Virus record (IMG/VR): IMGVR_UViG_3300015360_000104
Span: 1 to 36,739 of that record
Length of the DNA stretch: 36,739 bases
DNA from: a virus
Strand: one strand, 5' to 3'
Position 1 is the first letter of the stretch. Each line of letters starts with the position of its first letter. The notes beneath the pieces were generated by a model. It saw nothing but the letters and a program-made list of their open reading frames with translations. It did not search any database and had not been told where the DNA came from. Shown here piece by piece: positions 1 to 36,739 of the stretch. The position numbers and the translations under genes were made by a program.

Positions 1-688
1 CGAGTGGCGAAATGCCAGGCTTCGACAGCTCCGGCACCACAACAGCGGGCGGCGATGGCGCAACAGCGGGAGCCGGAGACGCGACCACCGGAGCCGGAGC
101 ACCGCCTTCGGGAGTTGCGTCCGGCACGCGCGGCGGATCGGCTGGCAGCACGCCATCACCACCACCAGCCTGCGGTATGAGCAGCCTTGCGCCACCGCCC
201 ACCAGGCCGCCAAGACCAATGTTCGCAGCAAGCTCAAGCGGATCGAATTGTTCGCGCAGCCCATCGCCAATCTCAATCGCCTGCACACCGGCATCGACGA
301 CACCATTGGAAATCCCGGCATCGATGCCGCCAGCAAAAAACCTTGCCGCCGCGGCCGGCAGCTTGATACCGGTCCACGCCAAAAGCTTCGCCCCCGCCGC
401 GAGCGGGATGTAATTCTCAAAACTGGACATAGTACCGGCCACTTGCCCGGCCAGCGCCGCACCTGCCTCCAGCGGCGTTTCCCACTGCGACAGGGCGTCA
501 TAGCGGTCGAGGGCCTTCTGCTTCTCGAACTTCTCCGAATACTTTCCCTTGATCGCCCCCGCCAGCGTTCCGGAATAAAAGCCCCGGTCGTAATTCTTTT
601 CGAAGCGCTCGGCAAGCGACGGTTCGTCCTGGGTCAGCGCCGGGCCATCGACCACCACATCATCGAGCGCGGCAAAAGGATTTGGCAT
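1..688 (-). CDS. Large polyvalent virion protein, N-terminal part (cut by window edge)
   Basis: This is an open frame from ATG at 688 to the window edge, 229 codons plus one base, with no stop. The start MPNPFAALDD is followed by an acidic and basic stretch, then Ala/Gly-rich hydrophobic segments (about residues 80-180), which look membrane-interacting, and then a Pro/Ala linker. N-termini of this style are known to me from giant injected 'polyvalent' proteins of short-tailed alphaproteobacterial phages; no search was run. The ATG overlaps the stop of the transglycosylase gene by one base (TGATG), so translation is probably coupled. The position after the gp14-like and transglycosylase genes matches that of T7 gp16, an internal core protein ejected into the host. 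The missing C-terminal part is probably the ORF entering at the right edge of the window (see 32774-36739). Confidence 0.7.
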   Translation of the reverse strand, partial: MPNPFAALDDVVVDGPALTQDEPSLAERFEKNYDRGFYSGTLAGAIKGKYSEKFEKQKALDRYDALSQWETPLEAGAALAGQVAGTMSSFENYIPLAAGAKLLAWTGIKLPAAAARFFAGGIDAGISNGVVDAGVQAIEIGDGLREQFDPLELAANIGLGGLVGGGARLLIPQAGGGDGVLPADPPRVPDATPEGGAPAPVVASPAPAVAPSPPAVVVPELSKPGISPL

Positions 689-3327
689 CAGGGACCCTGC
701 CTTCCGGAAAAGCTGCCATCGGGATGCGTGGTTTCGATCCAGCCATCCTTATAGACCTGCTCAATCGAGCCATCGGGCAGCATGCGATAGACCTCGTCCT
801 GGACTTGCACCTTGAGGAACTCTTCGGCGGCGCCTTCACCAAAGAAATCATCGAAATACGTGGCCAGGCCCGGGTCCTTGCGGAGCAGCTCAACCTGCGC
901 GAAATTGGGCACGGTGCGCTTGCGGGCCGGTTTGGTTTTCGGCGCGCCCCGCCGCGCGGAGTTCGTATTTGGCTGCTGCGTGCGCCGGGGTGGCTGGCTT
1001 GCGCCCCCCATGGCATTCTCCGCCTGGTCGCGCGCCCGGGCGGCCTCCAGCCGCATCACATCATCGCGCGATGGCCGCCGCCCGGCGCCGATCTTGCGCA
1101 TCATCTCCACGGCAAAACCGGCTGTTTCCCGTGAAACACCTGTCGAATGCAGAACTTGCGTCATCACCATCTGGCCAAGATCGCCGCCATAGGTCTCGTC
1201 GCTCTCCTGCACCAGCCGCTCGATGGCCACCTGCTGTGCTTCCTCATCGTCCCTGTAGAGGCTGATCCGCTCGGCAAGACGCCGGGCCTCGGCATTGGTC
1301 AGCGGCTGGCGGGCCTCCTGGCCAATGCCCAGCGTGGCTTGTGCCGCGAGGCGGGCCGCCGCCAGCCTGGCTGGGTCCTTGCGCAGCTCCTCGCCGCGAA
1401 GCGCCTTGAATGCCTGATCGGCGGCAAGCGCGGGATCCTCGTCGCGCAGCTTCTGGAGCGTTGCAGTCTTGTCGACGGCGCGCTCAAACACCTTCTGTTT
1501 CAGCGCAAAATCCGCCTCGCCGGCTTGCGGCTCAAGATCGGCGAGCCGCTCCTCGATCGCCGCCCCCGGCATCTGGTCGATCCCGGCCAAAGCGGCATGC
1601 GTGAGCTGGGCTTCGGCCCGGCGTTCCCGCCAGTCGCGGGCAGCGTCCGCTCCCAGCACACGCGTCACCATATCGCTGGTAAGCCCCGTCGCCGCCGGAT
1701 TGAGGCCGGTGCCAGTCGCCAGGGTTGAGGCGATATCATCGGCAACCTGCTTTTCAACCACGCGGGAAGCCTCGGCTTCCGCCACCGAGATATCCGCTGC
1801 CGCGCCATTCAGCCGGGCCTTGAGCTTCACCCATGTCGCGGCATTGACATTGGGAAGCTTGCCCGCCGCATAATCGGCCTGCAGCGTTTTCTGAAAATCG
1901 CCAACTTCCGCCGCCGTCATGCCGTCCGCCTGGCGGCCATAGAAGGTCACAGCAGCTTGGCCATCGGCCTCGGCTGCGGCCTCGCTTGCCGCTTGCGGGC
2001 TCAGATAGTCGCGCGCCACGCCCTCGCGGTAATGGTCTTTCAGCCGGTTCGCCTCGGCAGCGGCGATGTCAACGCTTTCGGAATTGCCGGGATCAAGCCC
2101 CTCATTGGCGCGGCTGACGTTTTCACTCAACCGCCCGCTTTCCGCGTCATATGCCTGGCGGTCGGCCTTGTCGATCGCCTCCTCGCGGTTGCCCTGCGCC
2201 TGGCGCAAATATTTTCGCTCGACACGCGAAAACGCCTGTTCATAATCGTTGCGGATGCCATCCGGCACATGCTCGGCCAGCTGCGCCCGCTTCAGGTCCT
2301 GAAAGGCCAGCGACAATTCCGTCGGGTCATCCTTGTACTTGTCGTAGAGCTGCGATGAGGCATCGAGCATTTCATCTTCAAGCGCGCGGCGAAAGGTCGC
2401 ACCGGCGGCCTGATCGTATGCCCGGCCGAAAATTGTGTCTCTTCCGGTCAGTTTGAGGCCACCACCGGTCAGTTTGATTGACAATGGCGACCGCCGCTTT
2501 TCGCCTGAAACCATCGCGGCGGCTGATCCGCCGCCCGCTTTGGCTGTCCACTTGGCGGCAAATTCGCCAGCCGTCATGTTGGCCGTGCCGCCGTTGAGGC
2601 GCACCGCGTCCGGCCCCACAATGCGCACCGCCGGCGCATTGGCGTTGAGCAACAGGCGGGCCGCGCCGCCAGGCCCCTGCTGGTGGGCCAGGTAGAGTTC
2701 GCCCGCCGTTGGCTGCCGTCCCAGCTTGCGCGTCAGATAGGCCTGGTTGTCGCGCAAAAAGCGCGCGGCGCCATCGGCGGATTGATAAGGGTCGAAACGG
2801 TCCTTGACGCCATATTGCGCGGCATTGCTGTCGATCTGCTGAAACAATCCACCAGCCGAGGATGTGGGGTTTCTGGCATTGGGGTTGCCGTTGCTTTCAA
2901 TCTGCGCGATGCGCGTCAGCACGGCGGGCGAAACCCCGTGCCGTGCCGCCGCCTGGGCAATGGCATCCCGCACACTGCCGGGCATGGCGCTTCCCGATGT
3001 TTGACTTGCGGGCTCCGCCTTCGCATTGGGCACCGGCAAGGCTGAAAGTCCGGCCCCCACCTCCGGCTGGGCTGGCAGTTCATCGCCCCCTTCCACATCC
3101 ACACGCGGCAGGGCATCGGCTGCCGCCTGCTGTCCCAGTTCTTCGCCACGCCGCTGCGCGGTGCGTTCCGCCACCTGTCCGAAGGTGTTGGCGAGGCCGA
3201 ACATGCTGCGGGCAATCTGCTCTTCCAGCTCGCCGCCGGGGCGCTCCACCGCCAGCAGGCCATCGGCCAAAATCGCCTGGCCCTTGAACGGCTGATAGGT
3301 GACGGCTGAACGCTTGAGATTGACCAT
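688..3327 (-). CDS. Internal virion protein with lytic transglycosylase domain
   Basis: This 879-aa protein probably belongs to the internal core that is ejected ahead of the DNA and opens peptidoglycan. A lytic transglycosylase (SLT, goose-lysozyme-like) domain lies at about residues 118-230. The likely catalytic glutamate is E144 in AQIESNGNPNARNP, followed by the SSAGGLFQQ motif and AHQQGPGGA, both typical of SLT domains in phage proteins. Residues 270-800 are mostly Ala/Glu/Arg-rich helix, as expected of a core protein, and the C-terminus (about 830-879) is acidic. In T7 the transglycosylase is the N-terminal part of gp16; here it is a separate gene beside the giant polyvalent protein. 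The gene overlaps both neighbours by one base (TGATG). The enzymatic call is firm; the virion location is inferred from context. Confidence 0.85.
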   Translation of the reverse strand: MVNLKRSAVTYQPFKGQAILADGLLAVERPGGELEEQIARSMFGLANTFGQVAERTAQRRGEELGQQAAADALPRVDVEGGDELPAQPEVGAGLSALPVPNAKAEPASQTSGSAMPGSVRDAIAQAAARHGVSPAVLTRIAQIESNGNPNARNPTSSAGGLFQQIDSNAAQYGVKDRFDPYQSADGAARFLRDNQAYLTRKLGRQPTAGELYLAHQQGPGGAARLLLNANAPAVRIVGPDAVRLNGGTANMTAGEFAAKWTAKAGGGSAAAMVSGEKRRSPLSIKLTGGGLKLTGRDTIFGRAYDQAAGATFRRALEDEMLDASSQLYDKYKDDPTELSLAFQDLKRAQLAEHVPDGIRNDYEQAFSRVERKYLRQAQGNREEAIDKADRQAYDAESGRLSENVSRANEGLDPGNSESVDIAAAEANRLKDHYREGVARDYLSPQAASEAAAEADGQAAVTFYGRQADGMTAAEVGDFQKTLQADYAAGKLPNVNAATWVKLKARLNGAAADISVAEAEASRVVEKQVADDIASTLATGTGLNPAATGLTSDMVTRVLGADAARDWRERRAEAQLTHAALAGIDQMPGAAIEERLADLEPQAGEADFALKQKVFERAVDKTATLQKLRDEDPALAADQAFKALRGEELRKDPARLAAARLAAQATLGIGQEARQPLTNAEARRLAERISLYRDDEEAQQVAIERLVQESDETYGGDLGQMVMTQVLHSTGVSRETAGFAVEMMRKIGAGRRPSRDDVMRLEAARARDQAENAMGGASQPPRRTQQPNTNSARRGAPKTKPARKRTVPNFAQVELLRKDPGLATYFDDFFGEGAAEEFLKVQVQDEVYRMLPDGSIEQVYKDGWIETTHPDGSFSGRQGP

Positions 3328-3866
3328 CAGTATTGGCTCCCCAGCGATGCCAGCTGCGGCACCGCGCTGGTAAAGGCGCTGAAGAACGAGGCCATCTTGG
3401 TGCGTTTCGCCATCGCGCGGTAATTATAGGCGCGCTCCTCAAGGCGGCTCAATCTGGTGGCCGTGGTGGCGCTGTCGGTGGTCAGTCCCAGATCCAGCTC
3501 GCGATAGGCATCTTTTCTGGCTTGCGCCGCGCTGCCGAAACTCAAGTCGACGCCCGATCCGGCATAGGCCACATCACCGGCTCCCGTGGCTTCGGCCGCC
3601 GCCGCCAGCAGGCTGCGCTTGCGGTCAACCGATTGCAGCGTCTCGAAGGGCTTCTCGGCTTCGGCATCGTTGGCCATCATGTCCAGCTTGTCGGATTCCG
3701 CCTGGCCGGCCTGAATGGTCGAGACGACGCCCATCACTGTCGCCAGTCCCTGCAGTAGCGAGCCGATGGAAAAACCGCTGCCCACCGTCGCCGTGGTGGC
3801 TGCCGCCGTCCCCGCCGCAGCGCCACCGCCCAGCAATCCGGTCAGGCCTCCCAACATCATCGCCAT
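3327..3866 (-). CDS. Small internal virion protein (T7 gp14-like)
   Basis: This 179-aa protein has a Gly/Ala/Thr-rich hydrophobic N-terminus (about residues 1-50), a charged helical middle (55-150) and a hydrophobic C-terminal patch near residues 160-175. This profile and its place between the nozzle-like protein and the transglycosylase match T7 gp14, a short internal protein that forms the outer-membrane channel during DNA ejection. No catalytic motif is visible. The start ATG overlaps the preceding stop by one base. Two further in-frame ATGs follow within four codons, so the exact start is uncertain by a few residues. The call relies on gene order and composition rather than a diagnostic motif. 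Confidence 0.6.
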   Translation of the reverse strand: MAMMLGGLTGLLGGGAAAGTAAATTATVGSGFSIGSLLQGLATVMGVVSTIQAGQAESDKLDMMANDAEAEKPFETLQSVDRKRSLLAAAAEATGAGDVAYAGSGVDLSFGSAAQARKDAYRELDLGLTTDSATTATRLSRLEERAYNYRAMAKRTKMASFFSAFTSAVPQLASLGSQY

Positions 3867-6325
3867 CAGAGCTTCTCCTCAATTACCATGTCGCGCACCT
3901 GCAAGCGGCCCGGGCGTTGCTGCGTCACCACCAGCGTGGTGCCGGTGATCGAGCCCAGCATGCCGCTGCGCCTGGCCTGTCCGGTGAAGGGTTTCGGCGC
4001 CCGGTCGAGAACCGTCGTGGTCTTGCTCAATGTCACGGTTTCGGGCGGCTGGCTGTTGGCGCCAACCGCCAGCGACGTCGTGGCGATGACTTCGAGCGTC
4101 ACCGAGTGAATGCGCCCCGGCCGCTTAACGATCTCATCGTTGCGGTTGATGAAGGTTCGCGGCATGCCTTCCCAGCGTGGGCACTGCCACGGCCCCACGC
4201 GCAATGGCCCCATGTAAGTTGCATCAAGGCTGATGGCGCCGCCCACCACGTCGAACGGGCCTTCGACATAGCCGCCCTGTTCAACCCACACAGCGCGGCC
4301 CTCGTGCAGCTCAAGGCCCGAAACCACGCCCGCCAGATCGGCGGTCGCATCGATTGCGGCCTGCAGCAGGGTGCCGTCATCCTGGCGCTCGTGGCGCAGC
4401 TTGGCCCCGCGCCGCACCGCCATCCGCACCTGATTGGCGGCGTCGATCAGAATTTCAACAACTTCGCCCGATGCCGCCGGCACCCATTCGCAAAAACCCA
4501 CGATCTCCTGGCTTTCAATGACGCAGGCCGCCACCAGCCGCCCGTCCTGGCGCAACAGCCACAGCTTCGCCGCATCGGCCGTGCGTGACGGCTTCTGGGT
4601 TTCGAGCCGGATGACATTCTTAACCAGATGCGTGGCGAAGATGTGCTCGGGCACCGGTTGAAAGCTGGTTTCGATCTCGGAGTAACTTAAGGACAGAAGC
4701 TGGTTGCCGCCGGCGCCCCGGTCGTCGGGATTGGCACCGATGAAATAAATCTTGTTCTCGGCCAGCACCGGGTCGCAGTTGAGGGCGATGCCGATGTCGG
4801 CCACGCGCACGAAGTTCAAAGGGTCGGTCTTGTTGATGGTGCGGTTCGAGGCGAAGTAAACGCTGCGGTCGCTGAAGGCCAGAAGATAGACGCTCTCGGC
4901 AAAGGCCAGAATGCGCTCCGATGTCTGCCCGCCGCGTAAGCGGTCGAGGCGCGGTGCCGCAGGCCCGGCAATCTCGATGTCGAGGCGGAAATATTCGCCG
5001 GCCTGGCTCATGGCAATGGCCGATGGCTCCACCTTGATATCGCCATAGAGCAAGCGCTCCTGGGCAAAGCCGAAAGCGCCGGGCCAGCCGCGCAGGTTTG
5101 AAAACAGCGGCTCATAATCGGTCTCGCCAATCTGCAGGTGAGAAGCCAGTGCCGCCGCATCCGCCGTGTTGCTGATCGCCGCCACCAAGCCATATTCGGC
5201 ACCCGAAAGATCGCCGCCAAAGGTAATGTTGATTTCATACCAGTTGCCGGGCTTGTCGGCGATCGCCACCGTCACCGTGGGGCCAAGCGACGGCAGGGCT
5301 TCGATTGCGGTTTTGAGCAGTGCCGCCGTCACCACCAGGTCGACGCCCCCGGAGCCGACAAACACCGGCAGGCTGGCAGCATCGACAAAACTGATGGCCG
5401 GCGTCGTCTCATCGTTGACGGTGATGGTGACATAGGCATAGATGCTGTTGCCGGTCCAGTTGACGCTGACAATCCACACGTCGTCGGTCTTGGTGTAAAC
5501 CGCGCCCAGATCAACCTTCGGCAAGCCGTCATAGGGCCACAGGTCGCGCACCCATTGCCGATCGTTGCCGCCGCGCCGCACCCGCTGGGTTTCAAGGTTC
5601 CTGTGCGCAATGCCAATGGTGGCATTCTCGGCATAGAAATTGCTCCGCCACACCAGGCTGCCGTCGACGTCCGGCAGATAGACCGCCGCCACGAATTGGT
5701 CATCCTTCCAGATATCGAGCAGCTTCGGCCCCAGCGCCATGAAATAGCGCGAACCGTCGTCATGGCGCATGGCCGCATAGCGCGGCTCGGCCTGTCCGGC
5801 GGTTTCCGCCAGCACACTCACCGTGCCAAGCGTGATGCTGGCGGAGACGGAGAACACCGCCACCACACGGATCGAGTTGGCCACGCGGCCAGCACCCGGT
5901 GCTGCCGCAAAGGTCAGGCTTTGCGCCGCCGTTCCGGCTTCAAGGCTGGCACCCAGCTTCACCCACAGGCCGCCGCGCCGGGTTTCGGCATAGACCTCGT
6001 GCAGCCCGGTGCTGGCCATCAGCGCCGCGCAGTCGATGGCCACCACGGCGCCGCCGACGGTTGCCTGATAGATCGTCTGCGTTCCCGTGTGCGGCCCCGC
6101 CGAAACCGTGATGGCGCTTTTCTCTAAAGCTTCCACGGTGCCGCGCACCGGGCCAAGGTCAAGGCTTCCCGCCATCAGCCGGAAGCCCGACAACGGCACC
6201 GGCTCGATGTTCTTGTAGGCGATGCCCGCCGAATAGAATTGCTTGATGTCGGCGCGGCCCGAAGCATCGGGCGAAAGTTCGCCGGCATTGGCGCTGCGAT
6301 AGGGCGCCCCGGCCTTGGCCACCAT
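3866..6325 (-). CDS. Tail tubular protein B / nozzle-like (T7 gp12-like)
   Basis: This 819-aa protein would form the end of the short tail tube. The N-terminus has the signature common in such nozzle proteins: a Gly-Glu-Leu-Ser-Pro turn (about residues 15-19), a Gly-Arg-x-Asp (23-26) and then Tyr and Asn positions. The rest is beta-rich with many Trp and Tyr residues and no transmembrane segment. Near residue 720 a 'GPLRVGPWQCPRWEGMPRTF' stretch precedes a beta-rich C-terminus. It follows directly on the gp11-like gene with a one-base TGATG overlap, the same pairing as gp11-gp12 in T7. Length is close to T7 gp12 (about 790 aa). Assignment is from pattern recognition plus order. Confidence 0.75.
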   Translation of the reverse strand: MVAKAGAPYRSANAGELSPDASGRADIKQFYSAGIAYKNIEPVPLSGFRLMAGSLDLGPVRGTVEALEKSAITVSAGPHTGTQTIYQATVGGAVVAIDCAALMASTGLHEVYAETRRGGLWVKLGASLEAGTAAQSLTFAAAPGAGRVANSIRVVAVFSVSASITLGTVSVLAETAGQAEPRYAAMRHDDGSRYFMALGPKLLDIWKDDQFVAAVYLPDVDGSLVWRSNFYAENATIGIAHRNLETQRVRRGGNDRQWVRDLWPYDGLPKVDLGAVYTKTDDVWIVSVNWTGNSIYAYVTITVNDETTPAISFVDAASLPVFVGSGGVDLVVTAALLKTAIEALPSLGPTVTVAIADKPGNWYEINITFGGDLSGAEYGLVAAISNTADAAALASHLQIGETDYEPLFSNLRGWPGAFGFAQERLLYGDIKVEPSAIAMSQAGEYFRLDIEIAGPAAPRLDRLRGGQTSERILAFAESVYLLAFSDRSVYFASNRTINKTDPLNFVRVADIGIALNCDPVLAENKIYFIGANPDDRGAGGNQLLSLSYSEIETSFQPVPEHIFATHLVKNVIRLETQKPSRTADAAKLWLLRQDGRLVAACVIESQEIVGFCEWVPAASGEVVEILIDAANQVRMAVRRGAKLRHERQDDGTLLQAAIDATADLAGVVSGLELHEGRAVWVEQGGYVEGPFDVVGGAISLDATYMGPLRVGPWQCPRWEGMPRTFINRNDEIVKRPGRIHSVTLEVIATTSLAVGANSQPPETVTLSKTTTVLDRAPKPFTGQARRSGMLGSITGTTLVVTQQRPGRLQVRDMVIEEKL

Positions 6326-6948
6326 CAGCCATGCCTCGCTTGTGTGAGCGGGTCGTTGGCCATGAAGCCACGGCCCTGCGGCTGGGCGGCGCGGTTCAGG
6401 GCAATCAACCTTCCGAACATGCCGCCGCTGCCATTGTCGCGTGGTGGCCCGAAGGCGTCAGCCGTCTTCATTGCCGCCAGCTCTTCGTCCTGCAACAGCG
6501 GAATGGCGAACTCGCCAGACAGCGCCACGGTGAAGGCCTCGGCAAATCCGGCATCCCATTGCGACGGATCGGAAGCCACGCGCACGCGCACCCACAATTT
6601 AGGAATATTGGCATAGACATTGCCAGCCTCGAGCATGAAGTGGCGGAGATATGTTTCGGGATTGATCGACGAAAGGATGGCGAGCGGATCGCCGATGCGC
6701 GTGCCCGGCAATGGAAAGCCATGAGCCCAGCCATTTGAGGGCGTGGTGGCATGCCTGTCGGGCTTCATTGTCTGGCGAAAATGCGTCCAGTCGTAAATCG
6801 CCGTCACGCGGGCTTCGAGACCCGGCCAGATCATGTCGACGACACCCGCCAACGAGCTTTCCTCGCCGTCGATATAGGAAGGAGGCTGGCCCAGCTTGAC
6901 CAGCGCCCGGTTGACGATTTCAACTTTCGCCCGCGCGCTGTCGCTCAT
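6325..6948 (-). CDS. Tail tubular protein A / adaptor (T7 gp11-like)
   Basis: This 207-aa protein probably forms the adaptor ring between portal and nozzle. The N-terminus (EIVNRALVKLGQPP) is the usual opening of gp11-like proteins: a helix containing 'N-A-L-x-x-L-G', then an Asp/Glu-rich turn and a helix ending in 'YDWTHFRQ'. The middle includes PGTRIGDPLAIL and a beta segment around WVRVRVASDP, also family-like. The start ATG is preceded by GGGGAGG at a good distance. It precedes the nozzle gene with a one-base overlap, as expected. Length is near that of T7 gp11 (196 aa). Confidence 0.78.
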   Translation of the reverse strand: MSDSARAKVEIVNRALVKLGQPPSYIDGEESSLAGVVDMIWPGLEARVTAIYDWTHFRQTMKPDRHATTPSNGWAHGFPLPGTRIGDPLAILSSINPETYLRHFMLEAGNVYANIPKLWVRVRVASDPSQWDAGFAEAFTVALSGEFAIPLLQDEELAAMKTADAFGPPRDNGSGGMFGRLIALNRAAQPQGRGFMANDPLTQARHG

Positions 6949-6989
6949 GCCAGCCTCCCCGTTCTTGCTAAAGTTCGTGCCGTATCGGA

Positions 6990-7271
6990 TTAAGCGCCCG
7001 AGGCGTCGGTGTTGATCGCCACCGTGACATTGCCCGACGTTGGAACGGTGAGCACGATCATCGTAATGCGGTCAGCCACGCCGGTTGCCACGCACAGGGC
7101 TTCGATCACGTCGTTGACTTGCAGTTTCGAGCGGGCGTTGTTGAAATACCCCGCCGCGATCACCGTGGCGACGGCATCGGGCGTGGCATAGACGTAGAAG
7201 TTGACCGGCACCACATCGGCGGTGTGCGGCACGGAAGCCTGAAGCAGAAGGCTTGTCAGTTTGAGCGCCAT
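6990..7271 (-). CDS. Small protein after the major capsid gene (unknown, possible decoration)
   Basis: This 93-aa protein is not recognised as a named family. It is rich in Val, Ala and Thr with alternating hydrophobic residues, suggesting a small beta-sandwich, and has no signal peptide or Cys pair. An AGAGGA ribosome site lies just upstream of the ATG at 7271. It sits between the capsid gene and the gp11-like gene, behind a terminator-like hairpin. This is a place where podoviruses often carry head decoration or head-completion proteins, so that role is a guess. The gene is probably real because of the ribosome site and sensible composition. Confidence 0.6.
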   Translation of the reverse strand: MALKLTSLLLQASVPHTADVVPVNFYVYATPDAVATVIAAGYFNNARSKLQVNDVIEALCVATGVADRITMIVLTVPTSGNVTVAINTDASGA

Positions 7272-7291
7272 GGGAATATCCTCTTGAGAGT

Positions 7292-7325
7292 TGAAGGAAA
7301 GGCGGATGGCCCGATGCCACCCGCC
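7292..7325 (-). terminator. Hairpin with T-rich tail after the capsid gene
   Basis: Read on the minus strand just past the capsid stop, GGCGG pairs with CCGCC and GCCA/TGGC pairs inside it, with one mismatch and a five-base loop (arms 7301-7310 and 7316-7325). The sequence that follows is TTTCCTT. This is a plausible intrinsic or partial terminator, placed as the T7 terminator after gene 10 is, which would raise capsid message relative to tail genes. Confidence 0.5.
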
Positions 7326-7335
7326 GGATCAAGCG

Positions 7336-8226
7336 TCAGACGGCCACCACGGCGGTGGGCTTCACCAGGTGAATGCGGCGGATGCCCTTGGTCAGCAGGC
7401 CCACGGCGGCACCGCTGATCGAGGCCTTGGCCAGCCACGGCGTGCCCTGCAGTTGCGGCTGCGGATGCACATCGGCGTTTTCCTTGTTAAAGGGCGTCTC
7501 GGCGCCGAACGCCTGTTTGCGCCACATGAAGGTTTCCCACTGGCCAGCCGCTGGAAGGCGGAAGTAAGTGTCCGGACATTTGATGAAGGTGATGCCGCGA
7601 ACATTCTTCATGCGCAAGCGCTGCGTCTTGTTGAACACTTCGCTGACGCCTGCTCCCCATTGCGTGTTGTTCCACAGGGAATACATTTCGAGCTGGGCCA
7701 TCCACAGCGAAGGCACCGGGCAGAACACCATGCCGTCCTCGCCGTCATCGCCATATTGCTCCATCAGCGCGATGGCCGTCTCGAAATGCGCCGGCGCCGG
7801 CACTTCAACGCCGGTGCCGATGGTCGGGATCGCGCCGCTGTTGGCGTCATAGAAGGCCTTCACCGCATCGAACTTGATGCCATCGCGCTTGCGGCGGATG
7901 GCCTTGGTGATGAGCTGCAGCAACGTGTCCTTTTCGGATGCGCCGGCCTTGTAGGCATCCTGGGTGCGCCACCATTCGACGGCCTCGAAATCCTCCATGG
8001 TCAGCGTCACGGTCGAAAGCCCGGGGTCGTTGACCGGCACCGCTTCGATGCCGCCGGTGAGTTTGTAAACGGTGGACTGGCCGGAGGCGATCGGGAACCT
8101 CACGGTGTTGGCCATGACATCACCCGACATCATGGTCGAGTCGAGCAGCCCGCCATGCGCCTGCAGGTCGATCGTCACCCGGTCCTTGACCATTTCCTTG
8201 AACCAGGCCGAAACTGTAGTGGACAT
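7336..8226 (-). CDS. Major capsid protein
   Basis: This 296-aa protein is likely the head shell subunit with an HK97-type fold. Features seen: a helical N-terminus with the phrase GGLLDSTMMSGDVMANTVRF, a GVEVPAPAHFETAIALME segment typical of the 'spine helix' region, a 'FCPVPSLWMAQLEMYSLW' stretch, and a beta-rich C-terminus with a Pro/Gln loop. It lies directly downstream of the scaffold gene and upstream of the tail-tube genes, the standard podovirus order. A strong ribosome site (AAAGGA) precedes the ATG at 8226. There is no sign of a fused protease or N-terminal delta domain, in line with the separate scaffold. Confidence 0.82.
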   Translation of the reverse strand: MSTTVSAWFKEMVKDRVTIDLQAHGGLLDSTMMSGDVMANTVRFPIASGQSTVYKLTGGIEAVPVNDPGLSTVTLTMEDFEAVEWWRTQDAYKAGASEKDTLLQLITKAIRRKRDGIKFDAVKAFYDANSGAIPTIGTGVEVPAPAHFETAIALMEQYGDDGEDGMVFCPVPSLWMAQLEMYSLWNNTQWGAGVSEVFNKTQRLRMKNVRGITFIKCPDTYFRLPAAGQWETFMWRKQAFGAETPFNKENADVHPQPQLQGTPWLAKASISGAAVGLLTKGIRRIHLVKPTAVVAV

Positions 8227-8285
8227 CTGGTAATCCTTTCGATTTGCGTTTCAGTGTTGTCGCGCCATCGGAGGGATAGCCAGCT

Positions 8286-8324
8286 GGCCAGGGGGTCCGG
8301 TGAAGGATAGCCCCCGGCCTGGCC
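8286..8324 (-). other. GC-rich hairpin in the scaffold-capsid gap
   Basis: The 164-base gap between the scaffold stop and the capsid start contains GGCCAGGGGG (8286-8295) that can pair with CCCCC...CTGGCC (8311-8324), with a four-base bulge. There is no T-tract, so it may be an RNA-stability or partial termination element that sets capsid mRNA level. Nothing else is visible in the gap. Confidence 0.35.
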
Positions 8325-8390
8325 GGGTCGCGCACTATAGGCTCAAGGCCCATATTGCAGCACGCCGGGCAGGGTAAATTGCGTGAGGCT

Positions 8391-9299
8391 TCAGCCGTGC
8401 AGCTGCTTGTAGCGCTGTTCCAGGGCCGCAAACTTCTCTAGGTATTTGGGATCCTCGCGCGTCAGCTGTTGCATTTCCTGTGACAACGCCGCCTTGGCAT
8501 CGCCGCCTTTGCCCGCCACCTGCTGCAAGCCGCCGCCTGCCGCACCCTGCACCTGCCCCCGCATCCACTCGAAAAAGCGATGCCCCTTGGCCGTGTCGAA
8601 CAGCATCAGCTCGGCGTATTCGCGTACGTCCGCAGGCAGCTCGCGCGAGGTTTCCATGAGTTTCAGGAAGTCGGCATTCTCCCGCATGCGGCGCTGCACC
8701 GCCTGCTGTTGCTCGGCGGGCGCGGCATTCTTCGCCGCATCGGGCACCAGCAGCGCCTTTTCGGCTTCAGGGTCGATCAGCGGCTCCAGCAGCCCGCCCT
8801 CGGCCATGGCGTTGAGGCCCGCCTGATAGGCCTCAAGTGCGGTCTTGCGCCCGACGCCGCCCTTGTGCAGGGCCGCGGCCATGGCGGCAAAGGCCGGGTC
8901 CTTGGGCAGCTGGTCGAAATACGGCTTGGTCTTGGCGTCGATCTTGAAGTCGCCAAGGTTCTCGAAATTGTAATAGCCTTCGGGCTTGTCCGGCACATCG
9001 CGGCTGGCATCGCGGTCGCGGTAGCCCTTCACCACCTTGGCCAGGTTGTCGAGGCTGGCTTTGCCGTTTGTGCCTTTCAGTGTGGCATCAAGGCCCTCTG
9101 GCCAATAGTCGGGAGCTGCCGCTGGAAGCTCAGCCGGTGCTTGCCCCGGTGTTGCCGCCAGCGGCGCTGCCCCCGCGCCTGCCGCCGGAGGTGGTGGCGG
9201 CGGCGCAGCTGCGGCGGGCGCAGGCGCTGCGGCGGTAGGTGTTCCACCGCCGCCCTCACCGTCTGCCGCCCGCGTCAATGTGCTGAAAAAATCTCTCAT
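8391..9299 (-). CDS. Scaffolding protein
   Basis: This 302-aa protein lies directly before the capsid gene. The N-terminal 60-70 residues are low-complexity Ala/Pro/Gly, followed by a DYWPEGLDATLKG motif. Similar 'P-x-x-W-P/L-P-E' openings occur in many podovirus scaffolds. The rest is charged and helical (KALL, EQQQAVQRRMRENADFLKLME) and ends with a basic, helical tail (YLEKFAALEQRYKQLHG), as expected of the capsid-binding end of a scaffold. It should direct prohead assembly and then leave or be degraded. GGGAGGA precedes the ATG, and the start overlaps the upstream stop by four bases (ATGA). Confidence 0.8.
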   Translation of the reverse strand: MRDFFSTLTRAADGEGGGGTPTAAAPAPAAAAPPPPPPAAGAGAAPLAATPGQAPAELPAAAPDYWPEGLDATLKGTNGKASLDNLAKVVKGYRDRDASRDVPDKPEGYYNFENLGDFKIDAKTKPYFDQLPKDPAFAAMAAALHKGGVGRKTALEAYQAGLNAMAEGGLLEPLIDPEAEKALLVPDAAKNAAPAEQQQAVQRRMRENADFLKLMETSRELPADVREYAELMLFDTAKGHRFFEWMRGQVQGAAGGGLQQVAGKGGDAKAALSQEMQQLTREDPKYLEKFAALEQRYKQLHG

Positions 9300-9673
9300 G
9301 GTGTTCCTCCCGTGTGGTGTTGGTCGATCTGCCGCTGACCCTCGCTGATGGCCTTGCCGATCAGGTGCCCCACATGGGCGCGGCCCTCGTGCTTGGCGGC
9401 CCCCAGGGCTGCGTGTTCCAGATTGCCGCCGGTGACGAAGGGATAGGGTGCGCAGTCCGAAATCGCCCGCAGCCAGGCCACAACGCCTGCCCCGTCAAGC
9501 GTTGCAGCAAAGCGCGCCAGTGCCACCATCACCTGGTCATGCGGGCGGAAGCCATCGGCCATCACGGCGGGCAGCATCTGCTCCTCGAAGAATTTCCAGC
9601 CGCTGCTGTCATCGATGGCGGCCTTCATTTCGCGCGCCACATTGCGCGGAATATGCGCTGCGGGCCCGCTCAT
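9296..9673 (-). CDS. Short protein between portal and scaffold (possibly Bbp19-like)
   Basis: This 125-aa protein has no catalytic motif that I can see. The middle is helical (DGFRPHDQVMVALARF), and the C-terminal part reads FVTGGNLEHAALGAAKHEGRAHVGHLIG. That resembles by eye the short 'Bbp19-like' phage proteins found next to portal genes: an aromatic residue, then a small-residue helix, then 'EGR-x-x-G-x-x-I'. Four-base ATGA overlaps at both ends tie it to portal and scaffold expression. The function of this family is not known to me; a role in prohead assembly is inferred from position. Confidence 0.6.
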   Translation of the reverse strand: MSGPAAHIPRNVAREMKAAIDDSSGWKFFEEQMLPAVMADGFRPHDQVMVALARFAATLDGAGVVAWLRAISDCAPYPFVTGGNLEHAALGAAKHEGRAHVGHLIGKAISEGQRQIDQHHTGGTP

Positions 9674-11283
9674 GCCGCCTGCTTTCCGCCCTCGATCATC
9701 CGCATCATGCCGCCCGCCACCTGCGGTGCGGCTTTCTCGGCCATCTGGGCTGCCATCATCGCCTGTTCCTGCTGTGCCGCTTGCTGGCGCATCTGCTGTC
9801 TTGCTTCCATATCCGGCACCAGGCGCTTGGAAATCATCATGCCATCGGCAATGTCATCGCCGGCTTCGTCAAGGATCAGATGCTCCGGCAGTTTCTGCGG
9901 CCCAACGAGCGAGGCCATCAATTCGGCATAGCGCGCGATGTTGGCCACCTTCTCGGCATTCAAGGCCGCCGCCATCGGCGATTTCACGGCAACACTCACC
10001 AGCAGCTGGTTGAAATCCATGAGGCCGCGCAAATAGCCGAAGTCGCTCAAAATCTCGGCAACGCGCGGAATGATGTCGGGGTGCACCTCGCGCCACATGC
10101 GCATGAAGCCGCCCAGATGAACCTGGCTGCCCTGCTGCATGCGCGCGGCAATCTCGGAAGCCGATTTCGGCGTGCCGGTATCGGCCGCCAGCCTGGTGTC
10201 CATCATCGCATCGCGAATCTGCTGCTGCATGCCTTCGATCACCATCGAGGCCACATCGAGGCGCCCGGCGGCGGGATCGAGCCGCATCACATCGGGCCCC
10301 AGAATGCCGCCCGTCGATTGCATGGCCCAGAACGAACCGGGAGATTGCGCTGCCGTGTCGGGGTTGAAGCCCGAATTGGCGCGATACCCCCAGATGCCCA
10401 GCATCTGGATGGCGGCGGCTTTCAGCGCCAGTTCCTGCGCCTTGTTGACGGTCTTGATCGATGGCAGCGCCAGCAGGATCGGCCCCCGGCCACGCATTTC
10501 GCCCGCCACGCGATAATAGCGCGGCGATGCAAAGGGCTTGGTGCGATAGGTTTCAGAGGTGATCCAGCCGTCGCATTGCTGGTCGAGATAGGCCCCGAAG
10601 CACCAGCGCCCATCGGGCTTTTTCCAGAAGTCCTGGTACAGCGTCACTTCCGAGTTGGGATTGGTTTTCGCCGCCTGGCGGAAGGCTTCCGAAAACTGGC
10701 CCTTGGGAAACGCCGCCAGAATGGCCTCGCGCTCAGCCAGCCGCCGCCAGCTCATCAGGGTGATGCGGCCATAGGCATCGCCCAGAAAGGCGCATTCGTC
10801 GGCGGGTGGCGCGAAGAAGATCACCGGCTGCTCAGGCGTTCCCTTCATGGGGATCAACACGCCGGTGCCAACGCCCAGATCGATGCACATTTCGCTCGTC
10901 GACGTGTCGAGATCGCCCGCTTCCATGAACGGGTAGATGAACTCTCCGGTGCGCTCCAGATCGCGCTCCAGCTTCTGCAATTTGAGGGCGCCATTGCGGC
11001 CTTCCGTGGCCAGCGCCTGGCGCACCAGGGCACCCGGCGCCAGTTGCGGGGCGGAAGAAAACAGCAGCCGCTGCAAGGTGCCCGCCAGGTGCATGGCAGA
11101 GGTCGGCGCCGTCATGTCGAACAGCCGGTCACCCACCGGCTTCACATGGGTTGCACCACCCGGCCTGCGGTTCGGAATGGCAAAGTCATAGGCATCGGCA
11201 TAGATATTGTCCCACACCGAATTGAGCGACCAGGCACGGTCGGCGCGCTGGCGCTGGGCGGCGACCGGCGAAGTGTCGGCCAT
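9670..11283 (-). CDS. Portal / head-tail connector protein (T7 gp8-like)
   Basis: This 537-aa protein should form the dodecameric ring at the packaging vertex. Seen features: an N-terminal helix with WDNIYADAYDFAIPNR, then DMTAPTSAMHLAGTLQRLLF, and a central 'GVGTGVLIP' plus 'FFAPPADECAFLGDAYGRI' typical of the head-to-tail connecting family. A long helical region follows (TVNKAQELALKAAAIQ), and then DTRLAADTGTPKSASEIAARMQQ, where Thr-x-x-Glu precedes the crown helix. The C-terminus is Gln/Ala/Met-rich coiled helix. Length matches T7 gp8 (536 aa). It lies directly after a 69-aa ORF (3-base gap) and overlaps the next gene by four bases. Confidence 0.88.
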   Translation of the reverse strand: MADTSPVAAQRQRADRAWSLNSVWDNIYADAYDFAIPNRRPGGATHVKPVGDRLFDMTAPTSAMHLAGTLQRLLFSSAPQLAPGALVRQALATEGRNGALKLQKLERDLERTGEFIYPFMEAGDLDTSTSEMCIDLGVGTGVLIPMKGTPEQPVIFFAPPADECAFLGDAYGRITLMSWRRLAEREAILAAFPKGQFSEAFRQAAKTNPNSEVTLYQDFWKKPDGRWCFGAYLDQQCDGWITSETYRTKPFASPRYYRVAGEMRGRGPILLALPSIKTVNKAQELALKAAAIQMLGIWGYRANSGFNPDTAAQSPGSFWAMQSTGGILGPDVMRLDPAAGRLDVASMVIEGMQQQIRDAMMDTRLAADTGTPKSASEIAARMQQGSQVHLGGFMRMWREVHPDIIPRVAEILSDFGYLRGLMDFNQLLVSVAVKSPMAAALNAEKVANIARYAELMASLVGPQKLPEHLILDEAGDDIADGMMISKRLVPDMEARQQMRQQAAQQEQAMMAAQMAEKAAPQVAGGMMRMIEGGKQAA

Positions 11284-11286
11284 GGA

Positions 11287-11496
11287 TCAGGCCACCGTGG
11301 CGGGCAAGGCCGAAGTCGAGGCATCGGCAAACAGCCTGCGCCCGCGCGGATTGCGGCGGCTCAGTGCCGTGCGCTGGGTCTCGGCATTCAAGGCTGAAAG
11401 CTGCCGGGCCTGGTCAACGCTCTGCTGTTCGCGCATCTGCTGTTGCTGCTTTTCCAGGTCCTTGTTGCCAAACAGTCCGGTGAACATTTGCGCCAT
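11287..11496 (-). CDS. 69-aa Gln/Arg-rich protein upstream of portal
   Basis: The reading frame can be extended further upstream, but the sensible start is the ATG at 11496 (MAQMFTGLFGNKDLEK), preceded by AAAAGGGG. The protein has a short hydrophobic N-terminus, a Gln-rich helix (EKQQQQMREQQSVDQARQ), and then TALSRRNPRGRRLFADAS. The 'NPRGRRLF' element occurs in short proteins next to podovirus portals in my recollection. The function is unknown. It overlaps the 3' end of the GNAT-like gene by 83 bases in another frame and ends three bases before the portal start. Confidence 0.6.
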   Translation of the reverse strand: MAQMFTGLFGNKDLEKQQQQMREQQSVDQARQLSALNAETQRTALSRRNPRGRRLFADASTSALPATVA

Positions 11497-11893
11497 CGCG
11501 TTGACCCCTTTTCGAAATCCATATCTGGCCGTCCTTGAGGCCCACAGGCCTGAAGCCCGAAAGCCCGGCCATGCGCTGGGCAGCCCAATTGCTTTCGCGC
11601 ACCCGCACCACGGCCATGACGCCATCTTGCCCCAGCCGCTGAAGCGTCAATTGCGCCAGATGGATCAAGGCCAGCATGTGACTTTGAGCGAGAGGCCGGA
11701 AGTGGATTGACACCTCGACGCGGGTTTTCCGGTGCCACTGCATCATCACCAGCGCGAGGGCGTGGCCATCGTCCGTCTCGATCACTTCGGAAGGGAATTT
11801 CCTGACCTGCCACAGCAGCGCCTTCCTGAGCAGGCTGCGGGCTCCGGCAAACTCCAGCGCATCGGTTTCAGTGGCCGGCCTTGCCCTCACCAC
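11414..11893 (-). CDS. GNAT acyltransferase-like protein
   Basis: This 159-aa protein has a GNAT-like layout: an N-terminal VRARPATETDALEFA opening, a beta-hairpin with GHALALVMMQWHR, a helix (HMLALIHLAQLTLQRLGQDG) and then 'VVRVRESNWAAQRMAGLSGFRPVG', which resembles the C-terminal GNAT motif of N-x-x-A followed by a Gly-Phe. The acetyl-CoA loop (Q-x-x-G-x-G/A) is not clear, so activity is doubtful. Similar small acyltransferase-like proteins occur between terminase and portal genes of short-tailed phages. GTG start at 11893 (or the next GTG at 11890) overlaps the terminase stop. The last 28 codons overlap the next gene and may be a read-on beyond the natural domain end. Confidence 0.55.
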   Translation of the reverse strand: MVRARPATETDALEFAGARSLLRKALLWQVRKFPSEVIETDDGHALALVMMQWHRKTRVEVSIHFRPLAQSHMLALIHLAQLTLQRLGQDGVMAVVRVRESNWAAQRMAGLSGFRPVGLKDGQIWISKRGQRDGANVHRTVWQQGPGKAATADARTAER

Positions 11894-13698
11894 AGCTTCA
11901 CAGCGCCAACCGCATCCTTGGGCGTCACGTTGCCGCGCAGTGGCGTCACATTGCCGCCACGCCCCATGTTCGACACGCTGTTGATGATGCCGGTGCGCCC
12001 GCGATGCCCGAGGCAGAGATATTGCAGCGCATCATGGATGTGGGAATATTCGTTCTTGGCCACCGCCAGCTTGTCGGTATTGCCGGCCGTCGCCTGCTTG
12101 GTCAGCTTGTAATGCGCCGCGAAGCCGCCGATCAGGCGGCGGCAGCGCGGGTCGATCAGCAGGCGCGGCGTCCGGGTGTCGATGTTGCCCAGATACCAGC
12201 GCACCGCGTCCTGACGCACCCCCGGCTCGTTGCTTTCGGTGGGTTCAATGTTGATCGACAACGCCCTGGCCACGATCTCCACCCAGGCCAGCTCGCCCGC
12301 CGCCTTGTCGGCGCCATAGAACGAGGATGGATCGGCAAACGCCTTGCGGATGGGAAAGCCCGCGAAATCATTGAGCAAACGCGCATAGATCATTTCGGCA
12401 AAGCGCGACGGCCCGGTGCCGGGATCGGCGCATATCTCGGCCAGCGCCCGCAACTGGCCATTGGGCATGAACTGCCCGATGATGGCGGCGGGCGATCCCC
12501 CGGCATCCATGCCAATGGCCAGCGGCAGGCCGAGCGAGGGCCTCAGCGGCTCATCGCTGCGGTGCACCTGAAGGGCGAATTCCTGTTCATAGACCGGCCT
12601 GCCGTCAAGCGCATAGCCGGGCTCGCCATGGACGAAGCGCCTTGCGTCATAGGCCGTCATCGTCTGCAGGTCCTGCTCGTAGGAAGCCCTGGTCTTGCCC
12701 AGGCGGTTCTCGGCATCGGGGCTCAATCCCGAAGGCTGGCGGAACAAGCGGTAGAGCGGCCATTTCTCCGGCTCCTCGATCAGCCGCTTGATCACCCAAT
12801 TGTCAACGTCGGGCGGGTTGCAGTCGCCCCACAGCATGCGTGGCAACAGCACGTCGTCATCGCCCAGGTTGATGCCCGCCGTCATCATCGCCTGGCGATA
12901 GGGCGCCATCACCCGGTCAAGATCGGCTGGCGCAATCTGGTCCATCGATGGAAAGCGCCCGGTGCGCGAGAACATCAGGCCGGGGATGCGCTCCGAGAAC
13001 AGGTCGCACTCGTTTAGCCACACGAAGCTGGTCTCGAAGCCCTTGGCAAACTGCTCCGGATTGGTGTCACCAACGGCCGCGAACAGCGCCATGAACTCGA
13101 CCTTGACTTTGGTGCGGTCGCGGATCGTCGCCCATTCCAGCTTGTGCACCACCGGGCGGTCAATGCCGCCGGTATATTCAACCGTGAACGGATGCTTTTC
13201 CGGAAACAGCCGCTCGTTGTGCCAGCTCTCCAGCGCGGTTCTGGCCATGTCGCGGTAGGTGGGGCGCAGCACCGTCAGCTTAACCCTGACAACCCCGTCC
13301 TTGCAGATCGGAAACCAGTTGGAGGCCAGGTGCGGTCCCTTGAAGGCAGACGCCACCGTCTTGCCCGAACCTGCGGGCCCCATGATGATGGGCACGGGAT
13401 GGCGGCTTTCGATGTAAGCCGCCGCCACCGGCCCTGGCGGCGCATAGCGCTGAAACTGATACCCGTCCGCCACCTGTTCCCAGACCCTTCCCCGTTTCTG
13501 GGTCCAGTTTATTTTGGGCGGCGCATGGTCAACTGCCTTGTCGCAAGCGGGGTGTGCGTGAAAGGCCACCCCCATGGGAGGGAGGGGCGGCGGCGGTTTT
13601 GAAATTCGGAAATCCGGCGGCAGGCTCCGGGCCATCGGTGGCCGGCCTCGTGGCAGGCCTCGTGGCAGGTTTTGTGGCAGGCCACCGATGGCCAGCAC
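11887..13698 (-). CDS. terL: Terminase large subunit (packaging ATPase and nuclease)
   Basis: This 603-aa protein pumps and cuts phage DNA. The ATPase half has Walker A GPAGSGKT (residues 107-114) and a Walker B-like FVWLNECD (about 225-232), where the catalytic Glu is present but the Asp before it is Asn. The nuclease half is RNase H-like, with D398 in IGMDAGG, a DP at 456-457 and D556 in HIHDALQYL. The N-terminal 45 residues are Pro/Arg-rich and partly made by a 12-base tandem repeat, so the true start is uncertain. GTG at 13698, ATG at 13635 and ATG at 13575 are all in frame and none has a strong ribosome site. The small subunit lies 25 bases upstream. Confidence 0.92.
   Translation of the reverse strand: MLAIGGLPQNLPRGLPRGRPPMARSLPPDFRISKPPPPLPPMGVAFHAHPACDKAVDHAPPKINWTQKRGRVWEQVADGYQFQRYAPPGPVAAAYIESRHPVPIIMGPAGSGKTVASAFKGPHLASNWFPICKDGVVRVKLTVLRPTYRDMARTALESWHNERLFPEKHPFTVEYTGGIDRPVVHKLEWATIRDRTKVKVEFMALFAAVGDTNPEQFAKGFETSFVWLNECDLFSERIPGLMFSRTGRFPSMDQIAPADLDRVMAPYRQAMMTAGINLGDDDVLLPRMLWGDCNPPDVDNWVIKRLIEEPEKWPLYRLFRQPSGLSPDAENRLGKTRASYEQDLQTMTAYDARRFVHGEPGYALDGRPVYEQEFALQVHRSDEPLRPSLGLPLAIGMDAGGSPAAIIGQFMPNGQLRALAEICADPGTGPSRFAEMIYARLLNDFAGFPIRKAFADPSSFYGADKAAGELAWVEIVARALSINIEPTESNEPGVRQDAVRWYLGNIDTRTPRLLIDPRCRRLIGGFAAHYKLTKQATAGNTDKLAVAKNEYSHIHDALQYLCLGHRGRTGIINSVSNMGRGGNVTPLRGNVTPKDAVGAVKLW
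13630..13693. repeat. Inverted repeat enclosing a three-copy 12-base repeat at the terL start
   Basis: GGCCATCGGTGGCC (13630-13643) is matched perfectly by its reverse complement GGCCACCGATGGCC (13680-13693). Between them the plus strand reads GGCCTCGTGGCA twice and then GGTTTTGTGGCA, a 12-base unit present about three times. The block lies within the first 25 codons of the longest terL frame. It could be a packaging-initiation site, a regulatory hairpin, or a recent duplication. Confidence 0.7.
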
Positions 13699-13723
13699 TT
13701 GGAGCGAGGCAGCTGATTTACAG

Positions 13724-14290
13724 TCAGCTGCCTTCGACGCCTAACGTTTTGATATCGCTTGCATTTTCTGTTTCGTGCGGCGACTTATCATCTTGCCGCA
13801 CGCCATCGTCAACGCTAACCCATTGATTTTGCTCAATCAGGCTTGCAATTTCCGGCGTCAGCTGTCCGGTTACAAACATGTGCAGTTTCTTGCTGACGAT
13901 CTCCATCGCCTGCGGCTTCCGCGCCAGCTTATAGGGCATCAGGTCCGCCGCCGCCTTGATCTGAAGCTTCAACACCTCGATCGGTTCCGCCCCCAGCTTC
14001 CGTGCCAGCGCCTTCACATCGGCGCTGATCACCTCCATCAGCAGCACCTCAGGTGCCTTGAAGCCGCGCGCCTCCAGGTAGTCGAACATCTCGTCATTGC
14101 GCTTATTCACAGCGCCTTCCGGCCTTCCCCTACCCCGCCGGATGCCGTTGGACTGTTCGGCTTGATCGCCAAGCAAATCAAACTGTTGAACGCCAGTCGC
14201 CGCAATGTCCAGGGCCGGAAATTCCAGCGCCAGACGTGTCCGCGCCTCTGCCTGCCCCTGTTTGGCGTCAGCCATGGCGCCGCAACCCAT
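13724..14290 (-). CDS. Terminase small subunit
   Basis: This 188-aa protein should recognise phage DNA and load the large terminase. The middle holds 'RRGRGRPEGAVNKRNDEMFDYL' (about residues 51-72), a Gly-Arg-Pro-x-Gly-x-x-Asn-Lys pattern common at the start of phage DNA-packaging small subunits. It is followed by helices (VLLMEVISADVKALARKLG; EVLKLQIKAAADLMPY) and an acidic C-terminal tail (VDDGVRQDDKSPHETEN). It is the first gene of the late minus-strand block and faces the repeat-rich control region. Start is ATG at 14290 or ATG at 14275; neither has a clear ribosome site. Confidence 0.72.
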   Translation of the reverse strand: MGCGAMADAKQGQAEARTRLALEFPALDIAATGVQQFDLLGDQAEQSNGIRRGRGRPEGAVNKRNDEMFDYLEARGFKAPEVLLMEVISADVKALARKLGAEPIEVLKLQIKAAADLMPYKLARKPQAMEIVSKKLHMFVTGQLTPEIASLIEQNQWVSVDDGVRQDDKSPHETENASDIKTLGVEGS

Positions 14291-14296
14291 ATTTAA

Positions 14297-14542
14297 ATCC
14301 GGTTACCATTTGCGCCCAAGTGGTAACGAATTGGTTATCGATTTTCCCGTGTTCTTCCAATGAGATATACATCATTTAACCATAATAACCAAAACAACCA
14401 CATCGCGTGTATGCGCCAGCGCATGCGCGCACGCGAGAGGGGTGCTGAAAGTGGTTATTTTGGTTGTCATCTAAGCAACACCTTGATTTAATTGGATTTT
14501 ATCGACAACCATCCGGTTACCATTGGTTACCAAAATAACCAC
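14297..14542. repeat. Cluster of GGTTA-type repeats (iteron- or operator-like)
   Basis: Two families are seen. ATCCGGTTACCATT occurs exactly twice, at 14297-14310 and 14511-14524. A 15-base element, consensus WACCAAAAYAACCAC, occurs three times: 14387-14401 (plus), 14451-14465 (minus) and 14528-14542 (plus), with one or two mismatches between copies. Extra half-sites (TGGTAAC at 14321, GGTTATC at 14333) lie between. Spacing between the three elements is 64 and 77 bases. Confidence 0.75.
14364..14392 (-). promoter_or_regulatory. Weak sigma70-like promoter facing the small terminase
   Basis: On the minus strand TTGGTT (14392-14387), a 17-base gap and TATATC (14369-14364) form a poor match to the sigma70 consensus. 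The -35 lies inside the first 15-base repeat element, so that element could be an activator or repressor site for late transcription. This is the only promoter-like sequence I see upstream of the late block. Confidence 0.3.
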
Positions 14543-14624
14543 ACCCGACCCCGGCGGTTCACAAAGCCAGCATTGAGCATTACGCCCGCCGTCAACTGCT
14601 TGCGCAGCAAAGTCCGCATTCCGA

Positions 14625-14640
14625 GGAGCTTATAAGCTCC
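14625..14640. repeat. 16-base perfect palindrome
   Basis: GGAGCTTATAAGCTCC is its own reverse complement. It lies 45 bases upstream of the -35 of the 14760 operon promoter. It may be a protein-binding site; no T-tract follows, so it does not look like a terminator. Confidence 0.55.
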
Positions 14641-14684
14641 CAAGGGGCAGGGGCCTGACGGTCAATTGCGCAGTAATTTTGAGC

Positions 14685-14713
14685 TTGACAATATAATGCA
14701 CTGGCATTATATT
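14685..14713 (+). promoter_or_regulatory. Strong promoter with internal operator for the 14760 operon
   Basis: TTGACA (14685-14690), a 17-base spacer and TATATT (14708-14713) make a near-consensus sigma70 promoter, the best in the window. A perfect inverted repeat of AATATAATGC (14690-14699) and GCATTATATT (14704-14713), with spacer ACTG, fills the spacer and overlaps both boxes. A repressor bound there would block RNA polymerase; the HTH protein encoded by the second gene of the operon is the obvious candidate. Confidence 0.8.
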
Positions 14714-14759
14714 TTAATCATCATCAACGGGCAGCGCGCCCACCTCACAGGAGACGATA

Positions 14760-15002
14760 ATGAAAACATCCTTCGTAACATTTTCTACAGCGTCGATGAA
14801 CATCCTCGCGCACGCCGACACGATTGAAGCGGCCCGCAAATATGCTGGCGACACTGATGACTATGCCGTTATTTTTGAGTGTCCGGCCGTCGAAGCTGAG
14901 CGACTTAGCTCCTACGTTTTGCCGCGCAGAAACATGAAAATCGTATGGCGTGGTGGCAACGACTTAGCGCAGGCTTTTCGCAACAAATCGTGGAAATGGT
15001 AA
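14760..15002 (+). CDS. 80-aa unknown, first gene of an isolated promoter-operator operon
   Basis: This small protein (MKTSFVTFST...) is not recognised. It has a beta-like start, an 'ADTIEAARKYAGDTDDYAVIFECP' segment (about residues 18-42), and a basic C-terminus with two Trp residues near the end (KSWKW). There is no signal peptide or membrane segment. AGGAG lies at a good distance before the ATG. Base composition is about half G+C, clearly lower than the phage average, which suggests separate acquisition. It is followed at once by an HTH gene, and the pair has its own strong promoter and operator. That arrangement is known for anti-CRISPR genes with Aca regulators, so an anti-defence role is plausible, though nothing in the protein itself proves it. 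Confidence 0.75.
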   Translation: MKTSFVTFSTASMNILAHADTIEAARKYAGDTDDYAVIFECPAVEAERLSSYVLPRRNMKIVWRGGNDLAQAFRNKSWKW

Positions 15003-15003
15003 T

Positions 15004-15207
15004 TTGACCCCAGCCGACCTCAAAGCCATCCGCCTCGCTCTCAATCTGAGCGGGGCGGATTTTGCTCGCCTGCTCGGCTATCAGGGCAATGGTATTCGCC
15101 AGATGATGCATAATCTGGAGAGCGGAGAGCGGCCGATCCGCGAGCCGCAGCGCAGGCTGGCGGAGGCCTATCTCGCTGGCTACAGGCCCGCCGATTGGCC
15201 CTCATAG
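15004..15207 (+). CDS. 67-aa XRE-type HTH regulator (Aca-like position)
   Basis: This small DNA-binding protein starts with TTG at 15004, two bases after the stop of the 80-aa gene, with TGGAAATGG as a possible ribosome site. Nearly the whole protein is one helix-turn-helix domain: LKAIRLALNLSGADFARLLGY forms helices 1-2, and a recognition helix follows around NGIRQMMHNLESGERPI. The C-terminus is YLAGYRPADWP. It is expected to dimerise on the inverted repeat inside the operon promoter and repress its own transcription. Its size and second-gene position are like those of anti-CRISPR-associated (Aca) regulators. It ends seven bases from the convergent helicase gene stop. Confidence 0.72.
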   Translation: MTPADLKAIRLALNLSGADFARLLGYQGNGIRQMMHNLESGERPIREPQRRLAEAYLAGYRPADWPS

Positions 15208-15214
15208 GCCGCCC

Positions 15215-17101
15215 CTACTGCTTCTCGGCGTATTCGGTGAACGCCTTCATGTCGATCAGCAGGCAGCGCTTCACCACGCCGTTGATTTTCACCACCTGCC
15301 GAATCCGGTCGCGCACCACGATATTGGGCGGCCCCTGCTTCAGGGCGGTGTTCCACACGCCCTGCCTGAATTCCGTCGTCATGAACAGCTTGTTGAGCTG
15401 CGGCCCGTCGGGCGGCACGCAGAGGAACGGGCCGTCCGATGGCTGCCCCACATAGCCCTTACGCTTACAGGTCAGGTTGACCAGCTCCAGCTTATCTTGC
15501 GCGCCACCCAGATCGACGTCGAGGCTGTCGCCATAGAGATCGTCCATCACCCCGCCGATCGTCGGCTTCTTGCCATCCCGCCAGCTTTCAATGGTGCAGG
15601 CCATCAAAAAGTTGAGACAGGAATGCCAGTTGTCGAGGCGCTCGGCCCGCTCGGCCGCCGTTGCCTCGTGGATCACTTCGGCAAGCCGTGCCTCATCCGT
15701 CACCGGCAGCCCGCACTCCTCAAGCGCCTCAGGCCCCACCAGCATTTCCGCGGCCGCCAGCAGCGTTCCGTAGGTGTCAATCGAGCGGCTGTCGATGCCC
15801 TGCAGGCCCGCCAGCAGGTTCCACCACCAGGTCCGAGCTTGGGTCGAATAACGCGGCCAGCCGTCCATCACCTGGCGCAGGATCATGCGGCCATCGGTCT
15901 CGCTGCTGATGAATTGCGGGCGCCCCTCGCCGGGCCGGGGCGTCAGCCGGGCAAGGTTCAAGACCGCCATGCGGCTCTTGTCCTGATTGCCCATCGGCGG
16001 CGGGTTGATGGCGGAGAAGAAAAACGGGCAGTAGAGCGTAAACGTGGTGCCGTGATGGTCCGATCCGCCGCGCGCCGCGCGTCCGCCTGAGTAAGCGATA
16101 CGCGCCAGCTCGATGACGTTGGTGGCCGTGTCGCTGCCCGGCTTGCTTTCAAGCTCGTCAACCATGACGGGCAGCGCGTCATGGCGCATCTGCTGATAGA
16201 TGCCGGCGGCTGTCGTGTTCTCGGCGGTGAAGACGATGCCTTTCAAAACCCGGCGGATCAGCCCCTGCATGGTTGATTTGCCGGTGCCAAAGCCGCCGCT
16301 CGTGAAGATCACCGGGCGCACATCATTTGCCGCCCCCATGAAGGCGGTGGCGATCCAGCCCAGCACCAGGATCGGATCGAGATAGGGCCGCTCCCAGTTC
16401 CATGAGCGCAGCTCCTCGAAAATGCGCCGGGCCGGGCTCTGCTCCGGCGTCACCGGGCCGTCCCACGGCTCGATGATCGGCGCCTGGCGGGTATAGAGAT
16501 AGTCCTCGATCTGGCCCGGCGGCACGTTCTGTAAGCGGCCATTGACCGAGCGCCAGAGGTATTTCCCCGAATGCCAGATGAATTCATTGTTGGAGGTCAC
16601 CCAAGCGCCGCGCCCGCGATGCTGCTTGGAAGGGTCGAAGATCGGCTTTCCCGGTTTCGAGGCCTCGTTGGAAAGGCAGGTGAACAGCTTGTCGCGCTCG
16701 ATGCGCTTAACCTTGAGAACCTCCTTCACTTCGCCACTGTCCTTGTCGGTCACCTTTTCCTTGCCAAAGGCCGGCCACGCCCAGAAGCAATAGTTGATGA
16801 AGGGCGAGAACAGGGCCGAAATCGTCGCCATGTCCCACTTTTCGATCATCACCAGATCGCCGGTGGCGCTCTTGCACCAGACTTTCTGGGCACTGTCTCG
16901 GCCGATCACTTCGACCGGGCATTGAGGCGGCAAAGTGTCATGGGGTGCTCCCTCCCATTGGCCAGCCTTGATGCCGTCGCGCGCCAGATCGGGGTGCGGG
17001 TCGGCAAGGCCAAAATCCTTGATTTCGGCATGTGAACGCCGTGCCGCCGCCCAGATGTCCTGGACGGCGGCAACGCCGGTCTTGGTGTGCTGCTTGGCCA
17101 C
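15215..17101 (-). CDS. Replicative helicase-like P-loop ATPase
   Basis: This 628-aa protein is probably the phage replication helicase. The P-loop GGFGTGKST lies at about residues 269-277, the Walker B VMVDELE at about 312-318, and a sensor Asn (N367) in FFFSAINPPP; this is the arrangement of SF3/AAA+ type viral helicases. The N-terminal 110 residues include 'LPPQCPVEVIG', seen in phage primase-helicase-like proteins, and a Trp/Phe-rich stretch. The primase activity seems to be on the separate TOPRIM gene upstream. Start is GTG at 17101, ten bases after the stop of the 179-aa gene. It ends facing the HTH gene at 15207. No DNA polymerase gene was seen, so elongation must use the host enzyme. 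Confidence 0.7.
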   Translation of the reverse strand: MAKQHTKTGVAAVQDIWAAARRSHAEIKDFGLADPHPDLARDGIKAGQWEGAPHDTLPPQCPVEVIGRDSAQKVWCKSATGDLVMIEKWDMATISALFSPFINYCFWAWPAFGKEKVTDKDSGEVKEVLKVKRIERDKLFTCLSNEASKPGKPIFDPSKQHRGRGAWVTSNNEFIWHSGKYLWRSVNGRLQNVPPGQIEDYLYTRQAPIIEPWDGPVTPEQSPARRIFEELRSWNWERPYLDPILVLGWIATAFMGAANDVRPVIFTSGGFGTGKSTMQGLIRRVLKGIVFTAENTTAAGIYQQMRHDALPVMVDELESKPGSDTATNVIELARIAYSGGRAARGGSDHHGTTFTLYCPFFFSAINPPPMGNQDKSRMAVLNLARLTPRPGEGRPQFISSETDGRMILRQVMDGWPRYSTQARTWWWNLLAGLQGIDSRSIDTYGTLLAAAEMLVGPEALEECGLPVTDEARLAEVIHEATAAERAERLDNWHSCLNFLMACTIESWRDGKKPTIGGVMDDLYGDSLDVDLGGAQDKLELVNLTCKRKGYVGQPSDGPFLCVPPDGPQLNKLFMTTEFRQGVWNTALKQGPPNIVVRDRIRQVVKINGVVKRCLLIDMKAFTEYAEKQ

Positions 17102-17111
17102 GAAAGAGTGC

Positions 17112-17651
17112 TCAGTCTGTCTTGCCGCTCATCGCCTTGCCAAAGGCGGATTGCCGCATCAGGCCATGGTTAGCCCCCCGCATGGTGCGCTCCTCGTCGC
17201 GTAAGGCCCGCTGCGGCTGGGGCTCCGCGGCTTTCATCCGTTGCAACTCCGTTTCAATGTCCTGCCTGCCGATATCATAGAGGCCCAGCACCGCCTTGCG
17301 GAACAGGTCCACCGCCAGATGCGCCAGGCGCGAATACTCATCGGGAAAAAGGTCAATCTTCAGCTCAAGCTTCACCTGCATCAGTGCGGCTTCCGCCGGT
17401 GCCGCGCGGTTGGCCAGCACAAAGCGCGCCAGCACCTGCGGAATGTCGGGTCTTATTTCTAAGTCCATCAAACCAACCATTTTGCAACTGCAATCCCAGA
17501 TCAGCTGCAAGGCGTCGAAGGCATCATCGCCATCTTCGCCAGCAGCCGCCACTGCGCTTTCTTCACCAGCCTCGCCTGCCGGCACGAGTTCGGGTGGCGG
17601 TGGCAACGGGTCTGCTTCCACGTGCATTTCAGCCTTCACTTTCTTGCTCAT
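17112..17651 (-). CDS. Unknown protein between primase and helicase
   Basis: The ATG at 17651 (MSKKVKAEMH) is chosen because AAAGGA lies six bases before it. A GTG at 17666, overlapping the primase stop, would add five residues. The 179-aa protein has an acidic, Pro/Ala/Glu-rich N-terminal third, then helices (ALQLIWDCSCKMVGLMDLE; QVLARFVLANRAAPAEAALMQVKLE; EYSRLAHLAVDLFRKAVLGLYDIGRQ) and a basic end. No motif I know is present. The place between primase and helicase suggests a replication accessory such as a loader or single-strand binding factor, but this is only context. Confidence 0.65.
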   Translation of the reverse strand: MSKKVKAEMHVEADPLPPPPELVPAGEAGEESAVAAAGEDGDDAFDALQLIWDCSCKMVGLMDLEIRPDIPQVLARFVLANRAAPAEAALMQVKLELKIDLFPDEYSRLAHLAVDLFRKAVLGLYDIGRQDIETELQRMKAAEPQPQRALRDEERTMRGANHGLMRQSAFGKAMSGKTD

Positions 17652-17662
17652 CTCGCTTCCTT

Positions 17663-18754
17663 TCACATCAAATCGTTGAAGTCATCGCCCACATGCGACT
17701 GCATGATCACCAGCGGCTTCTCCGCCTCTGACAGTGCCTGAACGGCATCCATCAGCTGCGCCTGGGCCTGGGCGTTGCCGGCATTGTTGTCGCGCGCCAC
17801 GGTAATGTCGGACACGCATGAAAGTTGAACCGGCGCATGCCGCATGCCGGCCAGCGATCCGGCAGCCCATATGCGGGCATCGGCGATCCCCTGCGCCAGC
17901 GACAGTGCCGTTTCGATCCCCTCGCAGATGATGAGGGGATGCGGCGTTGCGCACAGCCAGAACGGCGTGGCGGATGGCCCCATGGCAATCTCGATCACCG
18001 CCCCCAGCGCCTCGCCGAACATCAGTTTGGGCGGCGCGACAGGCGCCTTGGCGGGTGTCAGCGGATCGAGAAACGTCACATGGCAGCAAGTCACGATGCC
18101 GGTGGCCTGCCGCATCGCGGTGTGCACCGCCGGGAACTTCGGCCCCGGCTTCACCCGCCGCCGCTGGCCATCGTGATAGGTCCACTCCGCCCCCTTCCAC
18201 CATTCACTGGCGGGCGAAAAGCGCAAGGTCTCGGAGTTCAGGCTGGTCACACCTTCCAGCCCGCAACCACGGCCCCTGAAATAGTCCCGCGCATGCGCCT
18301 CAGCAGCGCCACCGCTGCCACAAGGTGCCGCCAGCTCGAACAGCTCGATGGCCTTGCGCAACTTGAAGGCCCTCGCCTTCACCGCCTGTTCGGCCTCGTG
18401 GCTTTCGCGCTGTTGGGCGGCGGCACGAAACTGCTGGCGCTCCTCGCGGCTCATGGTCCTGAGCCCCAGAAAATCGCGCGCCCATTGCAGGGCGCCACGG
18501 GTATCGGTGCCAAGACAGAAGGCGATCAGTTTAATGACATCTCCCTTGTCGCCGGAACGCCAGCAAATCCACGCGCCCTTGTCGCGCTGCAGGCCGACTT
18601 TGAGGGCCGGAATTTTCTTGTCGTCCCCCGCCACGCGCGGGTTGTGGCTCACCCACATGCCGCCCTCGCGCTTGCCACGCGGAAGCAGCGCGGCGCAAAG
18701 ATCGGCGATGCGGTCTTTCAGCCCCTGCTTGATTTCGGGAATGTCGTTCAGCAT
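17663..18754 (-). CDS. TOPRIM-domain DNA primase
   Basis: This protein should synthesise RNA primers. The C-terminal half has the TOPRIM signature: PLIICEGIETALSLAQ with the catalytic Glu, then a small-residue stretch (IWAAGSLAGMRHA) and ITVARDNNAGNAQA, where the usual D-x-D is R-D-N. The N-terminal 90 residues (VSHNPRVAGDDKKIPALKV...GAWICWRSGDKGDVIKLI) have the outline of a zinc-finger primase domain but too few Cys residues to bind zinc in the usual way. ATG at 18754 shares one base with the preceding stop; a GTG one codon earlier gives a four-base overlap. It is followed by the unknown and helicase genes as a replication cassette. Confidence 0.75.
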   Translation of the reverse strand: MLNDIPEIKQGLKDRIADLCAALLPRGKREGGMWVSHNPRVAGDDKKIPALKVGLQRDKGAWICWRSGDKGDVIKLIAFCLGTDTRGALQWARDFLGLRTMSREERQQFRAAAQQRESHEAEQAVKARAFKLRKAIELFELAAPCGSGGAAEAHARDYFRGRGCGLEGVTSLNSETLRFSPASEWWKGAEWTYHDGQRRRVKPGPKFPAVHTAMRQATGIVTCCHVTFLDPLTPAKAPVAPPKLMFGEALGAVIEIAMGPSATPFWLCATPHPLIICEGIETALSLAQGIADARIWAAGSLAGMRHAPVQLSCVSDITVARDNNAGNAQAQAQLMDAVQALSEAEKPLVIMQSHVGDDFNDLM

Positions 18755-19266
18755 CACGCAATGCCCAATATCGCCGCTTCCAGCTTGCGCGCCAGGCGGT
18801 CGAAGTCCGGTTGCTCGCGCGCATCCTCGATGGCGCGTGCCGCCTGGTTCACCGCCTGCTTGGTGACGCCACAGGCGCGTGCCACATCGGCCTGGTTGAA
18901 TCCCATGGTGGTGTTCATGAGATATTGCGCCAGCCGCCTCGCGGTTGCCATGTCACACCATGCGGGGTTGAGCGTCATGCGCTTGGCCGGGTCGGATGCC
19001 TGGACCACCGCCGCATCAAGCCCCAGCGCCAGCGCGCACAGCGCCAGCGCGCAGCGATAGGTCAGCACCAGGCTCAACGGCCCCGCCACCTGACGCGCCC
19101 GAAGCCTGACGGCCACCAGCCGCAACTTGGCAAGGGTGGCCGCATTGGCACGGCGCCGCCCGGCCTTGAGCGCTGCCACATGGCTGACATGCAGGCCCGA
19201 AAGCCTGGCCACATCGGCACTGCTGATGCCGGTGAGATCATCGGGAAATGGCGCGCCATCAGGCAT
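18754..19266 (-). CDS. Protein with two helix-turn-helix segments (regulator)
   Basis: This 170-aa protein carries two HTH-like segments: SADVARLSGLHVSHVAALKAGRRR (about residues 16-39) and NQADVARACGVTKQAVNQAARAIED (about 124-148). Between them lies a hydrophobic helical region with Cys residues (ALALCALALGLDAAV). It may bind DNA in the control region or origin and act as a replication initiator-like or regulatory protein. It is the first gene of the replication cassette, behind two strong hairpins at 19331-19405. No family name is recognised. Confidence 0.6.
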   Translation of the reverse strand: MPDGAPFPDDLTGISSADVARLSGLHVSHVAALKAGRRRANAATLAKLRLVAVRLRARQVAGPLSLVLTYRCALALCALALGLDAAVVQASDPAKRMTLNPAWCDMATARRLAQYLMNTTMGFNQADVARACGVTKQAVNQAARAIEDAREQPDFDRLARKLEAAILGIA

Positions 19267-19330
19267 CGGCGTGTCGGCCTTATCATTACAAACCTCTACG
19301 CAAGGGGGGAAACAACTGAAAGGATGGAAA

Positions 19331-19405
19331 TGCCGGGAGGTGGATACGCCAGCCTCCCGGCACCGGGCCGGCGGCGGATCACCAACAAAGGATCACCGCC
19401 GCCGG
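19331..19405 (-). terminator. Two adjacent strong hairpins (attenuator or terminator)
   Basis: TGCCGGGAGG (19331-19340) pairs perfectly with CCTCCCGGCA (19353-19362). CCGGCGGCGG (19368-19377) pairs perfectly with CCGCCGCCGG (19396-19405). Both lie in the 155-base gap between the 58-aa ORF and the two-HTH gene. Neither has a clear T-tract on the minus strand, so they may be processing, attenuation or Rho-related structures dividing early regulator genes from replication genes. Confidence 0.45.
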
Positions 19406-19421
19406 GGCTCCCCGCGACTGT

Positions 19422-19598
19422 TCACGGCGGGTCCTGGCGCTGCTCCAGCGACCAGAAGTAAGCCGCCAGATCGGCCATCAGCCGCTTGGCCTGGCGCTGC
19501 GATAGCGGCCGGACATCGATTTGATGGACATCGCCAACCACCAACTCCATGTCGCCGCTGGCCGGGTCCTCGCGCAGGAAGATCATCAGGTTGCTCAT
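19422..19598 (-). CDS. 58-aa unknown protein
   Basis: This short ORF begins at ATG 19598 (MSNLMIFLREDP), two bases after the stop of the preceding gene; a TTG two codons earlier would overlap that stop. The sequence alternates strands and helix: MIFLREDPASGDMELVVGDVHQIDVRPL, then a helix SQRQAKRLMADLAAYFWSLEQR. It is acidic, with no Cys. Small proteins of this kind are common in early operons of alphaproteobacterial prophages, but I do not recognise the function. Confidence 0.55.
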   Translation of the reverse strand: MSNLMIFLREDPASGDMELVVGDVHQIDVRPLSQRQAKRLMADLAAYFWSLEQRQDPP

Positions 19599-19600
19599 GC

Positions 19601-19816
19601 TCAAAACCCGCAGCAGCGCAAAAACGCCGCCTCGCGCAATGCCACTTTCTCGGCCCGTGTCGCCGTGCGAAAGGCAAGGTCGAGCATTTTTATCCGGTCG
19701 TCAGGCGGCACTTTCGCCGCCACGATCTGTTCCAGCCGCAACAGCATGGCACGCGATATCGCCCGCACTTCTTCGTGGTTATAGCCACCGGTCAGCAGGG
19801 GCTCAGGCTCGCTCAT
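19601..19816 (-). CDS. 71-aa unknown protein
   Basis: ATG at 19816 (MSEPEPLLTGGYNHEEV) overlaps the preceding HTH gene stop by four bases (ATGA). The frame stays open upstream, but that stretch has no plausible protein. The product is helical and charged: VRAISRAMLLRLEQIVAAKVPPDDRIKMLDLAFRTATRAEKVALREAAFL. The function is unknown. Tight coupling to the HTH gene suggests a regulatory or early accessory role. Confidence 0.55.
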   Translation of the reverse strand: MSEPEPLLTGGYNHEEVRAISRAMLLRLEQIVAAKVPPDDRIKMLDLAFRTATRAEKVALREAAFLRCCGF

Positions 19817-20010
19817 GCGACGGCCTCGTGCCGGGCGGCATGGGCTGCCGCCAGCACGCCGTCCGCCACTTTCAGCACCGCGCCCGACATCGAACTGTCG
19901 CGCCGCAATCCCTTGTTCATGGCGCTTTCCGAGATGCCGCAGCGGCGGCAGAACTCGCCATTCGACAAGCCCGCACTGCGGCACCGCACCTTTATCTTAG
20001 CCCATTTCAT
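19813..20010 (-). CDS. 65-aa stand-alone HTH protein (CI/Cro N-domain-like)
   Basis: The protein is one helix-turn-helix domain: MKWAKIKVRCRSAGLSNGEFCRRCGISESAMNK..., with helices 2 and 3 around NGEFCRRCG and SESAMNKGLRR, and a short C-terminal helix (VLKVADGVLAAAHAARH). It looks like the DNA-binding half of a phage repressor or a Cro-type protein without a dimerisation domain. It faces a divergent gene for an S24-like repressor C-domain, with an inverted-repeat operator between the two starts. It opens the regulation and replication operon, so it may control the lysis-lysogeny choice. Confidence 0.65.
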   Translation of the reverse strand: MKWAKIKVRCRSAGLSNGEFCRRCGISESAMNKGLRRDSSMSGAVLKVADGVLAAAHAARHEAVA

Positions 20011-20043
20011 TTACTGTCGCCCCGTCCGTGGCTTAGTATTTTA

Positions 20044-20072
20044 ACACGGATGTGTGATTTGCCACATCGTGT
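20044..20072. promoter_or_regulatory. Inverted-repeat operator between divergent regulator genes
   Basis: ACACGGATGTG (20044-20054) is the reverse complement of CACATCGTGT (20063-20072) apart from one inserted G, with an eight-base spacer. It lies in the 83-base gap between the starts of the HTH gene (20010, minus) and the S24-like gene (20094, plus). GGGACAAGTCCC, a shorter inverted repeat, follows at 20077-20088. No strong promoter match is visible on either strand. Confidence 0.55.
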
Positions 20073-20093
20073 CAAGGGACAAGTCCCAATAGT

Positions 20094-20513
20094 ATGTATT
20101 TGCATGTGCGTGATATCGGGCCGGGCGTTGACCCGTGGGTGATGAAATCACGCGCCCTTGAACACGCGGGCTACCTGCCGGGCGACATCCTGATTGTCGA
20201 TCTCAATGCCAAGCCGCAGGATGGCGATGCCGTTTGCGCCCAGATATATGACCGCAATGGCAAGACCGAGACGGCCTTCCGCATTTACGAGTACCCATTC
20301 CTCATTGCCGCCTCAGCCGATCCGGACCTGCGCCGCCCGGTGCTCGTCGACAATGAGCGCGCCAGCATCCGTGGCGTCGTCATGGCCAGCATCAGGCCCG
20401 CCTCTCGCAGTGATCTCCCACCAATCCGGTTGACTTTGGCGGTTGCCGTTTGGAGCCTTGCAGCCGCTGGCGCCAGCCACCGCTCGAAGCTCAAAACAGC
20501 GGCTTGCGGTTGA
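20094..20513 (+). CDS. S24/LexA-like repressor domain without HTH and without catalytic dyad
   Basis: This 139-aa protein matches the C-terminal half of phage repressors: AGYLPGDILIVDLNAKPQDGDAVCAQIYDRNG (about residues 26-56), a strand around AFRIYEYPFLI, and IRGVVMASIRP (about 92-102). Aligned by eye with LexA at the Gly-Asp pair (30-31), the nucleophile position holds A21 and the lysine position F62, so self-cleavage is not expected; S19 is two residues out of register. There is no N-terminal HTH; the only nearby HTH is encoded divergently. From about residue 105 the frame runs through the 20-base repeats and looks less protein-like, so the functional end may be earlier. No clear ribosome site precedes the ATG. 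Confidence 0.6.
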   Translation: MYLHVRDIGPGVDPWVMKSRALEHAGYLPGDILIVDLNAKPQDGDAVCAQIYDRNGKTETAFRIYEYPFLIAASADPDLRRPVLVDNERASIRGVVMASIRPASRSDLPPIRLTLAVAVWSLAAAGASHRSKLKTAACG

Positions 20514-20619
20514 CTTTGGCGGTTGCCATTTCGCAAAACGTTGATTTTTACCGCCTGCGGCAGAACGCCACAGCCTGACATCCCGATAATTGGCCGTTTG
20601 GTTGACTTTGGCGGTTGCC
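20428..20619. repeat. Three perfect 20-base direct repeats
   Basis: GGTTGACTTTGGCGGTTGCC occurs at 20428-20447, 20508-20527 and 20600-20619, identical each time, with start-to-start distances of 80 and 92 bases. Each copy itself contains two GGTTGMC half-sites 13 bases apart. The first copy lies in the 3' part of the S24-like ORF, the second covers its stop codon, and the third is intergenic. A perfect 12-base palindrome GCTGGCGCCAGC (20466-20477) lies between copies one and two. An iteron or operator array is likely. Confidence 0.85.
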
Positions 20620-20654
20620 GCTTTTGGGCGCGATTGATTGTCCCCAGACAAGTC

Positions 20655-20699
20655 TTGACAACCTTCACATCTACGCACATCATCTGTAAATATTCACAG
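20655..20699 (+). promoter_or_regulatory. Promoter region and near-perfect palindrome for the 20720 operon
   Basis: A consensus -35 TTGACA lies at 20655-20660 but has no good -10 at the right distance. TTCACA at 20664-20669 with TAAATA at 20687-20692 (17-base gap) is the alternative. CTGTAAATATTCACAG (20684-20699) is a 16-base palindrome with one mismatched pair and would cover the -10. It lies 20 bases before the ATG of the 91-aa gene, a good place for a repressor or activator. Confidence 0.4.
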
Positions 20700-20719
20700 T
20701 GACGCAGAGGTAATTTGCA

Positions 20720-20995
20720 ATGTTGCAGCGGTCGATCCTCGATCTTCCCGAACTCTCCGCCGCCACCGGCCGCAGTGAGGCGTGGTGGCGGCGCAACTGG
20801 TTGCGCATGCACCGCGAGCACCGGTTTCCCCGGCGGCTGTCCGGATTATGGGGTTGGCCCCGGCTGGCCGTCGAGGCGTGGTGCCGCCGTGGCGATATCT
20901 CCGTCACGGCGGCCAACGAGAACACGTTGCCAGACGATGCCGATCTCGCCCTCACCATCCGCCACATCGAACAGCGCTTCGGCGTGCCGCAATGA
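20720..20995 (+). CDS. 91-aa winged-helix / excisionase-like protein
   Basis: The protein has the look of an AlpA- or Xis-like DNA-binding protein: an N-terminal helix (LPELSAATGRSEAWWRRNW) followed by a basic segment and 'HRFPRRLSGLWGWPRLAVEAWCRRGD'. The FPRR, the WPR and the C-terminal helix with Trp recall AlpA-type folds, in which the input sequence motif is 'FP.p....gr..w....v..W'. It could direct excision with the integrase encoded downstream or regulate this operon. The start ATG has AGAGG upstream. A short hairpin (CGGCCC-CAC-GGGCCG, 21000-21014) follows the stop. Confidence 0.55.
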   Translation: MLQRSILDLPELSAATGRSEAWWRRNWLRMHREHRFPRRLSGLWGWPRLAVEAWCRRGDISVTAANENTLPDDADLALTIRHIEQRFGVPQ

Positions 20996-21068
20996 ACACC
21001 GGCCCCACGGGCCGTCACCACGTGTGTTGGCGTTGGCGTTGATCCGCAACCTTGACAAGGAGATCGCG

Positions 21069-21320
21069 ATGAAACTGCACTCCCTCACCACCGGCCAGCG
21101 CCAGGCGCTGCTGCGCTTGCGCGTCGGCACATGGGCGCGCCGCACCGGCGGCTATGGCTGCCCCGGCAAGCCGTCGATCACGCTGGCCACCGCGGCCGCC
21201 TTCACCGCCAGCGGGTTGGCCCGCGAGGAGCTGGTCAACAGCCGCTGGCAGCTCATCATCACCCCCAGCGGGCGCTTCGCGCTCGACAGCCTGAAACACC
21301 ACGTTGAGGCCGCATCATGA
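21069..21320 (+). CDS. 83-aa unknown protein
   Basis: ATG at 21069 is preceded by AAGGAG at the ideal distance, a better start than any upstream one. The product is MKLHSLTTGQRQALLRLRVGTWARRTGGYGCPGKP..., with a helix-rich start and a C-terminal part (ITPSGRFALDSLKHHVEA) resembling a winged-helix end, where a 'LITPSGR' wing is followed by a helix. It may be a small DNA-binding protein. It overlaps the next gene by four bases (ATGA). Confidence 0.6.
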   Translation: MKLHSLTTGQRQALLRLRVGTWARRTGGYGCPGKPSITLATAAAFTASGLAREELVNSRWQLIITPSGRFALDSLKHHVEAAS

Positions 21321-21736
21321 CTGGAGACGATCGCACCAAATCTATTCGTTTGGCCGAACACCCGGCCCATGTCGCCGCCGAATTCGCCCGCTTGATGGTC
21401 AACGGCAATCCGCAGGAGCAGCTCGAAGCCCTGCTGTTGCGCAATGTCTTCGAGCCGTTTCAGGAGTTGCTGGCGGCCAGCAGTCTGTCACACCCCCAAA
21501 AAACCGAGATGGGCCTCAGGCTCATCAGCGAGATGTTGCTGAAATTGGCGGTTGGCGGGTTCTTGAGCTCCGGCAAGCCGCCAGTCCTGCACTCCGCCGC
21601 CAACTGGATGGCATTGGGCAGCCTGACGGTGCGGTTGCTGAAGAATTTTGACATCACCGATCCCGCCTTGTGTCGATCGGGCACCGATCCGGATTTCGAC
21701 GTGATGGCCCTGCTGAATGACGGTGGCCAGTCATGA
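21317..21736 (+). CDS. 139-aa unknown helical protein
   Basis: Start ATG overlaps the preceding stop by four bases and is coupled in the same way to the next gene. The protein is mostly helical with amphipathic segments (AEFARLMVNGNPQEQLEALLLRNVFEPFQELL; LRLISEMLLKLAVGGFL) and an acidic end. No recognisable motif, signal or membrane segment is present. It belongs to the block of small genes preceding the integrase, typical of accessory or establishment genes in temperate phages. Confidence 0.6.
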   Translation: MTGDDRTKSIRLAEHPAHVAAEFARLMVNGNPQEQLEALLLRNVFEPFQELLAASSLSHPQKTEMGLRLISEMLLKLAVGGFLSSGKPPVLHSAANWMALGSLTVRLLKNFDITDPALCRSGTDPDFDVMALLNDGGQS

Positions 21737-21978
21737 CCCTCACCGATCCCGCCGTCCGCGCCGCCCATGCCGGCTTGCAGGCCACGCTCGAACGCATGGG
21801 CCTCCGCCTCGATGCCATGCAGATCAAGGAAACAAGCCACCACACCCAGGTCATGGTCTTCCGCGCCAGCCGCGGCCAGCAACAGGCCATCGCCGCCTAT
21901 TGCCGCCGCCACGGCCTCACCAACCAGGCCGAAGGGCTCCGCCGCCTGGTCATGCTCGGCCTTGAAAGCACCAGCTGA
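21733..21978 (+). CDS. 81-aa small protein, ribbon-helix-helix-like C-terminus
   Basis: The C-terminal half reads VMVFRASRGQQQAIAAYCRRHGLTNQAEGLRRLVMLGLE, a beta strand followed by two helices as in small ribbon-helix-helix DNA-binding proteins (strand with alternating residues, then 'x-x-x-N-x-A-E-x-L-R-R-L'). The N-terminal 35 residues form a helix. It may be a regulator of this operon. It is joined to both neighbours by overlapping stop and start codons. Confidence 0.55.
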   Translation: MTLTDPAVRAAHAGLQATLERMGLRLDAMQIKETSHHTQVMVFRASRGQQQAIAAYCRRHGLTNQAEGLRRLVMLGLESTS

Positions 21979-22184
21979 TGCCGCGCGCCACGCTGGTTGA
22001 CGATCACCGCCGCATGCGGCACTTCCACGTCGATCTGTGCCCGATCCACATCCTCTATGACGGCAATCTCTTCGCCCGCCAGGCCGGCTGCAACTGGAAC
22101 GCCGATGCCACCTACCGCCTGACCTCCGTGCTGCGCGTCACCGGCGCCGACAGCTGCGATCCGCCGCCGGATATTCCTCAGTAA
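21978..22184 (+). CDS. 68-aa unknown protein
   Basis: ATG shares one base with the preceding stop (TGATG). The sequence is rich in His, Asp and Arg with four Cys-free first strands and then Cys residues at about 21, 38 and 60 (FHVDLCPIHILYDGNLF; RQAGCNWNADATYRL). A metal-binding role is possible but no standard zinc-finger spacing is seen. It is the last small gene before the integrase and leaves a 178-base gap. Confidence 0.5.
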   Translation: MPRATLVDDHRRMRHFHVDLCPIHILYDGNLFARQAGCNWNADATYRLTSVLRVTGADSCDPPPDIPQ

Positions 22185-22362
22185 GTAAGCGTCTTAGCGT
22201 TCAACCAACTTGACAACAGGAGGCACGAACCGTGCAATCACAGCAGGCGGAAACCACCGAAACTTTCTCGCAACCGTCAGCCGTACCGGAAGGCAGCGAA
22301 AGCCCCGCTTTGACGCCGCAACGCCATCGGCGCGACAGTGCCGATACAGGAGGAACACCAAC

Positions 22363-23538
22363 ATGCCCAAGCAATCGCCGCACCCACACGTCACCTGGCG
22401 CGATGGCCGCCCGCGCTTCAACCCCGCCAGTGACTTGCGGGCCAACGGCCACGTGGCCCGTGACCTCAAACACCCCGATGGCCGCTGGTTCAGCAAGGGT
22501 GAGGCTGTGGACCGGTCCATCGCCCTCCAGCGCCAGCTGGCGCAAGCCCCGAAACCGCCGCTGGGGCGCCCGCCAAGGGCCGCGGCCAACATACAGCGCC
22601 TGACGCTTGGCAAGATGGTGGAGGCCTGGCAGGGCTCGGCCAGATGGCAGGAGGCGGGCCAGCGCGTGCTGGCGGCGCGCACCCGGAAGGATTACCGCCA
22701 GAAGCTCAAGGTCTTTCAGGATGACTACGGCGATCTCTGGGTGGCCCCGGCCGAGGCGATCACCCGCCCGGTGCTGCAGGTGTGTTATGATGAGCTGGTG
22801 GCAACCCGCGGCCTGGCCACGGCGCGAGGGAGCATCGTCGTGCTGCAGGCCTGCTACAAATGGGCCATCACCCGTGGCCGCATCCGCCTCAACCACAATC
22901 CGGTGCAGGGTCTCGACAAGACCATGCCGCCACCGCGCATCCGCTTTGGCACGCGGGCTGAAATGCAGGCGCTGACAGAAGCCGCCGATGCGCTCGGCCG
23001 CCATGACATTGGCGACAGCATCGTCATGGGCCTGTGGACGGGCCAGCGCCAGGGCGACAGGCTGGCGCTCCGCCACAAGGGCCAGCTCAAAAACCGCCGC
23101 ATCTTCCGGCAGAGCAAGACGGAGGCAATCGTGCACGTGCTCGAGGCGCCCGAGCTGGAGGCCCGCATCGCCGCATCGGCCTTGCGGCGCAAGGCGGCGG
23201 AGATCGTCGCCCCGCATGTGCTGCTGAATGAGCACACCTGGAAGCCGTGGGACGAGCATACCTACAGGCATGAGTTCGCGGCGGTGCGCGCCGTGGCGGC
23301 AATGGCCTGCCCGTCGGTCGCCAGCTTCCGCGATCAGGATTTGCGTGACACGGCGGTGACGTGGATGGCCTTGGCCGGAGCGACCATTCCGGAGATCATC
23401 GCCGTCACCGGCCACCAGGCCGAAACCGCCCATGCCATCCTCAAGCACTATCTGGCCAGGCATCCCGAAATGGCCGACACGGCGATCCGCAAGATGATCG
23501 CCTGGTTCGACGGCAACGGCGAAACGGAGTTTGGCTGA
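22363..23538 (+). CDS. int: Tyrosine-family integrase
   Basis: This 391-aa recombinase should integrate the phage at attB and, with a helper, excise it. ATG at 22363 is chosen because AGGAGGA lies eight bases before it; the frame is open 51 codons further upstream. The N-terminal arm-binding part holds basic residues; the core-binding helix region is at about 80-185. Catalytic residues by eye: R229 (TGQRQGD), K252 (RQSKTE), R328 (DLRDTAVTW), H351 (AVTGH) and nucleophile Y363 (KHYLA). The usual His of the HxxR box is Q325. Such H-to-other changes occur in some 'DLRDT' phage integrases. It is the last gene of the plus-strand block and is followed by a hairpin. Confidence 0.9.
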   Translation: MPKQSPHPHVTWRDGRPRFNPASDLRANGHVARDLKHPDGRWFSKGEAVDRSIALQRQLAQAPKPPLGRPPRAAANIQRLTLGKMVEAWQGSARWQEAGQRVLAARTRKDYRQKLKVFQDDYGDLWVAPAEAITRPVLQVCYDELVATRGLATARGSIVVLQACYKWAITRGRIRLNHNPVQGLDKTMPPPRIRFGTRAEMQALTEAADALGRHDIGDSIVMGLWTGQRQGDRLALRHKGQLKNRRIFRQSKTEAIVHVLEAPELEARIAASALRRKAAEIVAPHVLLNEHTWKPWDEHTYRHEFAAVRAVAAMACPSVASFRDQDLRDTAVTWMALAGATIPEIIAVTGHQAETAHAILKHYLARHPEMADTAIRKMIAWFDGNGETEFG

Positions 23539-24032
23539 TGCTCTTTGCTGCGCACCGCCCCGAAAGACATGCGGATTTCTTTATGTCTATTGGGCGGGAG
23601 TGCGGCGGATAAGGCGATCGGTCTTGCGAATGCTGCCTGTATGCGCAAATATCAGTCCTAACAGGCCGGTCATCCGGTGGATGTCGGGTGGACTAGGATA
23701 ACCATCAAAGACCGAGTGGTGAGCCAGTCATGAACGAAGCAGAGTTTCTCAAGAAATGGGAAACAGAACGGCCCACACGTTCACTTTCAGATGAACTGGC
23801 AGCCCTTTATGCCTCGGTCATCGGTTCTCCGGCAGTGCGGACAAAGGTACCGGCATTTATTCCATGCCGGGCCGCCCCGAGGCGCCAACCGATGTCATGG
23901 GCAACCCCTTCGACGTGTCGACCGAGACGCTCGGCCTGCATCAGGTGCGGCTTAAGAGACATGAGTGGGCTGAACGATTTCAGGGGCTTATAGAGAGCGC
24001 CCTACCGATTGCAACCGCTTTTGCAGTGCCCG
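23539..24032. other. Gap between integrase and tail fibre; likely attP region
   Basis: The stretch holds the hairpin at 23555-23597, a small inverted repeat CATCC-GGT-GGATG near 23671-23683, and a frameshifted ORF (23730-24073). No tRNA T-arm or other recognisable attachment core is visible. attP of a temperate phage normally lies next to the integrase, so this is the best place for it, but the exact core cannot be seen from one sequence. Confidence 0.5.
23555..23597 (+). terminator. Long hairpin after the integrase
   Basis: CCGCCC (23555-23560) pairs with GGGCGG (23592-23597), and AGACAT (23565-23570) pairs with ATGTCT (23583-23588) inside, leaving a loop of about 12 bases. It starts 16 bases after the integrase stop. 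There is no T-tract, so termination is not certain; it may be part of the attachment region. Confidence 0.45.
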
Positions 24033-24073
24033 TCACGGCACCGCTGTGGCGAAGAGTTCGGTTCCCGCCTTGA
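23730..24073 (+). pseudogene. Frameshifted ORF of unknown function
   Basis: Frame A starts at ATG 23730 (MNEAEFLKKWETERPTRSLS) and reads sensibly as far as about 23825 (ELAALYASVIGS). The continuation that looks protein-like is in another frame: GSADKGTGIYSMPGRPEAP (about 23829-23885), then TDVMGNPFDVSTETLGLHQV and HEWAERFQGLIESALP to about 24005. A single indel near 23820-23835 would restore one ORF of about 110 aa. The last 20 codons run into the reverse of the tail-fibre gene and do not look natural. It is a broken gene, a sequencing indel or a recoded gene. The product is not recognised. Confidence 0.45.
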
Positions 24074-26120
24074 CAACGAAGGTTCCGCCAGTCGCGGTGA
24101 CCCCGACATAGTGCAAGGAATTGTTTGTGCCGGTTGGCGTGAAGGTATCGGTGCGGTCGATTGGTCCGCCTGCGGAAGTGATAGTCCATAGTTCTTGGGT
24201 CGCCGCCGCGCCTGCCGTGTCGCTCAAGCGGCAAATGATGGATGTGGCGCTGCCGAAGTCAAGTTTCGAAACAAGAGTGTAGGTTCCGCCGACCAGCACC
24301 GGATGGTAGACCCGGCCGTTCGTGGCGCCACCGTTCGTCGTAACGATTGCATTGCCGTTGCTTTGTATCGCGGCGGTGGCGGCGGTTGCGGCGTTCGTGC
24401 CGCTTATCAGGGCCGGGAAGCGGGTGCGGGCCGTGTAGCGGTCGCCAAGCACGATGTTGGTGGTTCCGCTCGGAAGGGAGACGCGGAAGTCCCACGCGTT
24501 GGCCGGGGCGGCGCCGGAGAATGCGGTGCCGTTTTTCGCATTCGAAAAGAGGGAAGCGGCTTGTGCATCGGTTAGTTTTGAACTCCATTGCTGGACGCGG
24601 AAGACTTCGCCGGTGCGGCGGGTGAGGGTGCCGGCAGCGTCGTGTGAGTTAACCGACACGATGTCAGCGATGCCTTCTCCGCCATTGGTGCGGTTGCCAT
24701 AGGTCGCCTGGTTGAGGTCAACTTTGTAGTCCTTGATCAGCCTGCCGTTGAGCCACACGCGCCAGTGGCCGGTGCCGCCGTGCGTGACGACGACATGGAT
24801 TGCTTCTCCGAAAGGGATAATCGCCCCGGTGTTGAGGTTATAGTAGTTGATCGATGCGTGAGGAGCGGAGCGGGCAATGGCGAGGTATTTGGAATGAATG
24901 ACGCGCAACACGCCCGCCCGCCAGCCGTTAACGTCAGGATCCACGCTGGCGATGTAGATGCCGCCGTTCATTCCATCGGTGGCGAGGTCGGCGCCGTTGC
25001 CGAACATGAGCAGCGGCATGTAAAAGCTTGACACCTCGCTCTGCGGACGGCCCCAGTATTCGTAGCTGCAAGCCCCGGACATGGCGACGCTGTCAGCCAG
25101 TTTGGCGTGGCCCAAGATTTTCCCGGCGAACCCGGATAGGGGTTCGGCATTTACATCCGGCACGGCAGTTTCCGTGCCGTCCAGGGAGATGATGGCGTAG
25201 GTTATGGCTGCGGCGTTGTAGACGGCGGGAAGGGTGAGAACGCCAGCGGCGAGGGAAATTGCCGAGCCGGGAGCCACGCCGTCGAAGCACTGGCCGGACT
25301 GGCCGTCGATGACGATCTGCGGCTTTTCCCAGCCGGTTCCGCTTTCCCGCGTCGTGTCAAACACAAGAGCGGCTTTGCCGATGCCGCTTACCGTTGTGGC
25401 GCCGCCGGTGCCGGTGCGGAGTGAGGTGCTAACCCCGCCGCCGTCGATGAGTGACAGGTACTCGATGCCTTCACCCAGGGCGACGTTGTTGTTTTCATTC
25501 ACCCAGACGGAGCTTGAAAGCGTAACGCCGGTGGCGGTGATGGCAATTGTGCCGACTGCGGCGTTTGTGGTTCCCACAATGTCGGCTCGAAATGGATTTG
25601 CCCCGCCGTCCACGGCCCACACGGAGGAGCGTGTGCTGTCGCGTTTGGCCATGACCAGCTTGGGCCGGCGCGAGGTGAAGTCGTAAGTTCGTGGATCAAT
25701 CGCATTGCCTACGATTGAGGAGGTTTCAACAATGTTCGAACCGTTTGCCGCAAACACCAAGTAGTAGTATGTCTTGGCATTAACTGAGTACCCCGCCTCA
25801 ACGGAAAATTTGCTTTCTGAAACTGGTTCCATTCGGAGAGTGGCGATTGACGGGCCGATGACGTAGGACGAGGCGACCGCGTTGAATTGTTGTGAGCGCC
25901 CGTGCCAGGATGTGCGGTGCCGCCAGACGAGGGCCTGATCTGCGGCCCAGACAAAGACAAAGGCGTCAGGCGGAATGACGAACGGCAAGGACACGTCACG
26001 CTTGACGCCTGTGCCTGTGAAAGTGCCGGACTTGAAAAGCGGTGTACTTGCAGGAGCACTGCCGCCACGCGGCTTCAGCATTTGAATTTGCCGCCCCAGC
26101 AGCGCGCCGCGCCGCGCCAT
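24033..26120 (-). CDS. Tail fibre with LamG/concanavalin-like domain
   Basis: This 695-aa protein is probably the receptor-binding fibre. ATG at 26120 shares one base with the stop of the spike-base-like gene; the frame is open further upstream but those residues are out-of-frame shadow of that gene. The N-terminal 90 residues hold a VFVWAADQALVWRHRTSWHGR segment, then Thr/Ser-rich beta regions. Residues about 341-520 fit a laminin-G/concanavalin-like sandwich (SYEYWGRPQSEVSSFYMPLLMFGN; HVVVTHGGTGHWRVWLNGRLI; DIVSVNSHDAAG; RVQQWSSKLTDAQAASLFSN). The last part is a further beta domain (TNIVLGDRYTARTRFPALI). Carbohydrate binding is inferred. It is the last gene of the late block and converges on the integrase. 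Confidence 0.7.
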   Translation of the reverse strand: MARRGALLGRQIQMLKPRGGSAPASTPLFKSGTFTGTGVKRDVSLPFVIPPDAFVFVWAADQALVWRHRTSWHGRSQQFNAVASSYVIGPSIATLRMEPVSESKFSVEAGYSVNAKTYYYLVFAANGSNIVETSSIVGNAIDPRTYDFTSRRPKLVMAKRDSTRSSVWAVDGGANPFRADIVGTTNAAVGTIAITATGVTLSSSVWVNENNNVALGEGIEYLSLIDGGGVSTSLRTGTGGATTVSGIGKAALVFDTTRESGTGWEKPQIVIDGQSGQCFDGVAPGSAISLAAGVLTLPAVYNAAAITYAIISLDGTETAVPDVNAEPLSGFAGKILGHAKLADSVAMSGACSYEYWGRPQSEVSSFYMPLLMFGNGADLATDGMNGGIYIASVDPDVNGWRAGVLRVIHSKYLAIARSAPHASINYYNLNTGAIIPFGEAIHVVVTHGGTGHWRVWLNGRLIKDYKVDLNQATYGNRTNGGEGIADIVSVNSHDAAGTLTRRTGEVFRVQQWSSKLTDAQAASLFSNAKNGTAFSGAAPANAWDFRVSLPSGTTNIVLGDRYTARTRFPALISGTNAATAATAAIQSNGNAIVTTNGGATNGRVYHPVLVGGTYTLVSKLDFGSATSIICRLSDTAGAAATQELWTITSAGGPIDRTDTFTPTGTNNSLHYVGVTATGGTFVVKAGTELFATAVP

Positions 26121-26383
26121 CAGGGCATGCCCTCGATGCCGGTGGCCGTGGTGCCGCTGGCGACGATCGCCGAACTGGCCACCGCCCGCGTTTCGCCGGC
26201 CGCCCAGGCGCCGGTCACATTGTTGCCCGCCGCATCGGTAAACACGATATTGCCCGCCACCGTGGCGCGGATGAAGCGGCACGGCTGCGGCCAGGTGTAA
26301 TTGCCGCCCGGCCACGGATAGGTCGTCGGTGAGGTTTCGAGCGAGGTGATGCCCTTGGCACCTGAATAGTCGGAGATCGGCAT
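26120..26383 (-). CDS. Spike-base-like small protein
   Basis: This 87-aa protein has a Trp/Pro-rich opening (TYPWPGGNYTWPQPCRF) and a small beta domain: IRATVAGNIVFTDAAGNNVTGAWAAGETRAVASSAIVASGTTATGI. The G-N-I-x-F-T-D-x-x-G-N-x-V and 'GTTATGI' segments are as in short spike-base proteins of gene-transfer agents and phages (RCAP_Rcc01079-like), by eye. It would connect or support fibres at the tail. It is followed directly by the LamG fibre gene with a one-base overlap. Confidence 0.65.
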   Translation of the reverse strand: MPISDYSGAKGITSLETSPTTYPWPGGNYTWPQPCRFIRATVAGNIVFTDAAGNNVTGAWAAGETRAVASSAIVASGTTATGIEGMP

Positions 26384-26414
26384 TGGCTGCCTGCCTTTCT
26401 TGAATTGCTAGGGG

Positions 26415-26615
26415 TTACACAAAAAGCTCACACACCAGCCCCGCGCCATCGGCGAGGTCAGAGGCCAGAAAGGTGCTGGTCCCGGCGTCCGGCGGCACCA
26501 GATACACCTGGCTTGCCACCGGCTGGCTGACGATCGTTGACAGCAGCGCATCGCCATCATCGCGCGGCAACAGCTCCGGCAAGATATCGTCACCGATGAG
26601 CAGCAAGTCGCTCAC
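26415..26615 (-). CDS. 66-aa unknown protein in fibre block
   Basis: A GTG start at 26615 overlaps the upstream stop by four bases (GTGA). The product is acidic (MSDLLLIGDDILPELLPRDDGDALLSTIVSQ...), lacks Cys and membrane segments, and ends VCELFV. I do not recognise it. Tight coupling with the fibre-associated gene upstream and nearness to the spike-base gene suggest a tail accessory or chaperone. Confidence 0.5.
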   Translation of the reverse strand: MSDLLLIGDDILPELLPRDDGDALLSTIVSQPVASQVYLVPPDAGTSTFLASDLADGAGLVCELFV

Positions 26616-26941
26616 AGCGTCACGCTCACAAAGCCCTTGCCGGTATAGGCAAGGGTGTTGTTGTTGTTGAAGATGTTGATCACCGTCCAGATGGTGGTGG
26701 GATTGCCCAGCGCGGCGATGTTGGCGGCCGACACTTCCCAGAAGAATTGGCCGCCGGAGCCGGAGCTCACGCCAACCCCGGCGCCATCGGTCAGCGTCAC
26801 CACGGTTTCGCCTTGGTCGCTCAAGGCGAGCTTCACCTTCACCACCTTGTTGGTCAGATCGACTGGAACGCCGGCCAGCGCCAGCTGGGCCGTGATGCGG
26901 GTGGTCTCGAACTTCTTGTAAGTAATGGTCAGCGCCGCCAT
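26612..26941 (-). CDS. 109-aa beta-rich fibre-associated protein
   Basis: The protein reads as one small beta sandwich: MAALTITYKKFETTRITAQLALAGVPVDLTNKVVKVKLALSDQ..., then GQFFWEVSAANIAALGNPTTIWTVI and a final strand with a polyasparagine turn (FNNNNTLAYTGKGFVSV). The layout, with a 'D-L-T-N-K-x-V-K-V-K-L' element, is like N-terminal domains of baseplate or fibre-anchor proteins of the BppU kind. It starts three bases after the holin stop. The role is inferred from context. Confidence 0.55.
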   Translation of the reverse strand: MAALTITYKKFETTRITAQLALAGVPVDLTNKVVKVKLALSDQGETVVTLTDGAGVGVSSGSGGQFFWEVSAANIAALGNPTTIWTVINIFNNNNTLAYTGKGFVSVTL

Positions 26942-26944
26942 AAG

Positions 26945-27358
26945 TTATGTCCTCATGATCCTGGTAATCTTTTCAGCCGAGCGCCCGGCGATGTAGCCGC
27001 CCATCGCCGTCACCGTCAGCCAGAAGAGATTGTTCAGCCCCACCTCGCCAAATGCCACCTGCGGCAGAACCCCGGCCTTCACGGCGAAGGGATAGGCGAT
27101 GATCACGAACCAGTAGGAAAAGAATGAAGTCAGCGCCACCAGCGGGCGCCAGTTCCTTTGCAGCCAGTCTTCGCCGGCGATCTCGGCCATGACGATCTTC
27201 GCCTGCCAGGCGGCGATCTCGGTTTGCGAAGCAATCAGCCCGCGCTCGATCTCGGCTTGCAGCACATCGCGCGACAGTTCCTCCTGCTTCACGCTCTTGA
27301 GATAGTCGAACAGCGGCCCGGCCAGCAGCTTGGCGAGAAGCGAGAACAGCGGCAGCAT
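26945..27358 (-). CDS. Holin of three-TM gene-transfer-agent type
   Basis: This 137-aa protein forms the membrane lesion for host lysis. Start ATG 27358 (MLPLFSLLAKLL) shares one base with the preceding stop. An amphipathic N-terminus is followed by a charged helix (LSRDVLQAEIERGLIASQTEIAAWQAKI), then 'WLQRNWRPLVALTSFFSYWFVIIAY' and 'LPQVAFGEVGLNNLFWLTVTAMGGYIAGRSAEKI'. The W-x-x-R-x-W-R-P opening and G-G-Y-x-x-G-R-S end are the hallmarks of the GTA_holin_3TM family. It lies in a cassette with a second small membrane protein and a GH24 lysozyme. Confidence 0.8.
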   Translation of the reverse strand: MLPLFSLLAKLLAGPLFDYLKSVKQEELSRDVLQAEIERGLIASQTEIAAWQAKIVMAEIAGEDWLQRNWRPLVALTSFFSYWFVIIAYPFAVKAGVLPQVAFGEVGLNNLFWLTVTAMGGYIAGRSAEKITRIMRT

Positions 27359-27600
27359 CACCACACCCGATTGATGACAGCGGTGGCCGTTGTGCGAAAC
27401 CACATGGCGGCGGCGATGGCCATCACCAGCAAGCCGTCAAGCCCCATCTGCAACAGCGCCACGGCCTCGGCCTGCACTTCGGGCGGCAGTGGCAGGCCCC
27501 AATGGGCCACGGCGGCATTGGCCGCTTTCGAGACCAGCGCCGTCAACAGCCAGATGATGGTGCGCGATTTTAAGAAGCCTTGCGTGTCGAAATAATTCAT
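27358..27600 (-). CDS. Small two-TM membrane protein of lysis cassette
   Basis: This 80-aa protein starts at ATG 27600 (MNYFDTQGFLKSR), overlapping the lysozyme stop by four bases. It has two hydrophobic segments, TIIWLLTALVSKAANAAVA (about residues 14-32) and GLDGLLVMAIAAAMWFR (about 53-69), with a Pro-Pro-Glu loop between. It resembles small phage membrane proteins that accompany endolysins and may be a second holin or antiholin. Confidence 0.6.
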   Translation of the reverse strand: MNYFDTQGFLKSRTIIWLLTALVSKAANAAVAHWGLPLPPEVQAEAVALLQMGLDGLLVMAIAAAMWFRTTATAVINRVW

Positions 27601-28316
27601 TTCAGCACCCCCGAAAGATCGACGCCGAACCAGCCGCCGATAGCCACGGCGAGCGCGGCGATGATGAACCACACGAGCGACGATGGTCCGCGCGGCGGCG
27701 CGCGGCAATCATCGGCCTTGGGCTCCACATCAGGCGGGGCGGGTTGCGGCGCCACGCTGGGCGCCACGCTGGGCGGCGGCACGGGCCCGGCATCGCCCGG
27801 CCACTGAATGTCGATCGGGTCCACCGCCGTCTTGCCTTTGGGATAGGCGTCATAGAGCAGGATGGCGCGCGGAAAATAATCGCCATGGCGGAACATCTCC
27901 AACTCGCGGGCGCGGCGCGCCACCAGCCCTTCGATGGTCTTGCCATCGTCCTTCACATAGAGGTTGATGGTGGCCAGCGCCGCCTTGACATCGCCAAGGT
28001 TCAGCTTGTCGTCCACGCTGCCGGATGAAATCGCCCCGGTGTTGTAGTGGAACAGCACCAGCGCATCGAACTCGTGCTGCTTCAATGGAACGCGGATCGC
28101 CTCTTCCACATTGCGCTCGAAGTCCTTCAGGTCATCGGCCAGCAGACCCAGGCACTGTGCCAGCGTCAGGCGCATTCCGGCCTTGGGTTTCGGTGGCCCG
28201 GCAAACGCCGTGTGGCCGCAGCCGATGGTCCACACGCCACCGCCATCCTTATAGGCCTGCAGCGAAATCGCCTCTTCGGCCATCAGGCTCATCGCGCCAT
28301 TGCGGGAAAGCTTCAT
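27597..28316 (-). CDS. GH24 lysozyme-type endolysin with C-terminal membrane anchor
   Basis: This 239-aa protein should cleave peptidoglycan. The catalytic triad of T4-type lysozymes is present with exact spacing: E15, D24 and T30 (EEAISLQAYKDGGGVWTIGCGHT), as T4 E11, D20 and T26. Residues 1-160 form the lysozyme domain. A Pro/Ala linker (about 178-205) leads to a hydrophobic segment SSLVWFIIAALAVAIGGW (about 213-230) near the C-terminus, a tail anchor not found in T4 lysozyme. GAGGAGA precedes the ATG. The next genes are the holin-like proteins. Confidence 0.88.
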   Translation of the reverse strand: MKLSRNGAMSLMAEEAISLQAYKDGGGVWTIGCGHTAFAGPPKPKAGMRLTLAQCLGLLADDLKDFERNVEEAIRVPLKQHEFDALVLFHYNTGAISSGSVDDKLNLGDVKAALATINLYVKDDGKTIEGLVARRARELEMFRHGDYFPRAILLYDAYPKGKTAVDPIDIQWPGDAGPVPPPSVAPSVAPQPAPPDVEPKADDCRAPPRGPSSLVWFIIAALAVAIGGWFGVDLSGVLK

Positions 28317-28350
28317 GACGTTCTCCTCACATTGCCATCAGCAGCTTCCA

Positions 28351-28701
28351 TCACTTGAGCGCCCCCCATAAATTCCAGAACTGCGCAACGATGACGCCAA
28401 GCCCGCCCACAAACAGCATGAAGGCCAGCTTCATGCCGGCGGCTTTGGTCAGCACGTCTTTGAGCTGCTGAATGCTCATGCGGGTCAGCGCCAATTCGAC
28501 CTGCATGGCGGCGCGCTCTTCCTTGGCGGTCTGCGCCTCTTTTTCCTGCCCGTCACGCACATGGCGCACCTCGATTTCAAGCACGGCCAATCGTTCCCCG
28601 GCGGAATCAGCCACCCGCATCACCTCATTGTCGTTCTGCCGTGCCAGCGCCTCGCGCACCATGCGCTGCGCTTCCACCATGCTGACAGATTCTTGGGTCA
28701 T
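28351..28701 (-). CDS. Coiled-coil protein with C-terminal TM (XhlA-like)
   Basis: This 116-aa protein starts at ATG 28701, overlapping the tailspike stop by four bases. Residues 10-85 are a charged coiled coil (VRHVRDGQEKEAQTAKEERAAMQVELAL...), and residues about 90-112 are a membrane segment (LAFMLFVGGLGVIVAQFWNLW). This matches the shape of haemolysin XhlA-like holin partners, in which a coiled coil precedes a single C-terminal TM; a spanin is less likely as no lipobox or periplasmic layout is evident. It stands just before the lysozyme gene. Confidence 0.6.
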   Translation of the reverse strand: MTQESVSMVEAQRMVREALARQNDNEVMRVADSAGERLAVLEIEVRHVRDGQEKEAQTAKEERAAMQVELALTRMSIQQLKDVLTKAAGMKLAFMLFVGGLGVIVAQFWNLWGALK

Positions 28702-31700
28702 GCCCACGGACCTACGATCGCACTGTCTTCCTGATAGCTGCTGTTGGACATGGACTTCTTGATCCGGAATATTGAGTTCGTTCCAACGTTTGCCGCCGCT
28801 GCCGTCCCCAGCGCGGCCAACACCGTAAGCGATCCGGAAACTGTGCAAACCAATGTGCCTTTGATCCGGAAATAGCCATCGATCGCGGCACCAGCGGTCA
28901 CAAGTGCAGTCGTGGCCATGTTGCTGGTCTGTTTTCCTTCCGGCGTATGCAGGTCATTAGCTGCAACTTTTGCAGCAACTGATTGATAACGGCCCGTGAA
29001 TGTTGCCGTACCGCCGAAACCAAATTTAAAGTCACCTGAAGCCGCCATATTGGACAGGAAACCTTCTGCCTCAATGTCGTAGTTGAAATCTTTCTCCAGT
29101 GCATAGTTGTTCGCACCAATCGTGAACAACTCCTGATCGGCAGTCGTGTTGGTCATGGTGCCGTTGGTGCGGCGACGGAGGTAATGCCAGATTGTCCACT
29201 GGGCTGACACGCCTCGAAACGGTTCCTCTGTTGCGCCATAAACTTCGCAGTCCAGGCACTCGACCCAAGCATTCACAGTCGGCACAAGCTCACTGTAGAA
29301 GCCATTGTTCATCTTGGCGGTGCCGCGCGTGTCCTCGGCCACACACCGCGCGATGATGAGGGGAACGGCATAGGTCAACTCCGCTGCGGCTTTGAAAAAG
29401 CCGACGTCTGTTCCCACGTCATTGCCGCAATTAATGGCGACGCAATCCGTTAGCTTATTGGCATCGGCGCGGGTTTTCAGGGTTGAGTACGAGGCGCTGT
29501 CCAAATAGCCCGCAATCCCGCAGAGGTACACCTTACCGTTGCTGGCCGAGCAGCGATGTGTGATGTTGGCAAACTTCACGCCATAGGTTGCGCAGTTCCG
29601 AACGTCGTGACCGGTAATCCGGACATCGATATTCCCGTTGCCGAGATCGCCGGTGAGGTTAATGCCTTGCCACGTATCACGGACACGCGGGTTGCGGATA
29701 TCACAGTCCTCTGCCCCGCTGGTTGATATCCCCCTCGAATACAGCCAAGCGCCTTCCGCATCCGCGACCGGATCAGCGCCGCCGATAAGCGATTTCCAGC
29801 CGAGACGTTCGACCCTCGGATTGTCAATGACCAGCCCCTTGCAAAGCAGGAAAGCGATGCCCCCGACGCAATCATCCGTAATCCCCGCGCCAACCGCGAT
29901 ACAGTCATGCGCGTAGGGCCGGATCACTTTTGATGTGTGATCGAGCCCGTAGAAATACAGCAGTGTTCCGCTATCGTCTCCGTAACACTCCACATCCTCA
30001 AAGTGGTGCCCGGTGCCGCCGATGATTTTGAGTCCGAACGCGGTATTGAGCGCGGCGTTCGGAGCCGCATTGCTTCCCGCGTTCAACCCGCTGCCGTTGC
30101 GGTCCACCCTGACCTTTATGAGGCTCACAAAGTCGACGCCATCGGCTTCGAGCGTGATGACGCTCTGAGACGCGGCGGGAGCCAATTGCTTAATAGTACA
30201 ATTCTGCAACTTTGTACCGGTTGGCAGACTTATCTTGCCGGAAATGCAATAGGTGCGCCCGCCACCATCGCAGAGCAGGCCGCTGCCGAGTGCCGCTTCG
30301 AAGGCCAGGCGGTTTGCCGCTGCCGTGACGATATCGGATTTTTCCGCCACCGCGCCGAATTTTTCCGGCGCGAACCCCAGGTCATAGGGGCCGGAAGCCG
30401 GGCTTACGATGATGCGGCCGGAATGCTTCTCGAGACTGTCGTTCAGCACTTCGCTGTTGGGATTTGGGACTCCCCCCCCCAAAACTACGTTATCTTTGAA
30501 TTGCACGCGCTTGGCTTGCGGCCAGAGGTGCAGGCCAATGTTGCGGTTGGTGATCTGATTATTCGCCGCAAAGATATCCGCGCCGCCCTTGACCTCGAGA
30601 AACCGCAGATAGCGGGTGAGGAGGGCAGGCCCCGAAAACACGCCGTAGGCCGACGAATTGACCGGCAGCCCGGTGTAGTAATCTTTCCACTCGAAGGTTT
30701 TGGCTCCAAGGTTCAGATTGGCCACGATACCGGGCCGCTCTACGAGCTCCTTCAAGCCGTTGCTGTCAGCGAAGAAGAATACTTGATCGCCATTGGCCAG
30801 AACGCCGACCGATCCGTCCTCGCTATAGGTCATCACCGTGGTGGCGCCCTGCGCCACGGCGGTGATGAGATAACTTACATCGCTTTTCCTGACGCTGCGG
30901 TTGCCGGTGATGAGGACCTTCGCCGACGCATCCATGAGAATTGGCGGCGCGCCGCCGTCGTCGCTGACAATCACAATATCGGCGCCGGCCCTCGTCTTGT
31001 CGCCATGGTTGAAATTGTTGTCCGAAATATTGACGGTGGCGAGGTTGCGCAGAAATATCCGCGTCAGCGCGGTATCCATGGTGTTTCCGAGGATCGACCA
31101 GCCGATCTCGACTGACAGGAGATCGCAATACACCCCGTGATCGCAGGCCTGGAACTTGTTGCCGATTATTTCGTAACCTTCGGCCTGAAACTCGTCCGGA
31201 GACACGTCGTCGCTGTCGATGCCGAGAACGCCATACAGGAAGCCACGGCCTTTATTGCCGAGCAGCACCGTGCCGTTGCAGAAATCGCCGAGGCGGACAC
31301 ATGCCCCGATCTTTTCCGTACTCAATCCGCTCCGGCCGGAGATGAAATTATGCTTCAACTGGCTGTGTGGCGCGCGGAACAGATCGATCCCGTATTCGAA
31401 ATACGCGGCACCGTTCCGCCCGATCCGGCAGTCATTGATCATGCAGGATTTGTCGGCGCCTGGCCCCTTGACGGCATAGGCAACCCGGATGGCGGTGCCG
31501 CCAGCGCTACCGCCAGCCGCCCGCGTCACCTGAATTTGTTCGAACATCGGCGGTGCGGCGGTGTTATAGGTGCCCATGCTGCAGTGAAAGCCAATGCCGG
31601 TGTGATCGACCGCCAGGCCGCCCTGGTAAGGCTGCATGGAAAACACCTTGAGTGGCTTGTCGGAAGTCCACAAAAGCTGCGCGGTTGTCCGGTGCAGATC

Positions 31701-32351
31701 GCTCAGGTAAAGCGCTCCGCCGGTGTTGGCGGCAAGATAATTCAGCGCCGCCTGCACCGCCGCCGTATCGTCGGCATTGCCGCCCAGGGCGCCAAAGCGG
31801 CCTTCCCTCGGATTGACGATCTCCAGACCGTCGAGGTAATCGGCATACTGGCTGAACAGCGGATTGGCGCCCAGCTCGAGGGCGCCGAGCCGCGCGTCAA
31901 CGCCTTCGGCCGCCAGCTCCTGAGCGCTCTCGATGTCCAGCGCCAGGTCGCGGGCATCGCCGATATCGCGCGCCACCTCCTGCAGCACCACGGCCTGTTT
32001 CGAAAGTTCGTGCTCCAGCTGCCGGCCATCGATGTTGCCGCCCCGCGTCACGGCGAGCGAGCGCTCATGGCGGCGCTTGCCTTCGACATAGAACGAGGCG
32101 CCCGCCTGCAAAGCGGCGTCGAACACGATCGAGAACGGTCCATAAGGCTGGGCCGGATTGGCTTTGCTGGCGGTGAAGGCGGTCATCTGGGTGAACCGCG
32201 CCTCGCCATTGAGCTTCCGCCACACGGCAACGTCGGCGAGGTCGAAGACGCCCCAATTGTCGCCGAACGGGCCATAGTTCTTGCCGCCGTTTTCGGCGAT
32301 CACCTCGCTGCGGCGCAAGCTTCTGGGCAAGGGATAGGGTGTAGCGACCAT
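28698..32351 (-). CDS. Tailspike with two predicted beta-helix domains
   Basis: This 1217-aa protein is the likely receptor-binding or polysaccharide-degrading tailspike. Residues 1-100 fit a short-tail fibre N-terminus (VFDLADVAVWRKLNGEARF...AGASFYVEGKRRHERS), joined by a coiled-coil helix (about 110-160). The first beta-helix starts with FGALGGNADDTAAVQAALNYLA (about 186-207), the opening of pectate-lyase-type spikes. A second one starts around residue 660 with FGAVAEKSDIVTAAANRLAFEAAL. The C-terminus (about 1050-1217) is beta-rich and probably a trimerisation or receptor domain. GGAAAGG precedes the ATG. A nine-G tract lies at 30472-30480, within codons 624-627. Confidence 0.82.
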   Translation of the reverse strand: MVATPYPLPRSLRRSEVIAENGGKNYGPFGDNWGVFDLADVAVWRKLNGEARFTQMTAFTASKANPAQPYGPFSIVFDAALQAGASFYVEGKRRHERSLAVTRGGNIDGRQLEHELSKQAVVLQEVARDIGDARDLALDIESAQELAAEGVDARLGALELGANPLFSQYADYLDGLEIVNPREGRFGALGGNADDTAAVQAALNYLAANTGGALYLSDLHRTTAQLLWTSDKPLKVFSMQPYQGGLAVDHTGIGFHCSMGTYNTAAPPMFEQIQVTRAAGGSAGGTAIRVAYAVKGPGADKSCMINDCRIGRNGAAYFEYGIDLFRAPHSQLKHNFISGRSGLSTEKIGACVRLGDFCNGTVLLGNKGRGFLYGVLGIDSDDVSPDEFQAEGYEIIGNKFQACDHGVYCDLLSVEIGWSILGNTMDTALTRIFLRNLATVNISDNNFNHGDKTRAGADIVIVSDDGGAPPILMDASAKVLITGNRSVRKSDVSYLITAVAQGATTVMTYSEDGSVGVLANGDQVFFFADSNGLKELVERPGIVANLNLGAKTFEWKDYYTGLPVNSSAYGVFSGPALLTRYLRFLEVKGGADIFAANNQITNRNIGLHLWPQAKRVQFKDNVVLGGGVPNPNSEVLNDSLEKHSGRIIVSPASGPYDLGFAPEKFGAVAEKSDIVTAAANRLAFEAALGSGLLCDGGGRTYCISGKISLPTGTKLQNCTIKQLAPAASQSVITLEADGVDFVSLIKVRVDRNGSGLNAGSNAAPNAALNTAFGLKIIGGTGHHFEDVECYGDDSGTLLYFYGLDHTSKVIRPYAHDCIAVGAGITDDCVGGIAFLLCKGLVIDNPRVERLGWKSLIGGADPVADAEGAWLYSRGISTSGAEDCDIRNPRVRDTWQGINLTGDLGNGNIDVRITGHDVRNCATYGVKFANITHRCSASNGKVYLCGIAGYLDSASYSTLKTRADANKLTDCVAINCGNDVGTDVGFFKAAAELTYAVPLIIARCVAEDTRGTAKMNNGFYSELVPTVNAWVECLDCEVYGATEEPFRGVSAQWTIWHYLRRRTNGTMTNTTADQELFTIGANNYALEKDFNYDIEAEGFLSNMAASGDFKFGFGGTATFTGRYQSVAAKVAANDLHTPEGKQTSNMATTALVTAGAAIDGYFRIKGTLVCTVSGSLTVLAALGTAAAANVGTNSIFRIKKSMSNSSYQEDSAIVGPWA
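30472..30480 (-). repeat. Nine-G homopolymer tract in the tailspike gene
   Basis: The coding strand reads TTGGGGGGGGGA, giving Leu-Gly-Gly-Gly at codons 624-627, between the two beta-helix domains. A one-base slip would end or alter the second half of the protein. It is the longest homopolymer seen in the window. Confidence 0.9.
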
Positions 32352-32417
32352 GAACTGCCTTTCCGTGCTGAACGGCAGTTTGCCCCATGGCGCGCGGTGT
32401 CAATTGCGGGGTGCGGC

Positions 32418-32757
32418 TCACCCCTTGCCGTCGATATCGGCCTTGGTGTCCAGAAAGCGGGCCGGGATCATCACCCCGCGCGATATCCGCAGCTTCTGGT
32501 AATTGCGCGGCTTGTCGCGGACGGCGGGAAGCACTTCACTCGTCACCCATCGCCGAAACCTGTGTGGGACACTTCCGGGCGTCATTGCGGAGCACAATCA
32601 TGTACAATCCGCTTTCAGAAACAATGATCATCACCTGTTCGCCGCCAGGGGTGTGAATTGAAGTCACCCCCTTTTCGTCATCATCAAGCGGTTCGACGGC
32701 ATCCCTCAGCCGAAGAAGAATGGCGTCGACCACCAGTCGGAAAAGCTCGCCGGGCAC
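32418..32757 (-). pseudogene. BRO-N / antirepressor family gene, frameshifted and truncated
   Basis: Frame one (GTG at 32757) reads LRDAVEPLDDDEKGVTSIHTPGGEQVMIIVSESGLYMIVLRNDA, which is the core of a BRO-N domain (D-D-D-E-K-G, T-P-G-G, SESGLY). The next BRO-N motif, FRRWVTSEVLPAVRDKP, is found in a second frame from about 32570 on and runs to a stop at 32418 (ends DTKADIDGKG). A shift of one base near 32570-32580 joins them. The N-terminal part before LRDAV is also shorter than usual and lacks the 'PWFVAKDV' segment. It is either a decayed moron or a sequence indel. BRO-N proteins are phage antirepressors or DNA-binding proteins. It sits 17 bases after the polyvalent gene stop. Confidence 0.6.
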
Positions 32758-32773
32758 CGCGCTTCACACGTCG

Positions 32774-35700
32774 TTAGTTTACTCCCTCCACCTTCGCCCT
32801 TTGCTTCCGCTTCATCGCCTTGCCCTCCATCTCGGACCCTGCCGCCTTGGCGCGGCCCGAGAGATCGGAAACCCGGGCGTCGGACCCGTCGCGCAGCAGC
32901 CTTGCCTCGAATTCCGGCCACAGCCGTTCAACCGCATCCAGCGGCAGCACTTTGGCGGTGGCGAAGCGGTCGGCCAGCGCCGTCGAGATCACCGGCGAGA
33001 TCGCCTGCAGCTCGCGGTAATAGCTGGCGGTCTCGATCACCTCGCGGTCATCCCAGCCAGGCACCTGCATCATCACCAGCGCATTGCGGGCTTCCGCCAT
33101 GGCCATATCTTCAAGGATGTCATCGGCGGACCCCCGGTCCACACGGTTGACGAAACGCTCGCCCGCCGCATCGCGGATCATGTCCTGGCTCATGTCACGG
33201 CGCAGCGCATTGATTGCCGTCACCGCCTTCTGGGCGCGCACGAAAGGATGGATGCGCCGCGCCTCCGCCGGCACCGCCCCCGCCGTGATCCACACTTTGG
33301 TGATGGCATCCTGCTCCGCCAGATAATCGGCGGCACTCACCGGATCGCCGCCGTCGATCATCGACTGATAGCTCTTGCGCGAACTCTCAAGACTGCCGGA
33401 ACGGGTGCCAACCATATCCCAGAACGCCCGCGTTGACTTCGCACCCCGCGCGCCATCCTTGATGAAACGCCGGGTAAACGGCATGTCGTCCCAGCCGGGC
33501 ATCGGCTTGTCGGACAGTGCATAATCGTAAAGCGCCAAGACGGCGCGCCCAGCTCCACCACCCTGCGCGGTGATCAAATGGTCGATGACGGCGGGCGAAA
33601 CATTGATCGCCTTGCCCAGCGTCTTGGAGATTTCCGAGGTCTTGGCAGTGAACTGCAGCCACGGCTCCATGCCTTCGAGGCCTTCCGGCACGATGGGCAT
33701 TCCATCGCGCAGATTGGTGCCGGTCATCAATTCATAGGCCGAGGCAATGGCCGGGTTGCCTTCCATCACATTGGGCGGCATTGCCACCGCGTAAAGCCCG
33801 TCGACATAGTTCTTGGCCCAGCGCGGGTCGTTCCGCGCCATGGCGTCATAAGCCGCCTCGCCAATGTTGATCACCGACGCCAGCTCGAAGGGCTTCGGCA
33901 CCGTCACCCATTTCGAGCCCCACTTGATCATCCAGTGAGTGGCCCGAATTTGCTGCGAGGCATCGTTGTATTGGTCATGTTCGCTCATCAGCGCATGCAG
34001 CCCCATGCTGGCCACGGTCAGCGCCGAAATGCGCGCCCAGGCCTTCACCGCTTCACCGCGTGCCGCCCGGTCGCTTTCGGTCAAAACTTCCTTGAACAAC
34101 GGCGCCAGCATGTGGCGGTAGGTTTTGTCACTGCCTTGCAGCGCTGCATTGAGGAAGGGGATCAGCCGGGCAACGGCCGTCATCTGGCTGCCACGCCGGT
34201 TGAAGTCGATATGATCGCGCGCCCGGTAGGCGGCTTCAAGCGACGCCTCGATATCGTCAAGGCCCCGGTCCTTTGCCGCCTCGAAGAAATCCTTGAACAG
34301 GCCCAGCCGCATGCCGGTTTCGGCCACCTCGGTCACCTGCAGCAGGCCGTCGAGCGAGGTCAGGCGTTGGGCCGCCCAGCCCTTCTTGCGCAATGCGTTG
34401 AGATCGGACCGCACCCGCATGTCGTGAACCGCCGCCACATTGGCGCCACCCATGATGCCGCCGAACTGGTTATAGGCGCGCGCCGCATCGCGTTGCAGCC
34501 CCTCATCGCGCATGCCGCCCAGCGTGCGCAGCAGCCGTTTCACCGGCTTGCCATAGAAGATCATCGCCGTCACCTGGTCGCGGATCAAATTGGCCAGCAA
34601 GAAATCTGGCATTACCGTGATACTGGCGCGCAACACCGCAGCGGGCTTCGCCAGCATGTCGATGAAGACGTTGCTTTCGGCCCGCGTCATCACGGTCAGC
34701 GCCCGGTACATTTCCTTGCCGAACTCGCCATCCGCCAGGCGCAGCGCCTTCAACTCCCCGCCATCGCGGAAAAACGCAATCGCCTCGCCCTTCTCGTTGA
34801 TGATGGCAGGCCGGAAGATCGCCACCTTCTCATCGCCAACAGCGGCTTCCATCGCGTCACGTAGCACCACGATATCAGGCCCCGAGAGACCCGCCGCCTT
34901 GGCGGCATTGCTCACCGCCTCAAGCGGATCTACCATGGTGGGCGTCATCATGTGGCTGGGAATGCGCTCGGCAATGGCGCCGCCGTCTGGTCCCGCCAGC
35001 CGCGCCAGCCGGTCAAGCTGCTTGATCACGTCGTTGCGGGCAATCGCCATCGCCGTTTCGTAAGCCTCCGCCATCAGGCTTTCGACCGGGTTGATGACGT
35101 CACGCCTCGAACCCCGGAAGCGCTTGACGAGGCCACCCTTGATGTCGCCTTGCGCCGCAGCGCCGCCAGCGCCCACCGCATCGCCTGGCTGGTCGAAGGC
35201 GCGAAGCCCCGGCACATAGTCCTTGATCGCCATGCCGTCGGCCCATTGCTCCTGGGTGATCAGACCGGCGTCGCGTTTCTTCATCCACAGCGCGCGCGAC
35301 CAGTCATGCACCATCTGCGCTCCGGCCTTGAAGCCGGTGAACGCCGTCTCGCTTTCGGTGACGTTGACGGCGTGATCGGCCTTCGTCAGCTTGTCGGGCG
35401 GATTGGGGATCAGTCCTTGGTCGAAGCGGTCCCACTCGCCAAGCGCCCGGCGGCTCCACAGGTAAGCGCCAAAGCGCCGCACCATGTCCTCGTCCCAGCC
35501 GGAGAGAACATTGGGTTTGCCAAGTGCCGTCACCATGGCGTCCCGCAGCGATGCGCCGGTGGGCCGCATGCCGCGATAGGGCGTGACTCCATAGCTGATA
35601 TCCATGTGCCCGGCGTTCCAGGCCCCGCGCGACAGGCGGGCCAGCTTGTAGGGATCGGCGGCAACGTTGAGATCGAGCGCCTTGCCGGTGTTGGCGCGGT

Positions 35701-36739
35701 AGACATTGGCGAGGCTTTCGACCGCCTTGTTGAGCGGATTCAGGTCATCGAACAGCATGGTATAGGCGCGGCTCAACCGATCGGCGACGGTCTGCCCAAG
35801 GCCATAGCGGTTGAGGTCCTTGCGCGCCTTCGCAAAATACTTGGGCTCAACGGCGGAAACAATGGTCGAGGCCACCGCGTCAGCCGAGGGCTGGTCATTC
35901 CAGGCGCGCCAGGCTGTTGCCGCCTCATCGATGGCGGCCAGAAGATCGGGGCGTTCCGCCGTCAGAAAGGCCCGGAATGCCGCATCGAACTGCGGCGCGG
36001 CCTTGGCGGCATATGCGGGGTTGGTGCTGAACAGCCGCACGAATTCGGCAAAGCCTTCCTTTAGTTCCTTGCCTTGCGCGGCCCCCTGATAGGCCAGCGG
36101 CATCAGCTCGCCGGAATGCGTGTTGAGCAGCCCCTGCAGGGGCCTGGCCAGCACGGTTTCCAGATGGTGGCCAAGCTCATGGGTGAGCACATCGAAGTCA
36201 TCCGCCTTGGCCACGCGGATGACGCCCGAGGCGGTGCCGTATTGCCCGGCTGCCGTCTTGCCGCCAACCTTGGCGGACAGCCGCCCCTGCCGCACGGCAG
36301 GCCCTTCAAGGGCTGCCGCCAGCCGCTCGGCAATATCCTTGACGCGGGTGAATTCCGGCGAGGCACCGATCCCAACTACACCGTCCGCCGTGCGGTCGAT
36401 GGCCCCGGTCCGATTGCCGGGTGAAGCGGCGAGGAAGTCGCCATTGCCATCGACAGCCACAGCCCGCGGACTGTTCTGACCGCCGCTGTCCTTGGCAATG
36501 CGCGCGGCGAAGCGGTCAGCCTCCGGCTTGCTAGTGAACAGTTTGGCACCCTGCGGCTCAGGCTTCCACTCTGCCGACATGCGGCCATTTGGAAAAGGCT
36601 GCCCCTCATGTGCGAACACATCGCCAGACCTCACGACAAATCCCGCCGGGGTCTGCTCTGGTGCTGCAATCACTGGCGCGTCGGCCTTTGCCGCCAGCGG
36701 TATTTTTTCGGGCGGCGAAGCGACAATCGTGCTCGGCCC
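32774..36739 (-). CDS. Large polyvalent protein, protease and C-terminal part (cut by window edge)
   Basis: The frame is open from the right edge to TAA at 32774: 1321 codons, with no evident start in the window. A GTG at 36673 could be used but the frame is protein-like on both sides of it. Counting from that GTG, the first 160 residues are a variable region, followed by a gluzincin-like zinc protease motif HELGH (165-169) and EGFAE (206-210), a possible third ligand. The remaining about 1100 residues are mostly helical and match the overall layout of large polyvalent protein-associated regions (LPD38-like 'LITQEQWADGMAIKDYVPGLRAF' around residue 480). Such proteins are carried in the virion and enter the host. 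It is probably the continuation of the ORF at 1-688. Confidence 0.75.
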   Translation of the reverse strand, partial: GPSTIVASPPEKIPLAAKADAPVIAAPEQTPAGFVVRSGDVFAHEGQPFPNGRMSAEWKPEPQGAKLFTSKPEADRFAARIAKDSGGQNSPRAVAVDGNGDFLAASPGNRTGAIDRTADGVVGIGASPEFTRVKDIAERLAAALEGPAVRQGRLSAKVGGKTAAGQYGTASGVIRVAKADDFDVLTHELGHHLETVLARPLQGLLNTHSGELMPLAYQGAAQGKELKEGFAEFVRLFSTNPAYAAKAAPQFDAAFRAFLTAERPDLLAAIDEAATAWRAWNDQPSADAVASTIVSAVEPKYFAKARKDLNRYGLGQTVADRLSRAYTMLFDDLNPLNKAVESLANVYRANTGKALDLNVAADPYKLARLSRGAWNAGHMDISYGVTPYRGMRPTGASLRDAMVTALGKPNVLSGWDEDMVRRFGAYLWSRRALGEWDRFDQGLIPNPPDKLTKADHAVNVTESETAFTGFKAGAQMVHDWSRALWMKKRDAGLITQEQWADGMAIKDYVPGLRAFDQPGDAVGAGGAAAQGDIKGGLVKRFRGSRRDVINPVESLMAEAYETAMAIARNDVIKQLDRLARLAGPDGGAIAERIPSHMMTPTMVDPLEAVSNAAKAAGLSGPDIVVLRDAMEAAVGDEKVAIFRPAIINEKGEAIAFFRDGGELKALRLADGEFGKEMYRALTVMTRAESNVFIDMLAKPAAVLRASITVMPDFLLANLIRDQVTAMIFYGKPVKRLLRTLGGMRDEGLQRDAARAYNQFGGIMGGANVAAVHDMRVRSDLNALRKKGWAAQRLTSLDGLLQVTEVAETGMRLGLFKDFFEAAKDRGLDDIEASLEAAYRARDHIDFNRRGSQMTAVARLIPFLNAALQGSDKTYRHMLAPLFKEVLTESDRAARGEAVKAWARISALTVASMGLHALMSEHDQYNDASQQIRATHWMIKWGSKWVTVPKPFELASVINIGEAAYDAMARNDPRWAKNYVDGLYAVAMPPNVMEGNPAIASAYELMTGTNLRDGMPIVPEGLEGMEPWLQFTAKTSEISKTLGKAINVSPAVIDHLITAQGGGAGRAVLALYDYALSDKPMPGWDDMPFTRRFIKDGARGAKSTRAFWDMVGTRSGSLESSRKSYQSMIDGGDPVSAADYLAEQDAITKVWITAGAVPAEARRIHPFVRAQKAVTAINALRRDMSQDMIRDAAGERFVNRVDRGSADDILEDMAMAEARNALVMMQVPGWDDREVIETASYYRELQAISPVISTALADRFATAKVLPLDAVERLWPEFEARLLRDGSDARVSDLSGRAKAAGSEMEGKAMKRKQRAKVEGVN

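Follow-up and report, generated by a model that had tools for sequence, protein, structure and literature searches.

A probable autoregulated accessory cassette between the terminase and primase genes of a temperate alphaproteobacterial phage

A two-gene unit on the plus strand of a phage genome, consisting of a small orphan gene followed by a gene for a 67-aa helix-turn-helix (HTH) protein under a near-consensus promoter, is very probably an autoregulated accessory cassette. We prefer to read it as an autorepressed moron cassette that a temperate phage of alphaproteobacteria carries and whose cargo acts early and most plausibly counters a host defence of some kind, a reading on which our confidence is evenly divided. 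The strengths given here to the cassette, to counter-defence and to anti-CRISPR activity in particular are judgements and were not computed. The window, meaning the whole stretch of DNA that was analyzed, is a 36.7-kb virus record, and it encodes an integrase, a UmuD-like repressor candidate, an endolysin, and head-tail and tail genes, which together indicate a temperate tailed phage. The relatives that carry organism names come from alphaproteobacteria (Stappia, Rhodobacteraceae, Bauldia), and the window phage is a temperate phage of this group.

Promoter, operator and genes of the cassette

The features of the region are as follows.
11887–13698, minus strand: large terminase gene, terL (PHROG terminase large subunit, E 2.8e-9)
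13724–14290, minus strand: putative small terminase gene, terS, left border of the slot, named from its position beside terL; relatives have homologues in this position
14291–14545, no strand assigned: repeat array with GGTTA on both strands (8 copies vs 0.12 expected)
14685–14713, plus strand: sigma70-type promoter, TTGACA-17-TATATT (11/12 consensus positions)
14690–14713, no strand assigned: perfect inverted repeat AATATAATGC-ACTG-GCATTATATT with 10-bp arms, putative operator
14749–14753, plus strand: AGGAG ribosome-binding site, recognized by its sequence
14760–15002, plus strand: P0001, open reading frame for the 80-aa orphan cargo, low GC, ATG start
15004–15207, plus strand: P0002, 67-aa XRE-type HTH protein, putative autorepressor (phrog_14076, E 1.4e-17)
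15215–17101, minus strand: primase/helicase-like protein, right border of the slot (phrog_21086, E 5e-55; DNA primase phrog_35358, E 2e-28), syntenic in relatives

As the first-pass annotation had described, the pair stands alone on the plus strand, with minus-strand terS and terL on one side and the minus-strand primase/helicase-like gene, convergent with the P0002 gene, on the other. Its promoter had been called the best sigma70 promoter of the window and is so: TTGACA (14685–14690) and TATATT (14708–14713) are separated by a 17-nt spacer, and on neither strand does the window contain another site that matches at least 11 of the 12 promoter positions, the expectation being 0.1 (mean of 60 dinucleotide shuffles). 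The inverted repeat reported over this promoter, with 10-base arms and a 4-base spacer, is indeed perfect and occupies the promoter spacer and the -10 box, and the strong ribosome site noted at the same time is the AGGAG at 14749–14753. Perfect 10-bp inverted repeats are not rare across the window (2 vs 0.67 expected); within the 216-nt intergenic stretch, the occurrence of one has P=0.002 by local shuffling. The 20-mer occurs once in the window when up to 3 mismatches are allowed, and a search of viral contigs with the repeat sequence gave at least 120 matches. It was absent from the P0002-relative loci compared (L002, L093, L115, L018 and L035). One mark of Aca proteins is an inverted repeat lying in the core promoter, between -35 and -10, and this is where the repeat at 14690–14713 lies. 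It is the predicted binding site of P0002. The other perfect 10-bp repeat is found at the terS/terL junction (13707–13733; AGGCAGCTGA...TCAGCTGCCT).

The GGTTA array lies outside the cassette. It covers 255 bp between terS and the slot, just upstream of terS, and its expectation of 0.12 copies was taken from the rest of the window. The position is conserved in relatives, where arrays are found at the equivalent place in L018 (5600–5935), L098 (3380–3640) and L097 (3480–3660), and the repeat unit is phage-specific: GGTTAC occurs 11 times in the L018 array and GGTTAG 10 times in the L098 array, with no copy elsewhere in those loci. Inside the window array there is an alternating GCGCATGCGCGCACGCG tract together with an AT-rich stretch. 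The array is possibly a replication origin or an array of regulator sites.

The pair had also been described as less GC-rich than the rest of the phage, which is true of the 80-aa gene (GC 50%, GC3 0.57) and its leader, both AT-rich, but not of the HTH gene (GC 63%, GC3 0.74), which resembles the phage as represented by terL and the primase gene (GC 63–64%, GC3 0.80–0.82). The compositionally foreign part of the pair is the cargo gene only. No credible homologue of P0001 was found in Pfam, PHROGs, NCBIfam, PADLOC, PDB sequences, phages, plasmids, viral contigs, genome contigs or 385 class-level genomes; the best match (E 0.005) falls within a long ORF and is not credible. The AlphaFold model of P0001, made from a single sequence, has a pLDDT of 57 and a low-confidence beta-beta-alpha-beta arrangement in its N-terminal half. 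Fold matches of this poor model to PII-like proteins, AcrIIC5 and AcrIC9 (Z 3 or less) were rejected as noise.

The HTH reading frame directly follows the cargo gene as annotated, although the gap is one base and not two. It starts with TTG, a start supported by homologues beginning M-T/S-P, and P0002 matches the phrog_14076 profile over its full length (residues 1–67, E 1.4e-17). This family comprises HTH proteins of alphaproteobacterial phages with a near-invariant C-terminal GYRPxDWP, which reads GYRPADWP in P0002. The AlphaFold model is helical (pLDDT 95), and all 67 aa belong to the HTH fold. Among solved structures, the closest to it are Aca10 (Z 9.5, rmsd 1.2 over 54) and Aca2 (Z 9.4, 1.1 over 56), followed less than 1 Z unit lower by SO3848, NE0471, MqsA and HigA2, and on the predicted structure the antitoxin matches are tied with the Aca matches. 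The family profile compared with the PDB matches Aca3 (E 1.2e-4), Aca2 (2.5e-3) and Aca10 (8e-3) over the HTH, with Aca3 second among 45 profile matches, behind a designed protein. This is kinship at the level of the HTH superfamily, not membership of an Aca family; AcaFinder takes query coverage above 80% with E<1e-10 as Aca homology (PMC9765179), and P0002 falls short of this against the PDB Acas compared. In size and place, P0002 does correspond to an Aca, which is a small HTH protein (<150 aa) encoded last in its operon. Members of phrog_14076 also occur in numerous phage operons that lack a known acr gene, for example mid-operon in early regions, and because such operons hold no obvious anti-defence gene, the family alone is not an acr or anti-defence marker. 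Since an integrase and a distinct UmuD-like repressor candidate are encoded elsewhere in the window, lysogeny does not have to be maintained by P0002, which was rejected as the main lysogeny repressor, its inverted repeat also being present only once. Another HTH protein of the window, 170 aa long with two HTH-like halves (18754–19266, minus strand; HTH_3, E 5e-8), is encoded directly upstream of a Toprim protein in the minus-strand replication operon.

A variable slot in which the HTH gene is kept and the cargo is swapped

In about 20 relatives found through their terminase, one interval is bordered by the terminase and terS-like genes on one side and by the gene for the same primase on the other. 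This interval is short and holds no obvious cargo gene in L028, L033, L038 and L040, whereas in other relatives it carries antirepressors of the Bro-N, Rha or Ant type, a DUF4365 protein, membrane proteins or other genes. Shared flanks around variable content indicate that the pair occupies an accessory slot, and the pair has the marks of a moron or accessory cassette: a promoter of its own, absence or replacement in close relatives and a cargo of atypical composition (GC3 0.57 vs 0.80). The slot of L031 (3677–5481, minus strand) holds the DUF4365 gene and then a gene for a 379-aa unknown protein. A primase search of 385 sampled Alphaproteobacteria gave no further locus.

The last gene of the slot operon encodes a phrog_14076/GYRPxDWP HTH protein and faces the primase in five relatives (L018, L097, L098, L100 and L115). 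Four of these (all except L018) were found by a genome search with the HTH family itself, and have the terminase on the opposite side of the slot; they therefore give no estimate of frequency, and among the terminase-sampled slots the HTH was present in 1 of 20 (L018, E 3.9e-8). The preceding genes differ. L018 carries a phrog_37844 gene and a gene for a 70-aa protein, L097 and L098 carry DUF932 and a methyltransferase similar to the methylase region found in very large phage proteins, L100 carries DUF932 and an RMF-like protein, and L115 carries small orphans of 81 and 51 aa. Since L097, L098 and L100 are mutual close relatives, their DUF932/methyltransferase operons are not independent. A matching layout with a 111-aa first gene is found in an unrelated phage (L273), so that conservation of the HTH behind different first genes, which the first-pass annotation had named as a test in related phages, was seen in L018, L097/L098, L100 and L115 and extends beyond them. 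In a plasmid-borne prophage (L274), three small genes and a phrog_14076-type HTH gene are inserted among baseplate genes. Between the HTH and primase genes of L100 lie two minus-strand genes (6255–7022; a 148-aa protein and a PadR-like protein of 105 aa) that L097 lacks at this position, which looks like the insertion of a second cassette.

The promoters of these operons vary as well. In the DUF932 operons the promoter is of the TTGAC type, and ACCAWTGGT palindromes lie immediately before the -35 box and on the spacer/-10 region. L018 and L273 have promoter-like boxes whose symmetry is weaker, and no clear inverted repeat was found at the L115 promoter. Operators that differ from one relative to another are expected of repressors with divergent specificity; because each operator differs, binding of P0002 to the repeat in the window is something that we infer.

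The role of the cargo

Known Acas bind inverted repeats in core promoters and thereby repress them (PMC9410906). By analogy, the near-consensus promoter would fire at once on the naked phage DNA after infection and give a burst of the 80-aa cargo. P0002, made from the same message, would accumulate until its dimer occupied the inverted repeat that spans the spacer and -10 box and turned the promoter off, and in a lysogen the cassette would be held at low output. Early expression is predicted, and the cargo most likely acts on the host just after entry, the countering of restriction, CRISPR or another defence being its most probable role.

We consider a counter-defence role of any kind about as probable as all other roles together. 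What makes it the most probable single role is the acr-aca-like architecture combined with the DarB-like methyltransferase in one homologous slot operon; the methyltransferase resembles polyvalent, DarB-like proteins that guard DNA against restriction, among them P1 DarB, whose protection is against type I systems (PMC5512222). Against it, no homologue of the cargo was found in the collections searched, and the window copy has no known anti-defence gene. The first-pass annotation had proposed an anti-CRISPR operon, and of this proposal the Aca-like architecture stands (promoter, core-promoter inverted repeat, cargo, small HTH gene last), but the link of the cargo to CRISPR is unsupported. Because the searches gave no homologue of P0001, nothing ties it to CRISPR or to any other particular defence as had been suggested, and an anti-CRISPR function in particular is unlikely, no likelier than anti-restriction.

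The same cassette could carry a moron with no part in defence, whose 80-aa product would affect the physiology of the host, the exclusion of superinfecting phages or the fitness of the lysogen. The mixed cargo of the homologous operons (RMF-like, DUF932 and orphan proteins), mostly of no known function, speaks for such a reading, but the methyltransferase cargo and the strong early-type promoter weakly favour counter-defence, and we regard a non-defence role as a lesser, rather doubtful prospect. A distinctly improbable alternative is a secondary-immunity module, in which P0001 would act as a small antirepressor, inactivating the repressor of the phage, and would be silenced in the lysogen by the HTH protein, as Arc and Mnt keep Ant silent in lysogens of P22. 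This reading persists because antirepressors of the Bro-N, Rha and Ant types occupy the same slot in L015, L021 and L022 (the last with an XRE gene of its own), and the window does contain a UmuD-like repressor candidate; yet those antirepressor slots are without the phrog_14076 HTH, and P0001 showed no similarity to the Bro-N, Rha or Ant families in Pfam and PHROGs.

The gene order, the sizes and the inverted repeat over the promoter would also suit a toxin-antitoxin operon in which the toxin gene precedes that of an HTH antitoxin, as in HigBA and MqsRA, and the P0002 model lies near MqsA and HigA2 (Z 8.5–8.8). However, P0001 matched no toxin family in profile and database searches, P0002 is HTH fold throughout its 67 aa with no extra domain for toxin binding, and the HTH stays while the upstream gene changes (methyltransferase, DUF932 and others), unlike in a co-evolving pair. 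The pair thus has neither the toxin domain nor the conserved partner of a type II system, and we consider this reading very unlikely.

To return to the counter-defence cassette, it is conceivable, though we hold it less probable than its negation, that the phrog_14076/GYRPxDWP HTH proteins form a new family of Aca type, a marker of exchangeable counter-defence cassettes in phages of alphaproteobacteria, and that the 80-aa orphan is an anti-defence protein not known before. If the HTH is an Aca-type repressor, it would allow anti-defence genes of these phages to be sought through guilt by association. The terminase-primase slot would then be the place to look, with a DarB-like methyltransferase, DUF932, antirepressors and several orphans already there.

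Comparison with known systems

Beside the counter-restriction genes of the DarB-like and ArdC type, the likeness lies in the L097/L098 HTH-operon cargo, whose methyltransferase resembles their methylase part; the window cargo is an unrelated 80-aa orphan. HigBA and MqsRA operons share with the pair a small first gene, an HTH gene second, a similar HTH fold and autorepression through an inverted repeat, which is presumed here, but the window pair lacks a toxin domain and its partner gene is not conserved. Among the phrog_14076 regulators of Ruegeria phages, Rhizobium phage 16-3 and alphaproteobacterial prophages, P0002 is a member by its full-length match and GYRPxDWP motif; many members lie in longer early operons, whereas P0002 belongs to a stand-alone two-gene unit. 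The acr-aca operons (Aca1–Aca10 type) resemble the cassette in their near-consensus promoter, core-promoter inverted repeat, small unique first protein, small HTH protein last, moron location, and retention of the HTH while the cargo varies, and the predicted P0002 fold is nearest to Aca10 and Aca2. They differ in that no Acr homologue of P0001 was found in the collections searched, that P0002 is related in sequence only at the superfamily level (E 1e-4 to 1e-2), and that the cargo beside P0002 homologues includes large enzymes.
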